Positions 1 to 64,000 of a DNA stretch of 64,000 nt are shown here, one piece after another. Position numbers and translations under genes: made by a program. The notes under the pieces were generated by a model. That model made no database searches and was not told the DNA's origin. It saw only the letters and a list, made by a program, of their open reading frames with translations. Source of the DNA: Sediminibacterium sp. (GTDB lineage Bacteria; Bacteroidota; Bacteroidia; Chitinophagales; Chitinophagaceae); assembly GCA_016786865.1 (NCBI GenBank), contig JAEUVE010000010.1, positions 62,001 through 126,000 on the forward strand. The letters are read 5' to 3'. Each line of letters opens with the position of its first letter. Positions within the stretch are counted from its first letter, which is position 1.

Positions 1-1
1 G

Positions 2-496
2 GAAAACGTGCGGATCATGATTGCACAGCTGGCAGATACATTCCGGTATTCGCTTCGGGCCAGCAAACTGAATCTGGTAAAACTGGAAGAAGAAATCCGT
101 TTCTTAGAAACCTATCTTTCCCTTGAAAAAGAAAGATTGGGCAGTCGGCTTAGCTACCGGATTAACTGCCCCAAAGAACTCCAACTGATCAGCATCCCTC
201 CTATGCTGATACAGCCACTGATCGAAAATGCATTGATTCATGGTATTGCCCCGGCAGCCAAAGGAGGAAGCATAACGCTCAACATCAGTCGCTTCGGGAA
301 TCATTTACAATTCACCGTTGCAGATACCGGATTGGGTTACTCAGGTGAGCTGGATGAAATATTGAAGCAGGATGGAATTGGATTGAATAATATCCGGGAA
401 CGCCTGATGCTCTTATATGGTGAGGAACTGAAGGTGACCAAAAATGACCCCACAGGACTTGTTTTTTCATTCATCATCCCCGTACAAAATGCCTGA
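2..496 (+). CDS. LytS-type sensor histidine kinase, C-terminal part
   Basis: This is the 3' end of a sensor kinase whose start lies left of the window; the reading frame is open to the edge. What remains is the end of the His_kinase region (ADTFRYSLR, the helix after the missing phospho-acceptor His) and a complete GHKL ATPase domain. That domain shows an N box (PLIENALIHG), a G1 box (DTGLGYS) and the GIGLNNIRERL G2 segment. Kinases of this type are usually inner-membrane proteins that phosphorylate a LytTR regulator. The next gene is exactly such a regulator and starts within or just after the last codons, so the two form one unit. The sensor input domain cannot be seen. Confidence 0.9.
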   Translation, partial: ENVRIMIAQLADTFRYSLRASKLNLVKLEEEIRFLETYLSLEKERLGSRLSYRINCPKELQLISIPPMLIQPLIENALIHGIAPAAKGGSITLNISRFGNHLQFTVADTGLGYSGELDEILKQDGIGLNNIRERLMLLYGEELKVTKNDPTGLVFSFIIPVQNA

Positions 497-1229
497 TATG
501 ATCACCGTACTGATAATTGATGATGAACGGGGAGCCAGGTCTCTGATCAGGGAATATTTATCCGGATTCCCGGAAATGTCTGTTCTGGGAGAAGCCTGTG
601 ATGGTGCGGAAGCAGAACAGATGATCCATGCGCTGAAACCCGATCTGATTTTTCTCGACATCCAGATGCCCGTATACAATGGATTTGAACTGGTGAAACG
701 GCTCACCTTTTTCCCGAAAATTATTTTCACAACGGCTTTTGACGAATTTGCCTTACGGGCTTTTGAAGCCAATGCCATTGATTATCTTCTTAAACCCTAT
801 ACAAGGGAACGATTCAGTAAGGCCGTAAGTAAAGTGTTGAACAGAACCGACAGCTCAAAACCCCTGCAGGATTTACTGGAAAACCTGATTATCAAAACGG
901 ATACACCTGTTAACTATATGCTGCTCGAAAAAGGGAAAGTGCTTGTTAATGTGGCTGTAGATCAGATCATGTACCTCGAAGCAGAAAAGGAATACACACG
1001 AATTGTTACTGCCGACAGCAGTTACCTCAGCAATCTGGGCATTACGCTGCTCGAGAAAAAACTAGACCCCACCAGGTTCATCCGCATTCATCGGTCTCAT
1101 ATTGTGCATATTGCTTTTATAAAAGAAGTACGAAAAGAGCCCAACAATTATCAGGTCATCCTTACAAATGGGAGCCTGCTGAATATTGGCAGAAGTTACC
1201 TGGATCAGTTTAAAAAACTGATTTTATAA
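489..1229 (+). CDS. LytTR family response regulator
   Basis: This is a two-domain response regulator of about 246 residues. The N-terminal receiver domain has the acidic pair (IIDDE, residues 10-13), the phospho-acceptor Asp in FLDIQMP (about D57), the conserved Thr in FTTAF and the switch Lys in LLKPY. The C-terminal LytTR DNA-binding domain covers roughly residues 140-245 (MYLEAEKEY, then FIRIHRSHIV). The ATG at 489 overlaps the kinase stop by 8 nt; a second ATG at 498 gives the tighter start MITVLIIDD and is equally possible. The frame is open further upstream, but that part overlaps the kinase and is not receiver-like. Its likely target is the barrel gene downstream, where a tandem repeat precedes the promoter. 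Confidence 0.93.
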   Translation: MPDMITVLIIDDERGARSLIREYLSGFPEMSVLGEACDGAEAEQMIHALKPDLIFLDIQMPVYNGFELVKRLTFFPKIIFTTAFDEFALRAFEANAIDYLLKPYTRERFSKAVSKVLNRTDSSKPLQDLLENLIIKTDTPVNYMLLEKGKVLVNVAVDQIMYLEAEKEYTRIVTADSSYLSNLGITLLEKKLDPTRFIRIHRSHIVHIAFIKEVRKEPNNYQVILTNGSLLNIGRSYLDQFKKLIL

Positions 1230-1235
1230 TCCATT

Positions 1236-1275
1236 TACGGTTGTTCGTAGGAAGATACGGTTGTCTGTAGGATAT
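1236..1275 (+). promoter_or_regulatory. tandem 20-bp direct repeat, probable LytTR operator
   Basis: Two head-to-tail 20-bp units start at 1236 and 1256. Both begin TACGGTTGT and both contain GTAGGA, so the period is two helical turns. LytTR regulators are known to bind pairs of short direct repeats about 20-21 bp apart. The site lies just after the LytTR gene and about 27 bp upstream of a TAnnTTTG element, where an activator site would be expected. Binding by this regulator is inferred. Confidence 0.6.
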
Positions 1276-1290
1276 ACCAACTGCAGGCTG

Positions 1291-1315
1291 TTCCGGCAGG
1301 CTATGTTTGCCGGAA
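1291..1315 (+). promoter_or_regulatory. -7 promoter element inside an inverted repeat
   Basis: TATGTTTG at 1302-1309 fits the Bacteroidota TAnnTTTG element. It sits between and partly within the arms of a perfect 8-bp inverted repeat (TTCCGGCA at 1291-1298, TGCCGGAA at 1308-1315). No TTTG is seen at the -33 spacing, which suits a promoter that needs an activator. The predicted transcript would start only a few bases before the ATG at 1320. Confidence 0.4.
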
Positions 1316-1319
1316 AAAA

Positions 1320-3737
1320 ATGCGATTCCTCCTTTTGGGTATTACCCTCTGCAGTTTTATTCCCGGTCTAGGACAGTCTAATGTTGCACAACCCTGCCTT
1401 ATCAGAGGAGTTGTATATGCAGACAACAAGCCGGTAGAACATGCAACCATCACAGTTTTGAGTTTACCAGATAGCCTGCCACTGCAAATGCAGGCATCTG
1501 CCAATAACGGCAGCTTCCATTTCAGCAACCAGTGCAAGGGAAAATTGTTGCGCATCAGCGCAACCGGCTATGCGAACCAGTTGCTACCAGCTCCTGCAGA
1601 TACCAGTGTTATGATAATCAACCTGGTTCCTGTAATCAACGACCTTACTGCTGTTACGGTAAATGCAGAAAGAAGAAGTGTACAGTCTTACCCCGACAGA
1701 ACAGTAGTGCGCGTAGACAATACCCCTTCGTATGCAGCATCCAATGCAATGGACATTCTGGAAAGGTCACCGGGGATTTCGGTTGACAGAGATGGCCAGA
1801 TCAGCATGCAGGGCAAGCAGGGAACCCTGCTGTTGATTGATGGAAAAAAAGTGTATGTAACTGCCCAGGAAGCCGCCAACCTGCTCCGTTCCATCAGCGC
1901 ACAACAGATCGACCATATAGAACTGGTTCCACAACCCTCTGCAAAATATGATGCATCTGGCACCGCAGGTCTGATACATATTCATACCAGATCAGGCCGA
2001 AGTACAGGCTGGAGTGGTAACAGCAGCCTCGTATTATCGGCAGGCAAATATGGGCGCGCCAGCATGAACAGCAATTTATTTTACCAGCAGCAAAAGCTTG
2101 CTGCAGCGATCTCTTATGCTACCGGTTATACACGCAATTTTTACGAAATCTTTATCAACAGGCAATACAGAGCAGCCGATAACAACATCACAACTCAATA
2201 CAACCAGCTTACAACCAATCCGGTTACCCAGGTACCCCACACCATCCGGGCAAATATGGATTACCGGATAAGCCCGGTAAAAACCATTTCATTACAGGCA
2301 GCTGCATTTATGAGTGAACTTACCGATGGGGGAAAAACAAGTACACAGATAGCGGATCTGTGGAAGGGAAAAACAGTGGGATCAACAGACTTCGGCAACC
2401 GGATTTTAAGGGCAAATTATTCCGGAGGCATCAGCTACCGGCAACAACTCGCCAACAAAGGCGACGAGTTTAGTATGGATGCGGATTACAGTTATTTCAA
2501 CCGGTCTAACACACAGACCAATCACAACTATTTATTTGATTCAGTAAATACGCCGGTAGGAACACCATACCTGCTAAGAGGAGATAATCCATCGCGCATC
2601 GATGTATATTCTGCCAAATTTGATCTGGTAAAAACCAACGCGCAGCAGTACAGATGGGAAACAGGAGCTAAGATGAGTTATGTAAGCACCACCAACCGTT
2701 CTGATTATGAAAACTATGCAGGAGGCAACTGGGTAAAAGATGCCCGTTCCAATCATTTCAATTACACCGAAAAAATCATGGCAGCCTATCTTTCTGTAAA
2801 AAAAGAATTCGGCAACTGGAACATTACGGCAGGAGCAAGACTGGAACATACCATGGCAGATGGCGTACAATTACAGAACAACCAAAGCTTCAGCAAACGA
2901 TACACCAACCTGTTTCCCTCTTTGAGTGTAACAAAAAAACTGGAGAACAATCAAACCCTTCTGTTTTCTTACAGCCGCAGGATCGACAGGCCCAATTACC
3001 AGGACCTGAATCCATTTCAGTTTATTCTGAACCAGTTTACTTTTCAGCAGGGTAATCCATTGTTATCGCCACAATTTACACAGGCAGTTGAAGCAGGCTG
3101 GTCTAAAAGGAATATCACCGCTAAATACTATTTCAGCCGGATCACAGACCTCATCAGCGATAATATATACCAGGACACGGTATTAAAACTAAGTTTTCAG
3201 CAAAAAGATAATTTGGCGGTAAAATTGATCCATGGCGTTAGTATGAACCTGAGTACCCGCATCTGGAACAAGCTGTCCTTGTCTTTTTATACCAATGTTT
3301 TTTACAATCGATTACAGGGAAAGATTGACCAGGAAACATTCCAGGTAGAAGCCATAGGAGGTTCAGCCAATGTTACCGCGCAGATTCAGTTACCCAAAAG
3401 CTGGAGTTTAGATCTAGCAACTACATATCAGCACAGAAACTATCTCTCGGCCCTCCTCTATGATAAGGGTTCGGCCAATATGACCATTGGCGTAGGAAAA
3501 CAACTGTTTTCCAATAAATGGAATCTTCGACTTATTGTAAGGGATCCTTTTCGATGGCAAAGAGTTTACTACAGCAGCTATTACAAGGGAGTTGATTTTT
3601 CGCTCAAACAGCTAACCGATAGCCGGCAGATCAGCTTCAGTATCTCTTACCGATTTGGAAAAGAAGCCAATCGATCTGCTACCAGAAAAAGCAGCGCTGC
3701 AGAAGAGCAGGTAAGAGCAGGAGCGGCTGGTTCCTAA
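1320..3737 (+). CDS. outer-membrane beta-barrel receptor with carboxypeptidase-regulatory-like domain
   Basis: This 805-residue protein begins with a signal peptide (MRFLLLGITLCSFIPGLGQ). A carboxypeptidase-D-regulatory-like fold follows at about 25-110 (IRGVVYADNKPVEHATITV), then a TonB-plug-like segment at about 130-220 (AMDILERSPGISVDRDG, ending in an AGLIHIHTR-type strand), then a long Tyr/Asn-rich barrel of the OMP_b-brl_3 type to the C-terminus (FSYSRRIDRPNYQDLNPF at about 540). The family sits in the outer membrane and resembles TonB-dependent receptors, but ligands are mostly unknown. The position directly behind a LytS/LytTR pair and its probable operator suggests control by that pair. 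The ATG follows an A-rich stretch, and no upstream start gives a signal peptide. Confidence 0.88.
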   Translation: MRFLLLGITLCSFIPGLGQSNVAQPCLIRGVVYADNKPVEHATITVLSLPDSLPLQMQASANNGSFHFSNQCKGKLLRISATGYANQLLPAPADTSVMIINLVPVINDLTAVTVNAERRSVQSYPDRTVVRVDNTPSYAASNAMDILERSPGISVDRDGQISMQGKQGTLLLIDGKKVYVTAQEAANLLRSISAQQIDHIELVPQPSAKYDASGTAGLIHIHTRSGRSTGWSGNSSLVLSAGKYGRASMNSNLFYQQQKLAAAISYATGYTRNFYEIFINRQYRAADNNITTQYNQLTTNPVTQVPHTIRANMDYRISPVKTISLQAAAFMSELTDGGKTSTQIADLWKGKTVGSTDFGNRILRANYSGGISYRQQLANKGDEFSMDADYSYFNRSNTQTNHNYLFDSVNTPVGTPYLLRGDNPSRIDVYSAKFDLVKTNAQQYRWETGAKMSYVSTTNRSDYENYAGGNWVKDARSNHFNYTEKIMAAYLSVKKEFGNWNITAGARLEHTMADGVQLQNNQSFSKRYTNLFPSLSVTKKLENNQTLLFSYSRRIDRPNYQDLNPFQFILNQFTFQQGNPLLSPQFTQAVEAGWSKRNITAKYYFSRITDLISDNIYQDTVLKLSFQQKDNLAVKLIHGVSMNLSTRIWNKLSLSFYTNVFYNRLQGKIDQETFQVEAIGGSANVTAQIQLPKSWSLDLATTYQHRNYLSALLYDKGSANMTIGVGKQLFSNKWNLRLIVRDPFRWQRVYYSSYYKGVDFSLKQLTDSRQISFSISYRFGKEANRSATRKSSAAEEQVRAGAAGS

Positions 3738-3778
3738 AGTTGAGCCATACGTGTAACGCGGAGGAAAATAGCTTCAGT

Positions 3779-3796
3779 ATACCTAAATATAGGTAT
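3779..3796. promoter_or_regulatory. inverted repeat upstream of the caspase operon
   Basis: ATACCTA (3779-3785) and TAGGTAT (3790-3796) form a perfect 7-bp inverted repeat with a 4-nt spacer. It lies in the only sizeable gap (110 bp) between the barrel gene and the caspase operon. It has no T tract, so it looks more like an operator than a terminator. A TAAATTCG sequence further down is one mismatch from a -7 element. Confidence 0.35.
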
Positions 3797-3847
3797 CAGC
3801 AAACTGTTGGAAACACATAAATTCGTATTTCCGACAAACTGCTAAAT

Positions 3848-5941
3848 ATGAAACCACTGAAGCAGCTTAGTGCCCTGCTATTTGTACTTTTTGTGATCAC
3901 CACACCTGCTGAGGCCCAATTCAGCAAATGGGAAAAGCTGGAGAACCAGGGAGATAGAAAATGGAAAAACGGCGACCTGGTAGAGGGTGAAAAACTGATC
4001 CGGGAAGCCTATAAAGAAAACCCCACAGCCAATATACTTTGGCGGCTGGCGCTGAAAAAATTAGACCTGGGAGACATCAAAGGGTACAACAGTGTCTGGA
4101 ATGAAATAGTTGACCCCATAAGAAAGATTGTTGCCCGCAACGATAACGAGCAAAACAGAAACGCCTTACGATCCTGGCTGGGGCTTCAGGCAGACAATAA
4201 TTTCAAAAAAGGAGACCCCTATCTTGCAATGAACCTGGGTATAGAAATGATCTGGTGTCTGGGAGATAAAATAAGCGGAGAAAAAGAGAAGGTTCCATTT
4301 CAGTATGCCTATTACAATACTTGCGAAACTGCTTATATACTTGGCCAGAAAAATGTGCTGGATTCTATGTATAAAATGTCGTTGCGCATTACGAATGGTG
4401 AATATGGCGTTTTGATGTCGAAGTACTTTCTGCACATGCACAACAAGCAGTATGATTCCGCTATTAACCTGATGCTGAAGACAGAAGAAGAAGGCGGAGG
4501 ATTTATGTACTCTAAACTGGTTGCGCGAACACTGTTGGCAATGGCATATGCGCAAACCGGAGAAAATGAAAAGTCGCTGGAATACGCAGAAAAGGCCAAG
4601 AAAAATATTTTTGTGGGAGATGGCGCATTCCAGGAAGTGTATGCGCGCGTTGCCATCAACCAGAAAAAATATGCCGAAGCCATTGGGTACATCAACACAG
4701 CCATCAAGGGTCGCACCTGGCAGTTTACCAGGGTAGAACCCATCGGAAAATACAAGTTGTATTATCTACGCGGTATTGCGCAGCAGGGAATGGGAGATCT
4801 TTTGAAAGCAAAAAAAGACTATGAATCTGCGCTGGTATACAACGAAACCTACGAGCCGGCAGTTAATGCACTGGCAGCGCTGGAAGGAAAAATGATCACC
4901 GGCAGAACAACCGATAAAACACCGCCCAAAATCAGTATTCTGGAACCTGCAGTAACCCGTGGACTGAAGGTAAGCACTACTGCAAAAGATGTACTGGTAA
5001 AAGGACTTGCAGAAGATGCATCCGGATTAAAATCGGTACAGATCAACGGTGCGGATGTATACAGCACGGAAAAGGGAGATTTCTGGGGTGCCGTACCCTT
5101 AAAAGAAGGAGCAAATAAACTCACCATCATGGCCACCGATCTGGCTGGTAACAGCGTGGAAGAGGTATTTGAAGTAGAAAGACAACAGGCCATACAGGCA
5201 AAAGAAGAAGATATTGTTCCGGCAAAACAAAAAGAGGGCAGGAATTTTGCCCTGTTGATCGCCAGTCAGAATTATACAGACCCGGCTATCCCTTCTCTGG
5301 AAAATCCGATTGCGGATGCCATAAAGCTGAAGATGGCATTGAAAAGTAACTACAATTTCATCGACGAAAACATTTTTACGGTTTTTAATCCAGACAAAGC
5401 AGATCTCCGAAAAAAATTATTGCAGGTATCGGAAGGCCTGGATCCGGAAGACAACCTGATCATCTTCTATGCAGGACATGGAATATGGGTAGACAAAGAG
5501 AAAAAGGGCTATTGGCTACTTACAGATGCACAAAGAAACGACATCAATACCTGGATACCCAACAAGGAAGTGTTAGACATGATTGCAAAAATCCCTTCCA
5601 GGCACACATTGCTGATCACGGACGCCTGCTTCTCCGGATCTGTTTTCAAAACCCGGGGATTGAGTGCAGACGCGCCCGCAGCGCTTAGAGAGATGTCGGA
5701 GAAAATCAGTCGGGTGGCCATTACTTCAGGAAACGATTCTGAGGTACCTGATGAATCCGTATTCATGAAGTACCTGATCAGGGCACTGACCAACAATCAA
5801 CAAAAATACCTCACTGCTCAAAAGATGTTCATTAACCATATTATAGAAGCAGTGATGAATGAAACCAAAACAGAGCCGAGATATGGAACACTTGAGCTGG
5901 CCGGACATGTGGGTGGCGATTTCATTTTTACGAAAAAATAG
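3848..5941 (+). CDS. exported TPR / Ig-like / caspase-fold protease (copy 1)
   Basis: The protein has 697 residues. A signal peptide (about 1-24, ending AEAQ) predicts export to the periplasm or beyond. Residues about 30-350 are helical TPR-like repeats (for example NQKKYAEAIGYINTAI, then GDLLKAKKDYESALVY). An Ig-like strand domain of the type preceding bacterial caspases follows at about 355-445 (TPPKISILEP, then ATDLAGNSVEEVF). The peptidase C14 domain covers about 465-690 and keeps the dyad: His544 in YAGHG and Cys594 in DACFSG. Caspase-fold enzymes cleave proteins after Arg, Lys or Asp; the substrate here is unknown. It is the first gene of a five-gene operon, 24 bp before the papain-like protease gene, and has a paralogue two genes on. 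Confidence 0.9.
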   Translation: MKPLKQLSALLFVLFVITTPAEAQFSKWEKLENQGDRKWKNGDLVEGEKLIREAYKENPTANILWRLALKKLDLGDIKGYNSVWNEIVDPIRKIVARNDNEQNRNALRSWLGLQADNNFKKGDPYLAMNLGIEMIWCLGDKISGEKEKVPFQYAYYNTCETAYILGQKNVLDSMYKMSLRITNGEYGVLMSKYFLHMHNKQYDSAINLMLKTEEEGGGFMYSKLVARTLLAMAYAQTGENEKSLEYAEKAKKNIFVGDGAFQEVYARVAINQKKYAEAIGYINTAIKGRTWQFTRVEPIGKYKLYYLRGIAQQGMGDLLKAKKDYESALVYNETYEPAVNALAALEGKMITGRTTDKTPPKISILEPAVTRGLKVSTTAKDVLVKGLAEDASGLKSVQINGADVYSTEKGDFWGAVPLKEGANKLTIMATDLAGNSVEEVFEVERQQAIQAKEEDIVPAKQKEGRNFALLIASQNYTDPAIPSLENPIADAIKLKMALKSNYNFIDENIFTVFNPDKADLRKKLLQVSEGLDPEDNLIIFYAGHGIWVDKEKKGYWLLTDAQRNDINTWIPNKEVLDMIAKIPSRHTLLITDACFSGSVFKTRGLSADAPAALREMSEKISRVAITSGNDSEVPDESVFMKYLIRALTNNQQKYLTAQKMFINHIIEAVMNETKTEPRYGTLELAGHVGGDFIFTKK

Positions 5942-5965
5942 TTTTCATACCAAAGTGTAACTGAA

Positions 5966-7411
5966 ATGAGAAAATACCACGGCTTCTTATTGTTCTGCCT
6001 GTTGCTGAGCGGGCTTCCGCTCGCTGGCCAGCAATTGTACCCAAAAGGGATGGAATTTGATGATGCGGCATACACTTCCATCAAAAGAAAAGCCAAACTC
6101 ACCCGGAGTCTGGATGCAGTGCCTGCGGTGTTTTCATTAAAACAATATGCCCCAATACCAAAATCGCAGGGCCCATACGGCACCTGCGCAGCATGGGCAA
6201 GCGCTTATTGCGGAAGAACTATGGTAGAAGCCATCAAAAACAACTGGACGAATCAACAACAAATAACAGAGCGGGCTTTTTCTCCTGCCTTTCTGTTTCG
6301 GCTGATCAAACCGGAAGATTCAACCTGCAGAGGCGGTGCCACGCTCCACCATGCATTCGAAACCATGCAAAGCAAAGGAAGCATTGCTTATGCGTCAGTT
6401 GCCGTGAATTGCACACCAGCTGTTATGCCATCACAGTTGGAAACGGCATCCCAATCGCGGATTAAAGACTTCATGCGCATCTTCGACAATGATGCAGCAA
6501 CAGAAATAAAAATACAGGCGGTTAAGAAATCGATCTCCGAAAAAAAACCCGTTGTATTTGGCATGATCTGCCCAAATTCATTTTTCAGCGCAAAAGATGT
6601 GTGGAATCCATCCCCATCGGAGGAGCCAGATAAAATACTTGGCGGCCATGCCATGTGTGTGGTAGGATACGACGACAGCAAGGAAGGCGGCGCTTTTGAA
6701 GTACAGAACAGCTGGGGCCGGAACTGGGGAAATGAGGGATATACCTGGATCCGCTACAAGGATTTTGCCCGCTTTACCCGCTATGCTTATGAATTCATTG
6801 ACCTGCCGGAACCCAAACCTGAAACACCCGACCTTTCCGGTTCCATCAAACTGATGCTGGCCAACGGAAACAATATGCCGGTAGATTTACTCATGTCTAC
6901 AAGAGGACTCAGTGTAGTTCCGGCCAAAACCATTGCAGCCCCGTTGACCATATACAAAACAGCTCAGGCCTATAGCTCCGGAACAAGATTTCGGATTTAT
7001 ATTTCCAACAACGAACCAGCCTATGTTTACGCTATCAGCACAGATCTGAGTAAGGAAATTACAAAAATATTCCCCTACAACGACAGCATCAGCGCTGCCC
7101 TCACCAATAATAAAAATGATGTAGCCATTCCGGATGAAGATCATTACATAGAATTCGACAACCAACCCGGAAAGGATTTCCTCTGTGTGCTGTATTCGAG
7201 AATCCCATTAAATATCAACAGCATCATTCAAAAAGTTGGCTTGGAAACGGAGGGCAGTTTTAATGAAAAAATATTCAGGGTAATCGGCAATGATCTGGTA
7301 GAGCCCAAAAACATACAATTTTCAAAAAACAATATCTCTTTTAGCGGCTTCAGTCGTGGTAAATCGGTTATTGCCATGATGGTAGAACTGGAACATCAAT
7401 CATTAAAATGA
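5966..7411 (+). CDS. exported papain-like C1 protease with DUF4384-like C-terminal domain
   Basis: This 481-residue protein starts with a signal peptide (to about residue 20, LPLAGQQ). The C1 papain fold covers about 45-280 and has the full catalytic set: the oxyanion Gln and Cys74 in SQGPYGTCAAW, His228 in GGHAMCVVGYD and Asn248 in VQNSWG. The region from about 290 to 430 (GTRFRIYISNNEPAYVYAIS, then IFPYNDS, then VAIPD, then LCVLYSRIPL) matches the pattern of DUF4384, a domain often found with caspases and other signalling proteins. No classical propeptide is evident between signal and protease. The gene lies between two caspase genes, 1 nt before the second, so all three are probably made together. 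Confidence 0.88.
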   Translation: MRKYHGFLLFCLLLSGLPLAGQQLYPKGMEFDDAAYTSIKRKAKLTRSLDAVPAVFSLKQYAPIPKSQGPYGTCAAWASAYCGRTMVEAIKNNWTNQQQITERAFSPAFLFRLIKPEDSTCRGGATLHHAFETMQSKGSIAYASVAVNCTPAVMPSQLETASQSRIKDFMRIFDNDAATEIKIQAVKKSISEKKPVVFGMICPNSFFSAKDVWNPSPSEEPDKILGGHAMCVVGYDDSKEGGAFEVQNSWGRNWGNEGYTWIRYKDFARFTRYAYEFIDLPEPKPETPDLSGSIKLMLANGNNMPVDLLMSTRGLSVVPAKTIAAPLTIYKTAQAYSSGTRFRIYISNNEPAYVYAISTDLSKEITKIFPYNDSISAALTNNKNDVAIPDEDHYIEFDNQPGKDFLCVLYSRIPLNINSIIQKVGLETEGSFNEKIFRVIGNDLVEPKNIQFSKNNISFSGFSRGKSVIAMMVELEHQSLK

Positions 7412-7412
7412 A

Positions 7413-9524
7413 ATGCACTATATGAAACGTTATGCAATTTTAGTAGCAATCATGTTTTTTTTGTTTGCCAATCGAACAAGCGCACAGCTTTTCCAAAAAG
7501 TACCCACTTTTGATGCCCGGGCAAACAGAGAGGCTGAAAGACTATGGAAAGATGGAAAATTTGCGGAAGCGGAAAAAATGATGGTGGCAGCCTACGAAAG
7601 AACGGGGGTGGTGAATCATATTGGGATACTGGCCCGCCTAAAATGGGAAATAGGTGATGTTAAAGGATACAATGCCGTAGCGGACAAAGTGATACAGCAC
7701 AACCTGAATCAATATGCCAAATCAGATTTATTAATGTACAGGATGGCGGTCCAGGGCAGCCTGGACGATAAATTTACTAAAAACGTAACTCAGGGAGATC
7801 CGATTGTTGGCTTAAAAACCGGGATGGAGTTACTGGATTTATTTGGTGATAAAATAAACGATTCGGAGAATGGATATTTTTATTCTTTTTATTCGAAGGC
7901 GCCAGAGATTGCATTTTTAACAGACGACAAAGCCACGCTGGAAAAGATGCACAGAAAAGTAAGCAGTATAAAGAATGCTAAAATTGCAGAAGTGTATACC
8001 TACGTATATCTGGGCATGGCCAATAAACAATATGATTCTGTCATCGCCAGACTGCTGGATATCGAAAAGAATGGCTCAGGATTTATGGGTTCCAAGTGGG
8101 TTGCCCGGGTTATGCTGGCTACAGTGTATACTTATAAGGGTGATAATGAAGAAGCATTAAAATGGATTGCCGAGGCCAAAAAAAACATCATGACAAATGA
8201 CAGTTTTTTTAAAGATTTATACGGACAAATAGCACTGAATCAGAAAAAATATCCCGAAGCAGTAGAAAAGTTAACAAATGCCTTAAAAGGACGAACTGTT
8301 CTCTGGGCGCATATAGAGCCGGTAAGTAAGTATAAGCTCTATTACCAGCGAGGGCTGGCGTATATGGGCATCAATGAGGTTCAAAAAGCCAAAAAGGATT
8401 TTGAAGCTTCACTTGTATATAATAAAACCTATACGCCCTCCATTAATGCCCTTGCATCACTGGAAGGAAAAATGATCACAGACAGAATAACCGATAAAAC
8501 ACCTCCCAAAATCAGCATACTTGAGCCCGCAGTAACAAGGGGATTAAAAGTAACCACTTCGGCAAAAGATGTAATGGTAAAAGGCCTTGCAGAGGATCCA
8601 TCCGGATTAAAATCTGTTCTGATCAATGGCACATCTGTTTACAGCACGGAGAAAGGAGATTTCTGGGGATCGGTACTTCTGAAAGAGGGCAACAACCAGC
8701 TGACGATTGTTGCAACAGACCTTGCAGGTAACAGTATAGAAGAAATATTTGAGGTGGAAAGACAACAGGCTACAGCCCAAACAAGCAGCGACGATATTAT
8801 TCCGGCCAAACAAAAAGAAGGAAAGAATTTTGCCCTGCTGATCGCCAGCCAGAACTATACAGATCCTGCTATTCCATCCTTAGAGAATCCAATTGCAGAC
8901 GCAGTAAAACTAAAACTGGCATTAAAGAACAACTACAATTTCCAGGAAGAAAATATATACACCCTGTTTAATCCCGACATTTCGGATTTCAGAAAGAAAT
9001 TTCTGCAGATTTCAGAAAACCTGGATCCCGACGACAACCTCATCATATTCTATGCCGGGCATGGTATATGGGTAGACAAAGACAAGAAAGGATATTGGTT
9101 GCTGACCGATGCACAACGAAACGACGTAAATACCTGGCTACCTAATAAGGAAGTGCTGGGCATGATTGCGGAAGTGCCTGCCCGCCACACATTGCTTATC
9201 ACCGATGCCTGTTTTTCAGGATCCGTGTTCAAAACCAGGGGACTGAGTGCAGAAGCCCCGGCAGCCTTGCGCGAAATGTCGGAAAAGATCAGCCGGGTAG
9301 CCATCACATCTGGCAACGATTCAGAAGTACCTGATGAATCTGTATTCATGAAACACCTGATTAAAGCGTTGAATGAAAACAAAGAGAAGTATTTTACGGC
9401 CCAGAAAATGTTTATCACACAGATACTGGAAGCAGTGATGTCCGAAACCAAGACAGAACCGCGTTATGGTACACTCGAGCTGTCGGGGCATGTAGGTGGT
9501 GATTTCATTTTTGTAAAGAAATAA
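7413..9524 (+). CDS. exported TPR / Ig-like / caspase-fold protease (copy 2)
   Basis: This 703-residue paralogue of the first caspase gene has the same order of parts: signal peptide (to about 25, RTSAQ), TPR-like helices (about 30-350), Ig-like domain (about 355-445) and C14 domain. The dyad is present as His550 (YAGHG) and Cys600 (DACFSG). The Ig-like and caspase parts are almost identical to copy 1 in protein sequence, while the TPR half has diverged clearly. DNA differences in the conserved part are largely silent. This points to an old duplication with selection on the catalytic half and different partners for the TPR half. The start could also be the ATG at 7422 (MKRYAIL). Confidence 0.9.
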   Translation: MHYMKRYAILVAIMFFLFANRTSAQLFQKVPTFDARANREAERLWKDGKFAEAEKMMVAAYERTGVVNHIGILARLKWEIGDVKGYNAVADKVIQHNLNQYAKSDLLMYRMAVQGSLDDKFTKNVTQGDPIVGLKTGMELLDLFGDKINDSENGYFYSFYSKAPEIAFLTDDKATLEKMHRKVSSIKNAKIAEVYTYVYLGMANKQYDSVIARLLDIEKNGSGFMGSKWVARVMLATVYTYKGDNEEALKWIAEAKKNIMTNDSFFKDLYGQIALNQKKYPEAVEKLTNALKGRTVLWAHIEPVSKYKLYYQRGLAYMGINEVQKAKKDFEASLVYNKTYTPSINALASLEGKMITDRITDKTPPKISILEPAVTRGLKVTTSAKDVMVKGLAEDPSGLKSVLINGTSVYSTEKGDFWGSVLLKEGNNQLTIVATDLAGNSIEEIFEVERQQATAQTSSDDIIPAKQKEGKNFALLIASQNYTDPAIPSLENPIADAVKLKLALKNNYNFQEENIYTLFNPDISDFRKKFLQISENLDPDDNLIIFYAGHGIWVDKDKKGYWLLTDAQRNDVNTWLPNKEVLGMIAEVPARHTLLITDACFSGSVFKTRGLSAEAPAALREMSEKISRVAITSGNDSEVPDESVFMKHLIKALNENKEKYFTAQKMFITQILEAVMSETKTEPRYGTLELSGHVGGDFIFVKK

Positions 9525-9528
9525 GCCC

Positions 9529-10704
9529 ATGCGCAATTCCGTTAAATGGCTGATCAGTTTTTTTCACGCTTTCCTGCTGCTGTTTTTTGCAATATGGTGG
9601 CAGAGCAGCAGTTTTACCTATGGCGATGAGCGCTTCCTGGTAACCTGGTCGTCCATTTTCAAAAGAGTAGCGCTGCACATAGACGAAGATCCGCCTGCCA
9701 AAGATTATTTGTTCATCAACCTCGCATACGACAAATCATTGATTCCGAGAGAAGAGGGAACCGGCGTGGAAGTGATCACCGACAGAAAGCTATTGGCCGA
9801 TTTTTTTTCGATCCTGCAAAAAAATCAATCAACATACCAGTATGCAGTTTGTGATGTATTACTGAAAGGACAGTCCGAGAACGACAGCGCCCTCCGGCAA
9901 TCTGTTGCGGGAATCAAAAACATCGTGTTTCCCGCCGAAATAACAGACAGCGGCAAAGCCGAATTATCAGTACCTGTTCCGGCAGCCAGTGCAGATTATG
10001 AAATAGCCAGAGAAGGATTTCTGAAGTTCAGGCTCATGCAGCACGGTGAAGCTTCATTACCGGTACACATGTATGAACAGCTCCAACATAGAACCATACA
10101 AAAAACATGGTATGGCTGGGCAGAAGGCAGCAGGCCAATGATCAACTCGATCATTATCGACTATAAGATCCGGCCACACGAATTATTCGAGGAAGGAGAA
10201 TACCCTGTTATGTCTCTCTCCGAACTAATGCTGTTGCCCGAAGAAGTGATCGTGAACGAATTCCTGAAAAACAGGATCATTCTGATGGGCGATTTTGAGC
10301 ACGATGTGCATGAAACCGTTTTTGGACCGGCACCCGGCACACTGATACTACTGAATGTATACCTGAATCTGAAAGACGGAAGACACCTGCTGAATCTGTG
10401 GTGGCTGTTGTTTGTTATAGCCGGTTTTACCGTTTTATCGAGGCAGGTGCTTTTTCCCGGAAAACAGCAAAATGAGCAAGTGGGATCGGGCTGGTGGTTA
10501 TCGCTGCTGCGCGTAGTTACCTTCCTGTCTGTGTTATCTGTGGCATCCTTTCTTTTATTCAACCAGCATATTCAGGTATTGGTACTGGCGCTGTATTTCA
10601 ATATCATCGGGTTTATTCTGCAACTAAAACGGTCCGATCTGGGTTGGCAAAAACTCAAGGATTGGTTCTTAGAATTAAGAGGAATATTTTTTAATTTCAA
10701 ATAA
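9529..10704 (+). CDS. CHASE2-like membrane sensor protein without output domain
   Basis: The protein has 391 residues. An N-terminal membrane segment (about 6-24) is followed by an extracytoplasmic region of about 260 residues with CHASE2 features: FINLAYDKSLIP, then ITDRKLLADFF, then AVCDVLLKG, and near its end IILMGDFEHDVHETVFGPAPGTLILLN. Two or three membrane helices follow (about 285-365), then a short basic tail. CHASE2 domains usually feed a cytoplasmic kinase, cyclase or similar module, but none is present here. The signal may therefore pass to a partner, and the exported proteases and FecR-like protein of the same operon are the obvious candidates. It starts 4 nt after caspase copy 2. 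Confidence 0.75.
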   Translation: MRNSVKWLISFFHAFLLLFFAIWWQSSSFTYGDERFLVTWSSIFKRVALHIDEDPPAKDYLFINLAYDKSLIPREEGTGVEVITDRKLLADFFSILQKNQSTYQYAVCDVLLKGQSENDSALRQSVAGIKNIVFPAEITDSGKAELSVPVPAASADYEIAREGFLKFRLMQHGEASLPVHMYEQLQHRTIQKTWYGWAEGSRPMINSIIIDYKIRPHELFEEGEYPVMSLSELMLLPEEVIVNEFLKNRIILMGDFEHDVHETVFGPAPGTLILLNVYLNLKDGRHLLNLWWLLFVIAGFTVLSRQVLFPGKQQNEQVGSGWWLSLLRVVTFLSVLSVASFLLFNQHIQVLVLALYFNIIGFILQLKRSDLGWQKLKDWFLELRGIFFNFK

Positions 10705-10705
10705 T

Positions 10706-11506
10706 ATGAAAAGAAGTTTTTTATTGATCTGCCTGTTGCCCTTACTGGCACTTGCACAGCCGGAAACCTATTATGTTACTTTCCTGAAAGGAACTGTAAT
10801 TAATCAGCAGACCAAACAGGCCATTAAAATCGGCGACAAGCTGAGTGCAACAGACAAGCTTATTTTCAAGGACTCCCAGGGCAAGCTGGCCTGTATCAGT
10901 CCGGGGAAAGGCCGGTTTGAACTGAGCGGACAAAAACTGCAGGCCGACAAAAGCGGAGAACTGCTGGCCATACTCAAATCCAATCTTCTTCCGGTTACCA
11001 ACACCTACCACTTAAGTACACGTGCCCTGGTATTTGAAGGATATGACCCCAAAACCTATTTCAATGCAGCAGAAACAGGTGAACGGATATTGCTGCTTAC
11101 CGACAAAGCGTTACCGATCATTCCTGCCTGGAAAATTGATGCGGCGCACTTCTTTTTTATTCAATACAACAACAGCAATGGTAAACCAGTAACAAAAAAG
11201 ATTCCCTACTCCGAAAAAGGCCTGCTTTTCAATACAGCTGTTTTTACAGATGAAGCAGGCAATGCCATTGATCAGAAAGTAATGCTCTGTTACCAGGCAA
11301 AAGAGAACGAAAAAGCATATTCACAGGTACTCGCATCATTTCTACCGGTACTGGCCGAAACCAGTTCCATCAAAGAACAATTACAGCTGATCAAAAAATA
11401 CAGTTCAACAACAGACAAGAAGAAACTGCAGGCCGAACTATCGGCACATATCTACACCAATTTTGGGAAGATTGGCGCTGAGGAGCTGGAAATGCTGATG
11501 CAATAG
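10706..11506 (+). CDS. exported FecR-like protein, last gene of the caspase operon
   Basis: This 266-residue protein has a short signal peptide (MKRSFLLICLLPLLALAQ). Residues about 20-75 (VTFLKGTVINQQTK, then IKIGDKLSATDKLIF, then LACISPGKGRFELSG) follow the strand pattern of FecR-type domains, which sense or scaffold in the periplasm. The rest has no recognised domain; the C-terminus is helical and charged. It lies 1 nt after the CHASE2 gene. CHASE2 and FecR proteins are known neighbours in other bacteria, which supports a shared function. The FecR call rests on pattern only and is moderate. Confidence 0.6.
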   Translation: MKRSFLLICLLPLLALAQPETYYVTFLKGTVINQQTKQAIKIGDKLSATDKLIFKDSQGKLACISPGKGRFELSGQKLQADKSGELLAILKSNLLPVTNTYHLSTRALVFEGYDPKTYFNAAETGERILLLTDKALPIIPAWKIDAAHFFFIQYNNSNGKPVTKKIPYSEKGLLFNTAVFTDEAGNAIDQKVMLCYQAKENEKAYSQVLASFLPVLAETSSIKEQLQLIKKYSSTTDKKKLQAELSAHIYTNFGKIGAEELEMLMQ

Positions 11507-11532
11507 GCATATAGCAGCTCCAAACAAAGCGG

Positions 11533-12258
11533 CTACTCAAACAACCAGAACCGATGAAAGTGGGGCTTCACTTTGAAGGTCTTTTTAATGTAGGTTGCAA
11601 TGAAATTCATGGCTTCATCTACATCGTCTGTGAAAAGAATTAGTTTCTTATCATTCTCGGAGATTGCGCCTTTCACCACCATATCCTCAATTACTTCTTT
11701 AAGCGGAGCATAATATTCCGTACCAAACAGCACCACCGGAAAATCATAGATCACTTTAGTCTGGATCAGCGTAATGGTTTCGAACAGCTCATCCATTGTT
11801 CCGAAGCCGCCGGGCAAAATGATGAAAGCATAGGAATATTTAACCAGCAGTACTTTCCGGATAAAGAAATAGTCGAAGGTGATGGATTTGGTAAGATAGG
11901 GATTGGGGCGTTGTTCAAAAGGAAGTTTGATGTTCACACCTACCGAGGTTCCGCCATTTTCAAATGCACCCCGGTTGGCTCCTTCCATGATTCCGGGCCC
12001 GCCCCCGGTCATGGTGGTGAAACCCAGTTCCGATATCATTTTGCCAATCTTCCGGGCATTTTCATAATAGGGATGACCTTCATTAAAGCGGGCGCTGCCA
12101 AATACAGTAATGCATGGGCCAACAAAGTGCAGGGTTCTGAAACCTTTGATAAACTGGGTAAAAACATTCCACGCAAAGACGAATTCCTTTCTCCTGGGCC
12201 GCGGACCTTCCAGAAACACGGGTTCTTTTGCCGGAATAATCCGGTTATTACTATCCAT
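11533..12258 (-). CDS. LOG family protein (TIGR00730 type nucleotide phosphoribohydrolase)
   Basis: This 241-residue protein has a Rossmann-like fold and the two signature motifs of the LOG/lysine-decarboxylase-like family: GGGPGIMEGANRGA (about 85-98) and PGGFGTMDELFE (about 152-163). Characterised members hydrolyse nucleoside 5'-monophosphates to base and ribose 5-phosphate, including cytokinin nucleotides. It is cytosolic, with no signal peptide. It is convergent with the caspase operon (26 bp apart) and divergent from the next gene, so it is probably not functionally tied to the operon. Confidence 0.88.
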   Translation of the reverse strand: MDSNNRIIPAKEPVFLEGPRPRRKEFVFAWNVFTQFIKGFRTLHFVGPCITVFGSARFNEGHPYYENARKIGKMISELGFTTMTGGGPGIMEGANRGAFENGGTSVGVNIKLPFEQRPNPYLTKSITFDYFFIRKVLLVKYSYAFIILPGGFGTMDELFETITLIQTKVIYDFPVVLFGTEYYAPLKEVIEDMVVKGAISENDKKLILFTDDVDEAMNFIATYIKKTFKVKPHFHRFWLFE

Positions 12259-12331
12259 AAAGATGCCTATTTTTAAATCCTGTTCAATTTAGCATATTCA
12301 CCGCATTACCCAACCAAGTAACACGATCCTT

Positions 12332-13675
12332 TTGACGAACAAAATCATCTTCTTCAGTGTGTTCAGCCTGATTTGTTTTGCCGCACAGGCACAACGGCTC
12401 ATCTACCCGGGCAGCTTCCGTTGTTATTCCGGCAACGGACCAGTCATGAACTACTGGAAAGATTCTGCTATCATGCAGCAATTCACCAGCGAACTGGACA
12501 GCCTCCTGCAACAAAAGATGCAACTGCGCCTGCCGCAGCATGCAGCTCCCCGCTTTGTACCTTTTAAAAAAAGCGGAACGGGCCAATCGGATGCGGCTGA
12601 TGCCAACCAATACCCGAAAATAAATATAGACCTGCTTGAATTTTCTACCGAAGGTTACATTCAACAGTTCAATCTGGATATTCGGGATACGGCATTTGTA
12701 AGAGAAGTTGGCTCTATATTTAATCTGCAGCTAACGATTCAGCCCAATGCACAATCAACTTCCCTTAGCCGATCCCTGGAAGTATTCATAAAAAACGGAC
12801 CGGCACAGGGAATGGGATTACCCGTGAACAATCTGCCGGTAACTGCCAGGGGCTTTTCTCAGCTGATGCATAAATCGCTGGAAATACTACTGGATACATC
12901 GGTACTACACGAACAGATAGAAATGAAGGTGAGCCAGCCTTATATCGGAGACAATTTTATATTGGCACAAACGGCAGGAATGCCCAGAACAGAAGTACAA
13001 TCTGCTAACCAGATCAGCCGCTTTACCTTGTTCAATCAGCAGCAGATTCTTCGCTGGGGCCCGCAGGAATACAGAGATATTGTTCTTCGGGGAAAAAACA
13101 AAACAATGCTGGGCACCAGTATGGAAGAAGCCATTAACGAAAACCGGGCTGCCGGTGCCTCCGAGTTTGTGTTTTTACTGCAGGAAGGCAGAGATGTGGT
13201 AGGCGATCAAACCTATCAGCTCATCATGCCGGCGCAACTGAGCGCCCGTGTTGGTCAAGTTCAAACGACTCCTTTTATTCATCCACTTTCGGGTAAATAC
13301 CATCGCCTGGTATCAGGAACAGATACGATTGCACAGTTTTCGATCAGGCGCGATGTGCCCGACCCGGAAAAAAAACTTTTTTTTCATCAGGTATCCAACG
13401 GAACAGACCCGGCATCTTTGTACACCATCGCCGAAACCCCTTCTGTAGTTCCGGTGAGGTACGATTTTCTGGTAGAAGGTGAAATCAACGGGACCCCATT
13501 CAGCATCGGCATCAGCAGTGGTGCGTATATCAGGGAGTTTTTTCTGAACAAGCAGCCAATTTCAATTGCAATAGGCAACAAAGCGCCGGAAAGGTTTGTT
13601 ATCTTCGACGCATCTGTTACAGCAACTGTTTTCAATGCACTGATGCTGATCGGATTTAACAGCTATTTTCAATAA
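12332..13675 (+). CDS. exported protein of unknown function
   Basis: I do not recognise this 447-residue protein. It starts with TTG, chosen because the following residues (TNKIIFFSVFSLICFAAQAQ) form a clean signal peptide. There is no in-frame ATG before about residue 30. The mature part is a mix of helix and strand with no visible catalytic motif. A long Gln/Leu-rich helix lies at about 50-80 (FTSELDSLLQQKMQLRLPQ), and several beta-like segments occur in the second half. It lies 73 bp from the divergent LOG gene and 9 bp before exonuclease III. A role linked to the caspase operon upstream is possible but not shown. Confidence 0.7.
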   Translation: MTNKIIFFSVFSLICFAAQAQRLIYPGSFRCYSGNGPVMNYWKDSAIMQQFTSELDSLLQQKMQLRLPQHAAPRFVPFKKSGTGQSDAADANQYPKINIDLLEFSTEGYIQQFNLDIRDTAFVREVGSIFNLQLTIQPNAQSTSLSRSLEVFIKNGPAQGMGLPVNNLPVTARGFSQLMHKSLEILLDTSVLHEQIEMKVSQPYIGDNFILAQTAGMPRTEVQSANQISRFTLFNQQQILRWGPQEYRDIVLRGKNKTMLGTSMEEAINENRAAGASEFVFLLQEGRDVVGDQTYQLIMPAQLSARVGQVQTTPFIHPLSGKYHRLVSGTDTIAQFSIRRDVPDPEKKLFFHQVSNGTDPASLYTIAETPSVVPVRYDFLVEGEINGTPFSIGISSGAYIREFFLNKQPISIAIGNKAPERFVIFDASVTATVFNALMLIGFNSYFQ

Positions 13676-13684
13676 ATTGATCCC

Positions 13685-14455
13685 ATGCGTATTATTTCTT
13701 ATAATGTAAACGGAATTCGTGCAGCCATGAAAAAAGGTTTTTCTGCATGGATTGCCGATCATCCTGCCGATATCATCTGCCTGCAGGAAACCAAAGCCAA
13801 TAAAGAAGATATAGACCATACTCATTTTGAAAAAGCAGGCTATAACAGTTTCTGGTTTTCTGCACAAAAAAAGGGATACAGCGGAGTAGCCATCCTTACC
13901 CGAATAGAACCCGACCATGTGTATTTTGGAAATGGTATTGAACAAAGTGATTTTGAAGGAAGGGTGATCCGGGCAGATTTTGGAGACATTACCCTGATCA
14001 ATGCCTATTTCCCATCCGGTACCAGTGGAGAAGAACGGCAAGCCTACAAATACCAGTGGCTGGAGGAGTTCAATAACTACCTCGAAGCGCTGAAGAAAAA
14101 ACGGCCCAAACTGATTGTTGTGGGAGATTACAATATTGCACATGAAGTAATTGATATCCACGACCCCAAAGGCAATAAAAACTCCTCCGGATTTTTACCG
14201 GAAGAAAGGGCCTGGATGACCGATTTCCTGAAAAACGGCTGGGTCGACAGCTTTCGGCAACTGCATCCGGAAACCACCGGTGCATACTCCTGGTGGAGTC
14301 AGCGTTTTCCCTCTGTACGGCTGAACAACAAAGGCTGGAGGATCGACTATATCTGTATCACCAAAAATCTCCAGTCCAAACTGAAATCGGCAGCCATTTA
14401 TCCGGAAGTGAAGCACAGCGATCACTGCCCGGTATTTATTGAACTAAAGAAATAA
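13685..14455 (+). CDS. xth: exodeoxyribonuclease III
   Basis: This 256-residue cytosolic enzyme belongs to the exonuclease/endonuclease/phosphatase fold and is of the usual length. It cuts DNA 5' of abasic sites and removes 3' blocks in base excision repair. Motifs in order: start MRIISYNVNGIRA (metal-binding Asn), CLQETKA (metal-binding Glu, about 36), VVGDYNIAH (catalytic Asp and Asn, about 150), WRIDYI (about 220) and SDHCPV (Asp/His pair, about 245). It lies 3 nt upstream of the DUF4286 gene, so the two are likely co-transcribed. Confidence 0.95.
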   Translation: MRIISYNVNGIRAAMKKGFSAWIADHPADIICLQETKANKEDIDHTHFEKAGYNSFWFSAQKKGYSGVAILTRIEPDHVYFGNGIEQSDFEGRVIRADFGDITLINAYFPSGTSGEERQAYKYQWLEEFNNYLEALKKKRPKLIVVGDYNIAHEVIDIHDPKGNKNSSGFLPEERAWMTDFLKNGWVDSFRQLHPETTGAYSWWSQRFPSVRLNNKGWRIDYICITKNLQSKLKSAAIYPEVKHSDHCPVFIELKK

Positions 14456-14458
14456 TCC

Positions 14459-14764
14459 ATGTACATCTATAATATCACCACCAAACTGTTGCACAGCATT
14501 CATGCAGACTGGGTTAACTGGATGAAGGAGGAACATATTCCCGCTGTGATGCAATCCGGCTGCTTTACGGGTTATCAATTTGTGCGTTTGCTGGAAGTGG
14601 ATGAAGACGAAGGCCCCACATTTGCAGTTCAGTTTACTGCAGCTACCAAAGCAGATTACGACCGTTATATCAACGAATTTGCCCCCGTACTGCGGCAGGA
14701 TACTTTTAACCGCTGGGGCAATCAGCTGATCGCATTTCGGTCATTAATGCAGGTTGTGGATTGA
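14459..14764 (+). CDS. DUF4286 family protein
   Basis: This small cytosolic protein of 101 residues begins MYIYNITTKL and contains WVNWMKEEHIPAVMQSG, a layout typical of DUF4286. The family has a ferredoxin-like (dimeric alpha-beta barrel type) shape and unknown function. It is common in Bacteroidota and often sits beside DNA-repair or housekeeping genes. It directly follows exonuclease III. Confidence 0.85.
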   Translation: MYIYNITTKLLHSIHADWVNWMKEEHIPAVMQSGCFTGYQFVRLLEVDEDEGPTFAVQFTAATKADYDRYINEFAPVLRQDTFNRWGNQLIAFRSLMQVVD

Positions 14765-14998
14765 GTGTGGATAGTTTTACAATTTGCAGTTGGCAATTCA
14801 AAATCTTCCTTATATTCCCCTGAAACCCTTATAGGCATTGATTTATAGCTTCTATACGCCCAAAAGTCAATGCTGCAAAGGATTTCAGCATTTTCTACTA
14901 CAAAAATCCGTTGAAAACAACAACAGTATTTTCGCTTCCAGCCCTTTATTTATAGGGGTTTTGGAACAAACAAACTATTAAAAAAAAGAAAGAAAATA
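14765..14998. other. non-coding stretch upstream of the HU gene
   Basis: This AT-rich gap has no credible gene. It contains a weak, imperfect GC-poor hairpin near 14940-14965 (CCCTTTA, then TATAGGGG, then TTTT) that might end transcription from the DUF4286 side. I see no tRNA, no known riboswitch and no repeat. The HU promoter follows it. Confidence 0.4.
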
Positions 14999-14999
14999 T

Positions 15000-15029
15000 T
15001 TTGTTGATCGGTAAAAGCTAATAAATTTG
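15000..15029 (+). promoter_or_regulatory. promoter of the HU gene
   Basis: TTTG at 15000-15003 and TAAATTTG at 15022-15029, 18 bp apart, match both elements of the Bacteroidota housekeeping promoter. The leader to the ATG at 15061 would be about 25 nt. This is the clearest two-part promoter on the plus strand, as expected for a very abundant protein. Confidence 0.7.
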
Positions 15030-15060
15030 TTACGTTAACAAAAACACTAAAAACACTTCT

Positions 15061-15330
15061 ATGAACAAAGCTGAATTAATCGCACACCTGGCTGATGATG
15101 CGGGTATCACCAAAACACAAGCAAACGCTACTTTAGATTCTTTTATCGATGCAGTTACTAAAACACTGAAAAAAGGTGATAAAGTAACTTTAGTAGGTTT
15201 TGGTACTTTCTCTGTATCTAAGCGTGCTGCTCGTACTGGCCGTAACCCTCAGACTGGTGAAACCATCAAGATTAAAGCGAAGAAAGTTGCTCGCTTTAAG
15301 GCTGGTAAAGAATTAAGCGCTAAGCTCTAA
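15061..15330 (+). CDS. HU family DNA-binding protein
   Basis: This 89-residue nucleoid protein begins [21 protein letters not shown] (helical dimer body). It has the [22 protein letters not shown] arm, where the Asn-Pro tip intercalates in bent DNA, and ends [12 protein letters not shown]. It binds DNA without sequence preference as a dimer and compacts the chromosome. Codon use is unusually uniform, fitting high expression. A strong promoter lies before it and a hairpin terminator after it, so it is a single-gene unit. Confidence 0.96.
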
Positions 15331-15350
15331 TTCCACCTTTAAAAGAATTG

Positions 15351-15377
15351 AACCCCGCTTTATGGCGGGGTTTTTCT
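15351..15377 (+). terminator. rho-independent terminator after HU
   Basis: The arms CCCCGC (15353-15358) and GCGGGG (15365-15370) enclose a 6-nt loop, and TTTTT follows. An A-run before the stem also pairs with the T-run. It lies 20 bp after the HU stop. Confidence 0.85.
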
Positions 15378-15418
15378 ATTTTTACACTTTATTATTCATT
15401 TTTTTATAAACTAATACC

Positions 15419-15544
15419 ATGGGTAGAGGCGACAAAAAAACAGCTAAAGGAAAAAGATTTCAGGGTTCATTTGGTAAGTCAAGACCAGCCAATCCTGCAA
15501 AAGCCAGCAAAGCTGCTAAGAAAACAGCTGTAAAGGCTTCTTAG
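15419..15544 (+). CDS. 30S ribosomal protein THX
   Basis: This 41-residue, very basic protein reads MGRGDKKTAKGKRF, then GSFGKSRP, then a Lys/Ala-rich tail. That is the THX pattern (MGKGDKKT, then GK.F.GS.GK.RP), a small protein that sits in a cavity at the top of the 30S head in Thermus and is common in Bacteroidota. It is too short for most gene callers, and a longer ORF in another frame overlaps it but looks like a chance frame. Terminators on both sides define it as its own transcript. A T-rich stretch at 15371-15409 precedes it, but no clear TAnnTTTG element was found. Confidence 0.9.
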   Translation: MGRGDKKTAKGKRFQGSFGKSRPANPAKASKAAKKTAVKAS

Positions 15545-15552
15545 TAAACTAT

Positions 15553-15592
15553 AAGGGTCGGTTTCGTTTTACGAAACCGACCCTTCTTCTTT
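15553..15592. terminator. strong terminator after THX, possibly bidirectional
   Basis: A perfect 14-bp stem (15553-15566 with 15572-15585) encloses a 5-nt loop and is followed by a pyrimidine-rich CTTCTTCTTTT. It lies between convergent genes (THX and the aminotransferase-like gene) and may serve both, though the T tract is better on the plus side. Confidence 0.85.
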
Positions 15593-15623
15593 TGAGCTCA
15601 CGGATGAGTTTCCGATTAAGCAA

Positions 15624-16925
15624 TTATTTAATGGCCCTGCTGGCCGCAATGTCTTTAATGGCTTTTACCAGAACATCCAGGTCTTCCAGGCGGGTATACA
15701 CATGCGGCGTAATGCGCACACAGCTGATGTTTTCCCAAACAATCCCAACCGTATGAATCTTATGCCAGCTGAACAGTGCAGAATCCAGTTGTGACGGGCT
15801 CATACCATCTATGCTCACCCCACAAATGGCACAGGAATAAGCGTCTTTTAAGGAAGTATGCAATTTCACTCCGGGAATGTCCTTTACCCTGGTTGCCCAA
15901 TAATTTTTCAGGTAACGTACCCGTTCCTCTTTTCTTTTTTTGCCAATTGCTGTATGAAAAGCAATGGCTTCTCCAATACCCTGCTCTATCGGAAAACTTC
16001 TGGTACCAAGGGTTTCAAACTTCCGGATATTATCGCTGTTGGGATTATCGTTGCAAACCAATGGCCAGACCTTTGCAATTTTTTCTTTCTTAATCCAAAG
16101 CATACCGCTTCCTATGGGAGCGCTTAAAAACTTATGCAAACTGGTTCCAAAATAATCGCATTCCAGATCAGGGATATTAAAATCGAGCAAACCAAAAGAA
16201 TGCGCACCGTCTACAATTACTTCAATGCCTTTGCTGTGGGCCATCCGGCAGATCTTCTGTACCGGAAGAATTTGCCCAACCCAGTTCACAATATGTGTTA
16301 CATGAATCATTTTGGTTTTAGGCGTGATGGCTTTTTCAAAAGCTTTTACAATGGCCTCATCATCCTCAATCGGAAAATCGAAACTAATTTGTTTGTATAC
16401 AATTCCATCCCGCAATGCCCGCTGCTTCCATGCCTGAATCATGTTTGGATAATCCTGCAGTGTGCCAATGATTTCATCTCCTTTTTCAAAATTCAACCCA
16501 AAAATCATGGTGTTCAAAGCCTCCGTTGCGTTCCGGTTGATGGCGATTTCTTCTGCGCTGCAACCTGCCAGTAAGGCCAGCTTAGCCCGAAGCGGTTCCC
16601 TTCCCTGGTCGAGGATCCGCCACATATAATAAGAAGGGGCCTGGTTGGCAAGACTGTTGTAGCGTTCTACTGCTTCCTGTACCACCCGGGGAGCAGGACT
16701 TACGCCCCCGTTATTCAGGTTGATCAGGTTGGAGTTCACCGTATACCCCTGCTGAATCACCCGCCAGTAGTCTTCGTTGGAAGCTGCTTCCAGCGGACTC
16801 AGGTGGTCAATTTTGCGGGAAGCCTCCTCAAAAGAAGCGGCGTTCAGTTCATTAAAAAAACCATACCCGGCAAAAACGCCGGTAAGGGCGCCTACTTTTT
16901 TGAGAAAAGTTCTTCTTTGCTCCAT
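15624..16925 (-). CDS. Tat-exported class V aminotransferase-fold PLP enzyme
   Basis: This 433-residue protein of fold type I resembles isopenicillin-N epimerase and cysteine desulfurase-like proteins. The N-terminus MEQRRTFLKKVGALTGVFAGYG is a twin-arginine signal (RRTFLKK then a hydrophobic stretch). The PLP-binding set is visible: NRNATEALN (about 125), VDGAHSFG with the Asp that holds the pyridine ring (about 240), and SLHKFLSAPIG with the Schiff-base Lys (about 262). Tat export fits a cofactor enzyme folded before transport, and tatC lies about 16 kb away in this window. Substrate and reaction are unknown. Confidence 0.85.
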   Translation of the reverse strand: MEQRRTFLKKVGALTGVFAGYGFFNELNAASFEEASRKIDHLSPLEAASNEDYWRVIQQGYTVNSNLINLNNGGVSPAPRVVQEAVERYNSLANQAPSYYMWRILDQGREPLRAKLALLAGCSAEEIAINRNATEALNTMIFGLNFEKGDEIIGTLQDYPNMIQAWKQRALRDGIVYKQISFDFPIEDDEAIVKAFEKAITPKTKMIHVTHIVNWVGQILPVQKICRMAHSKGIEVIVDGAHSFGLLDFNIPDLECDYFGTSLHKFLSAPIGSGMLWIKKEKIAKVWPLVCNDNPNSDNIRKFETLGTRSFPIEQGIGEAIAFHTAIGKKRKEERVRYLKNYWATRVKDIPGVKLHTSLKDAYSCAICGVSIDGMSPSQLDSALFSWHKIHTVGIVWENISCVRITPHVYTRLEDLDVLVKAIKDIAASRAIK

Positions 16926-16973
16926 GCAGTAATTTTAACGGTTAAGATAACCAATTTACCCGATTTTGGGTGC

Positions 16974-16981
16974 TATCTTTG
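16974..16981 (+). promoter_or_regulatory. -7 promoter element before the 74-aa protein gene
   Basis: TATCTTTG fits TAnnTTTG, and the start codon at 17001 is 19 bp downstream. No good TTTG is seen at -33. Confidence 0.45.
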
Positions 16982-17000
16982 CACCGAAACGGAGGAGTTT

Positions 17001-17225
17001 ATGAAAAAGAAATGGGGTTTAGCCGGAATCATGCTGATGGCCGCTCTGGCAGATAATAGTCTGTTTGCGCAATGTTCTATCTGTACCAAAACAGCTTCTC
17101 AGCTGGGAGACGGACCAGCATCTGCCCTCAACTCCGCCATATTGTACCTGGCGTTTGTTCCCTTTGCCATTGTAGGATACATCGGTTATCGCTGGTGGAA
17201 AAGTGAAAAACTGGCGAACCAGTAA
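17001..17225 (+). CDS. small exported or membrane protein with a CxxC motif
   Basis: This is a 74-residue protein. The ATG at 17001 is chosen because GGAGGAG, a strong ribosome site rare in this genome, precedes it. The same frame is open further upstream, but that part overlaps the opposite gene. Residues 1-23 look like a signal peptide (ending LFAQ). CSIC (about 24-27) follows, and a single membrane helix (ILYLAFVPFAIVGYIGYRWW, about 47-66) ends near the C-terminus. Similar short proteins accompany respiratory or copper genes in Bacteroidota, but none is next to this one. Function is unknown; the CxxC could bind metal or haem, or act in redox. Confidence 0.75.
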   Translation: MKKKWGLAGIMLMAALADNSLFAQCSICTKTASQLGDGPASALNSAILYLAFVPFAIVGYIGYRWWKSEKLANQ

Positions 17226-17281
17226 TCAGTAGCTTCAGTCCTGTTCAACCGTAGTATGCAGGAATCCTTTAATTTTATTGA

Positions 17282-18178
17282 ATGCAAGAAGAATCGCATT
17301 TGGGCAATACAAACAGCAAAGCACTGCTTTCTATTGTAATTCCCTGTTTTAATCATGGCAGATTCATACAGGAAACCCTGAACAGCATAGACGCCCGCAG
17401 CATCAACTACCCTTTCGAAATCATTATTGTAGACGATGGTTCCACAGATGAAGCTACGCTGCAAAAACTGGCCGAACTGCAAACAGCCGGCTACCGGGTT
17501 ATTCAGCAAACCAACGGAGGTCCTGCCAAAGCCCGCAATACCGGTGTGGAACAGGCGCAGGGAAAATACATTCTGCCGGTAGATGCAGACAATAAAATAA
17601 AACCAGACTACATCAACAAAGCCATTCCATTACTGGAAAACGATACCTGCGATATTGTATATGCCCAACCGGAGTTCTTTGGTGATACAAAGGTTAAAAA
17701 AAGACAGTACAAGGTACGGGCATTCGACGATCTTGCCATTGTAACGGGCAATTGTGCCGATGCCTGTGCAGTTTACAGAAAGGAAGTATGGATCCGCAAC
17801 AAAGGATACGACACAGCCATTCCATACCATGGATTTGAAGACTGGGAATTCTGGATACATGCATCAGCCAATGGATTTCGGTTTCACCTGATCAAAGAAA
17901 AACTGTTTTACTACCGGATCGTGACCAATTCGGTGGTTTCCGGATACGACAACAACCAGCGGATTCTGGACAACCACCGCTATATAGCCCGAAAGCATTC
18001 GGATTTTTTCCTCGAAAAACTGGTGAAGCTGGCCTATGTACGGGAGCGGTACGATATAGATATACTACGGTTTCCATTGGCCCCATTCATCTATTTACTT
18101 TATTGGCTGGGCATATTGGAAAGACCGGTTGAGAGAGCCCGGAAAAAGCTATCATGGTATATGAGTACCTCCAAATAA
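17282..18178 (+). CDS. glycosyltransferase family 2
   Basis: This 298-residue GT-A-fold transferase has the usual start of the family (LLSIVIPCFNHGRFIQETLNSI), the nucleotide-sugar Asp in IIVDDGSTD (about 52), GGPAKARNTGV (about 85) and the metal-binding DAD (VDADNKI, about 105). EDWEFW at about 190 is the catalytic acidic region. There is no membrane helix. It transfers a sugar from an activated donor, probably in surface polysaccharide synthesis, as suggested by the methyltransferase 18 bp downstream and the opposed GT4/GT2 genes. Confidence 0.9.
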   Translation: MQEESHLGNTNSKALLSIVIPCFNHGRFIQETLNSIDARSINYPFEIIIVDDGSTDEATLQKLAELQTAGYRVIQQTNGGPAKARNTGVEQAQGKYILPVDADNKIKPDYINKAIPLLENDTCDIVYAQPEFFGDTKVKKRQYKVRAFDDLAIVTGNCADACAVYRKEVWIRNKGYDTAIPYHGFEDWEFWIHASANGFRFHLIKEKLFYYRIVTNSVVSGYDNNQRILDNHRYIARKHSDFFLEKLVKLAYVRERYDIDILRFPLAPFIYLLYWLGILERPVERARKKLSWYMSTSK

Positions 18179-18196
18179 ACCGATTTAAATAAACCG

Positions 18197-18928
18197 ATGA
18201 CCCAGGAACAAATCAATAAGATATACATACAACCCACCCTGAAACTGGGTTATGGCTATTACCTGATTCAAAAATCTTTGATAGAAGCAGTCACCGATCT
18301 CCGGTCTAAAATTGGAGGACAGGTACTGGACCTGGGTTGTGGTGTAATGCCTTATAAGGTTTTTCTTCAGGAGACTGGCAGAATTACCCGGTATACCGGT
18401 ATCGACCTGGAATATTCCGAGTACCACAATAAAGTAAAACCCGATCTGTTCTGGGACGGATACACCATACCCCTTCCGGATAACAGCCAGGACTGGATCA
18501 TCGCTACTGAATTCCTTGAACACTATTTTGATACCAACCATATATTAAAGGAAATGCATCGGGTACTGAAACCCGGAGGAAGTATCTTCTTTTCCGTACC
18601 CTTTATTTATACCCTGCACGAAGTGCCGCACGATCACCATCGTTTTACGCCTTTTGCATTAACCAAACATTTTGAAAATGCAGGATTTGCCTCCAGTGAA
18701 ATATATCCCAGGGGCGGATTCAATTACAGTTTGCTGGTGATGATGAGCTTATGGGCCAAACAAGCCGGCAGCAAGGGTTTCATTAGATTGTTGGTGAAAT
18801 TTTTCATGTTCTGCTTTCACAGAACGTTGATCAAAAACGATCACAAGTATTCTACTTATCAAAAGGGCTATACCGGCTTTCAGAACCATACCATGCCTTC
18901 AGGCCTTTGGGGATATGCCCATAAATAA
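18197..18928 (+). CDS. class I SAM-dependent methyltransferase
   Basis: This 243-residue protein has the SAM-binding motif VLDLGCGVMPYK (about 48-59), an acidic loop end (GIDLEYSEYHN, about 77) and ATEFLEHYFDTNHILKEMHRVLKPGG (about 100-125), the common motif II/III arrangement. It probably methylates a sugar, lipid or small metabolite made by the neighbouring glycosyltransferases. It is convergent with the next gene, with only 2 nt between stop codons. Confidence 0.88.
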   Translation: MTQEQINKIYIQPTLKLGYGYYLIQKSLIEAVTDLRSKIGGQVLDLGCGVMPYKVFLQETGRITRYTGIDLEYSEYHNKVKPDLFWDGYTIPLPDNSQDWIIATEFLEHYFDTNHILKEMHRVLKPGGSIFFSVPFIYTLHEVPHDHHRFTPFALTKHFENAGFASSEIYPRGGFNYSLLVMMSLWAKQAGSKGFIRLLVKFFMFCFHRTLIKNDHKYSTYQKGYTGFQNHTMPSGLWGYAHK

Positions 18929-18930
18929 AA

Positions 18931-19989
18931 TTATTGGCAAAGCTGCCGGTATATATCGAGGTATTGTTTGGCCGTATTGGACCAGCTGAACTGAGCCGCA
19001 TGCAAACGGATCTTTTTTTCCATGGATGCAGATTCGTATAGCTGCATGCCGTTGGCAAACACTTCCAGCATCGCCTCCGGATCAAAACTGGTAAAATAAA
19101 AAGCAGCATCCCCGCCAATTTCAGGTAAACTGGTCTGATCCGATAAAAATACCGGTTTGCCATAACGCATGGCTTCCACTGCAGGCAATCCAAACCCTTC
19201 AGCAATAGATGGAAAAGCGAAGGCAGTACAATGCTGATAATACCATTGTTTATCTTCCTCTGTTATGGCACCCGTAAAAATAACCCGATCGGATACACCG
19301 CATTGTTGGGCAGCTTTTAGAATCTCCTGCTGGTAAGCTTTCTGCTGCACCGAGCCTGCAATCACCAGTTTCAGGGTATTGTTCATCAGTAATGCAGGCA
19401 AAACATGAAAATTTTTCTTGGCAGTGATCAGGCCCAATGCAAAAATGAATGGTGTATCCGGAGCTGCTACAGGCTTTTCGCTGATGGCAACAGTAGCGGT
19501 TTCACAGCCATTGTAAATAACCGAAGCCGGTTTGCCATTCAATGGAATATGCGAAAAGAAATCCTTTTTAACGAACTCAGAAATAAACACCAGATGATCC
19601 GCTCTTTCTGCTTTTGCCCGAAGCCTGGAAAGGTAGCTTTTCTGTTTAGCTGCCGATTTGGTATGCTCGTGCATAAAATTGATGTCGTGTACGGTGAGCA
19701 CCAATTTGGTTTTTTTATTACGCGGAAAGTATTCGGTACCCTGGTGGGTGGCATGCCAGCAATCGATCTGTTTGGCCGCAGGGGGCAATAACTTATGGTA
19801 CGCGTGCCGGTGATAATAAGCTGCACGGGGACCAAATACCTTTTCCAGTGCGGCAGGCCCGTAAATGGTCAGCTGTTCTGTTGCAGCCAGTTCCTGCAGC
19901 AGGTGTTTCCCCAACTGATGGCAATAGGTATACAATCCGGTAAACGGATACCGCATTCTTTCACAGTCGATCAGAAAATTTTTTTTCAA
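18931..19989 (-). CDS. glycosyltransferase family 4 (GT-B fold)
   Basis: This 352-residue protein has the GT4 signature in its C-terminal domain: FAFPSIAEGFGLPAVEAMRYGKPV with the EX7E pair (about 258-282), then SLPEIGGDAA. FALGLITAKKNFHVLPALL (about 180-200) marks the start of the second Rossmann domain. It is cytosolic and retaining, and acts on polysaccharide or glycolipid precursors. It lies 25 bp downstream of a GT2 gene on the same strand. Confidence 0.9.
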   Translation of the reverse strand: MKKNFLIDCERMRYPFTGLYTYCHQLGKHLLQELAATEQLTIYGPAALEKVFGPRAAYYHRHAYHKLLPPAAKQIDCWHATHQGTEYFPRNKKTKLVLTVHDINFMHEHTKSAAKQKSYLSRLRAKAERADHLVFISEFVKKDFFSHIPLNGKPASVIYNGCETATVAISEKPVAAPDTPFIFALGLITAKKNFHVLPALLMNNTLKLVIAGSVQQKAYQQEILKAAQQCGVSDRVIFTGAITEEDKQWYYQHCTAFAFPSIAEGFGLPAVEAMRYGKPVFLSDQTSLPEIGGDAAFYFTSFDPEAMLEVFANGMQLYESASMEKKIRLHAAQFSWSNTAKQYLDIYRQLCQ

Positions 19990-20014
19990 TGACTCCGGGT
20001 TTAATGAGCAATAG

Positions 20015-20977
20015 CTACTGAAGGCTCCAGTACATTTTGATGCAAAAAAGCCAGCGCCGCCATTCCGGCCTTCTCTTGAAAGATAGAATTTTATGGCGAT
20101 GCCTGAAAAAAAGCGCTACCCGCCTGCAATTGTTCCATAAAGAAAAGCTTTGATAACAATCCAGCATGTCTTTAAAGAATTGTTTTTGAATCGGCAGCTC
20201 GTCCGGGCATTTCTCGTACATGAGTTGCACCCGCTCCCGTATTTTGGCATACCGTTCTTTTTTGCCGGCTTTCTTTTTACGCACCACCGGCCGCAAGCTG
20301 CCCGCATCTGTTGCAGACTTTAGTTTGGTTGCACCAAACACATTGGCATCGTGTTGCCGGTACTGCACCAGGGGTTGATCCACAAAATGAAGCCCATTAT
20401 GAAAAGTGGCAACAAAACTCAGCCAGTGATCGTGTGGAATCATTTCCGGCAGAGGCACAGACTCCAGTACCGTTTTGCGCTGAAGAATCATGGCATGGCC
20501 AGGCGCAGAATTCCCGATGGCATACATAACGGGATCATTGAAATCCAGCAATTGCTTTACGTCGGAAAGTTGCCTGCCAACGAGTTGATCGGCATCGTTC
20601 ATTAAAGCAGAATTGCAGTAAACAATATCATAATCACCGATTGCGGCCATCAGCACACTGATTTTTTCGGGCAGCCAGATATCATCCTGATCGCTGGGGG
20701 CAATATAGTTGCCCTTTGCCAGCAACATGCCTTTTTCAAAATTTTTTACATAGCCCAGGTTCTGTTCATTGGCATACACCTGCACCTGCGGGTATTGGGC
20801 TTCGTACCTGCGCAGCAGGGCCATTGTTCCATCGGTGGAACAATCGTCTACCACCACCACTTCTATATTGGGGTAGGTTTGTTGTAAAATACTGTTGAGC
20901 TGTTTTTCCAGGAAACGTTCGCCATTATAGGTAGCGATCACAATGGAAACCAGCGGAAGATTATTTTGTTGACTCAT
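20015..20977 (-). CDS. glycosyltransferase family 2 (rhamnosyltransferase-like)
   Basis: This 320-residue GT-A-fold protein has VSIVIATYNGERFLEKQLNSIL (about 10-30), VVVDDCSTDGT (about 40), the metal site in PSDQDDIW (about 95) and HDHW (about 183). The short spacing and the SDQDD motif resemble rhamnosyl- and galactosyltransferases of O-antigen loci. A Lys-rich loop follows at about 230-245 (VVRKKKAGKKERYAK). Its start overlaps the end of meaB by 17 nt, so translation is probably coupled although the two functions are unrelated. Confidence 0.9.
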   Translation of the reverse strand: MSQQNNLPLVSIVIATYNGERFLEKQLNSILQQTYPNIEVVVVDDCSTDGTMALLRRYEAQYPQVQVYANEQNLGYVKNFEKGMLLAKGNYIAPSDQDDIWLPEKISVLMAAIGDYDIVYCNSALMNDADQLVGRQLSDVKQLLDFNDPVMYAIGNSAPGHAMILQRKTVLESVPLPEMIPHDHWLSFVATFHNGLHFVDQPLVQYRQHDANVFGATKLKSATDAGSLRPVVRKKKAGKKERYAKIRERVQLMYEKCPDELPIQKQFFKDMLDCYQSFSLWNNCRRVALFFRHRHKILSFKRRPEWRRWLFCIKMYWSLQ

Positions 20978-21878
20978 TCAGGTACTGTTGCGCAAAAGTA
21001 AACAAGTTAAAGCCCGGGTTGGCAGATTCTTTCGCAATCGCCTGTTTAAGCGAGGCTTTTTCAATGCCCTTCATTTTGTTTTTCTGAATGAGCTGGAATA
21101 CCCGTTCTGTCATCAGCCAATGCTTGCGCTCAGATACGCCCGCCAGTTGCACATGATCGTCTACAAGCTTACAAAGCTCATCCACTCCTTTTCGGGCAGA
21201 TGCTACCGTTTTAACCACACTGATATTTTTCTGCGAATTAAAGGCCGGCGCCAGCATCTGGCGGAGATTTTTTACAAAAGTATCTGCTTCAGGGCGGTCG
21301 CTTTTATTCACTACAAAGATGTCGGCGATTTCCATCAGGCCGGCCTTCATGGTCTGCACTTCGTCTCCGGCCTCCGGAACCACCACCACCACCGTAACAT
21401 CTGCAAGGCCGGCGATTTCAATTTCGCTTTGCCCCACCCCTACGGTTTCAACAATGATGTGATCAAAACCCCCGGCCTGAAGAATGGCCGTGATTTCAAT
21501 AATATGCGGATGGAGTCCGCCCAAAGATCCCCGGTTGGCCAGGGAACGGATAAACACATTCGGGTTGTTGTACCATTCACTCATCCTGATCCGGTCTCCC
21601 AGCAAAGCCCCGAGGTTAAAGGGAGAAGAAGGATCCACACAGAGTACCGCCACTTTTTTACCGGCAGCAACCCAGGTAGCAATCATGGCATCTACCAATG
21701 TGCTTTTTCCGGCGCCGGGAGGTCCGGTAATACCGGTAACAGGTGTGTGCCCTGCAGGCAGCTGCTGTAAAAAAGTTTCGAAGCCAGACACTTCATTTTC
21801 TACCAATGAAATAGCCCTTGCCAGCGATTTTACATTGCCCTGAATAATGCCTGTTAATAATTGATCCCACATATACAA
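20961..21878 (-). CDS. meaB: methylmalonyl-CoA mutase-associated GTPase MeaB
   Basis: This 305-residue G3E-family GTPase protects and loads the B12-dependent methylmalonyl-CoA mutase. Motifs: Walker A GPPGAGKST (about 51-59), CVDPSSPFNLGALLGDRIRM (about 80-99), the Walker B-like ETVGVGQSE (about 145) and the base-specificity NKSD (about 192). The ATG at 21878 or 21872 gives nearly the same product. No mutase gene lies in the window. It is divergent from the O-antigen ligase-like gene. Confidence 0.92.
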   Translation of the reverse strand: MYMWDQLLTGIIQGNVKSLARAISLVENEVSGFETFLQQLPAGHTPVTGITGPPGAGKSTLVDAMIATWVAAGKKVAVLCVDPSSPFNLGALLGDRIRMSEWYNNPNVFIRSLANRGSLGGLHPHIIEITAILQAGGFDHIIVETVGVGQSEIEIAGLADVTVVVVVPEAGDEVQTMKAGLMEIADIFVVNKSDRPEADTFVKNLRQMLAPAFNSQKNISVVKTVASARKGVDELCKLVDDHVQLAGVSERKHWLMTERVFQLIQKNKMKGIEKASLKQAIAKESANPGFNLFTFAQQYLNESTK

Positions 21879-21907
21879 TACTGTAAATGTAAATTTAGGG
21901 CAACTGT

Positions 21908-23101
21908 ATGCAAGAAAAGGGAAAAAAAATATTGCTGGTCCTTACCCTGCTGTTGTTGGGAGGCTTGTTGTGGAGCAGGGCAGTATTATCCATCAGCACC
22001 GGTTTATGGCTGATCGCAGCAATGGTGATCCTGCACAAGGACCTGCCTGCTGTATTCAGGCATCCGCTTGTATGGTGGGGCTTTGCCCCGCTGTTGCTTT
22101 TGCTAATGGGAATCTGGCAGCAACCCCTGGAAAAATCCAATTGGGAGCTGCTGTTGAACTATGGGGTATATCCTGTTGCCGCGCTCAGTGCAGTGGCCAT
22201 TTCAAAAATACAATTCATCCGAACAATGGTTCCGATGTGGATACATGCAGCAATGCTGGCCATGCTGTATCCGCTGGGATGGTTTGTACTGCACAGTGCA
22301 GAAGCAATTGCACAATATGGTTCAGGACAATCATTGCCGGTATTCATGGGCAACGACCATCTGCGCTTTGGCATGTTTATCTGCAGCGCCCTGCTGCTTT
22401 GCCTGCTACCTGAAAATCCACTTCGGTACAAAAAAACGGCATTGATTCTTTTAACAGGCAGTGTACTTTTCTTATCCGTAAGAACGGCCTGGGTAATGCT
22501 GTTCATTGTGTTGGGCGGGTTTGCCCTCTACAGTTTAATCGGCTCCGCCAACAAAACAAAAATCCTGCTTCGGGCAGCCACACTGGTTATCTTAACCGCA
22601 GCAGCGCTGTGGTTCCTGCCAACCGCCAACCAAAAGATCCGCTACAGCCTCTACGACTGGGAACAGTTCAACAGCAAGGGCTACGATTCTACGTATTCCG
22701 ATGGGGTCAGAAGAGCCATCAATACCGCAGCATGGCAACAGATTCAAAACAATGAACCCGCCGCAGTGGGATGGGCAGCCGTTCCTGCGCAGCTGCAGGC
22801 GCAGTTCGCAATCAGCTTCAACGGCAGCAAGGCTCCTTTTGGGTGGCCCTTTAATCAATGGTTGTTCTGGTGGATGGGCAGTGGCTGGTGGGGCATGTTG
22901 ATGTTTACCGGCTGGTTGTTTTTTCCAGCCTGCTATGGCCTGAAAAGAAAGAATCCTTTTTTGGTGCTCTGGACCCTGGCAATCGCAGCCTCCTGCCTGG
23001 TTGAATGCAACCTGAATTACCAGTTTGGCGCATTCCTGCATGCCTGGCCGCTGGCCCTGCTCTGGCCGTACCAAAAAAAGCCAGGTACCGATTTTACTTA
23101 A
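21908..23101 (+). CDS. O-antigen ligase/polymerase-like membrane protein
   Basis: This 397-residue protein has about ten hydrophobic segments spread over its length. The large periplasmic loop typical of the Wzy/WaaL/RfaL superfamily lies at about 235-300 (IRYSLYDWEQFNSKGYDSTYSDGVRR). These enzymes join or polymerise lipid-linked glycans on the periplasmic side of the inner membrane. It lies between glycosyltransferase genes on the opposite strand. Its stop codon shares bases with the stop of the next, convergent gene. Confidence 0.8.
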   Translation: MQEKGKKILLVLTLLLLGGLLWSRAVLSISTGLWLIAAMVILHKDLPAVFRHPLVWWGFAPLLLLLMGIWQQPLEKSNWELLLNYGVYPVAALSAVAISKIQFIRTMVPMWIHAAMLAMLYPLGWFVLHSAEAIAQYGSGQSLPVFMGNDHLRFGMFICSALLLCLLPENPLRYKKTALILLTGSVLFLSVRTAWVMLFIVLGGFALYSLIGSANKTKILLRAATLVILTAAALWFLPTANQKIRYSLYDWEQFNSKGYDSTYSDGVRRAINTAAWQQIQNNEPAAVGWAAVPAQLQAQFAISFNGSKAPFGWPFNQWLFWWMGSGWWGMLMFTGWLFFPACYGLKRKNPFLVLWTLAIAASCLVECNLNYQFGAFLHAWPLALLWPYQKKPGTDFT

Positions 23102-23970
23102 GGGAGTATTTTGTAGTTTCTGAAATCGAAGAGGCGGATACCGGTGGCTTTTTCAAAATAATAGAGCAGTTTGTCTTTCAGACTGAACTGCTTTTTTGAA
23201 GTATCCAATTCCACTTTCCAGTTCAGCCTTTCAATTCTTTGCTGCATAACTGCAGGATGGGTGTCTTTGAATTTTTCCAAAGAATCGAACTGGTTGAAGT
23301 CGAAATAGTCCGGGCTGGCCAGAAATTCTTTCAGCGCTTCGTCTTTGTTCCAGAACCTGCTCACATCTTTTTGTTTCTTCATCATCTGCACGGGATCCTT
23401 TACCCAGCCATAATGATACACATAGGCATCAATGGGCTTAACCATCAGTTTTTTTTCGCCTCTTCTGAATCCCTGTGCATCTTTATAAGAAGAAATGGTT
23501 TTGTCGTTGCGGATGATTCGAACTTCATGGCTGTACCATTTCCGGCTGTCGCCCACATAATCGTAGGTTCCGTAAAAATGCAGGTATTTAAACAGGAGAC
23601 CGTCTACGCGTTTGTCTGCGGCATATTTTTCGCAGGCCGCACGGATGGCAGGATGGTATTTTTCGTGAATCACTTCATCGCCCTGAATGTAAAAAGCCCA
23701 GTCGCTGTCGGGGCTGATTAGTTGAAATGCTTTGTTGGTTTCTACTGCCAGCACGGTTCCACCGCTTCTGAGTGAGGGGTCCCAAACGGAATGATGAATT
23801 TTTATTTTAGGATCCTGAATGGACTCCATCAGCGCCAGCGTATTGTCGGAACAGTCACCTACCAGGATAATCATTTCGTCTACAACAGGCAGGATCGATT
23901 TCACCGCTTCCACAATGGGATAATCATTTAACACAGCATTCTTAATAATGGTGAAACCCGAGATTCGCAT
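23098..23970 (-). CDS. glycosyltransferase family 2-like protein
   Basis: This 290-residue protein starts MRISGFTIIKNAVLNDYPIVEAV, the form seen in GT2-like enzymes related to KdtX and other core glycosyltransferases. DEMIILVGDCSDNT (about 33-46) replaces the DDGSTD site, and FYIQGDEVIHE (about 95) holds the metal-binding acidic pair. The ATG at 23970 is chosen; the frame stays open far upstream but that region overlaps the next gene. A charged C-terminal helix precedes the end. Its role is probably in lipopolysaccharide or capsule decoration. Confidence 0.82.
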   Translation of the reverse strand: MRISGFTIIKNAVLNDYPIVEAVKSILPVVDEMIILVGDCSDNTLALMESIQDPKIKIHHSVWDPSLRSGGTVLAVETNKAFQLISPDSDWAFYIQGDEVIHEKYHPAIRAACEKYAADKRVDGLLFKYLHFYGTYDYVGDSRKWYSHEVRIIRNDKTISSYKDAQGFRRGEKKLMVKPIDAYVYHYGWVKDPVQMMKKQKDVSRFWNKDEALKEFLASPDYFDFNQFDSLEKFKDTHPAVMQQRIERLNWKVELDTSKKQFSLKDKLLYYFEKATGIRLFDFRNYKILP

Positions 23971-24027
23971 TTTTCCTAAATTGAACCCCAAATAACCGAA
24001 ATCTTTCTCAACCCTTACCGCAACAGC

Positions 24028-24669
24028 ATGATTAATTTTATTCCCATATTTCCGCTGGCCATTGTGGTGTACCCGGGCGAGGCGCTGAACCTGCACATCT
24101 TTGAGCCGAGGTACAAACAGCTGATCACCGATTGCTTTGCCGAAAAAAAGCCATTTGGGATTCCAACAGTTTTGGAGAAAGGAATAGCCGAAATGGGCAC
24201 ACTGGTAGAGATCACGGAAATTGTGACGGTTCATGAAGATGGCAAAATGGATATCAGAACAAAGGGGCTGCAATTATTCAGCATACTGGAGCTGGTACAA
24301 ACTATTCCGGATAAGCTATACAGTGGCGCCATTGTAAGCTATCCTGAAAATCAGCAAAGGCAGAAACCGCAGTTTATTTACAAGGTCATAGAATCGATCC
24401 GTAAATTGCACCGCCTCCTGAATGTATCCAAAGACTTTAAGAAGCCGGAAGCGGAATTATTGAGTTACGACCTGGCCCATCATGCAGGCTTGTCGCTGGA
24501 GGAAGAATATGTGTTACTGGGGCTGTTGCAAGAAAAACAGCGGCTCGAATACCTGAAAAGGCACCTGAATAAAGTAATTCCTATTGTTGCCGGAATGGAG
24601 AATCTGAAAGAAAAGATCCGGCTCAATGGTCACTTCAGGGAATTGAAAGGGTTTAACTTTGACTTTTAA
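24028..24669 (+). CDS. LON N-terminal domain protein
   Basis: This 213-residue protein consists of a Lon substrate-binding (LAN) domain without ATPase or protease parts: FPLAIVVYPGEALNLHIFEPRYKQLI (about 8-33), then GTLVEITEI (about 60) and a helical tail (about 115-210). Stand-alone versions are widespread and probably bind proteins or peptides; no enzyme activity is expected. It is 8 bp upstream of coaX. Confidence 0.88.
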   Translation: MINFIPIFPLAIVVYPGEALNLHIFEPRYKQLITDCFAEKKPFGIPTVLEKGIAEMGTLVEITEIVTVHEDGKMDIRTKGLQLFSILELVQTIPDKLYSGAIVSYPENQQRQKPQFIYKVIESIRKLHRLLNVSKDFKKPEAELLSYDLAHHAGLSLEEEYVLLGLLQEKQRLEYLKRHLNKVIPIVAGMENLKEKIRLNGHFRELKGFNFDF

Positions 24670-24677
24670 GCACCACC

Positions 24678-25406
24678 ATGGAAAAAACACTTTGTCTGGA
24701 TTTTGGGAATACCCGCTTAAAAGCTGCTGTATTCAGCGGGCGGAATTTTGTGGAGGAGCTGGTGCTACCCGACGCATCGCCCGAAACCATACTGGAACTG
24801 ATCCGCAAATACCAACCCACCAAGAGCATACTGTCTTCCGTAATCCGCCACCCGACAGAAATAGAAGCGCTGCTGAAAACACATACCCGGTTTCATCCGC
24901 TCGGACATACCAGCCAATTAAGCTTCAGCACTCCCGTTGGGAAGCCCGAAACCATCGGGGCCGACCGGTTGGCCATGTGTGCAGCAGCGGTAGATATGTT
25001 TCCCAACCAGCACAACCTGGCCATCGGGCTTGGATCCTGCATCACGTATAATTTCATCAGTAACCGGCATGAATTTCTGGGAGGAAGCATTTCTCCCGGT
25101 ATGACCATGCGGTTCAGGTCGATGAACGAATACACGGCGCTTTTACCCATGATAGAGCCGGAACACCATTTTCCGCTGGTAGGATACGATACCAAAACCA
25201 ACCTGCTCAGCGGGGTAATTCTGGGAATGTCGAAGGAAATAGATGGTATAATAGACGCATATGCCTTGAAATACAGCAACTTTAACGTGCTGTTAACCGG
25301 GGGCGACATGCCTTTTTTTGTACCACACCTAAAAAACAGGATATTTGCCGACCCAAACCTAATTTATAAAGGCTTATATGCGATTAGTGAGTACAACAAC
25401 AGGTAG
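24678..25406 (+). CDS. coaX: type III pantothenate kinase
   Basis: This 242-residue ASKHA-fold kinase phosphorylates pantothenate in the first step of coenzyme A synthesis. Motifs: LCLDFGNTRLKAAVF (phosphate 1, about 4-18), GADRLAMCAAA (about 94-104), the IGLGSCITYNFI phosphate 2 region (about 116-127) and GGSISPGMTMRFRSM (about 135-149). Type III enzymes resist feedback by CoA. The last 29 nt overlap the start of the next gene, a coupling often seen for coaX in this phylum. Confidence 0.93.
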   Translation: MEKTLCLDFGNTRLKAAVFSGRNFVEELVLPDASPETILELIRKYQPTKSILSSVIRHPTEIEALLKTHTRFHPLGHTSQLSFSTPVGKPETIGADRLAMCAAAVDMFPNQHNLAIGLGSCITYNFISNRHEFLGGSISPGMTMRFRSMNEYTALLPMIEPEHHFPLVGYDTKTNLLSGVILGMSKEIDGIIDAYALKYSNFNVLLTGGDMPFFVPHLKNRIFADPNLIYKGLYAISEYNNR

Positions 25407-26754
25407 GCTGGCTTATGTGGTTAGTTTCATCTTGATTTCATTTCAGTTAACCGCCCAGGTCAACTCCCCGTTCTCCAGGTATGGCATCGGAAATATGATT
25501 GGTTCACAACATGTCATTAGTCGTTCAATGGGGGGCCTTCAGGCAGCTTATGCAGACGGAATGACCAATAATGTGGGTCAGTCGGTCAATTTCAATAACC
25601 CCGCCTCTTACAATTCCTTTTACATGGTATCCTACGATCTGGCGCTATTGCTCGACTCCAGGAGCCTGAAAAGCAATACTCCTACCGGAAAGTTCAGTTC
25701 TGTATACCTGATTCCTTCTTATGTTGCCATCGGCATGCCGCTGAATAAGTCTAAAAGACTGGGTCTGGCTTTCGGATTGCGTCCGGTGAGCAGGATCAAT
25801 TACAATGTGATTACCCGCGAAAGAGTAGCCGGCGATACCATGGGTACCAGCTATGAAGGATCCGGAGGTGTAAACCAGGCTTTTGTGGGAATCGGTAAAA
25901 AATGGAAGAACCTGAGCATTGGCTTTAATACCGGATATACATTTGGTAAAAAAGAAATCAGTACCAAAAAGACCTTCCTCAACGATACCGTTACCTATTA
26001 CCAGTCCAATACTTCATCACTCACCAACTTTGGCAATGCATTTGCGCAAATAGGTGTTCAGTATGAATTCTCTGTTGGTAAAAAAGAGAACAAAGCCACT
26101 AAATCTACCGAGAACTACCTGATTCGTCTGGGAGCTACCGCATCGTTGAAACAAAACCTGAACGCAACCCAGAACCTTACAAGAGAAACCTTCACGGTTG
26201 GTTCATCCGGTAACTATATTGCCATCGACAGCATCGAAAAAACAAATGATGTAAAAGGAAAAGTGGTATTGCCTGCCAGCTACGATGCCGGAATCATGTT
26301 CCGCAAAACCGTAGCCAGCAACAGCGGCTTGTTCGAATTGTGGTCTGTAGGCCTGGAATACAGCACTACCCAGTGGAATGCTTATCGGTTTTACGATAAC
26401 CCGGATGCTTCACTCAACAACAGCTGGAGTATTAAACTGGGTACCCAGTTCAGCCCCAATCCACAGGCCATCAGAAGTTACCTGAGCAATGTGAATTACC
26501 GCTTCGGAATCAATATTGGTAAAGATTATATCAATGCGGATGGCAATGGTCTGAAGCATGCAGCCATCTCTTTTGGCGCGGGATTCCCGATCCGGAAGTG
26601 GAGGGCATATGAAACACAGTTTACTGTGGTACAAACCGGAATACAGTTGGGAAAAAGAGGTTCTTCTATCAACAACGTAACAGAAAGCTACCTGCAACTT
26701 TCACTGGGCTTCAGCCTTACCGACAACTGGTTCATCAAACGGAGATATGATTAA
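25378..26754 (+). CDS. outer-membrane beta-barrel protein (FadL/PorV-like)
   Basis: This 458-residue protein has a signal peptide (about 1-27, ending QLTAQ) followed by NSPFSRYGIGNMIGS and NFNNPASYNSF, as in Bacteroidota barrel proteins related to the FadL transport family. Alternating Gly/aromatic strands run to the C-terminus (YLQLSLGFSL). It starts inside coaX and is followed at once by lptC, so it may take part in lipid or lipopolysaccharide handling at the outer membrane. That role is inferred from position only. Confidence 0.75.
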   Translation: MRLVSTTTGRLAYVVSFILISFQLTAQVNSPFSRYGIGNMIGSQHVISRSMGGLQAAYADGMTNNVGQSVNFNNPASYNSFYMVSYDLALLLDSRSLKSNTPTGKFSSVYLIPSYVAIGMPLNKSKRLGLAFGLRPVSRINYNVITRERVAGDTMGTSYEGSGGVNQAFVGIGKKWKNLSIGFNTGYTFGKKEISTKKTFLNDTVTYYQSNTSSLTNFGNAFAQIGVQYEFSVGKKENKATKSTENYLIRLGATASLKQNLNATQNLTRETFTVGSSGNYIAIDSIEKTNDVKGKVVLPASYDAGIMFRKTVASNSGLFELWSVGLEYSTTQWNAYRFYDNPDASLNNSWSIKLGTQFSPNPQAIRSYLSNVNYRFGINIGKDYINADGNGLKHAAISFGAGFPIRKWRAYETQFTVVQTGIQLGKRGSSINNVTESYLQLSLGFSLTDNWFIKRRYD

Positions 26755-26770
26755 TTTTCGCACCGATATC

Positions 26771-27400
26771 ATGCAAAGGAATTGGATTGCAGCCCTTGTT
26801 CTGGGCTGCTTTTTTATGGTCTCCTGCGAAAACGATGTGAACGAGGTAAAACAACTGGGCGTTAAAAAGCCCGGAGTAGAAGAAGGCATTGATATTGTGA
26901 GCTACCTGAGTGTAAACGGTGTAATGAAGGCCAAACTCACGGCTCCGTTACTGCTGCGCTACCAGGGAGACAGTGCTTTGAAATCAGAATTCCCCAAATC
27001 GCTGTATGTGGAGTTCTACAACGACAGCGCCAAAGTAGAAAGCACCCTGCGGGCCAAATATGGCAGGTACCTCGAACAGGATAAAAAAATTTACTTACGA
27101 GACAGTGTGGTCATTATCCGGATCAATGGCGACACACTCCATACCAGTGAACTGTACTGGGATCAGATAGCGGAGAAATTTTACACCGATAAATTTGTGG
27201 AGATCAGCCAGCGGCAACCCCGGCAAAAACTCTTTGCCCGGAAGGGGTTTACGTCTAACCAGCAGCTGACGCAGATCACCTACAACGAGCTACAGCCCGG
27301 CAGTTTCATCATACTTCCGGATAGCGCATCCAACCCTGCCTCCCCGGTAAGCCCGGCACCGGGTACAGCGGCACCCGCAACCGTACCGGTAAAACAATAA
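26771..27400 (+). CDS. lptC: LptC-like LPS export protein, lipid-anchored
   Basis: The 209-residue product starts at the ATG at 26771, which gives a lipoprotein signal with Cys19 (FMVSCEN); an earlier in-frame ATG at 26747 would add eight residues. The LptC/YrbK beta-jellyroll covers about 35-170, with alternating strands such as GVMKAKLTAPLLLRYQGD, then YVEFYND and LRAKYGRYLEQDKKIYLRDSV. LptC accepts lipopolysaccharide from the LptB2FG transporter and hands it to the periplasmic bridge. Bacteroidota versions are often lipoproteins. A Pro/Ala-rich tail ends the protein (about 180-209). Confidence 0.82.
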   Translation: MQRNWIAALVLGCFFMVSCENDVNEVKQLGVKKPGVEEGIDIVSYLSVNGVMKAKLTAPLLLRYQGDSALKSEFPKSLYVEFYNDSAKVESTLRAKYGRYLEQDKKIYLRDSVVIIRINGDTLHTSELYWDQIAEKFYTDKFVEISQRQPRQKLFARKGFTSNQQLTQITYNELQPGSFIILPDSASNPASPVSPAPGTAAPATVPVKQ

Positions 27401-27453
27401 GTTCATTTACAGGTGAACGAGTGTTCGTAATTTTACCCTCTAAAACAACAATC

Positions 27454-28443
27454 ATGGAATACAGGATCATGGGCAAAACCGGCCTGCAACTGAGTGTACT
27501 CAGTTTTGGCAGCTGGGTTACTTTTCACAAGCAGATAGGCGATAACAGTGCAGACGAGCTGATGGGTATTGCCTACGATAACGGAATCAACTTTTTCGAC
27601 AATGCCGAAGTATATGCATTGGGCGAAAGTGAAAAAATGATGGGACGGGTACTGAAAGCCAAAAACTGGGACCGAACCTCCTATGTATTGTCGTCTAAGG
27701 CATTTTTTGGATGGAGGGGAAAAGACAATAAGCCCAATCAGACCGGATTAAGCCGCAAACACCTTACAGAAGCCTGCAATGAAGCGCTGCAGCGCATGCA
27801 GACCGATTACCTCGATTTGTTTTATTGCCACAGACCCGATAAAAATGTACCCATCGAAGAAGTGGTCTTAACCATGAATACCCTGATACAGCAGGGTAAA
27901 ATTCTGTACTGGGGAACCAGTGAATGGAGTGGCGTGGAAATCATGGAAGCCCACCGCGTAGCCCAGGCATATCGGCTGATAGGTCCATCGGTGGAGCAAC
28001 CGCAATACAATCTTTTTGAAAGACATAAAATCGAAAACGATTACCTGGAAGTATATAAAAATGTAGGCCTGGGCACGACCATCTGGAGCCCGCTGGCATC
28101 CGGACTGCTGACCGGCAAATACAACAATGGTATTCCGGAAGGAAGCAGACTGGCTGTAGAAGGCTTTGACTGGCTGAAAGAAAAAACCCTGGTAGCATCC
28201 AAGATCGAAAAAGTGAAGCAACTGCAGGCGCTGGCCACAGAGCTGGGCGTTTCGCTGGCTGCATTGAGCATAGCCTGGTGTGTGAAGAACCCGCACGTAA
28301 CCACCGCCATCCTCGGCGCCACCAAAAAGGAACAGCTTACCGATAACCTGAAAGCCCTGGAAGTAATGCCACTGCTTACACCGGAAGTGATGGACAGGAT
28401 TGAAGCCATCATGCAAAACAAACCGGTTCTTGCAGAATACTAA
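27454..28443 (+). CDS. aldo/keto reductase, potassium-channel beta-subunit-like
   Basis: This 329-residue TIM-barrel NADPH oxidoreductase begins MEYRIMGKTGLQLSVLSFGSW. The catalytic set is present: Asp in FFDNAEVYALGESE with Tyr about 55, Lys in LSSKAFFGW (about 85) and His in LFYCHRPD (about 119). The WSGVEIMEA and QPQYNLFER segments are typical of the Kv-beta branch. The ATG at 27454 is chosen over 27421 because it matches the family start. It is a single gene ending in a clear terminator; the physiological carbonyl substrate is unknown. Confidence 0.92.
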   Translation: MEYRIMGKTGLQLSVLSFGSWVTFHKQIGDNSADELMGIAYDNGINFFDNAEVYALGESEKMMGRVLKAKNWDRTSYVLSSKAFFGWRGKDNKPNQTGLSRKHLTEACNEALQRMQTDYLDLFYCHRPDKNVPIEEVVLTMNTLIQQGKILYWGTSEWSGVEIMEAHRVAQAYRLIGPSVEQPQYNLFERHKIENDYLEVYKNVGLGTTIWSPLASGLLTGKYNNGIPEGSRLAVEGFDWLKEKTLVASKIEKVKQLQALATELGVSLAALSIAWCVKNPHVTTAILGATKKEQLTDNLKALEVMPLLTPEVMDRIEAIMQNKPVLAEY

Positions 28444-28462
28444 TCATGTAAAAAGACCGTTC

Positions 28463-28497
28463 AAAAGGCAGGGAATACCACCCTGCCTTTTGTTTTT
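28463..28497 (+). terminator. rho-independent terminator after the aldo/keto reductase
   Basis: AAAAGGCAGGG (28463-28473) pairs perfectly with CCCTGCCTTTT (28481-28491) around a 7-nt loop. TGTTTTT follows. Confidence 0.88.
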
Positions 28498-28569
28498 AGC
28501 CCCCCTGAAAAAAATCCTACCTTTTTTCCAACCTTTTCATCTTACCCCACTCCTATACAAGACGACTGA

Positions 28570-29121
28570 TTGGAACAGGAACTAACCATACAAACGGCTG
28601 TTGTGAAAAAGGCCTGCAAAGGAGATGCAGCAGCCCGAACATGGTTGTATGAACAATACAGCAAAGCCATGTTCAACATTTGTATGCGGATGGCCTCGGA
28701 CAGATCAGCAGCAGAAGATCTTTTACAGGACGCATTCATTATTGCCTTCAACAAACTGCATCAGCTGAAGCAACCAGAACAATTTGGCGGCTGGCTGAAA
28801 AGAATTGTTGTAAATGAATGTATCCGGTATACCAAAAAGAAAGTGCGATGGCAGGACCTGGAAAACACCGACCTGAACAACTTAGCAGAAGAGGAAACAG
28901 CATGGTGGAAAACCGTGGATCTGCAAATGATTCACCGGGAAATCAAGGGCCTGCCCGAAGGGTGCAGACAGGTATTTACCCTGTACGTTACCGAGGATTA
29001 TTCGCACCGGGAAATAGCAACAGAGCTGGGCATTTCGGAATCCACCAGCAAGAGCCAGTACCACCGGGCAAAACAATTATTAAAAGAGCGCATCACCAAA
29101 ATGATCGTAGTGCATGGATGA
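28570..29121 (+). CDS. ECF-type RNA polymerase sigma factor
   Basis: This 183-residue sigma-70 family protein has region 2 at about 30-90 (MFNICMRMASDRSAAEDLLQDAFIIAF, then FGGWLKRIVVNECIR) and region 4 at about 125-175 (LPEGCRQVFTLYVTEDYSHREIATELGISESTSKSQYHRAK). The start is the TTG at 28570; no ATG exists before the first conserved helix, and a GTG at about residue 13 is the alternative. It overlaps the next gene, a probable anti-sigma factor, by 8 nt. The pair and the DUF4097 gene form one operon. Confidence 0.9.
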   Translation: MEQELTIQTAVVKKACKGDAAARTWLYEQYSKAMFNICMRMASDRSAAEDLLQDAFIIAFNKLHQLKQPEQFGGWLKRIVVNECIRYTKKKVRWQDLENTDLNNLAEEETAWWKTVDLQMIHREIKGLPEGCRQVFTLYVTEDYSHREIATELGISESTSKSQYHRAKQLLKERITKMIVVHG

Positions 29122-29860
29122 GTTGAAAAAATACATACAGGCCAACAGGGCAGCGCTGGACGGCGATGAACCGGCTCCAAAACTATTGGGGCAGATCCTT
29201 GCCAAGGTTGAGCCCGCTCCCCCAAAATCGGTTCCGGTAATCCGGATCATCCGCTGGGCAGCAGCCGCCTGCATCCTTGGTCTTGCCGGGGTGGGACTTT
29301 GGTCTATCCTCGACCAGGGCCAGCCGGCAGCGCCCCAAAAAAATGAAGCGCTGGCCTCCAACAACCGCAAGCCGGCCCCGGTAAGCAAAGCCATATTACC
29401 AGAAGCACAGCCGGCAAGCCTTGCAGGCAACAACAACACGCAACCAAATACTTACCCGTTGCAACATTCCCCCGAAATGAGCAAGGCTGCCGCAGCTTCA
29501 CCTGTACAGGGTACAGATGGTAATATGGAAGCATTCCGGAATATCCAGGCCGGTTTTATACAGGTCATCAACCTGCAGAAAGCCCGGATCAACACCCTTC
29601 CGATGTATGCAGAATCGGCAGATTATTTCAAGGACTTTAGTATAGAAATCAGGCAGATGGAGAAAGAAGAGAAAATCATTTTATCGGCCATTTCCAAGCG
29701 TGGAATCAACAATGATTTACTGGACCAGCTCATCCATCTTTATCAGCAAAAGTTAACCATTCTGAAACAGCTGCAGCTGGAGATGAATAAAACCAACAAT
29801 CGATACAAACAAAACCGTGGGCCGGTAGATACTACCCGCTCCTATTTCATCAGCATTTAA
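29114..29860 (+). CDS. probable membrane anti-sigma factor
   Basis: This 248-residue protein has a short cytoplasmic N-terminus (MDELKKYIQANRAALDGDEP), a single membrane helix at about 48-66 (WAAAACILGLAGVGLWSIL), a low-complexity Pro/Ala/Asn linker (about 70-130) and a C-terminal helical, Gln/Lys-rich part (about 140-240). The layout and the overlap with the sigma gene indicate an anti-sigma factor that holds the sigma at the inner membrane. No zinc HxxxCxxC motif is present, so it is not of the ZAS type. Confidence 0.65.
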   Translation: MDELKKYIQANRAALDGDEPAPKLLGQILAKVEPAPPKSVPVIRIIRWAAAACILGLAGVGLWSILDQGQPAAPQKNEALASNNRKPAPVSKAILPEAQPASLAGNNNTQPNTYPLQHSPEMSKAAAASPVQGTDGNMEAFRNIQAGFIQVINLQKARINTLPMYAESADYFKDFSIEIRQMEKEEKIILSAISKRGINNDLLDQLIHLYQQKLTILKQLQLEMNKTNNRYKQNRGPVDTTRSYFISI

Positions 29861-29871
29861 ACACGAAGTAT

Positions 29872-31338
29872 ATGAATCGTTCCCCCTTCCTGAAAGGCCT
29901 GGTAGCCTTCACCTTGCTGGCCTGCATAACAGGGCTAACAGCACAATCTGTTCGAACCGTTACGGAAACAAATACACAAACCGGTTCTCCCAAACAGAAA
30001 TCGGTTACCAAAACAACCAGTATCCGCAAAACCAGTTCTGCTCCTGCAGCAGTCAGGGTTTATTCCGATGGATCGGATTTTCCGCCCACGCCACCCACAC
30101 CGGCAGATCCCGGAATGCCGGCCATGCCACCTATGCCAGCCATACCGCCCATGGAGCCTGCTGAAGGCGGAGTATGGATGGAAATGGGCGAAGGAAAACA
30201 GTTTACCGATAAAGACGATCTGAAATCGAAGGAAGTAAGTCAGGAAGTAAGCACATCCAAAACACCGGAAATATTCATCACCAATACCTCCCGCAACATC
30301 ATCATCAAAACCTGGGATCAGCCAAAGGTGAAAGTATCCACCACTGTATACTTTGAAGGAGAGGGCAAACTCAGCGACGAAGAATGGTTCGAAAAAATGA
30401 ACCTCTCGCTCAAAACACTGGGGGGCGCAGTAAAAATCAAATCGGGTAATATCAGCGGAGGCACGTACACTTTCAACGGCAACAGTTTTGGCTGGACCGG
30501 ACAGGGAGGCGTAGCCGTATTCAACGGCGAAGGCATCAGTATTGGCTCAAGGAGCAATACCAAAAGACAGGTTACCATCTATATTCCTGCAGGCAGTAAG
30601 CTGGATGTGGAAAGCAAATATGCCGATGTACAAATTGGCGCAGCATTGGGTACGGCCAATATAGACCTTTCCAATGGCAACCTCGACGCAGAAAATTTCA
30701 GCAAGCTGATCTTGCATTCCAAGTATTCTAATGTATCGGTTGGCAATGTAGCCTATGCAGAAATTGAATTCATGAATGGCCGGTTTTCTGCCAAAAACCT
30801 GGACGATGCCGATTTGGATACCAAGTATTCTACCATAGAAGCGGCCCAGGTAAAAAAAGCAATGATCCGCAGCACCAACGACGAATATGAATTTGAAGAC
30901 ATACAGGAACTGCGGGGAAGAAAAAACTACGGAAACCTGCGCATTACCCGACTGAGCGAATCCTTTGAACTGGATGGCACCAATGCCGATATCAAGATCC
31001 GGAATATCGATGCAGGCGCTACTCTGATCAGGATCGATAATAAGTACGCCGATATCCGCCTGCCGCTGAAACAGGTGAAGAACTTCAACATCCGGTACAG
31101 TGGCGCATTCAGTTCTGTGTACGGCAACTTCGAAAAAACAGCCATGCCGGAAGAAGCCCAAAAAGCCGAAAAGAAAGATCCATCCGTTTCAGACGCAATC
31201 TCAGGCCGGATTGCGCAGGAACTCAGGTTTGCCGGGGAGAGAAATAATATCGAAAACAGGTTTACCGCCAGCGGTGGCGATGGTAAGGGACTTAAAATTG
31301 AGATGAATTGTCAGAATTGCACAGTTGATTTTAAATAA
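29872..31338 (+). CDS. exported DUF4097-type beta-helix protein (putative adhesin)
   Basis: This 488-residue protein has a signal peptide (about 1-25, ending TAQ), a Pro/Met-rich segment (about 65-100, PPTPPTPADP then PPMPAIPPM) and a long repeat of short strands (about 125-400), such as VTIYIPAGSKLDVESKYADVQIG and IDLSNGNLDAENFSKLIL. This pattern matches DUF4097/DUF2807 auto-transporter-like beta helices. It lies 11 bp after the anti-sigma gene and is the likely envelope target or partner of that sigma system. It ends at a terminator hairpin. Confidence 0.78.
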   Translation: MNRSPFLKGLVAFTLLACITGLTAQSVRTVTETNTQTGSPKQKSVTKTTSIRKTSSAPAAVRVYSDGSDFPPTPPTPADPGMPAMPPMPAIPPMEPAEGGVWMEMGEGKQFTDKDDLKSKEVSQEVSTSKTPEIFITNTSRNIIIKTWDQPKVKVSTTVYFEGEGKLSDEEWFEKMNLSLKTLGGAVKIKSGNISGGTYTFNGNSFGWTGQGGVAVFNGEGISIGSRSNTKRQVTIYIPAGSKLDVESKYADVQIGAALGTANIDLSNGNLDAENFSKLILHSKYSNVSVGNVAYAEIEFMNGRFSAKNLDDADLDTKYSTIEAAQVKKAMIRSTNDEYEFEDIQELRGRKNYGNLRITRLSESFELDGTNADIKIRNIDAGATLIRIDNKYADIRLPLKQVKNFNIRYSGAFSSVYGNFEKTAMPEEAQKAEKKDPSVSDAISGRIAQELRFAGERNNIENRFTASGGDGKGLKIEMNCQNCTVDFK

Positions 31339-31383
31339 ATAAAGAAACACAGCCGATTTTCTCATGTTGTTATCATCGGTATC

Positions 31384-31412
31384 GTACCCCGTTTCTACGG
31401 GGTACTTTGTTT
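31384..31412 (+). terminator. terminator after the sigma/anti-sigma/DUF4097 operon
   Basis: GTACCCCGT (31384-31392) pairs with ACGGGGTAC (31397-31405) around a 4-nt loop; TTTGTTT follows. The T tract overlaps the TTTG of the next promoter. Confidence 0.75.
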
Positions 31413-31432
31413 ATGGATATCCCTTAACTTTG
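31406..31432 (+). promoter_or_regulatory. promoter of the CNNM-type gene with almost no leader
   Basis: TTTG (31406-31409) and TAACTTTG (31425-31432) are 15 bp apart, slightly short of the usual spacing. The ATG at 31437 begins 4 nt after the -7 element, so the mRNA would start at or near the first codon. Confidence 0.5.
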
Positions 31433-31436
31433 AAAA

Positions 31437-32696
31437 ATGACACATCTCTATACCATTATTAGTATAGCTGTAACCCTATTGTTCATTGGCTTTTTTGCCG
31501 GCTATGAAATTGCCTTCGTAACTGCCAACCGGCTGAGCATAGAATTGAAGAAAAAGCAGGGTAAAAGAAGCGGTACCATCCTGGCCGGCTTCATGGAGTT
31601 TCCTGCCCGATTCATCAGCACCTGTTTGATCGGCCTGAACTTTTTTCTGGTGATCTATGGATTGCTTTTTGATGAATTGCTCAACAACGGGGTATGGAAC
31701 CCGCTGCATATTCAAAACGAATACCTGAAAATGGCATTCGATACCCTGCTGTCGGCCCTGGTAGTGCTGGTGATCGGAGAATTCCTGCCCAAAGCCATAT
31801 TCCGGGCAAAAAACGACAGCCTGCTCAGCTTTTTTGCGCCGCTGGCTCAATTTTTCCATAACCTCTTCCTGCCGCTGACCAATGTTTTTGTAGATATATC
31901 GCAGTGGATCCTGAAGTACGTATTCAATGTGCGGGTGAACAATAAGAATGAAGTGTTTTCCAAGGTAGACCTGGAGCATTTTTTTCAGCAAACCAAGGAA
32001 CAGGACGAAGAAAGCCAGGAGCTGAATACGGAACTGTTCGAGAATGCCCTCAGTCTTCCCAGTATTAAAATCAGGCAGTGCCTGGTTCCAAGGACCGAGA
32101 TAGTAGCGCTAGACATCAACAGTACCCTGGAGGAGGCCAAGGCCGAATTTGTAAGCACCAAGCTCAGTAAGCTGCTGGTGTACGAAGAAAGCATCGACAA
32201 TATTGTAGGCTATATACACCAGCTGGACCTTTTCAATAAGCCGGAGAACCTCAAAGCCATGCTGCACCCGATTGTAGCCGTACCGGAGAGCATGAGTGCC
32301 ACCGATCTGATCAGTAAGTTTTCCAAAGAAAGAAAAAGCATTGCCTGGGTGGTGGATGAATTTGGCGGCACAGCCGGTATTGTAACCATGGAAGACGTGC
32401 TGGAGGAGATTTTTGGTGAAATCCATGATGAGTACGATGTAGAGGAATTTGTAGAAAAGCAGCTGGCCGAAGACGAATTCATTTTTAGCGGCAGACTGGA
32501 ACTGGACTACCTGAACGAGAAATACGACCTCGGATTTCCGGTAAGCGACTCAGAAACCCTGAGCGGTTACATCATCAATGAGCATGAAACCATTCCCAAG
32601 CAGAAGGAGACCATTATCATTAATAATTTCAAATTCGACATACTTACCGTAAGCGATACCCGCATAGAAATGGTTAAAATGAAGGTTTTGCAATAA
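31437..32696 (+). CDS. hemolysin-family CNNM/CorC-type membrane protein
   Basis: This 419-residue protein has an N-terminal DUF21/CNNM domain with about four membrane helices (about 1-150), two CBS domains at about 205-325 (VPRTEIVALDINSTLEEA, then IAWVVDEFGGTAGIVTMEDVLEEIFGEI) and a C-terminal CorC_HlyC domain (about 340-419, FIFSGRLELDYLNEKY). Members are inner-membrane proteins linked to magnesium or cobalt efflux; the hemolysin name is historical. It stands alone between a terminator and the tatC promoter. Confidence 0.92.
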   Translation: MTHLYTIISIAVTLLFIGFFAGYEIAFVTANRLSIELKKKQGKRSGTILAGFMEFPARFISTCLIGLNFFLVIYGLLFDELLNNGVWNPLHIQNEYLKMAFDTLLSALVVLVIGEFLPKAIFRAKNDSLLSFFAPLAQFFHNLFLPLTNVFVDISQWILKYVFNVRVNNKNEVFSKVDLEHFFQQTKEQDEESQELNTELFENALSLPSIKIRQCLVPRTEIVALDINSTLEEAKAEFVSTKLSKLLVYEESIDNIVGYIHQLDLFNKPENLKAMLHPIVAVPESMSATDLISKFSKERKSIAWVVDEFGGTAGIVTMEDVLEEIFGEIHDEYDVEEFVEKQLAEDEFIFSGRLELDYLNEKYDLGFPVSDSETLSGYIINEHETIPKQKETIIINNFKFDILTVSDTRIEMVKMKVLQ

Positions 32697-32715
32697 AAAC
32701 TCCCCTTCATACCCC

Positions 32716-32723
32716 TAACTTTG
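32716..32723 (+). promoter_or_regulatory. -7 promoter element before tatC
   Basis: TAACTTTG fits TAnnTTTG; the tatC ATG is 25 bp downstream. The nearest TTTG (32687-32690) is 25 bp upstream, farther than usual. Confidence 0.45.
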
Positions 32724-32748
32724 CGGGCTCAGTTCAGCAAGCAGCAAC

Positions 32749-33603
32749 ATGGCATTATTTAACAGATCAGCAGGAGAAGGAAAGGAAGAGATGACTTTTA
32801 TAGATCATCTGGAAGAATTGCGCATTCACATTATCCGCTCCGTGATCGCCATCCTGGTGGGGGCCATCGTGATCTTTATATACCGCAACTGGATCTTCGA
32901 CAATGTTATTGTTGGCCCCATCAACAAAAACTTTATCAGTTATAAAGTACTCTGCGACTTCAGCCACTGGGCACACCTGGGAGATGCACTTTGCATGCCA
33001 CCGGTGGAAGTAACCATGCAGAGCACCACATTTGGCGGGCAGTTCCTGAGCAGCATCACCATGGCCATAGTTGGTGGCATCATCATTGCCTTCCCCTTTA
33101 TATTCTGGGAGTTCTGGCGTTTTGTAAAGCCGGCATTAAAAGAAAAAGAACTGAAGAATACCCGCTTCATCATATTCTGGGTATCCTTTTTCTTTTTCAT
33201 TGGCGCGGCATTTGGCTATTTCTTACTGGGACCATTCACGTTCAATTTCCTGGCGGGATTTCAGCTGGGTACGGAGAACATGATTGTAACCAAGCCCACA
33301 TTCTCCGATTACCTGGATAACCTGACCAATATCATTCTGGGTTGCGGACTGGCATTTGAGTTGCCGGTGCTGGCCTTTATTCTTACCAAGATCGGACTGC
33401 TCACACCTGGTTTTTTACGCGAAACCCGCAAATATGCAGTGGTGGTCATTTTGATTGTAGCCGCATTCATCACCCCAAGCCCCGACTGGATGAGCCAGTT
33501 GATCGTGTTCATACCGCTTTGGATGTTGTATGAATTAAGTATACTGGTTTCTGCAAGGGTGTATAAGAAAGAACAGACAGAAGCCGAGGCAGAATGGGAT
33601 TAA
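32749..33603 (+). CDS. tatC: twin-arginine translocase subunit TatC
   Basis: This 284-residue inner-membrane protein has six helices. The family signature TFIDHLEELRIHIIRS (about 16-31) is the cytoplasmic signal-recognition site before helix 1. FPFIFWEFWRFVKPAL (about 108) carries the conserved Glu-Phe-Trp region, and LGPFTFNFL follows. The first periplasmic loop is longer than in E. coli (about 50-90, with two Cys). TatC binds twin-arginine signals; one likely client, the PLP enzyme at 15.6-16.9 kb, is in the window. No tatA gene is adjacent. Confidence 0.95.
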   Translation: MALFNRSAGEGKEEMTFIDHLEELRIHIIRSVIAILVGAIVIFIYRNWIFDNVIVGPINKNFISYKVLCDFSHWAHLGDALCMPPVEVTMQSTTFGGQFLSSITMAIVGGIIIAFPFIFWEFWRFVKPALKEKELKNTRFIIFWVSFFFFIGAAFGYFLLGPFTFNFLAGFQLGTENMIVTKPTFSDYLDNLTNIILGCGLAFELPVLAFILTKIGLLTPGFLRETRKYAVVVILIVAAFITPSPDWMSQLIVFIPLWMLYELSILVSARVYKKEQTEAEAEWD

Positions 33604-33641
33604 CCATTTACCGGAGAGGATCGCTAACTATTTAAACCTAG

Positions 33642-34103
33642 ATGGATATGAGTTATGTTTTTGATGCATCCAAGCCAATTGCCATTGGTTGCGACCATGC
33701 CGGGCTGGAGTATAAAACAGCATTGATCAAATGGCTGAACGACAAGGAATATGCTGTGACCGACTTTGGTACTTACTCCGCAGACTCCGTAGATTACCCC
33801 GATTTTGCCCACCCTACTGCCGCAGCGGTAGAAAAAGGAGAAGCCGCATTTGGCATCCTGCTTTGCGGCAGCGCCAACGGAGTAGCGATCACTGCCAATA
33901 AGCACCAGGGCATCCGAGCAGGACTCTGCTGGCAGAATGATGTTGCCCAGTTGATCCGGCAGCACAACGATGCCAATATGATTTGTATTCCGGCCCGATT
34001 TGTGGCATTGCCCCTGGCCATACAAATGCTGGAAACTTTTATGAATACACCATTCGAAGGTGGCCGGCACGCAACCCGTGTTGGCAAGATTGCCTGTAAC
34101 TAA
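33642..34103 (+). CDS. rpiB: ribose 5-phosphate isomerase B
   Basis: This 153-residue cytosolic enzyme interconverts ribose 5-phosphate and ribulose 5-phosphate. Family features: AIGCDHAGLEYK (about 14-25), TDFGTYS then VDYPDFAH (about 40-56), the active-site Cys in FGILLCGSANG (about 70-80), and NMICIPARF (about 115) with the C-terminal helices. The ATG at 33648 is an alternative start two codons on. It lies 14 bp before the M28 peptidase gene. Confidence 0.9.
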   Translation: MDMSYVFDASKPIAIGCDHAGLEYKTALIKWLNDKEYAVTDFGTYSADSVDYPDFAHPTAAAVEKGEAAFGILLCGSANGVAITANKHQGIRAGLCWQNDVAQLIRQHNDANMICIPARFVALPLAIQMLETFMNTPFEGGRHATRVGKIACN

Positions 34104-34117
34104 AACATACACTGTTT

Positions 34118-35659
34118 ATGAAAAAAAACCTCTTACTGGTACTGTTGCTCAGTACCGGAGTAGCCGTTGCGCAAAAGGATGACGCAGCAGCAAAACACGC
34201 GGCACTGATCAACGTTGCGTCTATGAAAGAAAAACTGACCATTCTGGCAAGTGCAGAAATGGAAGGAAGAGAAACCGCAACACCCGGCCAGAAAAGGGCT
34301 GCGGCATTTATTGAAGACCGGTTTCGCAAGATGGGACTGAAGCCCGGAAACGGCGACAGCTACCAGCAGATTTATCCGGTATACAGAGATGAATTAACCA
34401 CCAAAACACTTCGGGTAAACGGGCAGCATTTTGAGTGGGACAAGGACTTTTCCCTTTCCCTGCGCGGACTGGCATATGGCGACTGGTCTTATACAAGTAC
34501 TGTTTTTGCAGGCTACGGCATAGTAGATTCCGCCAACCAGATCAACGACCTGGCGGGATTGGATGTAAAGGGCAAGATGGTGATTGTAGTAGATGGTGCA
34601 CCAGCAGGATACAAAGCGCCTGAAGGAAGCGGACGCCGGTTTTTTAGCCCGGCTTCCTTAAACGGAAAAATCACTGCAGCACGCAGAGCCGGTGCAGCAG
34701 GCGTACTGATGGTAACCAACGATTTCCCCAAAAAGAATGCGTCTGCCACCAAAGGAGAAATGTACCTGAAAGCCAATACAGCAGGCTTCCCATTGGTGAA
34801 TATTTCTGCAAAAGTGGCCTCTGCCCTGATGGGCAGAACCAGCGCCCTTTCTTTCGATGCCCTGAAAGAGGCACCCAAAAGCAGTTATACCGCCGAGTTA
34901 AAACTGGTAACCGCTAAAAACACAGAGAACCTGGAAAGCAGCAATGTAATTGCCATTTTACCCGGTACAGATAAGAAAGACGAGTATGTATTCCTGACCG
35001 GACACTACGATCACCTGGGCAAACGGGGCGATGTAATTTATTACGGAGCAGACGACGACGGATCCGGCACGGTGGGAGTAATGCAAATGGCAGAGGCATT
35101 TGCTGCAGCGGCCAAAAAAGGCGACTGCCCCAGACGCAGCATCGTATTCATGACGGTGAGTGGTGAAGAAAAAGGGTTATGGGGTTCAGATTATTACTCC
35201 GAACACCCCATTTATCCGCTGGAAAAAACCAGCGTGGACCTGAACGCCGATATGATCGGAAGAGTAGATACAGAGCGCAAAACAGCAGACAGCCTGAATT
35301 ATATTTATGTAATCGGACACGACAAGCTGAGCAGCGAGCTGCAGGTCATCAACGAGGCGGTGAACAAGCAGTACACCGGATTAACGCTCGACTATAAATA
35401 CGATGATCCCAAAGACCAGAACCAGATCTATTACAGAAGCGACCACTATAATTTTGCGAAGAAAGGCGTACCTATTCTTTTCTTTTACGATGGCATGCTC
35501 CAGGCAGATTACCATAAGCCAACAGACACAGTAGACAAGATCAACTTTGAACTGATGGAAAAAAGAACCAAACTGGTATTCCATACAGCCTGGGTAATGG
35601 CCAACAAGGATGAGATGCTGAAGCGCGATACACCGCTGAACATGCCTAATTCCAGATAA
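34118..35659 (+). CDS. exported M28 family metallopeptidase
   Basis: This 513-residue protein has a signal peptide (about 1-18, ending VAVAQ), an inserted PA-type domain (about 130-250) and a zinc aminopeptidase core. All metal ligands are visible: His in LTGHYDHLG (about 300), Asp in YGADDDGSGT (about 312), the Glu pair in VSGEEKGLWG (about 350), Asp in NADMIGR (about 378) and His in YRSDHYNF (about 443). It removes N-terminal residues from peptides outside the cytoplasm and probably serves nutrition. It is the last gene before a bidirectional terminator. Confidence 0.93.
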   Translation: MKKNLLLVLLLSTGVAVAQKDDAAAKHAALINVASMKEKLTILASAEMEGRETATPGQKRAAAFIEDRFRKMGLKPGNGDSYQQIYPVYRDELTTKTLRVNGQHFEWDKDFSLSLRGLAYGDWSYTSTVFAGYGIVDSANQINDLAGLDVKGKMVIVVDGAPAGYKAPEGSGRRFFSPASLNGKITAARRAGAAGVLMVTNDFPKKNASATKGEMYLKANTAGFPLVNISAKVASALMGRTSALSFDALKEAPKSSYTAELKLVTAKNTENLESSNVIAILPGTDKKDEYVFLTGHYDHLGKRGDVIYYGADDDGSGTVGVMQMAEAFAAAAKKGDCPRRSIVFMTVSGEEKGLWGSDYYSEHPIYPLEKTSVDLNADMIGRVDTERKTADSLNYIYVIGHDKLSSELQVINEAVNKQYTGLTLDYKYDDPKDQNQIYYRSDHYNFAKKGVPILFFYDGMLQADYHKPTDTVDKINFELMEKRTKLVFHTAWVMANKDEMLKRDTPLNMPNSR

Positions 35660-35687
35660 GAGCTACGAACTCAGCTGTTATCTCAAC

Positions 35688-35722
35688 AAAAAACCTCACA
35701 GTACATACTGTGAGGTTTTTTT
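35688..35722. terminator. bidirectional terminator
   Basis: A 10-bp perfect stem (CCTCACAGTA at 35694-35703, its complement at 35706-35715) is flanked by A6 and T7. It lies between convergent genes and would work in both directions. Confidence 0.92.
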
Positions 35723-35755
35723 ATAAGGTCATGATTGCGACCGGTGCGGGAGGAA

Positions 35756-36730
35756 TTACCAGCCCAGCAGGTACGCGAAGATCAGGGGAACCACAATGGT
35801 AGCATCACTTTCTACAATGAACTTAGGCGTATCGATGTCCAGTTTACCCCAGGTAATTTTTTCGTTGGGAACTGCACCGGAATAAGAACCGTAAGAAGTA
35901 GTGGAATCACTAACCTGGCAGAAATAGCTCCAGAAAGGAACGTCATGCCATTCCAGGTCCTGGTACATCATGGGTACTACGCAGATTGGAAAATCACCGG
36001 CAATACCACCGCCAATCTGGAAGAAGCCTACGCCCTTACCACCGCTGTTGGCGCGGTACCATTCGGTAAGCCAAACCATGTATTCAATACCACTCTTCAT
36101 GGTACTGGCTTTCAGTTCGTTTTTAATAACATAGGAAGCAAAGATGTTGCCCATGGTACTGTCTTCCCAGCCCGGAACCACAATCGGCAGGTTCTTTTCG
36201 GCAGCAGCCAGCATCCAGCTGTTTTTGGGATCAATTTCATAATACTGTTCCAGCACGCCGCTTTTCAGCATTTTGTACATGTATTCGTGCGGGAAATAGC
36301 GTTCACCGGCAGCATCTGCTTCGGCCCAGATTTTATGGATGTGCTTTTGCAGTCTTCTGAACGCCTCTTCTTCCGGAATACAGGTATCGGTAACCCTGTT
36401 GTAATGATTTTCCAGCAGGTCCCATTCTTCCTGAGGGGTTAAATGGCGGTAATGAGGCACTCTTTTATAGTGACTGTGGGCCACCAGGTTCATGATGTCT
36501 TCTTCCAGGTTGGCGCCGGTACAACTGATGATGGCCACTTTGTCCTGGCGGATCATTTCGGCCAGGCTGATGCCCAACTCTGCGGTACTCATGGCACCGG
36601 CCAGGCTTACCAGCATTTTTCCGCCTTCCAGCAAATGGGTTTCGTATCCTTTGGCGGCATCCACTAAGGCAGCCGCATTAAAATGTCGGTAATGGTGTTG
36701 AATAAACTGAGAAACAGGTCCCTTGCTCAT
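35756..36730 (-). CDS. deoxyhypusine synthase-like protein
   Basis: This 324-residue protein is of the deoxyhypusine synthase fold. NAD-binding features include ISCTGANLEED (about 68-78) and GFFQIGGGIAGDF (about 235). The catalytic Lys of the eukaryotic enzyme is conserved as Lys296 in TWGKLDID. The start MSKGPVSQFIQHHYRHFNA is chosen at 36730; the frame is open far upstream but that part overlaps the next gene. Bacteria lack eIF5A, so the usual substrate is missing. Related enzymes make homospermidine or another polyamine product; the true reaction here is unknown. Confidence 0.87.
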   Translation of the reverse strand: MSKGPVSQFIQHHYRHFNAAALVDAAKGYETHLLEGGKMLVSLAGAMSTAELGISLAEMIRQDKVAIISCTGANLEEDIMNLVAHSHYKRVPHYRHLTPQEEWDLLENHYNRVTDTCIPEEEAFRRLQKHIHKIWAEADAAGERYFPHEYMYKMLKSGVLEQYYEIDPKNSWMLAAAEKNLPIVVPGWEDSTMGNIFASYVIKNELKASTMKSGIEYMVWLTEWYRANSGGKGVGFFQIGGGIAGDFPICVVPMMYQDLEWHDVPFWSYFCQVSDSTTSYGSYSGAVPNEKITWGKLDIDTPKFIVESDATIVVPLIFAYLLGW

Positions 36731-36749
36731 ATTGATGATTTTAGCGCAG

Positions 36750-36757
36750 CAAAGATA
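36750..36757 (-). promoter_or_regulatory. -7 promoter element of the deoxyhypusine synthase-like gene
   Basis: Read on the minus strand this is TATCTTTG, a TAnnTTTG match ending 19 bp before the ATG at 36730. No TTTG is seen at -33. Confidence 0.45.
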
Positions 36758-36847
36758 ATTTTTAAAACGGAACGATCGAATAATATTCAGCGCCGGAATG
36801 CCCTGATAGCAAACAGAATCCGCTATTTTCGTAGTCCAGCTAAGCGT

Positions 36848-38011
36848 ATGAACTCCATTCAAAACCTCTTCAAAAAACCGTTTTTCAACAGCGAAAAACA
36901 GTTGATCCGCATTTACCTGATCGTATGTATACTGATCAGCCTGAAAATTGTATTTCTGGAAAGCTGCGACAACTATGATTGTTTCAAAGCCTCCTGGTTT
37001 CATTTGATCGGCAACCTGGACCTGTACCTGATGTATCCGCAGGAGTACCATACCGAATACAATTACAGCCCGTTCTTTGCTTTTATGATGGGGGCGTTTG
37101 CCTATTTCCCCAACGGGGTGGGTATTGTGCTCTGGAACATCGTGAATACCATACCCTTTCTGGTAGCGGTACACCTGCTGCCGGTATCTGTCAAAAACAA
37201 GGTATTCCTGCTCTGGTTCTGCCTGGTAGAATTCATTACGGCGGCAGAAAGCGTACAAACCAACTCCAATGTAGCCGCATTCATTATGCTGGTACTGATT
37301 TATCAGCAGAAAGAAAAAACCAGCTGGTCGTCGCTGTTCCTGGTATTCGGTTTCTTTTTTAAAATATATGTACTCACTGCAGGCGTGTTCTTTTTATGCT
37401 ATAAAAACAAAGGCGCATTCATTGTTAAATCCATAGGCTGGGCACTGGTTTTTCTCGGATTACCCCTGCTGGTTGTAACACCGGACCAGTTGATCTTCCT
37501 GTACCAGAGCTGGATAGAGCGCTTACAGGCACAGTCTGAGCGCAATTCCATGAGCATCATTGGCGTAATCGGAGACTATTTTCCGAACGCAGTGCCGCAG
37601 GGATGGATCGTGCTAACCGGAACCATTGCCATGCTGCTGGTATTGCTTAAAAAGGAAGTATACCACCACCTGCAATACCGGTTGCTCTACCTGGCAGGGA
37701 TCCTGCTGTTTACCGTGGTATTTAATCCGGGAGTGGAATCGCCCAGTTACATCATCGGGGTGGCCGGGGCGGCGCTTTGGTACATCAACCGGAACAGACC
37801 GGTTTGGCATGGCTGGGTAATGGTACTGGTATTTGTATTCACGAGCCTGTCTGTAACAGAGGTATTTCCCGGATACATCAAAGACAACTTCTTTAAACCC
37901 TGGCATATCAAAGCCATCCCCTGCATCATAGTATGGTTTATCTGCATGTATGAGCTGTACATTTATAAGCCAGGTAGCACAGAGGGCGAAAGATCCGCCC
38001 AAATCAGTTAA
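36848..38011 (+). CDS. GT87-like membrane glycosyltransferase
   Basis: This 387-residue protein has about nine membrane helices. The ATG at 36848 is chosen; the frame is open upstream but overlaps the divergent gene. Near the first periplasmic loop it shows LDLYLMYPQEYHTEYNYSPF (about 57-78), the Asp and YxYSP-type pattern of the GT87/DUF2029 family, which uses polyprenyl-phosphate sugars (PimE-like mannosyltransferases). A GT2 of the dolichol-phosphate-mannose synthase type and a deacetylase follow, so the three may build one envelope glycan. Confidence 0.8.
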   Translation: MNSIQNLFKKPFFNSEKQLIRIYLIVCILISLKIVFLESCDNYDCFKASWFHLIGNLDLYLMYPQEYHTEYNYSPFFAFMMGAFAYFPNGVGIVLWNIVNTIPFLVAVHLLPVSVKNKVFLLWFCLVEFITAAESVQTNSNVAAFIMLVLIYQQKEKTSWSSLFLVFGFFFKIYVLTAGVFFLCYKNKGAFIVKSIGWALVFLGLPLLVVTPDQLIFLYQSWIERLQAQSERNSMSIIGVIGDYFPNAVPQGWIVLTGTIAMLLVLLKKEVYHHLQYRLLYLAGILLFTVVFNPGVESPSYIIGVAGAALWYINRNRPVWHGWVMVLVFVFTSLSVTEVFPGYIKDNFFKPWHIKAIPCIIVWFICMYELYIYKPGSTEGERSAQIS

Positions 38012-38043
38012 ATTGCAGGCATAGCCCAAGGTTAAAAAATCTC

Positions 38044-38973
38044 ATGAAGAAAACCGTATCGATTGTTGTGCCCGTGTGCAACGAGGAGGCAAACGTGCCT
38101 ATTCTCGTTGAAGCCATTACAGCCGTATTTCAAAAGTTGCCGGACTACGAATACAGTTTTGTATTTGTGGATGATGGCAGTACCGATCATACCCTGCAGA
38201 ACCTGAGGGAACAGGCAGCAAAACGAAACAATTTCTTTTTCATCAGCCTCTCCCGGAACTTCGGACACCAGAATGCCCTGAAAGCAGGACTGGATATGGC
38301 CAATGGAGATGCCGTGATTATGATGGATGCAGATCTGCAGCATCCGCCTGCGCTGATCCCCAACCTGCTGGCCGAATGGGAAAAAGGATTCGACATAGTT
38401 TACACCATCCGCAAAGACCCCGAAAGTCTTCCTTTGATGAAGCGGAAAACCTCCAACCTGTTTTACAATATCATCAATAACCTGTCGGATATAGAACTGG
38501 AACAGGGAACCGCCGATTTCAGGCTGATGGACCAGAAAGTGATTGCGGTGTTCCGCACATTTCAGGAATCCGATCTGTTCATGCACGGACTGGTAAAGTG
38601 GATCGGATTTTCACAGAAAGGAATAGAATACGATGCCTCCGAACGAACGCATGGAACATCAAAGTATACCATGAAGCGCATGATTCGATTTGCGCTGCAG
38701 GGAATTACTTCTTTCAGTACCCGGCCACTGTATACGGCCACATATCTGGGACTGATCTTTGCCTGCTGCTCGCTGTTGTTCATCCCCTATGTGTTATACA
38801 GCTATTATTTTGGGCATGTGATCTCCGGATGGGCTTCTATCATTGCCGCCATATCTTTCTTTGGTGGATTGCAACTGATGATCCTGGGAATCATAGGACT
38901 GTACCTGGGCAAACTGTTTGTGCAAAGCAAACAGCGACCGCATTATATTGTTAAAGAATCGAACCTGCGCTGA
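38044..38973 (+). CDS. GT2 polyprenyl-phosphate sugar transferase (DPM1/GtrB-like)
   Basis: This 309-residue protein has an N-terminal GT-A domain (VSIVVPVCNEEANVP, FVDDGSTDHT about 40, MMDADLQHPP with the DAD motif about 97) and two C-terminal membrane helices (about 235-255 and 265-290). This is the form that charges polyprenyl phosphate with a sugar on the cytoplasmic side. The GT87 gene 32 bp upstream could use the product. Its last base is the first base of the deacetylase start codon. Confidence 0.92.
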   Translation: MKKTVSIVVPVCNEEANVPILVEAITAVFQKLPDYEYSFVFVDDGSTDHTLQNLREQAAKRNNFFFISLSRNFGHQNALKAGLDMANGDAVIMMDADLQHPPALIPNLLAEWEKGFDIVYTIRKDPESLPLMKRKTSNLFYNIINNLSDIELEQGTADFRLMDQKVIAVFRTFQESDLFMHGLVKWIGFSQKGIEYDASERTHGTSKYTMKRMIRFALQGITSFSTRPLYTATYLGLIFACCSLLFIPYVLYSYYFGHVISGWASIIAAISFFGGLQLMILGIIGLYLGKLFVQSKQRPHYIVKESNLR

Positions 38974-39743
38974 TGGACCGGTATGTTTTGTTGAGTTTTG
39001 ATGTAGAGGAATTTGATATGCCGCTGGAATATGATTACCCTATTTCCGTGGAAGACCAGATGCGTATTGGCCGGCAGGGGCTGGAAGCCATCGACCCCAT
39101 ATTGAAGGAAGTCAGCGCAACGTTGTTTACCACCGCCAATTTTGCCGATCACCACCAGCAGCAGATCCGGGAACTGGCGGGCCACCATGAAATTGCATCG
39201 CATACCTATTACCATACTGCATACAAAGACGAAGACCTGCTGGCATCGAGGATCAGGCTGGAGGAAATCAGCGGGCAAAAAATAACCGGGCTGCGGATGC
39301 CGAGGATGCGCAAAGTGTCTATGGAAGCCGTTGCAGCAGCGGGATACCGTTACGACTCCTCCATTAATCCAACCTATTTACCCGGGCGGTACAACAACCT
39401 GCATTTACCCAGAACGGTTTACAAAGACCAGGGCATGACGCGGATACCGGCATCGGTATCACCGGGATTGCGGATACCCCTGTTCTGGCTGAGTTTTAAG
39501 AACATGCCCTATTTTGTATTCAAATCCCTTTGTATACAAACCCTGCGCAGGGATGGCTATATCTGTTTGTATTTTCATCCCTGGGAGTTTACCGATATCC
39601 ATCACCTGGGCCTGCCAGGCTATACCCGAAGGTGGTGCGGAGCGGCACTAACAGAGCGGCTGCAACGGCTGGTGAAAGACCTGAAAAAAGAAGCGGGGTT
39701 CATACCGATTAATCAACTGCCTGCATTGCAACAAATGTTGTAA
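38973..39743 (+). CDS. polysaccharide deacetylase (NodB-like)
   Basis: This 256-residue protein starts MDRYVLLSFDVEEFDMPLEYD, where FDVEEFD is the motif 1 Asp pair of a CE4 branch related to DUF3473 deacetylases. Motif 2 is HHEIASHTYYH (about 70-80, both metal His) and motif 3 is GLRMPRMRKV (about 107). CLYFHPWEF (about 198) carries the late His. No signal peptide is seen, so it probably acts on cytoplasmic or lipid-linked sugar intermediates. It overlaps the GT2 gene by one base. Confidence 0.88.
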   Translation: MDRYVLLSFDVEEFDMPLEYDYPISVEDQMRIGRQGLEAIDPILKEVSATLFTTANFADHHQQQIRELAGHHEIASHTYYHTAYKDEDLLASRIRLEEISGQKITGLRMPRMRKVSMEAVAAAGYRYDSSINPTYLPGRYNNLHLPRTVYKDQGMTRIPASVSPGLRIPLFWLSFKNMPYFVFKSLCIQTLRRDGYICLYFHPWEFTDIHHLGLPGYTRRWCGAALTERLQRLVKDLKKEAGFIPINQLPALQQML

Positions 39744-39796
39744 TACTCATTGACCGTTGGTTAACGAAAAACATATATAAGATCAAAACAACCACC

Positions 39797-41230
39797 ATGA
39801 AGCAATTTCTGTTCTGTATGATTTCGTGCATGCTGCTTGCCAGCAGTACCAAGAGCCAAACCATTAACGGAACATGGGGCGGCAGGATTGATCTGGGCAA
39901 CAGGAAACTGTTGTTCATCATGAAACTAGCGCAAAACGGAACGCATTATACCAGCACATTCGACAGTCCGGAGCAGAACGCATTCGATATCAAAGGAGGA
40001 GAAACCACCCTCACCAGAGACAGCCTGGTAGCAAAGATCCCGGTGTTATCGGGCATGTACAGCGGCAAATGGAACCAGACCGATACCATTACGGGCATCC
40101 TTCAGCAGGGCAATTACAAAACGCCCCTGGTACTGGTGCGGATGAATGAAAAAGACGTACCCCAAAAACCCAAGGCGCCGGTTCGTCCGCAAACGCCCAA
40201 AGCGCCATTTTATTACCATTCAGAGGAGGTACAATACGATAACGCAGACCGAAGCGTGCACTTTGGAGCAACGCTGACCCTGCCCACGAATAAAACGGAT
40301 TTTCCGGTGGTGATCCTGATATCCGGAAGCGGCCCGCAGGACCGGGATGGCAATATGTTTGGGCACAGCAGTTACTGGGTGCTGGCAGATTATTTAACCA
40401 GACAGGGCATTGGCGTATTGCGGGTAGACGACCGGGGCACCGGAACTACCACCGTAGGCCCCAACCCATTTGGTGTAACATCGGAGGATTTTGCCAAAGA
40501 TGTGGAAGCGGGCATAGAATACCTGTTGCGCAGAAAAGAAATCAATCCAAAGAAAATCGGATTGGTCGGACACAGCGAGGGAGGCATGATAGCGCCAATG
40601 GTAGCGGCCCGCAACAATAAAGTGGCGTTTGTGGTTTTACTGGCCGGACCCGGCATACCGGGCAACCAGATCTGGAATTTCCAGATGAGAAGGAACTTTG
40701 TAAAAACAGGACTGTCAGCGGAAGATGCCGCCAAGGCAGGGGCTCTTGTAGATGCCATGAACGAACCATTTAAACAATCTGCCGACTACGCTACCATCAA
40801 AAAGCAGATGCAGGAAACCTACAGCAACTGGAGAGCTACCAACAGCGCCGAGGAAGAAAGCCGGTTGCTGAATACGGTGGGCGATAAAGCTTACCTGGCC
40901 CTGCTGGAGCAGTCGAAGAACGGACTGGTATGGCTGAACTATTTTATGAATTACAACCCAGCCAACAACCTGCAACAACTGAAATGTCCGGTGCTGGCAG
41001 TAAACGGAGAATCGGATATACAGGTAGCGGCCAAAGAAAACCTGGAAGGCATCCGCAACGCACTAACCAAGGCCAAAAACAAACAATTTACCATCCGCGC
41101 CTTCCCCAACCTGAACCATTTGTTTCAAACCTGTACATCTCCTTCGGAACCCTATAACCGCATCGATGAAACTTTTTCAACGGAGGCCATGTTGTACATC
41201 AGCAATTGGATCAACCAGACCAGTAAATAA
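39797..41230 (+). CDS. exported alpha/beta hydrolase
   Basis: This 477-residue protein has a signal peptide (about 1-20, ending TKSQ), an N-terminal strand-rich domain (about 20-115) like those before serine esterases in this phylum, a Pro-rich linker (about 118-140) and an alpha/beta hydrolase core. The nucleophile elbow is GLVGHSEGGM (Ser about 259), the oxyanion region is ISGSGPQDRDG (about 176), the acid is probably Asp in NGESDIQ (about 404) and the base is His in NLNHLFQ (about 440). It is likely an esterase or peptidase of the envelope. It lies 2 nt before the AcpH-like gene. Confidence 0.87.
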   Translation: MKQFLFCMISCMLLASSTKSQTINGTWGGRIDLGNRKLLFIMKLAQNGTHYTSTFDSPEQNAFDIKGGETTLTRDSLVAKIPVLSGMYSGKWNQTDTITGILQQGNYKTPLVLVRMNEKDVPQKPKAPVRPQTPKAPFYYHSEEVQYDNADRSVHFGATLTLPTNKTDFPVVILISGSGPQDRDGNMFGHSSYWVLADYLTRQGIGVLRVDDRGTGTTTVGPNPFGVTSEDFAKDVEAGIEYLLRRKEINPKKIGLVGHSEGGMIAPMVAARNNKVAFVVLLAGPGIPGNQIWNFQMRRNFVKTGLSAEDAAKAGALVDAMNEPFKQSADYATIKKQMQETYSNWRATNSAEEESRLLNTVGDKAYLALLEQSKNGLVWLNYFMNYNPANNLQQLKCPVLAVNGESDIQVAAKENLEGIRNALTKAKNKQFTIRAFPNLNHLFQTCTSPSEPYNRIDETFSTEAMLYISNWINQTSK

Positions 41231-41232
41231 CC

Positions 41233-41826
41233 ATGAACTACCTGGCCCATGCCTATTTTTCCTTTGATCATCCGCAGATTCTGACGGGGAATATGATCAG
41301 TGATTTTGTGAAGGGCCGGAAACAATACGATTATCCGGAATCCATACAACAGGGCATCCGGCTGCACAGAGCCATCGATACATTTACAGACGATCATCCC
41401 GTAACAAAGGAGTTGAAAAAAATATTCGCACCGGCGGTACGATTGTATGCGGGTGCATTTGTAGATGTGGTCTACGATCATTTTCTGGCATTGAACGAGG
41501 CCGAACTGAAAGAACCCGAGTGGATGGATTTTACCCAAACCACGTATGGGCACCTGAACCTGCAACAGGACTATTTTCCGGAACAATTTGCCCGGATGTT
41601 TCCCTATATGCAGCAACAGAACTGGCTGTTTAACTACCGATATACCTGGGGCATCCAAAACAGTTTTGGGGGGCTCACCCGAAGGGCCAAATACCTGGAC
41701 AGTTCCGAAGAAGCGTTTGGGCTTTTTACAGAAAACTATACCGAAGCGGCACAATTATCGGATCAGTTCATTCAGGATGTTAAGAAATTTGCCGTGAATC
41801 AATTTGAAAGCCTGATCAGGCAATAG
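41233..41826 (+). CDS. acyl carrier protein phosphodiesterase-like (AcpH/DUF479)
   Basis: This 197-residue helical protein is of the HD-like AcpH family. It begins NYLAHAYFSFDHPQILTGNMISDFVKG (conserved His and Asp), then GIRLHRAIDTFTDDHP (about 47-62) and VDVVYDHFLA (about 77-86), which hold the other metal ligands. AcpH removes phosphopantetheine from holo-ACP in gamma-proteobacteria; the Bacteroidota branch is less well studied and may have another phosphodiester substrate. Confidence 0.88.
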   Translation: MNYLAHAYFSFDHPQILTGNMISDFVKGRKQYDYPESIQQGIRLHRAIDTFTDDHPVTKELKKIFAPAVRLYAGAFVDVVYDHFLALNEAELKEPEWMDFTQTTYGHLNLQQDYFPEQFARMFPYMQQQNWLFNYRYTWGIQNSFGGLTRRAKYLDSSEEAFGLFTENYTEAAQLSDQFIQDVKKFAVNQFESLIRQ

Positions 41827-41831
41827 CGGTG

Positions 41832-41839
41832 TATATTTG
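41832..41839 (+). promoter_or_regulatory. -7 promoter element before the gamma-synthase gene
   Basis: TATATTTG fits TAnnTTTG, and the next ATG (41866) is 26 bp downstream. It follows the AcpH stop codon by 5 bp, so the gene can be transcribed independently. Confidence 0.45.
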
Positions 41840-41865
41840 CTCCATCAATTCAACAAACAAACAGC

Positions 41866-43008
41866 ATGAAAACAGCTACTACTTACATACACGCAGGTTC
41901 CGAACCGGATCCATCCACCGGTGCCATCATGACCCCTATTTACCAGACCTCAACCTATGTACAGGAAGCACCCGGCGTAAACCAGGGCTTTGAATATGCC
42001 CGCAGCCAGAACCCAACGCGCAAAGCGCTGGAAGAAGCATATGCACAGATAGAGCATGGAAAATTCGGGCTGGCCTTCGGAAGTGGCGTAGCAGCAACCG
42101 ATGCAGTCATGAAGTTGCTGGCACCCGGAGACGAAGTAATTGCAGCCAACGATATGTATGGCGGAACGTATCGCCTGTTTTCGAAAGTGTACGAGAAATT
42201 CGGTATCCAGTTTACTTATGTAGACACCACAGATGCCGCCAATATACAGAAAGCCATTTCTGCCAAAACCAAACTGATCTGGATTGAAACACCTACCAAT
42301 CCATTGATGAATATCACCGATATCGCAGCCGTATCTGCTATTGCAAAAGCCGCCGGCTGTTTGCTCTGCGTAGACAATACGTTTGCCTCCCCTTATTTAC
42401 AGAACCCGCTGGACCTGGGAGCCGATATAGTGATGCATTCCGCCACCAAGTACCTGGGAGGTCACAGCGATGTGATTCAGGGAGCGTTGATGATGAACAA
42501 TGCAGAGCTGCGGGAACAACTTTATTTCATACAAAAAAGCTGCGGCGCCGTACCTGGCCCCATGGATTGCTTCCTGGTACTGCGGGGCATTAAAACCCTG
42601 CACCTCCGTATGGAGCGGCATTGTGAGAATGGCCGGAAAGTGGCACAATGGCTGCGCAATCATCCCAAAGTGGGCCGCGTATACTGGTGTGGATTCGAAG
42701 ACCATCCCAATCATGCGATCGCCAAAAAACAAATGCGCGATTTCGGTGGCATGCTTTCCTTTGAACTGAAAGACGACAGCATGGATGCAGCCAAAAAAGT
42801 ACTGTCCTCTACCAAACTGTTTTCACTGGCAGAAAGCTTAGGCGGCGTAGAAAGCCTGATTAACCATCCTGCCTCCATGACCCATGCATCCATCCCGAGA
42901 GAAAAGAGAATCGCCAATGGATTGAGCGATACCCTGATTCGATTGAGTGTGGGAGTGGAAGATGCAGACGATCTGATCGCTGATCTGGAACAGGCACTTG
43001 CATCATGA
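41866..43008 (+). CDS. cystathionine gamma-synthase/lyase-type PLP enzyme
   Basis: This 380-residue fold type I enzyme belongs to the trans-sulfuration family. The phosphate and PLP contacts are clear: YARSQNPTRKALE (about 44-56), GSGVAATDAV (about 73), MYGGTYRLF (about 97), DNTFASPYLQNPLDLGADIV (about 172-190) and the Schiff-base Lys in HSATKYLGGHSDV (about 195). ESLGGVESLINHPA (about 325) is the family's C-terminal mark. It makes or cleaves cystathionine in methionine and cysteine metabolism; synthase and lyase cannot be told apart from this sequence alone. It shares ATGA with the next gene. Confidence 0.92.
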   Translation: MKTATTYIHAGSEPDPSTGAIMTPIYQTSTYVQEAPGVNQGFEYARSQNPTRKALEEAYAQIEHGKFGLAFGSGVAATDAVMKLLAPGDEVIAANDMYGGTYRLFSKVYEKFGIQFTYVDTTDAANIQKAISAKTKLIWIETPTNPLMNITDIAAVSAIAKAAGCLLCVDNTFASPYLQNPLDLGADIVMHSATKYLGGHSDVIQGALMMNNAELREQLYFIQKSCGAVPGPMDCFLVLRGIKTLHLRMERHCENGRKVAQWLRNHPKVGRVYWCGFEDHPNHAIAKKQMRDFGGMLSFELKDDSMDAAKKVLSSTKLFSLAESLGGVESLINHPASMTHASIPREKRIANGLSDTLIRLSVGVEDADDLIADLEQALAS

Positions 43009-43778
43009 CGGAATTCAACCGATTGAGGGATTTCTTTAACGAAAAGGTTCGGCAATACAACCAGCCAGCGTTTATTGAAACCGATCCGGTGTGCATACCC
43101 CATTTGTTCACGCAAAAACAAGACATTGAAATAGCCGGATTTTTCGCGGCTATTTTTGCATGGGGTAACCGCACCACCATCATCAACAAATCAAAGGAGC
43201 TGATGGCGCTGATGAACATGCAGCCCCATGCATTTTGTTTGCATGCATCCGAAAAAGAGCTTCGGAAACTGGAGGAATTTAAGCACCGCACTTTCAATGC
43301 AACCGACCTGTATTACTGTATAGAATTTTTCAGAGCGCATTACCGGCAATCCGATACACTGGAAACCGCCTTCTGCATCAACGGAAAACCACCCGTATCT
43401 GTGTACGAAGCCCTGGTACAATTTCACCGGTATTTCTTTTCGCTGGAAGATGCACCGGAACGTACCAGGAAACATATTTCCAATCCGGCAAAAGGCTCTA
43501 CCTGCAAGCGGCTGAACATGTACCTGCGCTGGATGGTCCGCAAAGACAATAAAGGCGTGGATTTTGGCATCTGGAACCGGTTCAGTCCGGCGCAGCTGAT
43601 CTGCCCGATTGATGTGCACGTGGCCAGGGTGGCCAAACGCTTTCAGTTACTGGACCGAAAACAGATCGACTGGCAGGCTGCAGAAGAACTCAAGGAGTAC
43701 CTGAAAAAAATGGACAAAAAAGATCCGGCAAAATATGATTTTGCGCTGTTCGGACTGGGGGTTATTGAGAAATATTGA
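43005..43778 (+). CDS. TIGR02757 family protein
   Basis: This 257-residue protein has DIEIAGFFAAIFAWGNRTTIINKSKELM (about 41-68) and, later, KGSTCKRLNMYLRWMVRKD and CPIDVHVARVAKRFQLLDRK. This is the TIGR02757 pattern, found almost only in Bacteroidota. The helical layout with a late DVH.AR motif recalls the HhH-GPD DNA glycosylase fold, so a DNA-repair role is possible but unproven. It overlaps the previous stop by 4 nt. Confidence 0.85.
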   Translation: MTEFNRLRDFFNEKVRQYNQPAFIETDPVCIPHLFTQKQDIEIAGFFAAIFAWGNRTTIINKSKELMALMNMQPHAFCLHASEKELRKLEEFKHRTFNATDLYYCIEFFRAHYRQSDTLETAFCINGKPPVSVYEALVQFHRYFFSLEDAPERTRKHISNPAKGSTCKRLNMYLRWMVRKDNKGVDFGIWNRFSPAQLICPIDVHVARVAKRFQLLDRKQIDWQAAEELKEYLKKMDKKDPAKYDFALFGLGVIEKY

Positions 43779-43802
43779 GTAAATTACAGAAAGCGAATTC
43801 CT

Positions 43803-44090
43803 ATGCACGAACACAATATTGATGTTGCCGCATTTGAGCAACTAAACAGACAGGATTTAGTAAATACCATCAACGACCTCATTCTGCACGATTTTGAAAA
43901 ACTGGTATTTGTGTTGTACAGAATAGATGTAAATGAGGCAAAAATCAAGAGCCTGCTCGCCAGCAAAACCGATACCAATGCAGCCGATTTAATTGCGGAT
44001 GCCATCATTGAAAGAATCAACCAGAAGAAAGCTGCCAAGGAACTTTTTAAGCAGCACAACCATGTTGATTCCGGAGAAGAAAAATGGTAA
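43803..44090 (+). CDS. small helical protein of unknown function
   Basis: This 95-residue, soluble and largely helical protein begins MHEHNIDVAAFEQLNRQDLVNTINDLI. It has no signal peptide or membrane segment and no recognised domain. Similar short proteins follow TIGR02757 genes in related genomes as far as I recall, which would suggest a link, but the function is unknown. It sits 24 bp after that gene and abuts the stop of the convergent GH9 gene. Confidence 0.7.
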   Translation: MHEHNIDVAAFEQLNRQDLVNTINDLILHDFEKLVFVLYRIDVNEAKIKSLLASKTDTNAADLIADAIIERINQKKAAKELFKQHNHVDSGEEKW

Positions 44091-46586
44091 TCAGTTCAAG
44101 AGCTCATCCAGGCGCCTGATGGCGTATCCCTTCTGTTTGAGTAACTGAATCAGTTCGCCCAGGCGATGATAAAATTTATCTGTTCTGCGCGGATCGGTAC
44201 CCGCATGAATCAGGAGGATAGAGCCGTTCAGCTGGTCATCGTTCAACAAGGTATGGATCTTGCTCATCAGGTCGTTGCTGCTGCGATAAGCCTTTCCCAT
44301 GTTTGGCCAGGTATAATCGGCATTGGTATATGTGCCTGGCGTAAAGCTCACCAGTTCCATGCTTCTCCAATTGGTCCAGCTGGCAATGCTGTCGTTCCAC
44401 CATTCGTAGGGCGGAATAAAATACCGTACCCGCTCCGGTTGAATACCGAAGGCTTTCATTGCATTGAAGTTTTGGTTGAGGTCATTGTTGAACTGCGTAT
44501 AGCTCACGAGCAGGCTGTCTCGTTTATTCCAGTCTGCATACAACAAATGCTGGTCGCTGTGCGGGCCCAGGTAATGGCGGCCTTTGATCAGTTCCTGAAT
44601 ATTTTTAGTGAAAGCAGGATTGCGGTAAAACCTACCGGTAAAAAAGAAACTGCCTTGTACCTTTTCCTTTTGCAGGGTCTGTGTAATGGCAGGTAAGCCT
44701 TCTCCAAACTCATCGGCGGTAAACACCAGCGAAACGGATTTGCCTGATGCAGGAACAGCTTTGATCACAGCGCCCTTGCTGATGACGCGGGTAGCCGGAG
44801 TTTGATTGATTGCAGGCGCTTTTTTACCGGAAGCAGCTTCCTGTGCAGCCAGTAAATAAATTAAGGAAGCCGTACCATCCATGGTGGGTTCATTGGTACT
44901 GTAGTCTCCGTAATCGTCGTGGTACACGGCCAGATTGCTCTGAAATTCGGCGTACTCATCCGGATCGCTCAGGCGAATACCGATCAGGTTACTATAAATA
45001 CTGGTATACACCGGACCATCCACCAGTCCACCGTTGATGGGATAATTCTTGATGTGTGTAAAGGCAGAATGCGGATCCACCGGCGTATCGCCATGGGCAG
45101 GTAACCCATACACCATGCTGGTACCCCAGGGATTGCAACCAAAAATCCAGTCGAGATTGGCCTGCTCCAGTTCTTCAAATTCCTTGCTACCGGTGAGCGA
45201 CTGGTACCACTTGCATTGCATGGCAAACGCAACCGTGAGGTTGTTGCTGCACCAGATAAACGGAATGCCTCTGTAGAATGCATTCTGTGAAGCTTTTTTC
45301 CAAACTGCTTCAATTCCTTTTTTGTAAAAACCAATGATGGTGTCCCGTTGCGGGCCTTTTAATTGTTTGGCCAGTTCGTAATGGCCCAGGTTGATGAAGG
45401 GATACCATTGATAATGACTGGCCGTGTCTTTGCCCAGCCAGGGAGTAAGTGGTTCCTGTTTGGCATAATTCAGGGAACGGTTCAGGAAATCGGTTTTGTT
45501 GCCGGTATTCAGGCGGGCATGGGCCAGTTCCATATCGTCTACCCAATTGTCTTCAGCATAAATGTAGGGCGATACCACCGACACGGTTTGCGTAACACCT
45601 GGCTTGCGGTACGCAAAGTCCAATGCAGATTGAGCTTTCCCGAGGTACAGCTCTTTCGATTCCGGAAACAGTCGGGCCGCCAGCGAAAAAGCACTGCTGA
45701 ACTTGGCTGCAGTAGAACTGGTTCCCTTGGTATTGTTGAGAAACTTGCCTCTTTGCTGTACTTCGCCATTGATGTAGTAAACCGGGCGTTCAAATCCTTT
45801 GCCATAATACCGGTCTTCTTTGGGAATCCGCATGCCCATATGGTCTCTGTCGTCGCCCAATTGGTTGAACAGCCAATCGGGCCGGGGATGCATTTTCAAG
45901 AGCCAGTCCAACCCCCATTTGGCCTCGTCTAATACATCCGCCCTGCCATTGCTTCCGTTCAATCCGTTGGCAGCATGCCTGTCTTTAAACACACCCGGAA
46001 AATCCCGGTACGCCATCAGCAAATGATCAATGGTATTGGCGGTGGTGGTGCTGTATTGCAGGTAATCACTGGCATCGTGCCAGCCACCGGTGGCATCTAT
46101 ATGCGTACTGTCTGGCAGGCCGGCAGATGCACCGTACATGGTGTATCCATCGTGGGTATGACAACTGTCTTTCAAGAAGGGGTTGAAGCCGCTGCGTTGT
46201 TGCCGCAGGTATTGCATGCAAAAATCTGCCGTGCCGGCATACACATCCTGATCAATGGCAAAAACCGGAGAAACGGTGTTGCCCGCTTTTAAATAATACC
46301 TACCCGGCCGAACAAAGGCAGAAAAGTTCAGGCGATGGGATTGTAAGAAAGGACCGTATTTACCAAAGGGTTTTCCTGCAGGCCGGGTGAATACGGTTTT
46401 GCCAGTGGCAGCATCCACCAGCGAAAAGCTTTGTATCTGCTGATCCTGTTTACTCACCCAAACCGCCACTTTGGAGCTGTTGGGCAGGTAGCCCAACTGG
46501 TTGATGCGGATCCAGCTGCTGTCAGTTGCAGCAAAAGAAGAAACCGCTAAAAGTATAAATACGCTTAGGAGCAAATTTTTAGGCAT
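44091..46586 (-). CDS. GH9 endoglucanase fused to a CE4-like deacetylase
   Basis: This 831-residue exported protein has four parts. They are a signal peptide (about 1-19, VSSFAA), a CelD_N Ig-like domain (about 24-113, WIRINQLGYLPNS), a GH9 catalytic (alpha/alpha)6 barrel (about 115-585) and a NodB-like domain (about 615-830). GH9 has its catalytic Asp pair at D171/D174 (GWHDASDY) and the acid Glu566 (STNEPTMDG). The deacetylase half has H676 and H680 (HSDQH), the RxxxPPY motif (721-727) and H794 (LIHAG); motif 1 reads TADE (623-626) instead of TFDD. The enzyme probably cuts a beta-glucan and may remove acetyl groups from the same polymer. Confidence 0.9.
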   Translation of the reverse strand: MPKNLLLSVFILLAVSSFAATDSSWIRINQLGYLPNSSKVAVWVSKQDQQIQSFSLVDAATGKTVFTRPAGKPFGKYGPFLQSHRLNFSAFVRPGRYYLKAGNTVSPVFAIDQDVYAGTADFCMQYLRQQRSGFNPFLKDSCHTHDGYTMYGASAGLPDSTHIDATGGWHDASDYLQYSTTTANTIDHLLMAYRDFPGVFKDRHAANGLNGSNGRADVLDEAKWGLDWLLKMHPRPDWLFNQLGDDRDHMGMRIPKEDRYYGKGFERPVYYINGEVQQRGKFLNNTKGTSSTAAKFSSAFSLAARLFPESKELYLGKAQSALDFAYRKPGVTQTVSVVSPYIYAEDNWVDDMELAHARLNTGNKTDFLNRSLNYAKQEPLTPWLGKDTASHYQWYPFINLGHYELAKQLKGPQRDTIIGFYKKGIEAVWKKASQNAFYRGIPFIWCSNNLTVAFAMQCKWYQSLTGSKEFEELEQANLDWIFGCNPWGTSMVYGLPAHGDTPVDPHSAFTHIKNYPINGGLVDGPVYTSIYSNLIGIRLSDPDEYAEFQSNLAVYHDDYGDYSTNEPTMDGTASLIYLLAAQEAASGKKAPAINQTPATRVISKGAVIKAVPASGKSVSLVFTADEFGEGLPAITQTLQKEKVQGSFFFTGRFYRNPAFTKNIQELIKGRHYLGPHSDQHLLYADWNKRDSLLVSYTQFNNDLNQNFNAMKAFGIQPERVRYFIPPYEWWNDSIASWTNWRSMELVSFTPGTYTNADYTWPNMGKAYRSSNDLMSKIHTLLNDDQLNGSILLIHAGTDPRRTDKFYHRLGELIQLLKQKGYAIRRLDELLN

Positions 46587-46664
46587 AGCATGGCAATTGG
46601 CTATAAATATAGGCAGGATAAGGCAGTCATTTTTAGCCTATTTTCGTACGGTAAAACAGTAACG

Positions 46665-47672
46665 ATGAAGCTTGTTTCTTATCTGTCCGACGGACGGGAT
46701 CAATTGGCCTTTTTAGTAGATGGATTGTTGTACGACTGTGATCTGATGCATCCGGAATTACCCAACAGCATGAATATGTTTTTGCAATACTGGGACGATA
46801 TGTTTCCGATTGCCAAACAAACAGAAGCTGCCATTAAATCGGGGCGGATCAGCAGCGACAATGGCGTGCCGGCAGAGGGCCTGCACCTGCTTGCACCCGT
46901 ACCCTTCCCCACATCGTGCAGGGATGGATATGCATTCAGGCAACATGTGGCGGCAGCGCGCAGAAACCGGAAAGTAGACATGATACCGGAGTTTGATCAG
47001 TATCCTATTTTTTATTTTACCAACCACCACAGCATACAGGGCCCCGGCGAAATCCGCTGCATGCCCGATCATTTGGAGAAACTGGATTTTGAACTGGAAG
47101 CAGCGATTGTTATTTGCAGACAGGGAAGAAATATACCGGCAGAACATGCAGACCAGTATATCGGCGGATTGATGATCATGAACGATATGAGCGCAAGACG
47201 CTTACAAATGGAAGAAATGTTGCTGAACCTGGGGCCAGCCAAAGGAAAGGATTTTGCTACGGTTATCGGACCCTGCCTGGTAACACTGGACGAACTGGAG
47301 TCTTATGAAATTCCGGCCAAGCAAGGACATGTGGGCAAGAGCTGGAATTTAAAAATGACCTGCAAGGTAAACGGCGTACAAGTAAGTGAGGGCAATATCG
47401 GCGACATGGACTGGACTTTTGCAGAAATCATTGAACGCTGCGCCTATGGCGTAGACATCCATCCGGGCGATGTAATCGGAAGCGGCACTGTGGGTACGGG
47501 CTGTTTCCTGGAATTGAACGGAACCGGCAAACTCAACGACCCCAACTACCCCGAACAATGGTTGCAACCCGGCGATGAAGTGGAGATGGAAATAGAGGGC
47601 ATTGGCACACTTAACAACCGGATCATTAAAGACGATAGTGAATTTTCTATTCTGGCAAAAAAACATGTATAA
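46665..47672 (+). CDS. fumarylacetoacetate hydrolase family protein
   Basis: This 335-residue enzyme has the FAH fold. Metal and substrate site residues lie in the central part: ELEAAIVICRQGRNI (about 142-156, Glu ligand), GGLMIMNDMSARRLQMEE (about 166-183, Asp ligand), KGKDFATVIGPCLVT (about 194) and GSGTVGTGCFLELNG (about 275). The ATG at 46665 fits the family start MKLVSYLSDG; 46590 would add an unrelated tail. It hydrolyses a 1,3-diketo acid, perhaps fumarylacetoacetate in tyrosine breakdown. It abuts the flavin reductase gene with no gap. Confidence 0.88.
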   Translation: MKLVSYLSDGRDQLAFLVDGLLYDCDLMHPELPNSMNMFLQYWDDMFPIAKQTEAAIKSGRISSDNGVPAEGLHLLAPVPFPTSCRDGYAFRQHVAAARRNRKVDMIPEFDQYPIFYFTNHHSIQGPGEIRCMPDHLEKLDFELEAAIVICRQGRNIPAEHADQYIGGLMIMNDMSARRLQMEEMLLNLGPAKGKDFATVIGPCLVTLDELESYEIPAKQGHVGKSWNLKMTCKVNGVQVSEGNIGDMDWTFAEIIERCAYGVDIHPGDVIGSGTVGTGCFLELNGTGKLNDPNYPEQWLQPGDEVEMEIEGIGTLNNRIIKDDSEFSILAKKHV

Positions 47673-48557
47673 ATGAAACTGATCCTCTCCGATTTAAACA
47701 TCATGCAGAAGCAGGCCTGGCTGCAGCATGCGATTGCGCCAAGACCCATTTGTTTTGCCAGCACGATCGATCGCGAAGGAAATGTAAACCTGAGCCCATT
47801 CAGTTTTTTTAATCTGTTCTCTTCCAACCCGCCGATTGTGGTTTTTTCACCTTCCAGAAGAGGACGCGACAATACCATTAAACATACGCTGGAGAATGTG
47901 CTGGAAGTACCGGAATGTGTAATCAATATCGTGGACTACGATATGGTGCAGCAGATGAGTTTATCCAGTTGCGAATATCCCAAAACAGTTGATGAGTTTG
48001 TGAAAGCGGGATTTACCAAGGAAGCCGCCAGCATGGTACAACCACCCATGGTAAAAGAAGCGAAGATCAAACTGGAATGCAGGGTGAACGAGGTAAAGAG
48101 CCTGGGCAATGAGGGCGGAGCAGGACAACTGGTAATAGCAGGAGTGTTGTGTATGCATGTGGACGAAGCCATCCTGAATGCAGACAAAACCATGATCGAC
48201 CAGGAGAAAATGCACCATGTGGCCCGCCTGGGCGGCGACTGGTATTGCAGGGTCAACAGCAGCAATTTATTTAAGGTAGCCAAACCCAATACCCAACTGG
48301 GCATTGGCATAGACGCGTTACCGGAGAGCATCCGCAACAGTACCATATTAACGGGTAACCATTTGGGGCAACTGGCCAATGTGCACGAAGAACCATTGGT
48401 TGATCCGGCATTTGAAGACGACCGGCTGCGCAACATCATTGGCTATTATTCCATTAATCCGGCAGAAATGGAAAAGGAACTGCACCTGTATGCCGCCGAC
48501 CTACTGAATCAAAACAAAGTAACCGAAGCCTGGCAGGTATTGCTGGCCGGCAGCTGA
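47673..48557 (+). CDS. flavin reductase-like FMN-binding protein
   Basis: This 294-residue protein has the split-barrel flavin reductase domain at about 15-190 (IAPRPICFASTIDREGNVNLSPFSFFN, VVFSPSRRGRDNTIKHTLEN, VKAGFTKEAASMV) and a C-terminal helical extension of about 100 residues. It binds FMN and would use NAD(P)H. Pairing with FAH is frequent in Bacteroidota aromatic-acid loci, which suggests it supplies reduced flavin or acts in the same pathway. Its stop codon directly abuts that of the convergent gene. Confidence 0.88.
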   Translation: MKLILSDLNIMQKQAWLQHAIAPRPICFASTIDREGNVNLSPFSFFNLFSSNPPIVVFSPSRRGRDNTIKHTLENVLEVPECVINIVDYDMVQQMSLSSCEYPKTVDEFVKAGFTKEAASMVQPPMVKEAKIKLECRVNEVKSLGNEGGAGQLVIAGVLCMHVDEAILNADKTMIDQEKMHHVARLGGDWYCRVNSSNLFKVAKPNTQLGIGIDALPESIRNSTILTGNHLGQLANVHEEPLVDPAFEDDRLRNIIGYYSINPAEMEKELHLYAADLLNQNKVTEAWQVLLAGS

Positions 48558-49610
48558 TTACTGCAGGGTAATAAAATCTTCTTCTGTAATCCAATCCGCT
48601 TCGCGGACAGGTTGTGAGTGGATGCTACGGGCCAGTTCAATCGTATGCTGAACAATCTCGTAGGTACTCTGCTGCAACAGCAGTTGTTGCGGAGCAGGCG
48701 CATCCAGCCATTGCGCAACGGTAGCGGCAAAAGCAGCATCGATTTTTTCTACAATACCCACGCCCAACGCTTCCAAAGCAGCCGCATTGCACCATTGCTC
48801 ATACTGACCGCGGATGGGCAGGCAGAGCAGTTTTTTACCGAGATAGAGCGCTTCCGCAGGGGTTTCAAAACCGGCACCGGTGATAACACCGGCACTGTGG
48901 ATCATGCTGTTGGTGAACCCTTCATTGCTGATGGGGAACAACGTGATGTTGCCGCAACGCACCGGCTCTTTTACTTTTTTGGAGAAGAGCTCAAAGCGGA
49001 TACCCCCGAGTTGTTGGAGCGATTGCATCACTACTTCATCACTGTAATGCGAAAGGTATACCGTAATATGGCCCTTGTTGTTGGGATTGGCCTGCAATAC
49101 ATCGCTCTTGATTACGGGAGAAAAAATAAAATCATCGTAAGACGCAAAATGCAGTCCGGTATACGCAGTGGCAGTAGCATAATTTTTCAGCACCAGTTCA
49201 CCGGCTAAGTCTTTTTTAGCAGCCCTGGGCGTTGCATTGCTCCTGAATGCCGCCTGGTGCCCAAAACCCACACTGGGAACTTTTTTGAGCTTACAGGCCA
49301 GGGAAGTAATGCTGTCGAAATCGTTGAGGACGATGTCGTAGTTTTCAACAGGTAAAGAACGGGCTTCGTTCCAGATGCGGCGTACACTAAAATCTTTCAG
49401 CATCTTCCAGTAATCCAAACCGCCTTTGTTGCCATAGAACAGGCTCAGGCCCTTGCTCCGGAACTTAACCGGAAGCGCGGGTTGAAGGTGGCTGTTGTTG
49501 CCACTCAGGAATACATCCACCGTACCGTATTGTTCCAGGAAGGGCAACAACTCCATGGCGCGGCTGATGTGGCCATTACCGGTTGCCTGAACAGCGTATA
49601 ATATTTTCAT
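48558..49610 (-). CDS. MurG/GT28-like glycosyltransferase family protein
   Basis: This 350-residue GT-B-fold protein starts KILYAVQATGNGHISRAMELLPFL, with the G-x-GH motif that binds phosphate or acceptor in this family. The C-terminal half has ITGAGFETPAEALYLGKKLLCLPIRGQYEQ (about 245-275), the donor site typical of MurG-like transferases. The product is not known. It overlaps the upstream LpxH-like gene by 4 nt (ATGA), so both act together, probably on a glycolipid. Confidence 0.85.
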   Translation of the reverse strand: MKILYAVQATGNGHISRAMELLPFLEQYGTVDVFLSGNNSHLQPALPVKFRSKGLSLFYGNKGGLDYWKMLKDFSVRRIWNEARSLPVENYDIVLNDFDSITSLACKLKKVPSVGFGHQAAFRSNATPRAAKKDLAGELVLKNYATATAYTGLHFASYDDFIFSPVIKSDVLQANPNNKGHITVYLSHYSDEVVMQSLQQLGGIRFELFSKKVKEPVRCGNITLFPISNEGFTNSMIHSAGVITGAGFETPAEALYLGKKLLCLPIRGQYEQWCNAAALEALGVGIVEKIDAAFAATVAQWLDAPAPQQLLLQQSTYEIVQHTIELARSIHSQPVREADWITEEDFITLQ

Positions 49611-50464
49611 GATTGCAGGGCTAAAGAGTGAATAAACAGCGCTACTTCATCGGTTACCACATTCAGCTTGGGCAGCTTTTTATCCATGGTTACCACAGGC
49701 GCTTTTGCTTTTACAAAATCCTTTTCGTTGTACTGGAAGATGGTCCATTCGTTGTGTTTGTATTCCAATGCAGTGAGGTTCTCGATCCAGTCGCCGCTGT
49801 TGAGGTACACCACAGAACCTTCATCGGTAACCACTTCCCTTTTCTGTGGCTGGTGAATATGGCCGCAGATTACATAATCGTATTTCTTTTCGATGGCGAG
49901 TTCAGCAGCGGTCTGTTCAAAATCACCAATCCAGGAAACCGCTTTCTTCACACTGTTCTTTACTTTTTTGCTGAAGCTCATTTTCTCCTTACCCATAGCT
50001 TTCAGGCACCAGTTGATGAAGCTGTTGATGAGGATCAGCAGGTCGTAACCATGACCGCCCAGCTTGGCCAGCAATTTTGCGCTGCCCTTGGTGGTGGCAT
50101 CGAACACATCGCCGTGAAAGATCCAGGTCATTTTACCATTGATCTCCATCACCACTTTATCGGTGAGCTGAAAATTGCCCATCTGCATATCGCTGTACCT
50201 GCGAAGGGATTCATCGTGGTTGCCGGTGATGTAAATAACGCGGGTGCCGTTGCTCAGCATATTCATGATCTCTTTGATCACCTGCATATGCGCAACGGGA
50301 AAGTATCTTTTGTTGAACTGCCAGATATCGATGATATCTCCGTTCAACACCAGGATCTGCGGCTGGATACTTTTGAGGTAATTGACGATTTCAGTAGCAT
50401 GGCATCCGTAGGTACCCAGGTGCAGGTCGCTCATTACTACAACATCAAGCGGACGTTTGTCCAT
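49607..50464 (-). CDS. UDP-2,3-diacylglucosamine pyrophosphatase-like metallophosphatase
   Basis: This 285-residue calcineurin-fold enzyme has the whole metal set: MSDLHLG (about 12-17), LNGDIIDIWQ (about 39-48), YITGNHDE (about 78-85), IFHGDVFD (about 114) and VICGHIHQPQ (about 200-209). DIWQFN and SLRRY match the LpxH-like branch, which cuts UDP-diacylglucosamine in lipid A synthesis; the Bacteroidota enzymes are often longer than LpxH and some may act on other nucleotide lipids. Confidence 0.85.
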   Translation of the reverse strand: MDKRPLDVVVMSDLHLGTYGCHATEIVNYLKSIQPQILVLNGDIIDIWQFNKRYFPVAHMQVIKEIMNMLSNGTRVIYITGNHDESLRRYSDMQMGNFQLTDKVVMEINGKMTWIFHGDVFDATTKGSAKLLAKLGGHGYDLLILINSFINWCLKAMGKEKMSFSKKVKNSVKKAVSWIGDFEQTAAELAIEKKYDYVICGHIHQPQKREVVTDEGSVVYLNSGDWIENLTALEYKHNEWTIFQYNEKDFVKAKAPVVTMDKKLPKLNVVTDEVALFIHSLALQS

Positions 50465-50559
50465 AGATTGGGGTTTAGCAAAGTTCCAATCGGTATATGA
50501 CCTGAATGTTAGCGAATGGTTACGCTATTGTTAAGGGCGGGCGGGCTTCTTACAGATCC

Positions 50560-51258
50560 TTACAGATCGCCCAGTTGCGGACGCAGGATGATGTCTTCTA
50601 CCACGGCCATGGGAGAAAGGCATGCAGCGGCAAAGATCATTTTGGCCACATCAGCGGCTTCCATGATGCGTTTGGGGTCGATCTCAAAACCATCCCAGCT
50701 GCTGCTGAGGGTAGCGCCCGGACAAACCGCCGTAACCTTGATGCCGTGGGGCTTTAACTCTTCCCGCAGGTTTTTGCTGAAACCCAGGAGGGCAAATTTG
50801 CTGATGCTGTAACTGCCGCCATTGGCATAGGCGTTGAGCGAAGCAATGGAACAGATATTGAAAATATGGCCGGATTTGGCCAGGATCATCTTGGGTAAAA
50901 GGGCGCGGGTTAAATAATAGGCGCTGTAAAGGTTTACCTGGATCATTTGTTCCAGGATGCCATCGGCCTCGTTGTAGATGCTGCCCGGGATAAACTGACC
51001 GGCATTGTTCACCAGCATATCCGGTGTGCCCTGTTGCAGGCACCAGGAAGCAAAGTCCTGCACATCGGCTTTATTGCTCATGTCGCAAACACGGCCCTTG
51101 ATGGTGGATTCCGGAAAGCGGGTTTGGAGTTCGTTTACGGTATCGTAGAGCGATTTTTCGCCCCGGCTGCAGAGCAACAACTGGTGGTTGGCAGCAGCAA
51201 ACTGTTCGGCAATGGCTTTGCCAATTCCTTTGGAAGCGCCCGTAATAACAACGATCAT
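50560..51258 (-). CDS. short-chain dehydrogenase/reductase
   Basis: This 232-residue classical SDR has TGASKGIGKAIAE (cofactor Gly motif, about 6-18), DMSN (about 61), NNAGQF (about 84) and the catalytic Ser/Tyr/Lys: CSIAS (about 136) and YSISK (about 149). It is cytosolic and reduces or oxidises a small carbonyl or alcohol with NAD(P)H. The Gly motif starts at residue 6, so no later start is possible. It shares a 77-bp divergent promoter region with the YjjG-like gene. Confidence 0.93.
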   Translation of the reverse strand: MIVVITGASKGIGKAIAEQFAAANHQLLLCSRGEKSLYDTVNELQTRFPESTIKGRVCDMSNKADVQDFASWCLQQGTPDMLVNNAGQFIPGSIYNEADGILEQMIQVNLYSAYYLTRALLPKMILAKSGHIFNICSIASLNAYANGGSYSISKFALLGFSKNLREELKPHGIKVTAVCPGATLSSSWDGFEIDPKRIMEAADVAKMIFAAACLSPMAVVEDIILRPQLGDL

Positions 51259-51259
51259 A

Positions 51260-51290
51260 CAAAAATAGTTAAGGGTTCAAACAGGTCAAA
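51260..51290 (-). promoter_or_regulatory. promoter of the SDR gene
   Basis: On the minus strand TTTG (51287-51290) and TATTTTTG (51260-51267) are 19 bp apart, a full match to the Bacteroidota promoter. The -7 element ends 1 nt before the ATG, which implies either a leaderless message or an unusual start site. Confidence 0.55.
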
Positions 51291-51322
51291 GCTACAACAT
51301 ATCCCATTTACCGGTCAAGACT

Positions 51323-51330
51323 TACCTTTG
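51323..51330 (+). promoter_or_regulatory. -7 promoter element of the YjjG-like gene
   Basis: TACCTTTG fits TAnnTTTG and ends 5 nt before the ATG at 51336, so the transcript would have almost no leader. No TTTG is seen at -33. Confidence 0.45.
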
Positions 51331-51335
51331 CGCCC

Positions 51336-52031
51336 ATGCAATACAAACACCTCTTCTTCGATTTAGATCATACGCTTTGGGATTTTAATACCAACTCCAA
51401 AGAAGCCATGCAGGATGTATACCGCAGCCAGGAATTGGACAAGAGGGGCATCACCGATTTTGATGCATTCTTTGAGCGATACAATTACCACAACCACCGG
51501 TTATGGGACAAGTATTCCAAGGGGCAGATGAAGCAGGAAGAGCTGAGGTGGAAAAGGATGTGGCTGGCGCTGGTGGATTTCAAAATAGCCGATGAAGCAT
51601 TGGCCCGGGCCATGGGTGCGGTATTTCTGGAAGTGTTGCCCAATAAGAACGGGCTGTTTCCGTATACGCACGAAATATTAAGCTATCTGCGCAATAAGGG
51701 ATACGAGCTGCACCTGATCACCAATGGGTTTGAGAAAGTGCAATACAATAAGCTGGAGAAAAGCAATATCGGCCAATACTTTAAGGAAGTGGTAACCTCC
51801 GAAACCAGTAACAGCCTGAAGCCGAATAAGGAGATCTTTGATCATGCATTGATGCGGGCCGGAGCAGAGCGCACCGAGAGCATGATGATCGGGGACAATA
51901 TAGAAGCGGATATCCTGGGCGGAATGAATGCGGGGCTGGATACGGTATTTGTAAACCACATCAACGAAGTAACCGATGTGCAGCCAACCTATACCATTTA
52001 TCATTTAAAGGAGCTGGAAGGGATATTATAA
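51336..52031 (+). CDS. YjjG-type noncanonical pyrimidine nucleotidase (HAD family)
   Basis: This 231-residue HAD phosphatase has motif I FFDLDHTLWDFN (nucleophile Asp about 9), an alpha-helical cap (about 20-95), motif II LITNGFE (Thr about 124), motif III Lys in SLKPNKEIF (about 162) and motif IV MIGDNIEADILGG (about 184-196). YjjG-type enzymes remove phosphate from nucleoside monophosphates and clear mutagenic pyrimidines. The exact substrate is inferred from the family. Confidence 0.87.
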   Translation: MQYKHLFFDLDHTLWDFNTNSKEAMQDVYRSQELDKRGITDFDAFFERYNYHNHRLWDKYSKGQMKQEELRWKRMWLALVDFKIADEALARAMGAVFLEVLPNKNGLFPYTHEILSYLRNKGYELHLITNGFEKVQYNKLEKSNIGQYFKEVVTSETSNSLKPNKEIFDHALMRAGAERTESMMIGDNIEADILGGMNAGLDTVFVNHINEVTDVQPTYTIYHLKELEGIL

Positions 52032-52112
52032 GCGGCAACCAAAAAACAGCGGTTTCATACCACTCTTCATTTATCGTTATCGGGATATTTTAAAGTTGAT
52101 CAGTTTTGCTAA

Positions 52113-52895
52113 ATGAAGAAAAAGGCCAGCCTCATGCTGTTTCTGCTTATAAACGCAGCAGCGTCGATTGCACAAAAAAAAGACACCATCGTCATAACGC
52201 CACAGTTGATTAATACCAACGTGTTAAAAGAAGGCGTACACCGGTATCTTGTTTATTTTAAAATGAACAGGAATGCTACCCGAACACAAACGCAGTTTTG
52301 GACCAGGAAGATTGAAAAAAGTTCTGTTGACGGTAAAGGGGTGATTACAATAACCCAGGAATGGGAAGACAAAGACTCGATTGTTCATACCGTAAAATCA
52401 ATATGTGATGAAAAAACACTTCAACCACGCTCACATGAGTTTTGGTGGAAACAACGTGGTACAGCAGCAATTGATTTTGAAAATCGCAGTATTGTATACA
52501 ATGGGAGCGCTATAACAGAAACAGATACAGCGAAACAAAGAAAAATGATTCTGAATGCTTACAAAAGCGTACAGGATCAATTTTTCCTGAACTGGCATTT
52601 AGATCTGGAGGTTTTTCCAACCCTTCCGTATAAAAAGGGCGTAACTTTTATTATTCCATTTTACGATCCCGGCACCTCATCTCCGCTTCAGCAGGTTGCT
52701 TATACGGTAACCGGTTCGGCCCAGCTACCCGGGTACGACAACCAGGTTGTTGACTGCTGGCTGATGACCCATGAAAAAGACGGCAATAAAGAGATTTTTT
52801 GGATCAGTAAAAAAACAAGAGAAGTGTTAAAGCTTGAGCAGGAAGTAAATGGGAGATTATACAGATATAAAATAAAACTTGGGTTCAGCATTTAA
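52113..52895 (+). CDS. exported protein of unknown function, DUF3108-like
   Basis: This 260-residue protein has a signal peptide (about 1-20, ending SIAQ). The mature part is strand-rich, with alternating polar and aromatic residues (KEGVHRYLVYFKMNR, then SFE-type strands, then QVVDCWLMTHEKDGNKEIFWISKKTREVLKLEQ). This pattern is seen in DUF3108 and LolA-like envelope proteins, so it may fold as an open barrel that binds lipid or an outer-membrane client. It stands alone. Its -10 region (CAGTTTTG, 5 nt from the ATG) is one base from TAnnTTTG. Confidence 0.65.
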   Translation: MKKKASLMLFLLINAAASIAQKKDTIVITPQLINTNVLKEGVHRYLVYFKMNRNATRTQTQFWTRKIEKSSVDGKGVITITQEWEDKDSIVHTVKSICDEKTLQPRSHEFWWKQRGTAAIDFENRSIVYNGSAITETDTAKQRKMILNAYKSVQDQFFLNWHLDLEVFPTLPYKKGVTFIIPFYDPGTSSPLQQVAYTVTGSAQLPGYDNQVVDCWLMTHEKDGNKEIFWISKKTREVLKLEQEVNGRLYRYKIKLGFSI

Positions 52896-52991
52896 TAAGA
52901 ACAATAGCCATACTTTAAATTTTCATGAAACACTGAGGGTTTAGGCGTATTTGGGCCTCATTTTGCCCAGACATAGTCTAAATTGCACTAA

Positions 52992-53016
52992 AATTCGCGA
53001 TTTGCGAATTGCAAAT
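52992..53016. promoter_or_regulatory. overlapping palindromes before the winged-helix/NTase pair
   Basis: Two inverted repeats overlap here. AATTCGC (52992-52998) pairs with GCGAATT (53004-53010), and ATTTGC (53000-53005) pairs with GCAAAT (53011-53016); both have 5-nt spacers. They end 8 bp before TATCTTTA (53025-53032), a near-perfect -7 element. A dimeric repressor bound here would block the promoter, as expected for autoregulation by the winged-helix protein. Confidence 0.55.
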
Positions 53017-53045
53017 TAATCTCTATCTTTATGTAAACTCATGGT

Positions 53046-53582
53046 ATGAAACCACATAAAGGCATGCGACCTCACGATATCGCAGTCTTACTTAAAATCT
53101 TGGCTTTAGGGCAGAATCACTGGATGAACAAAGATCTGGCCAGGGATCTGTACATCAGCCCATCTGAAATTACAGAATCCCTATCCCGTTCGCAATTTGC
53201 CGGTCTGATCAATGCATCAAGGAAAAAAGTGTTTGTATCAACGTTGGAAGAATTCCTTGTTTTTGGTCTCAAAGTAGTTTTCCCTGTTCAACCAGGCTCT
53301 ATAGTGAAAGGGTTGCCTACAGCACATGCTGCACCGGTTTTAAAAAATTTCTTTTCATCTAACGAAATATATGTGTGGCCGGACGCCAATGGTAAAGAAC
53401 GGGGAATGATGATTGAACCATTATACCCCGGCGCAATTGAAGCTGCCAAACTGGATCCGGTTTTATATGACCTGCTTGCAATCTGCGATGTATTTAGGAT
53501 TGGAAAGGTCAGGGAAATTGAAAAGGCAAGAGAACTGTTTGAAAAAATAGCCAAATCAAAAGACAATGTCGCAGCATACTAA
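53046..53582 (+). CDS. winged-helix DNA-binding protein, putative antitoxin/regulator
   Basis: This 178-residue protein has an N-terminal MarR-like winged helix (about 8-70: DIAVLLKILALGQNHWMNKDLARDLYISPSEITESLSR) and a C-terminal alpha/beta part of unknown fold (about 75-178) with WPDANGKERGMMIEPLYPGA. It overlaps a nucleotidyltransferase gene by 17 nt. AbiEi-type antitoxins also have an N-terminal winged helix next to an AbiEii nucleotidyltransferase, so it may be an antitoxin and repressor of its own operon. It is shorter than AbiEi and the C-terminal part does not match it clearly. The local base composition is more AT-rich than in the genes before 52 kb. Confidence 0.75.
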   Translation: MKPHKGMRPHDIAVLLKILALGQNHWMNKDLARDLYISPSEITESLSRSQFAGLINASRKKVFVSTLEEFLVFGLKVVFPVQPGSIVKGLPTAHAAPVLKNFFSSNEIYVWPDANGKERGMMIEPLYPGAIEAAKLDPVLYDLLAICDVFRIGKVREIEKARELFEKIAKSKDNVAAY

Positions 53583-54246
53583 TATCATTCGTATAAAAGC
53601 AATATCAGCTTTGCTGGATCAACTAAAAGAGGATGTTGTATTTGTTGGAGGAGCAACTGTTGCTTTATATGCAGATACGATTGCTGCCGAAGCTCGGCCT
53701 ACAGATGATGTAGATGTAATCATAGAACTGTTGTCATATAAAGGCTATGCGGAATTAGATGAAAGGCTACGAGCGGCAGGGTTTGTAAACGATTCAGAAT
53801 CCGGAGTAATCTGCAGGTACCAAATTCAGGGTATCACAGTTGATATTATGCCTACCCACCCCGAGGTGATTGGTTTTAGCAACAAATGGTACCCTGCAGG
53901 ATTCAAAGAGGCTATTTCAATTGATATAGATGGCCGAAGCATTAAGATCTTTTCATTGCCATTTTTCATTGCGTCCAAGTTAGAAGCTTTCAAAAGCCGG
54001 GGCCGAGGTAATTATCGATATAGCAGTGATTTTGAAGATATCGTTTATGTATTGGAAAATAATTCTCAGGCTAAAGAATTATTTTCCAATGCAAGCCCGG
54101 ATGTTTTTTCCTATTTGCAAAATGCCTTTTCGGAAATGTTGTCTGATCCGGATTTTGAAGAGGGACTAACAGCACACCTGGAGCCAAATACTTCGTCCCA
54201 GCAATTTATTAAAATAGAAGCAATGCTAAAAGCACTATTCCAATAA
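53566..54246 (+). CDS. AbiEii-like nucleotidyltransferase, putative toxin
   Basis: This 226-residue protein has the start of a DNA polymerase beta-like nucleotidyltransferase: VFVGGATVALYAD (about 24-36, the Gly pair that holds the triphosphate) followed by RPTDDVDVII (about 43-52, the DxD metal site). The third acidic residue is probably Asp in ITVDIMPT (about 88). The fold and motif spacing resemble AbiEii/AbiGii toxins, which transfer nucleotides to RNA or protein. It begins inside the winged-helix gene, so translation is coupled. Toxicity and target are not shown by the sequence. Confidence 0.78.
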   Translation: MSQHTNIIRIKAISALLDQLKEDVVFVGGATVALYADTIAAEARPTDDVDVIIELLSYKGYAELDERLRAAGFVNDSESGVICRYQIQGITVDIMPTHPEVIGFSNKWYPAGFKEAISIDIDGRSIKIFSLPFFIASKLEAFKSRGRGNYRYSSDFEDIVYVLENNSQAKELFSNASPDVFSYLQNAFSEMLSDPDFEEGLTAHLEPNTSSQQFIKIEAMLKALFQ

Positions 54247-54300
54247 GTAAAAACTAAACAATTAATCAAAACAACTCATTATGGAGCAGGTAAATTCAGC

Positions 54301-54597
54301 CTATTCCATAAATAGTTGCTGAAGCATCTTGTTGAGCGCGGCCATATGCTCTTCTCCACCCCCTCGCCACCGGCCAATGATTACACCTTCTTTGTTAATG
54401 CCTACTTTAACCGGTATTGCATTTACAAAGTATAATTTTGCGATAGGTAGCATATTTCGATACTTTTCGCAAAAAATCTATTTCGTTACCCAACTGAACT
54501 GGCGCTTTGGTAACCCGCTTCGATGAATAGGTATTCGCCGTATTGAAGTAGGTCTTTCATGGCTCGAGCAGGATAGTTTACTTTCAATTGAGCAATC
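54301..54597 (-). pseudogene. decayed thioredoxin-like (TlpA type) gene fragment
   Basis: This stretch between genes encodes a thioredoxin-fold C-terminus, but in three frames. From the 5' end the pieces are VNYPARAMKDLLQYGEYLF (about 54540-54585), KAPVQLGNEIDFL (about 54475-54512), and then, after the T-run at about 54470-54476, EKYRNMLPIAKLYFVNAIPV and GVIIGRWRGG ending at a TAG (54301-54468). NAIPVKVGINKEG resembles the cis-Pro and IDxEG segment of TlpA proteins. Two frameshifts, no Cys pair and no start codon mark it as broken. It lies between the NTase and TPR genes and accounts for the 355-bp gap; a sequencing error could explain only one shift. Confidence 0.5.
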
Positions 54598-54601
54598 CCC
54601 C

Positions 54602-56320
54602 CTACTCCCCCATCCCCGATGAAGCGGTGATGTTGATGTCTGCGTATTTCCAGGCCTGGTTGAAGGCGGTTTGGGTGGTTTGGGCGAGGGCGTCTTTTTT
54701 CTGTAAGCGCTGGGCGTTGTACAAGCCGATCAAGGCCCATCCGTTTTTCTTCCAGGTTTGTAAGTCTTGTTGGTACACCTGTTCCGCTTCACTGTATTTT
54801 CCGGCTTTGAGCAATACAGCTCCGAGATGGTGCCTTACGGAGAAAAACCAATCGGGGGGTTCATTGTAGTTGAGGTTGTCTTCGATGGCTACGGCCTGCT
54901 TCAGCAGGGTGATGGATTGTTCATAGTCTTTTTGCTTTGCCGCTATGCCTGCTGCCAATACTTTGGAAGCAATTTGCGCCAGATCCGCGGTGGTATTGAT
55001 TCCCCATACCGTAAGCTGCTGTAGTGAAGGGTCGGCTGCTAATGTGTTGAGCTGCTTCCATTCGGCTTTGGCTTTTGATATATCTTGTTTTCCGAGGTAA
55101 GCCATCCCCCTGGCATAGTGCCATACCGCTTTGGGATATACCAGGTCTTTGGGAGGCGCAGGAATCGCAAGCAGGGTGTCCCACAAAGACAATTTGGTAG
55201 CCACATAATAGGGGATGGTATAGTAGTGCTGCAGGGTTCCCCATTCCGGCAGGTGCATGATGTCTTTAGCTGTATGTTGCTGCAATGTTTTAGCCGCCAT
55301 CCATGCCAGCGAGGAATTGCCTTCCAGCGTAGCAGTGGCTGCTAAAAAATGATGGTTGTGCGGATAGTAGCTTAAAGGATACATGCCCTGTGCGTGGCAG
55401 GCGGTGGTGTAGATGCTGTCTGCTTCCACAGCTTTCAGGTTGGCGAGTGAACCCAGGTGATAGTCTCCGGTATTGATGTAAATATGAGAAGGCATGTGCA
55501 CCAGGTGGCCGGAGCCGGGAACCAGTGTGTAGAGCAATTGAGCACTCTCCAACGCTTTTTCGGGCGTAGAGGAAGTTTCCAGGGCATGAATATAAAAGTG
55601 ATGCGCACCCGGATGGCGGGGGTTTTGCTGAATCAGGTGTTCCAGTACCGCAACCAACTCGGGCGTCCAGGGTCGGGGCTTTTTGGTATGCTTCTCATAT
55701 AAATCCCAGGGATGCAGGTTCATCAGCGATTCTGCATACAGCGCCCCAATATCGGGGTCGGAAGGAAACTGGTTGTAGACCTTTTTCATGGCAGCTGCAT
55801 AGGCTATATCCAGCGGGCTGCGGTCTTTCGGGGGATTGGCGGTATAGCGGAACGCTAAGGCCTTGATCAGGGCCTGCTCTTTGGGAGTGCAGTTGGCAGC
55901 AAGCGACTGCGCTTTGAGGGTAGCATCGTAGGCCCGTTGATAATGGTCTTTTTCCATACCGGCATTGTAGTTGGGGCCCAACACATAGGCAAAGCCCCAA
56001 TACGCCATAGCACAGGAGGAATCGAGCCGGGTGGCTTCGTAAAAAGATCTGGCGGCTTCGGCATGATTGAAACCATAGGACAGCATCATTCCCTGATTGA
56101 AATAGTCCTGCGCTTCTTTGTTGGCAGTGGAGATGCGAAAATCAATCCCGGCTAGTCCGGATAATTTCGGGGCTTTTTTGCCGGAACTGTACCAGTCTTT
56201 GTCGGTGGTGATGGTGCCGTAGCAGCCTACGATGGGGTTGTCTTTTTGGTTAGTTACCTGGTTACTGTTACAGGCAAGGAAGAGCAAAGCTGAGAGAACG
56301 GGCAATAAGAATCTGGCCAT
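54602..56320 (-). CDS. TPR lipoprotein
   Basis: This 572-residue protein has a lipoprotein signal with Cys17 (LLFLACNS) and long stretches of TPR-like helix pairs over about 60-560, for example AQDYFNQGMMLSYGFNHAEAARSFYEATRLD and YSEAEQVYQQDLQTWKKNGWALIGLY. A His-rich part lies in the middle (HPGAHHFYIHALE, SGHLVHMPSHIYI, YPHNHHFLAA), which could bind metal. Similar exported TPR proteins are common in Bacteroidota and their function is unknown. Confidence 0.85.
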   Translation of the reverse strand: MARFLLPVLSALLFLACNSNQVTNQKDNPIVGCYGTITTDKDWYSSGKKAPKLSGLAGIDFRISTANKEAQDYFNQGMMLSYGFNHAEAARSFYEATRLDSSCAMAYWGFAYVLGPNYNAGMEKDHYQRAYDATLKAQSLAANCTPKEQALIKALAFRYTANPPKDRSPLDIAYAAAMKKVYNQFPSDPDIGALYAESLMNLHPWDLYEKHTKKPRPWTPELVAVLEHLIQQNPRHPGAHHFYIHALETSSTPEKALESAQLLYTLVPGSGHLVHMPSHIYINTGDYHLGSLANLKAVEADSIYTTACHAQGMYPLSYYPHNHHFLAATATLEGNSSLAWMAAKTLQQHTAKDIMHLPEWGTLQHYYTIPYYVATKLSLWDTLLAIPAPPKDLVYPKAVWHYARGMAYLGKQDISKAKAEWKQLNTLAADPSLQQLTVWGINTTADLAQIASKVLAAGIAAKQKDYEQSITLLKQAVAIEDNLNYNEPPDWFFSVRHHLGAVLLKAGKYSEAEQVYQQDLQTWKKNGWALIGLYNAQRLQKKDALAQTTQTAFNQAWKYADINITASSGMGE

Positions 56321-56383
56321 AACATAGGGTTTTGGTGATTAAATGTCCGAAAGACTTGTATTGCACTAAAGTTGAATGGGCAA

Positions 56384-56938
56384 CTATTTGGCTTCTGCTG
56401 CTGCTTTGAGTTCCTTTAAGCTGGTAACAACACCGGCATTGAGGTTTTTCTGAAAAGAGCCCCGAAACAATTTAGGGAAAACACCCTGCAGGCTTTCTTG
56501 GACCTTTACGATGGTGGTATTGCCCCTGGCTTCAAAAGTCCAGTTGTGGATGGCGCTGGCGCCGAAGGTGGTGCCCGTCCAACCAAAGCCGGATTGGGGG
56601 ATCGAGGTATGAATCCTGGATTTAAAAGAAAGCCCACCTGCTTTCCAATCGAAAGTAGTGCCCTCCTGAATGTTCCCGTGAACCACGGTTTCAGTGATGT
56701 TTTTTTGCCAGGTTGGCCAGTTGTTGATGTTGGTGAGGGTTTCCCATACGGTGCTGAGCGGGGCATTGATCTGGATCTGGCCAGTGGATATAACCGGAGC
56801 GTTTGGATTGATGGGGATATTCATCTGCGCGCTTTTAGTTGACTGAGCTAGGTATTGATTGAATGCATTGCCCTCGTAGTAGAAAAAGGTGGTGGTGAGG
56901 AGGGTTAGGGCTAGTAGTGTGAAGAGGAGTTTTTTCAT
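56384..56938 (-). CDS. SRPBCC (START-like) family protein
   Basis: This 184-residue protein has an N-terminal hydrophobic segment (about 3-22) and an SRPBCC fold (about 48-180). That fold shows VWETLTNINNWPTWQKNITETV (about 64-85), FDWKAGGLSFKSRIHT and FTGT-type strands, a long C-terminal helix (FRGSFQKNLNAGVVTSLKELKAAAE) and the usual hydrophobic-ligand cavity. The ligand is unknown. It lies 3 nt after the DUF5655 gene, but no functional link to restriction is evident. Confidence 0.85.
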   Translation of the reverse strand: MKKLLFTLLALTLLTTTFFYYEGNAFNQYLAQSTKSAQMNIPINPNAPVISTGQIQINAPLSTVWETLTNINNWPTWQKNITETVVHGNIQEGTTFDWKAGGLSFKSRIHTSIPQSGFGWTGTTFGASAIHNWTFEARGNTTIVKVQESLQGVFPKLFRGSFQKNLNAGVVTSLKELKAAAEAK

Positions 56939-56941
56939 ATA

Positions 56942-57853
56942 TTATTGTTTTATAGCTTGTTTAATCAAGCTCATGATATACTCCAGGTCTTTATCTGTAT
57001 CTACCTGAATTTGATAATCTCCGTTGCCCCAATGCCCTTTTTCTGACACATCTTCTGCCAGCTGCTTGGGGTCATCTAATTTTCCTTTCTTTAAGTTAAC
57101 CCATATTTTCAGGGAGTTTTTCAGAATACATATATCTGTAAACACTTTACTGTCTTTTCTAAAGCCTATTTCCATCTTTTTGGGCTTGATCTCAATTTCA
57201 TCAGCTAACTGCAGTATTCCTTGCCTGAATTTCTCATACAAATCGGCAATGGCTTCGCTGGTTTTTGACAGATGTTCTTCTTCGGTGTATACTTTAATTT
57301 CTTCGGTTACTTTTTTAAAGGCCTCCTTATTCTGGGTTAATGGTTTAATACTTTCAGCCGCATTTGATTTCTTGATGGGGTTGATCATGATGGTATCATT
57401 CTCAAACTGCTTTACCTCCCATAATTCAATGGCAATGTCTTTGAAGTTTGTTGCCTGCACCTGGTTGTTGGTAAAATTGGTAGATACAAAAGCTACCCTT
57501 GTTTGACTCCAATCCACATCCTCTCGTTTCAGATTTCGTTTCAGGCTTTCGTTGTACTCTATAATAAAATCCGCTTTGTTTTCCAGCATCAGGCTCAGGT
57601 AGGTAAAACCCTGATCCACCACACTGATATTCTTGTCTCGCTTGTACTCAATGATAATGAAGGCGGAAGCCTGCGCATCATAAGCCAACGTATCTATACG
57701 CTTGTTTTTGATGGTAAACTCACTCTTCACTAATTCCAAGCCCATAATATCATACAAATTGGCTTCAAACACTTTCTGTATGTCCTTTTCCAATTTGAAG
57801 GGCTTTTCTTTTACCTCCTTGAGTTTGCCGGTGTGATTTATGTATAGAGCCAT
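56942..57853 (-). CDS. PD-(D/E)XK nuclease-like DUF5655 protein linked to the type I RM operon
   Basis: This 303-residue protein has a nuclease-like N-terminal domain at about 20-110: the acidic residues in RIDTLAYD (about 53-60) and FIIIEYKRD with the E-x-K pair (about 66-74). The C-terminal DUF5655 domain (about 195-303) shows KKMEIGFRKDSKVF, then SLKIWVNLKKGKLDDP, then EKGHWGNGDYQI. DUF5655 proteins are regular companions of type I restriction genes and may cut or bind DNA. It lies 46 bp after hsdR on the same strand, as the fourth member of the RM operon. Confidence 0.8.
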   Translation of the reverse strand: MALYINHTGKLKEVKEKPFKLEKDIQKVFEANLYDIMGLELVKSEFTIKNKRIDTLAYDAQASAFIIIEYKRDKNISVVDQGFTYLSLMLENKADFIIEYNESLKRNLKREDVDWSQTRVAFVSTNFTNNQVQATNFKDIAIELWEVKQFENDTIMINPIKKSNAAESIKPLTQNKEAFKKVTEEIKVYTEEEHLSKTSEAIADLYEKFRQGILQLADEIEIKPKKMEIGFRKDSKVFTDICILKNSLKIWVNLKKGKLDDPKQLAEDVSEKGHWGNGDYQIQVDTDKDLEYIMSLIKQAIKQ

Positions 57854-57899
57854 ATCTGTTTTTTATTACAAATTGAACAGGTGGTTTGCATTATGAATA

Positions 57900-60800
57900 T
57901 TATTCCAACATACTGCCCGATATATCCCAGAACCTGTTGAAGAATGCTTTTATTTTCTCAATCACCGTTTCTCTTTTTTGTGTTCTTTCGCCAGTAGGAG
58001 TAAACCTTGATACCGGAGGAAGAATCTTTGCCAATCCTGTACCTGTAGCTTGTACATATCCATCCCGGAAAGCATTTTGGATAAACTTGTAGGTCTCTTT
58101 TTTATCCAACCCTTCATCAGCAATAATTTGATCTAACTCTTCCATCTTTTTTTCTTCAACAAAACTCTGCCAATCATCTGTAACTTTTGAACCCGGTGTA
58201 AGTGATTGAATGAACTTCTGAATCAGGTCTTTCTTGTTCCTCAATTCTACACTGGAATCAATTGCCTTGTTGATACTGATTAGAATCTCCTTATCCTTCA
58301 GGTGATCTTCATGATATTTCCTTATAAGCTCCAAAATGTAGTCGATGTTGATCTCTACTTGCTTTATCAACTCCATCTCAAACACAATATCATCATTCAC
58401 ATTTTCTGCATCTCCAGTATTTCTGTTGCGGAAGTCGTGGTAAAGATTGATGTACATGCTATGGTAATCCTGCACATCTCTTTCAGTTAGTATTTCCCTT
58501 CCTGCAAACTCATCAAATGTGGTTAGTATGTTTTTTGCTTTTAGAATTGAACCATACAAGCGGATAAAAGTCTTTTGATTTTCTTCGCCTATTATCTGCT
58601 CGCCAACCGTAAACTTAGATGTAAGTTCGTTTACGAGCGACACATAGCCCGGAAAACTTTTTTTAGCGTCTTTATACCCATTATAGTATTCATCAAAGGT
58701 TTTAAGAAGCACGATTCCCCCAGCTTCTTTATCTCCAAATAAGGATATACTATCATTAGTAGCCTTCTCTAAATTTCTAAAGCAGACAATATTTCCAAAT
58801 GTTTTAACTGAATTCAAAATTCTGTTGGTTCTTGAATATGCCTGTAACAAGCCATGCAGTCTTAAACTCTTATCTACCCAAAGCGTATTTAAAGTGGTAG
58901 CATCAAACCCAGTAAGAAACATGTTAACCACAATCAACACATCAATCTCACGGTTTTTCATTCTTAACGATACATCCTTATAATAATTTTGGAATTTTTC
59001 GGCAGATGTATCATAGTTCGTTTTAAAAATCTGATTATAATCTTTAATTGCAACATCTAAGAAATCTCTATCTGTTGCATTTAGTTCTTCTGTGCTTTCT
59101 GAATTTTCATCAACCACTCCATCTTCTTCTTCCTCGTTTACACCAAAGCTGAAAATAGTTGCTACTTTCAACCGTTGCAATTCAGGTAAGTTAACTTGTT
59201 GATTTTTAAATTCATTATAATACAACTTGGCAAATTCAATTGAGCTAACTGCAAATATTGAATTGAAGCCGGTCAGTCTTATTTTCTGCTTTATTTCTTC
59301 AATTTTATCCCTTTCTTTAGCTGTAGCAACTTCATAAACATTTTTCAAGGAAGTAACGCTATATGGCTTACTGTTTCGTTTGGTCTTCTGGTCAAAATGT
59401 TCTAATATATAGTTTACTACATTAGTAATGCGTTCAGGTGCCGCCAACGCCTTTTCTCGATCTATATCCCAAACTTTTTCGTCTTTAATTTCTTCTTGCG
59501 CCTTCATTGTTCGTATGTAATCAATACGAAATGGCAGCACATTTTTATCATTGATGGCATCTACAATGGTGTAGGTGTGCAGCTTTTGTCCAAAAGCCTG
59601 TTCAGTGGTTTTTAAATCCGCCTTGTTGCTGCTGCTGGCATTGATAGCAAATATGGGTGTGCCGGTAAAACCGAACAGAAAGTATTTCTTAAAAGCTTTG
59701 GTAATTGCCTTATGCATATCACCAAACTGCGAACGATGGCATTCATCAAAAATGATAACAATGGGCTGATTAAATGCCAGATGGTTCTTTTCTTTCTTTA
59801 TCAGAATGGACAATTTCTGAATCGTAGTAATAATGATGTTCGCCTTAGGGTCACTTAGTTGCTTCTTTAAAATGGAAGTGTTGGTATTGCTGTTGGCTGC
59901 ACCTTTTTCAAACTTATCATATTCCTTCATTGTTTGATAGTCCAGATCTTTCCTGTCTACCACAAACAGCACCTTATTTATAAATGGCAGCTTACTGGTT
60001 AATTGTGCCGTTTTAAAGGAAGTCAATGTTTTGCCGCTGCCTGTAGTATGCCATATATAACCACCAGCATCAATACTACCGTAGGTTTTGTAATTATTAG
60101 CTACATTAATTCGTCCTAAAATCCTTTCTGTAGCCACAATCTGGTAAGGACGCATGGCTAACAACAGCTTATCTGTTGTAAACACGCAGTATTTGCAAAG
60201 AATATTCAATAGTGCATGCTTGGCAAAAAAGGTACGACCGAAATCCATCAGGTCTGTTATCGGACGGTTATTGGCATCTGCCCACCAGGAGGTAAACTCA
60301 AAGCTGTTACTGGTTCGCTTCTTATTGGCTGCAGCACTGCGGCTTTGTTCCTTTACATGCGAAAACCTTGTGGTATTGCTGTAGTACTTAGTATAGGTTC
60401 CGTTGGATATGACAAATAACTGCACATACTCAAACAGGCCTGAGCCACTCCAGAAAGACTCTCGATTATAACGGTTAATCTGGTTGAAGGCTTCTTTAAT
60501 ATCAACACCCCGTTTCTTTAGCTCAATATGCACTAACGGTAAACCGTTTACCAGTATAGTAACATCGTAACGATTGGGGCGTTGCCCATCTGCTACTTCA
60601 TATTGATTGATTACCTGCAATTGATTGTTATGGATATTCGTTTTGTCCAGCAGGTAAATGTTCTTTTTTGTGCCATTATCACAATCCAGAATTTGAATAT
60701 GATCTTCCTGTATCAGCGTTGTTTTTTCCTCTATTCCGCTATTAGGATTGGCAATTTTACTTTTAAAAAAATGATCCCACTCTTTATCGCTAAATACACA

Positions 60801-61016
60801 CTTGTTAAGTTTTTGTAATTGAGCACGAAGATTATTGACCAGTGCTGCTTCACTGGTAATGGTTAAATAATCATAAGCCTGACCTTGCAGCAGCTGAATG
60901 AAGGCTTTCTCCAACTGGTCTTCTGTTTGGTAGGCAGTTTCTCTTTTATAAGGAGACTGGTATTCCGAAACAACCGTACTTTCCGGGTTCTCAGCAACTA
61001 TGTTGTATTTATCCAT
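57900..61016 (-). CDS. hsdR: type I restriction enzyme R subunit
   Basis: This 1038-residue protein has an N-terminal PD-(D/E)XK nuclease (about 115-175: RYDVTILVNGLPLVHIELKKRG with Asp, then E-x-K) and an SF2 translocase with Walker A HTTGSGKTLTS (about 328), DECHRSQFG (box II, about 425), FTGTP (about 450) and motif VI QAYSRTNR (about 725). A helical C-terminal part follows. The subunit uses ATP to translocate DNA and cuts unmodified DNA far from the site. It starts 8 nt inside hsdS. The gene is intact in every motif that I checked. Confidence 0.97.
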   Translation of the reverse strand: MDKYNIVAENPESTVVSEYQSPYKRETAYQTEDQLEKAFIQLLQGQAYDYLTITSEAALVNNLRAQLQKLNKCVFSDKEWDHFFKSKIANPNSGIEEKTTLIQEDHIQILDCDNGTKKNIYLLDKTNIHNNQLQVINQYEVADGQRPNRYDVTILVNGLPLVHIELKKRGVDIKEAFNQINRYNRESFWSGSGLFEYVQLFVISNGTYTKYYSNTTRFSHVKEQSRSAAANKKRTSNSFEFTSWWADANNRPITDLMDFGRTFFAKHALLNILCKYCVFTTDKLLLAMRPYQIVATERILGRINVANNYKTYGSIDAGGYIWHTTGSGKTLTSFKTAQLTSKLPFINKVLFVVDRKDLDYQTMKEYDKFEKGAANSNTNTSILKKQLSDPKANIIITTIQKLSILIKKEKNHLAFNQPIVIIFDECHRSQFGDMHKAITKAFKKYFLFGFTGTPIFAINASSSNKADLKTTEQAFGQKLHTYTIVDAINDKNVLPFRIDYIRTMKAQEEIKDEKVWDIDREKALAAPERITNVVNYILEHFDQKTKRNSKPYSVTSLKNVYEVATAKERDKIEEIKQKIRLTGFNSIFAVSSIEFAKLYYNEFKNQQVNLPELQRLKVATIFSFGVNEEEEDGVVDENSESTEELNATDRDFLDVAIKDYNQIFKTNYDTSAEKFQNYYKDVSLRMKNREIDVLIVVNMFLTGFDATTLNTLWVDKSLRLHGLLQAYSRTNRILNSVKTFGNIVCFRNLEKATNDSISLFGDKEAGGIVLLKTFDEYYNGYKDAKKSFPGYVSLVNELTSKFTVGEQIIGEENQKTFIRLYGSILKAKNILTTFDEFAGREILTERDVQDYHSMYINLYHDFRNRNTGDAENVNDDIVFEMELIKQVEINIDYILELIRKYHEDHLKDKEILISINKAIDSSVELRNKKDLIQKFIQSLTPGSKVTDDWQSFVEEKKMEELDQIIADEGLDKKETYKFIQNAFRDGYVQATGTGLAKILPPVSRFTPTGERTQKRETVIEKIKAFFNRFWDISGSMLE

Positions 61017-62241
61017 AAGCCAGCTCTTTAAATGTCAACAGTCTGTTTCGATAATACTCGTATTGCTTTCTGCGGCCTTCAATTTCGGCTGGTATTCCAA
61101 CAGAAATATCATTTATCAAAACATGAAATTTATCCAAAATAGAAGCGATGCGTACTTGTTCTTCCATTGGAGGAACAGGTATCTTGGCTTTGCTTAAACC
61201 AGCTGCATTAATTGAAGATATTTTTCCTGAAGAGATGTATCTTTTTATCTGAGAATGGAAAATATCCGTTTGCGTAAAATGCGAAACATAGTTGGGGTGC
61301 ATTTTATGACTGAATGAAAAGCATGCATCATGAATAACCACATCATCATCGCCATGCCAGGCAACACCTTGCCCAATATCCTCAATCGTTTCACCGGCTG
61401 CAACAATCACTACATCACCCTTTTTAGCCACCCTAAGCTTTGCAGCCAACTTAGGATCTAAAAATGATTTGGCCTCTTTAGCGCAAATTTTATAGTGTGT
61501 GTACATCTCACCATAATGAATACATGGCACACCTTGTGAAAGTATATCGGTTTTTACAAATCGCTTGCCTCTTGTAAACTCACCTAATTCCCCCAACGTT
61601 TTCCATTCAACCTCTTTGCCTTCAAAACGCAGCAGGTTATCTCTATAATGCGTATATTGAGTTTTCCTAGCTTCCAATTCCGCTTCCAATTCCGCTTCCA
61701 ATTCCGCTTCCAATTCAGTGAACAAGTCGAGGGTTTTGACTATTTCTTCTTGAACTTCGAGTGGTGGGACGGGGATTGAGTAAGACTTAATTTTCTGCCC
61801 ATTAATATTAGATTGAGAACCTTCACCCAATGACCTTAAATGATTGTAGTTGTTACAAAGCCAATAATAGACATATTTGTAAGAAGCGACTGTATCATCT
61901 ATTTCCAGATTACAGCATGCTTGATTCGTGCATAATGGAATTTTATTCACTGCTACTTTAGCTGCTGTTGCACCATACATAGCAACGATTACACAGTTTT
62001 CTGGAATTAATTTTGCCGAAGAGTTTTTTAATCCTGCTTCTGTGATTTTTATACCTGTATCATGGATATCAGTCCAATCAACTTCCTGAGTTCTTAACCA
62101 AGGAATATTGCCATTATAGTATTCCGTTCTTGAAGTTAGAGGAGTACCTCCAGATACAATATTCTTGCAAACATCTTGTATTGTTTTCTGTTCCACTCCA
62201 TTAGGACAAAGCTCTTGTATCAATTCATCAATTCTACTCAT
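61009..62241 (-). CDS. hsdS: type I restriction specificity subunit
   Basis: This 410-residue protein has two target-recognition domains (about 10-170 and 215-370), each followed by a conserved helical spacer. The first spacer has a fourfold ELEA repeat (about 176-191) before RKTQYTHYRDNLL, and the second ends in GRRKQYEYYRNRLL. GGTPLTSRTEYYNGNIPWLR (about 32-51) and GEFTRGKRFV are TRD entry motifs. The TRDs read the two halves of a bipartite site and the spacers set their distance. The gene overlaps hsdM by 4 nt. Confidence 0.96.
   Translation of the reverse strand: MSRIDELIQELCPNGVEQKTIQDVCKNIVSGGTPLTSRTEYYNGNIPWLRTQEVDWTDIHDTGIKITEAGLKNSSAKLIPENCVIVAMYGATAAKVAVNKIPLCTNQACCNLEIDDTVASYKYVYYWLCNNYNHLRSLGEGSQSNINGQKIKSYSIPVPPLEVQEEIVKTLDLFTELEAELEAELEAELEARKTQYTHYRDNLLRFEGKEVEWKTLGELGEFTRGKRFVKTDILSQGVPCIHYGEMYTHYKICAKEAKSFLDPKLAAKLRVAKKGDVVIVAAGETIEDIGQGVAWHGDDDVVIHDACFSFSHKMHPNYVSHFTQTDIFHSQIKRYISSGKISSINAAGLSKAKIPVPPMEEQVRIASILDKFHVLINDISVGIPAEIEGRRKQYEYYRNRLLTFKELAYG
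61670..61717 (-). repeat. four 12-bp tandem repeats in the hsdS central spacer
   Basis: The plus-strand unit GCTTCCAATTCC is repeated at 61670, 61682, 61694 and 61706; the last copy differs in its final base. It encodes ELEA four times. In EcoR124-type enzymes a change in the number of such 4-residue repeats alters the spacer length of the recognised DNA, and slipped-strand mispairing can change copy number while keeping the frame. Confidence 0.9.
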
Positions 62242-63800
62242 AAGCTACCTCCTTCTAAATCCGCAATAATTTCGTCAATGGCCGTTCGCAGCTTGTTTTG
62301 TTTTATTACTATTTCGGCAATATGGGCATTTAGCTTTTCAATGTCCACTTCTTCAGTAGTGTTTTCCTGCTCCACATAACTGCTTACAGCAATATTGTAA
62401 TCGTTTTCTGCGATATCGCTGTTCAATACTAGCTTCGCAAAATGTGCCTCATCCTTCCGTTCAATATAAGCGTTGAGGATTCGCTTTCGGTTGGTATCGG
62501 TGAGTTTGTTCTTGTTACCACCCCGTACAAACTCGGCTGATGCATCAATAAACAGTGTAGCATTATCTTTCTTGCTTTTCTTTAATACAATTATGCAAGT
62601 GCCAATAGTTGTTCCAAAAAACAAGTCAGATGGTAACTGTATTACTGCATCTACATAATTGTTATCTATCAGGTATTTGCGAATTTTTTGTTCCGCACCA
62701 CCCCGGTACAACACACCGGGAAACTCAACAATAGCGGCAGTACCGGAGGTGGAAAGCCAATGCAGCATGTGCAGGGTAAAGGCAAGGTCGGCTTTACTCT
62801 TTGGAGCTAATACTCCAGCAGGAGCAAAACGGGGGTCGTTAATCAACAATGGGTTGGCGTCGCCTTCCCATTTAATGGAGTAGGGCGGATTGGAAACAAT
62901 GGCATCAAAAGGTTCATCGTCCCAATGGCTGGGATCTGTTAGTGTATCACCATGTGCAATATTAAATTTCGCATAATTGATGTCGTGCAAAAACATGTTG
63001 ATACGGCAAAGGTTGTAGGTGGTGATATTTACCTCCTGACCGAAAAATCCCTGTCTTACATTTTCTTTACCAAGCACTTTAGCAAACTTCAACAACAGTG
63101 AGCCGGAACCGCAAGCCGGGTCGTACACTTTATTCACCTGCTTTTTGCCCACCACTGTTATTTCGGCCAATAACTCAGATACCTCCTGCGGAGTAAAAAA
63201 TTCACCACCCGATTTTCCGGCATTGCTGGCATACATAGTCATCAAGAACTCATACGCATCACCGAAGGCATCAATACTGTTGTCCTGATAATCGCCTAAT
63301 TTCAAGTCGCCAATGGCATCCAATATTTTAACCAGTGCTTCATTACGTTTAGTTACGGTTGCCCCTAGTTTATTGCTATTAACATCCAGGTCATCAAACA
63401 ATCCTTTCAGGTCGTCTTCGCTTTCTGTGCCTTTGGCTGAATGCTCGATATTCTTGAAAACACGGCTTAATGTTTCATTCAGATTTTCATCTGCTTTTGC
63501 CTTTTTACGAACGTTGACAAACAACTCTGATGGCAGAATATAAAAGCCCTTCTCTTTCACGGTATCCGCCCTGCCCAATTCTGCATCCTTGTCTGAAATA
63601 TCGGCATAGTTGAAGTTTTTATGGCCGGTACGTTGTTCCTCCTTGTTAATGTAGGATGTAAGGTTCTCTGAAATGAACCGATAGAACAACATGCCCAACA
63701 CATAGGTCTTAAAATCCCATCCATCCACACTTCCTCTCAAATCGTTTGCTATTTGCCAGATGGTGCGGTGTAGCTCATCTCTTTCTAATTCTCTTGCCAT
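62238..63800 (-). CDS. hsdM: type I restriction DNA methyltransferase subunit
   Basis: This 520-residue N6-adenine methyltransferase has an N-terminal HsdM helical domain (about 1-150), motif I VYDPACGSGSLLLKF (about 227) and motif IV DAIVSNPPYSIKW (about 300), with a C-terminal tail that binds HsdS. Together with HsdS it methylates adenine in both half-sites and protects the genome. It is the first RM gene in this window on the minus strand; the gene further upstream ends 14 nt before its ATG, so the operon may extend outside the window. Confidence 0.97.
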   Translation of the reverse strand: MARELERDELHRTIWQIANDLRGSVDGWDFKTYVLGMLFYRFISENLTSYINKEEQRTGHKNFNYADISDKDAELGRADTVKEKGFYILPSELFVNVRKKAKADENLNETLSRVFKNIEHSAKGTESEDDLKGLFDDLDVNSNKLGATVTKRNEALVKILDAIGDLKLGDYQDNSIDAFGDAYEFLMTMYASNAGKSGGEFFTPQEVSELLAEITVVGKKQVNKVYDPACGSGSLLLKFAKVLGKENVRQGFFGQEVNITTYNLCRINMFLHDINYAKFNIAHGDTLTDPSHWDDEPFDAIVSNPPYSIKWEGDANPLLINDPRFAPAGVLAPKSKADLAFTLHMLHWLSTSGTAAIVEFPGVLYRGGAEQKIRKYLIDNNYVDAVIQLPSDLFFGTTIGTCIIVLKKSKKDNATLFIDASAEFVRGGNKNKLTDTNRKRILNAYIERKDEAHFAKLVLNSDIAENDYNIAVSSYVEQENTTEEVDIEKLNAHIAEIVIKQNKLRTAIDEIIADLEGGSL

Positions 63801-63814
63801 GGTTGTTTTATTGA

Positions 63815-64000
63815 CTAATTTCTTATTTCAATTGGAGTGTTTACGATTACTTTCCATCTTTCGTCCGATGCAAAACCTTTGGCCGGAGCGGAGGCTTTCA
63901 ATGGTATCCGAAACAAAGGGGCATTATTGTTTTGTAAGGCCATGAACAAAGCATTGGCCAGCGGCTGGTTGTCAAATACTTTATCCAGCAGATACCCTAA
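63815..64000 (-). CDS. C-terminal end of an unidentified gene upstream of hsdM
   Basis: The last 61 codons of an open frame on the minus strand run in from the right edge and stop at 63815. The visible protein has LLDKVFDNQPLANALFMALQ, then PLFRIPLKASAPAKGF, then DERWKVIVNTPIEIRN. It is soluble in appearance and not recognised. The 14-nt gap to hsdM indicates the same operon. It could be any associated gene, including a regulator or an accessory defence gene, and cannot be assigned from this piece. Confidence 0.65.
   Translation of the reverse strand, partial: LGYLLDKVFDNQPLANALFMALQNNNAPLFRIPLKASAPAKGFASDERWKVIVNTPIEIRN

Follow-up and report, generated by a model that had tools for sequence, protein, structure and literature searches.

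A conserved neighbourhood of caspase and CHASE2 genes in Sediminibacterium and other Bacteroidota, a possible protease switch on the periplasmic side of the inner membrane

Caspase-type proteases belong to the family of enzymes by which animal cells carry out suicide. In a 64,000-nucleotide stretch of Sediminibacterium sp. DNA (hereafter the window, meaning the whole stretch analysed), two caspase genes share an operon with genes for a papain-like protease, a CHASE2 membrane protein and a small companion protein. Operons of other Bacteroidota have the same core, in which one to nine caspases are joined by CHASE2 and the companion, usually together with the papain-like protease. We tentatively read this conserved module as a protease switch acting at the periplasmic face of the inner membrane, and place the probability of this reading at roughly 0.4. 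Our literature searches found no description of a CHASE2 orphan paired with caspases that are predicted to be extracytoplasmic and whose array can expand to nine copies. If the reading is true, it offers a plausible job for CHASE2 proteins that lack an output domain, namely signalling to proteases that lie on the sensor's own side of the membrane.

The operon and its predicted products

The five open reading frames lie on the same strand and are separated by gaps of 24, 1, 4 and 1 nt (Table 1). The original prediction, made from the DNA letters and their translations, had placed five genes exactly there, with gaps of 1-24 nt, and had described them as encoding two TPR/Ig/caspase proteins, a C1 protease with a DUF4384-like tail, a CHASE2 protein without an output domain and a small FecR-like protein; all of these descriptions except the last were borne out, that of CHASE2 with a Pfam score marginally under its cut-off. 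In Pfam scans, both caspases (casA and casB) matched PF00656 (E 1.9e-14 and 8.5e-13) as well as TPR and PF09136, an Ig-like domain of the glucodextranase-B type. Having PF00656 above cut-off together with a His/Cys dyad, both are C14 caspase-like peptidases (orthocaspase/metacaspase). The dyad is intact in 22/22 caspases of one comparison set and 20/20 of another that overlaps with it, and also in all four caspases of locus L163. The protease C1P matched PF00112 (E 8.1e-12) and DUF4384 (E 1.1e-9), and PF00112 above cut-off along with the Gln, Cys, His and Asn residues assigns it to the C1 papain-like peptidases; the comparison of papain catalytic residues leaves out rows L009 and L010. Thus, the catalytic residues of all three proteases are present, as had been claimed.

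Table 1. Features of the operon and its surroundings (positions are those of the window)
Feature	Position	Strand	Length	Description
Insert	1..11532 (window part)		~12.2 kb	G000:C17:61328-73532; left end 673 nt ahead of the window
Gap preceding casA	3738..3847	+	110 nt	Probable site of the operon's own promoter
casA	3848..5941	+	697 aa	TPR / Ig-like / caspase protein, predicted exported; dyad H544/C594
C1P	5966..7411	+	481 aa	Papain-like protease with DUF4384 tail, predicted exported; Q68/C74/H228/N248
casB	7413..9524	+	703 aa	TPR / Ig-like / caspase protein, predicted exported; dyad H550/C600
CHASE2	9529..10704	+	391 aa	Membrane protein without output domain
Companion	10706..11506	+	266 aa	Small CHASE2 companion, predicted exported; not a PF04773 FecR protein
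LOG-family gene	11533-12258			Right of the operon

Export of the four soluble proteins, which was also part of the original prediction, is supported by a hydropathy estimate of their N-termini rather than by a dedicated signal-peptide predictor. Each of the four starts like a signal peptide: the net charge of the N-terminus is +2, and the 11-residue hydrophobic core scores 2.70-3.15. For the other long open reading frames in the window (n=48) the median core score is 1.36, and 17/48 come to 2.3 or more, several of these also beginning like a signal peptide. A 19-residue hydropathy scan rose over its threshold for casA and CHASE2 only, leaving three of the soluble proteins unflagged. With regard to transcription signals, a scan with the sigma-70 consensus found no + strand site within the gap preceding casA, promoter and terminator scans gave no signal above shuffles, and no Rfam family was found in the window.

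The CHASE2 protein scores 26.2 bits against PF05226, for which the curated Pfam cut-off is 26.3, and many of its relatives carry PF05226. Its family comprises 123 proteins at E 0.001 or better, most of them near 390 aa, from organisms named as Pedobacter, Solitalea, Mucilaginibacter, Daejeonella and others; among the 120 members listed, length ranges from 234 to 419 aa, the shortest aligning over only a part of the query. In the structure model (pLDDT 84, pTM 0.82), a helix at residues 3-26 leads into a globular domain (about 34-285), after which come three C-terminal helices and a short tail that is also helical. Four helices are of membrane-spanning size, and the topology agrees with the CHASE2 layout of an N-terminal helix, an extracytoplasmic domain and C-terminal helices. 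Placing the N-terminal K/R residues inside would put the sensory domain outside, which is the same side of the membrane as that predicted for the proteases. A 38-row alignment of the family contains no additional domain. Since the sensory domain would face outward and nothing has been added to it, no recognisable cytoplasmic domain is left to carry a signal.

The companion had been taken for a FecR-like protein, an identity that we reject. It has no Pfam domain over cut-off and no match to PF04773 (FecR) even at E 1, and when it was compared with 14 true FecR domains taken from this genome and related ones, hhalign gave a probability of 0.1%. Its family resembles instead other small proteins encoded beside CHASE2 (hhalign 94.4% over 63 columns, within the first domain), which in turn score 0.3% against FecR and show no PF04773 in the ten scanned. 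Proteins of 252-288 aa adjoin CHASE2 in five loci (L096, L097, L099, L165 and L166) and are candidate companions by size and place. Proteins from L094, L096, L097 and L099 had been picked for the companion profile by size and place, so that their matches to it are circular and were not counted. In the structure model of the companion (pLDDT 85.7), the N-terminal domain is beta-rich, the middle is also beta, with weak structural matches to Ig-like domains, and the end is helical; Foldseek searches of the PDB gave no match at E <=0.001 for either this model or that of CHASE2. Three members of the genus have the companion alone; the stretches read there contain neither a caspase nor CHASE2.

Conservation of the neighbourhood and the chromosomal insert

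A genome scan with the CHASE2 alignment yielded 13 loci. In 9/9 of those with the closest CHASE2 (>=50% identity), a caspase lies directly upstream and a companion directly downstream; in three of the nine (L073, L074 and L078) the contig start falls inside the caspase. When all distinct loci other than the window were considered, a caspase open reading frame was located <=0.8 kb from CHASE2 in 18/22, two of the 18 through a weaker profile match only; no caspase was detected near CHASE2 in the remaining four (L083, L084, which is a 6-kb contig, L094 and L095). Locus L164 repeats L077, while L079, L086 and L162 come from one genome, and each was counted once. With a caspase gene so often near CHASE2, the five-gene set is no chance cluster. 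The original prediction had proposed looking for the same gene order in other Bacteroidota, and this search found a conserved assembly, not separate genes.

The caspases themselves vary in architecture and in how they were detected. In L081 a WD40-caspase fusion is directly ahead of CHASE2, and in L096 and L165 proteins of 1,307 and 1,560 aa with a caspase-like domain are encoded on the opposite strand. The latter two calls come from our caspase profile alone (E 3.3e-15 and 4.2e-15, with GHG and DAC motifs), and a Pfam scan found no PF00656 in the L096 protein. The profile derives from 22 caspases found at these loci and therefore matches those 22 by construction. Independently of the profile, the caspases of L073-L082 and L085 resemble those of the window, and those of L082, L097, L098 and L099 have PF00656; L163 and L166, which stand outside the profile, both have PF00656 as well.

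Beyond this family the association is rare. Among distant CHASE2 genes of the class detected with Pfam, a caspase open reading frame was present in only 3/20 neighbourhoods (L100, L104 and L116), so the caspase link marks this CHASE2 family and not CHASE2 at large. CHASE2 matches were obtained in at least 8/395 genomes of the class and at least 5/251 genomes of the family of genome G213, whose contig agrees with that of Flavihumibacter soli R14 (12 distinct, the window's included), both being lower bounds, as large-sample searches of this kind lose sensitivity; one other such search missed the window's own CHASE2 and another its two caspases, and neither was used for co-occurrence. No CHASE2 relatives were found on viral contigs or plasmids.

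In the Sediminibacterium genome the operon is part of an insert, bordered by a gene for a 271-aa protein on one side and by the LOG-family gene on the other. In addition to the operon, the insert carries a histidine kinase, a LytTR regulator and, upstream of the operon, an outer-membrane barrel (TonB-plug/barrel). The LOG gene was matched in 61/61 genomes sampled from the genus, in some of them as a distant paralogue only. In 4/8 same-genus genomes whose LOG neighbourhoods were searched, the LOG gene abuts the 271-aa gene; another 2/8 have a different, shorter insert between the two, and in the last 2/8 LOG is followed by other genes, the fetched stretch showing no 271-aa gene. None of the five operon proteins was detected by tblastn at any of these eight neighbourhoods, and the CHASE2 gene is absent from all 42 same-genus relatives searched. 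Such a variable chromosomal place, together with patchy occurrence, is consistent with an accessory, conflict-type system.

The caspase array

Eight complete operons, including that of the window, share the order of one to nine caspase genes, then CHASE2, then the companion. There is one caspase in Mucilaginibacter sp. L3T2-6 (L076) and in Solitalea agri (L077), two in the window, in Pedobacter planticolens (L075) and in P. ginsengisoli (L085), three in P. foliorum (L080), four in L163, and nine in Flavihumibacter soli R14 (L079 and L162). The papain-like gene is found in 7/8 of these operons, as the first gene in six and, in the window, flanked by the two caspases; L076, where the caspase is preceded by other genes, lacks it. 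Physical linkage of papain and CHASE2 genes is also supported in public data: 14/48 CHASE2 contigs of >=8 kb have exactly the same size as a contig encoding a papain protein (mean 0.04 and maximum 1 in a length-shifted control), the 14 including some organisms that are also among the loci read. Named isolates of Pedobacter, Solitalea and Mucilaginibacter carry the operon and are open to direct tests of an envelope caspase system.

Within an array, the two halves of the caspase proteins differ strongly in how similar they are between copies. The TPR parts of casA and casB are 28-50% identical and their Ig and caspase parts 84-86%; in the nine-copy array, median pairwise identity is 19% for TPR, 51% for Ig and 76% for caspase. 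Silent sites change in a similar manner in two other operons: dS between copies 3 and 4 of L163 is 1.06-1.62 in TPR versus 0.11-0.24 in Ig/caspase, and the corresponding values for the L075 copies are 1.32-1.45 and 0.43-0.72. A step in silent divergence at the junction is not what protein constraint alone would produce, and the protease halves have thus most likely been exchanged between neighbouring copies in L163 and L075. The trees of the TPR half and the caspase half of L075 are also in conflict; because TPR alignments are poor, we argue for exchange from dS and not from these trees. In the casA/casB pair, silent divergence is saturated or nearly so in every segment (dS >=1.7 where finite), so that no recent exchange is seen in the window, and a search for gene conversion in this pair found none. 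Positive selection on the TPR arms was not detected, as dN/dS exceeded 1 in no segment with finite dS.

Possible function and related systems

In the protease switch that we favour, the caspases would be kept inactive in the periplasm. CHASE2 and the companion would detect an envelope signal through the periplasmic domain of CHASE2 and would dock the shared Ig-caspase half, while each TPR arm may bring its own recognition or substrate specificity and the papain-like enzyme may serve as an auxiliary protease alongside the caspases. The signal would have no need to cross the membrane, and envelope proteins are predicted to be cleaved when the envelope is damaged or attacked. This outcome is most likely damaging or lethal rather than housekeeping turnover, because the array is expandable, its occurrence is patchy and its place is a variable chromosomal insert. 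The design of the switch is supported by conservation, topology and the exchange of halves. The earlier idea of a sensor made of CHASE2 and FecR survives in part: the CHASE2 sensory domain is predicted on the side of the proteases, but the FecR identity is lost.

A more specific reading, which we consider rather unlikely, is a periplasmic innate-immune or suicide system with one to nine exported caspases, in which TPR arms would recognise different intruder or damage signals, gene exchange would keep the Ig-caspase half uniform, and the orphan CHASE2 and its companion would fire the caspases outside the inner membrane. A role in defence draws no support from the PADLOC, viral-contig or plasmid searches. 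With PADLOC, casA and casB matched only a generic caspase model (E 1.7e-6 and 1.8e-6; casA also a Csm3 model at 0.009), and the operon matched no complete known anti-phage defence system in PADLOC-DB. Somewhat unlikely, in our estimate, is a stress pathway of regulated proteolysis, where the caspases would trim envelope proteins or anti-sigma factors on a cue from CHASE2 without killing the cell. The kinase, LytTR regulator and barrel upstream in the same insert speak for it, as do dN/dS values under 1 and the Burkholderia operon that pairs a FecR-domain protein with a CHASE2 kinase and, in the accessible text of its report, controls biofilm (PMC5192318). However, phmmer searches (E 1e-5) found no relatives of the kinase, regulator and barrel in the closest-family loci read (L073, L075-L080, L085 and L162-L164), and up to nine caspase copies exceed the need of a single trimming step.

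The original prediction offered, as a working idea, a two-step protease cascade set off by CHASE2 and FecR, in which the papain-like enzyme would activate the caspases or be activated by them. The frequency of the papain gene among complete operons favours this, and so do the caspases next to CHASE2 in L104 and L116, to which DUF4384 is fused (both slightly under the curated cut-off). We nevertheless regard it as improbable: the FecR part fails, and a fixed two-step order is unsupported because one complete operon (L076) is without the papain gene and caspase number varies, even though the organism of L076 has a related papain gene (P0181) on a different contig that could still serve a cascade there. 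Nutrient scavenging by an envelope protease set that degrades imported or surface proteins could account for several predicted exported proteases being together and for the TonB-plug/barrel gene upstream, but there is no transporter among the five genes, the barrel was not found with the operon elsewhere and the CHASE2 protein is constantly associated, which makes this explanation very improbable.

The five-part assembly had been presented as not known to be characterised; in agreement with this, searches of open-licence literature found no description of it, and no paper in which CHASE2, caspase and FecR come together. As far as their accessible text goes, four systems (EACC1, EACC2, a cyanobacterial fusion and BiofilmReg) have pieces of the assembly and none is described with the whole. 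The two-gene EACC1-caspase conflict system (PMC7159879) is similar in coupling a membrane-linked component to a caspase, as described in the main text of that paper, which mentions neither CHASE2 nor FecR. The model of EACC1-associated caspases matched casA and casB at E 2.1e-18 and 1e-18 (66.6 and 67.6 bits, under the cut-off of 140). The single-helix membrane gene of EACC1 is not beside our caspases, whose neighbours are C1P, CHASE2, the companion and the outer-membrane barrel, and operons of the window type differ further in their expandable tandem array and in proteases predicted outside the cytoplasm. EACC2 (PMC8195603) also combines caspase and CHASE2, but, in the part of the paper that describes it, within one fused protein, in which they follow an EACC2 domain and CHASE2 is C-terminal; the window operon has separate genes, a companion and TPR-Ig caspases, whose N-terminal half is TPR and Ig-like according to Pfam.

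A metacaspase-CHASE2 fusion of Trichodesmium, too, is a single protein in the accessible accounts (PMC2853523, PMC3501461), and its caspase domain is suggested there to act in the cytoplasm (PMC3501461), on the side of the membrane opposite to that predicted for caspases of the window type. The caspase systems covered by the available text of PMC7159879 and PMC3501461 are placed in or on the cytoplasm. The Burkholderia BiofilmReg operon resembles ours in having a CHASE2 protein with a small exported partner (FecR-LysM); according to the accessible text, its CHASE2 is a histidine kinase with its own output and no caspase is involved (PMC5192318), and our companion has no PF04773 match. Neither export nor a small array is a novelty by itself, since the 2012 metacaspase survey, in its accessible text, lists many proteins with an N-terminal helix that is a possible signal peptide, 30 of them assigned as extracellular, and 20 operons with more than one metacaspase, Bacteroidetes being among the groups (PMC3501461). 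That text does not describe the assembly of CHASE2, companion and papain-like protease, and the largest operon it reports has three metacaspases, whereas the arrays found here reach nine.

CHASE2 proteins of the class and their neighbours

Matches to the Pfam CHASE2 model (PF05226) in a sample of 395 genomes of the class Bacteroidia fall mostly within ORFs of 364-455 amino acid residues (39 of 43), and CHASE2 without an output domain therefore seems to be the norm in this class. At one locus (L095), the CHASE2 gene adjoins ten tandem ORFs of 237-283 residues each, most of which end in SGNxNHGxxF or a similar motif.

Other protease arrangements

In Flavihumibacter soli R14, nine tandem caspase genes are flanked by a papain-like gene and by CHASE2 with its companion. 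A second caspase/CHASE2 arrangement, distinct from the first, is found at two loci (L104 and L116), where a caspase with a DUF4384-like tail lies near a small neighbour protein and a CHASE2 gene that has no output domain. At L081, a 1,293-residue WD40-caspase fusion adjoins CHASE2 and its companion; the contig is labelled as a Thermoplasmatota archaeon, probably through a binning error. The type of protease may also be swapped: at L083, a trypsin/HtrA-like protease, assigned from a motif judged by eye, is encoded two genes past a CHASE2-companion pair that has no caspase.

Chromosomal place and upstream repeat

The insert occupies a variable chromosomal place. Two genomes of the same genus, G021 and G041, carry different inserts there; that of G021 encodes a 604-residue protein and a RhuM/Fic protein. 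The inverted repeat preceding casA might serve as an operator; by a rough estimate, its occurrence is within chance for such a length.

Coordinates of the features described
Feature	Location	Strand	Remarks
Tandem ORFs	L095:92-7681		
WD40-caspase fusion	L081:6057-9938		
Trypsin/HtrA-like protease	L083:13458-14552		
Nine-caspase operon	L162 = G213:C96:334000-353000	minus	together with L079 (same genome)
Variable place	window 11507-11532 and G000:C17:61328 (genome of the window)		borders: LOG-family gene, 271-aa gene
Inverted repeat ATACCT/AGGTAT	window 3779-3796		spacer 6 nt; upstream of casA
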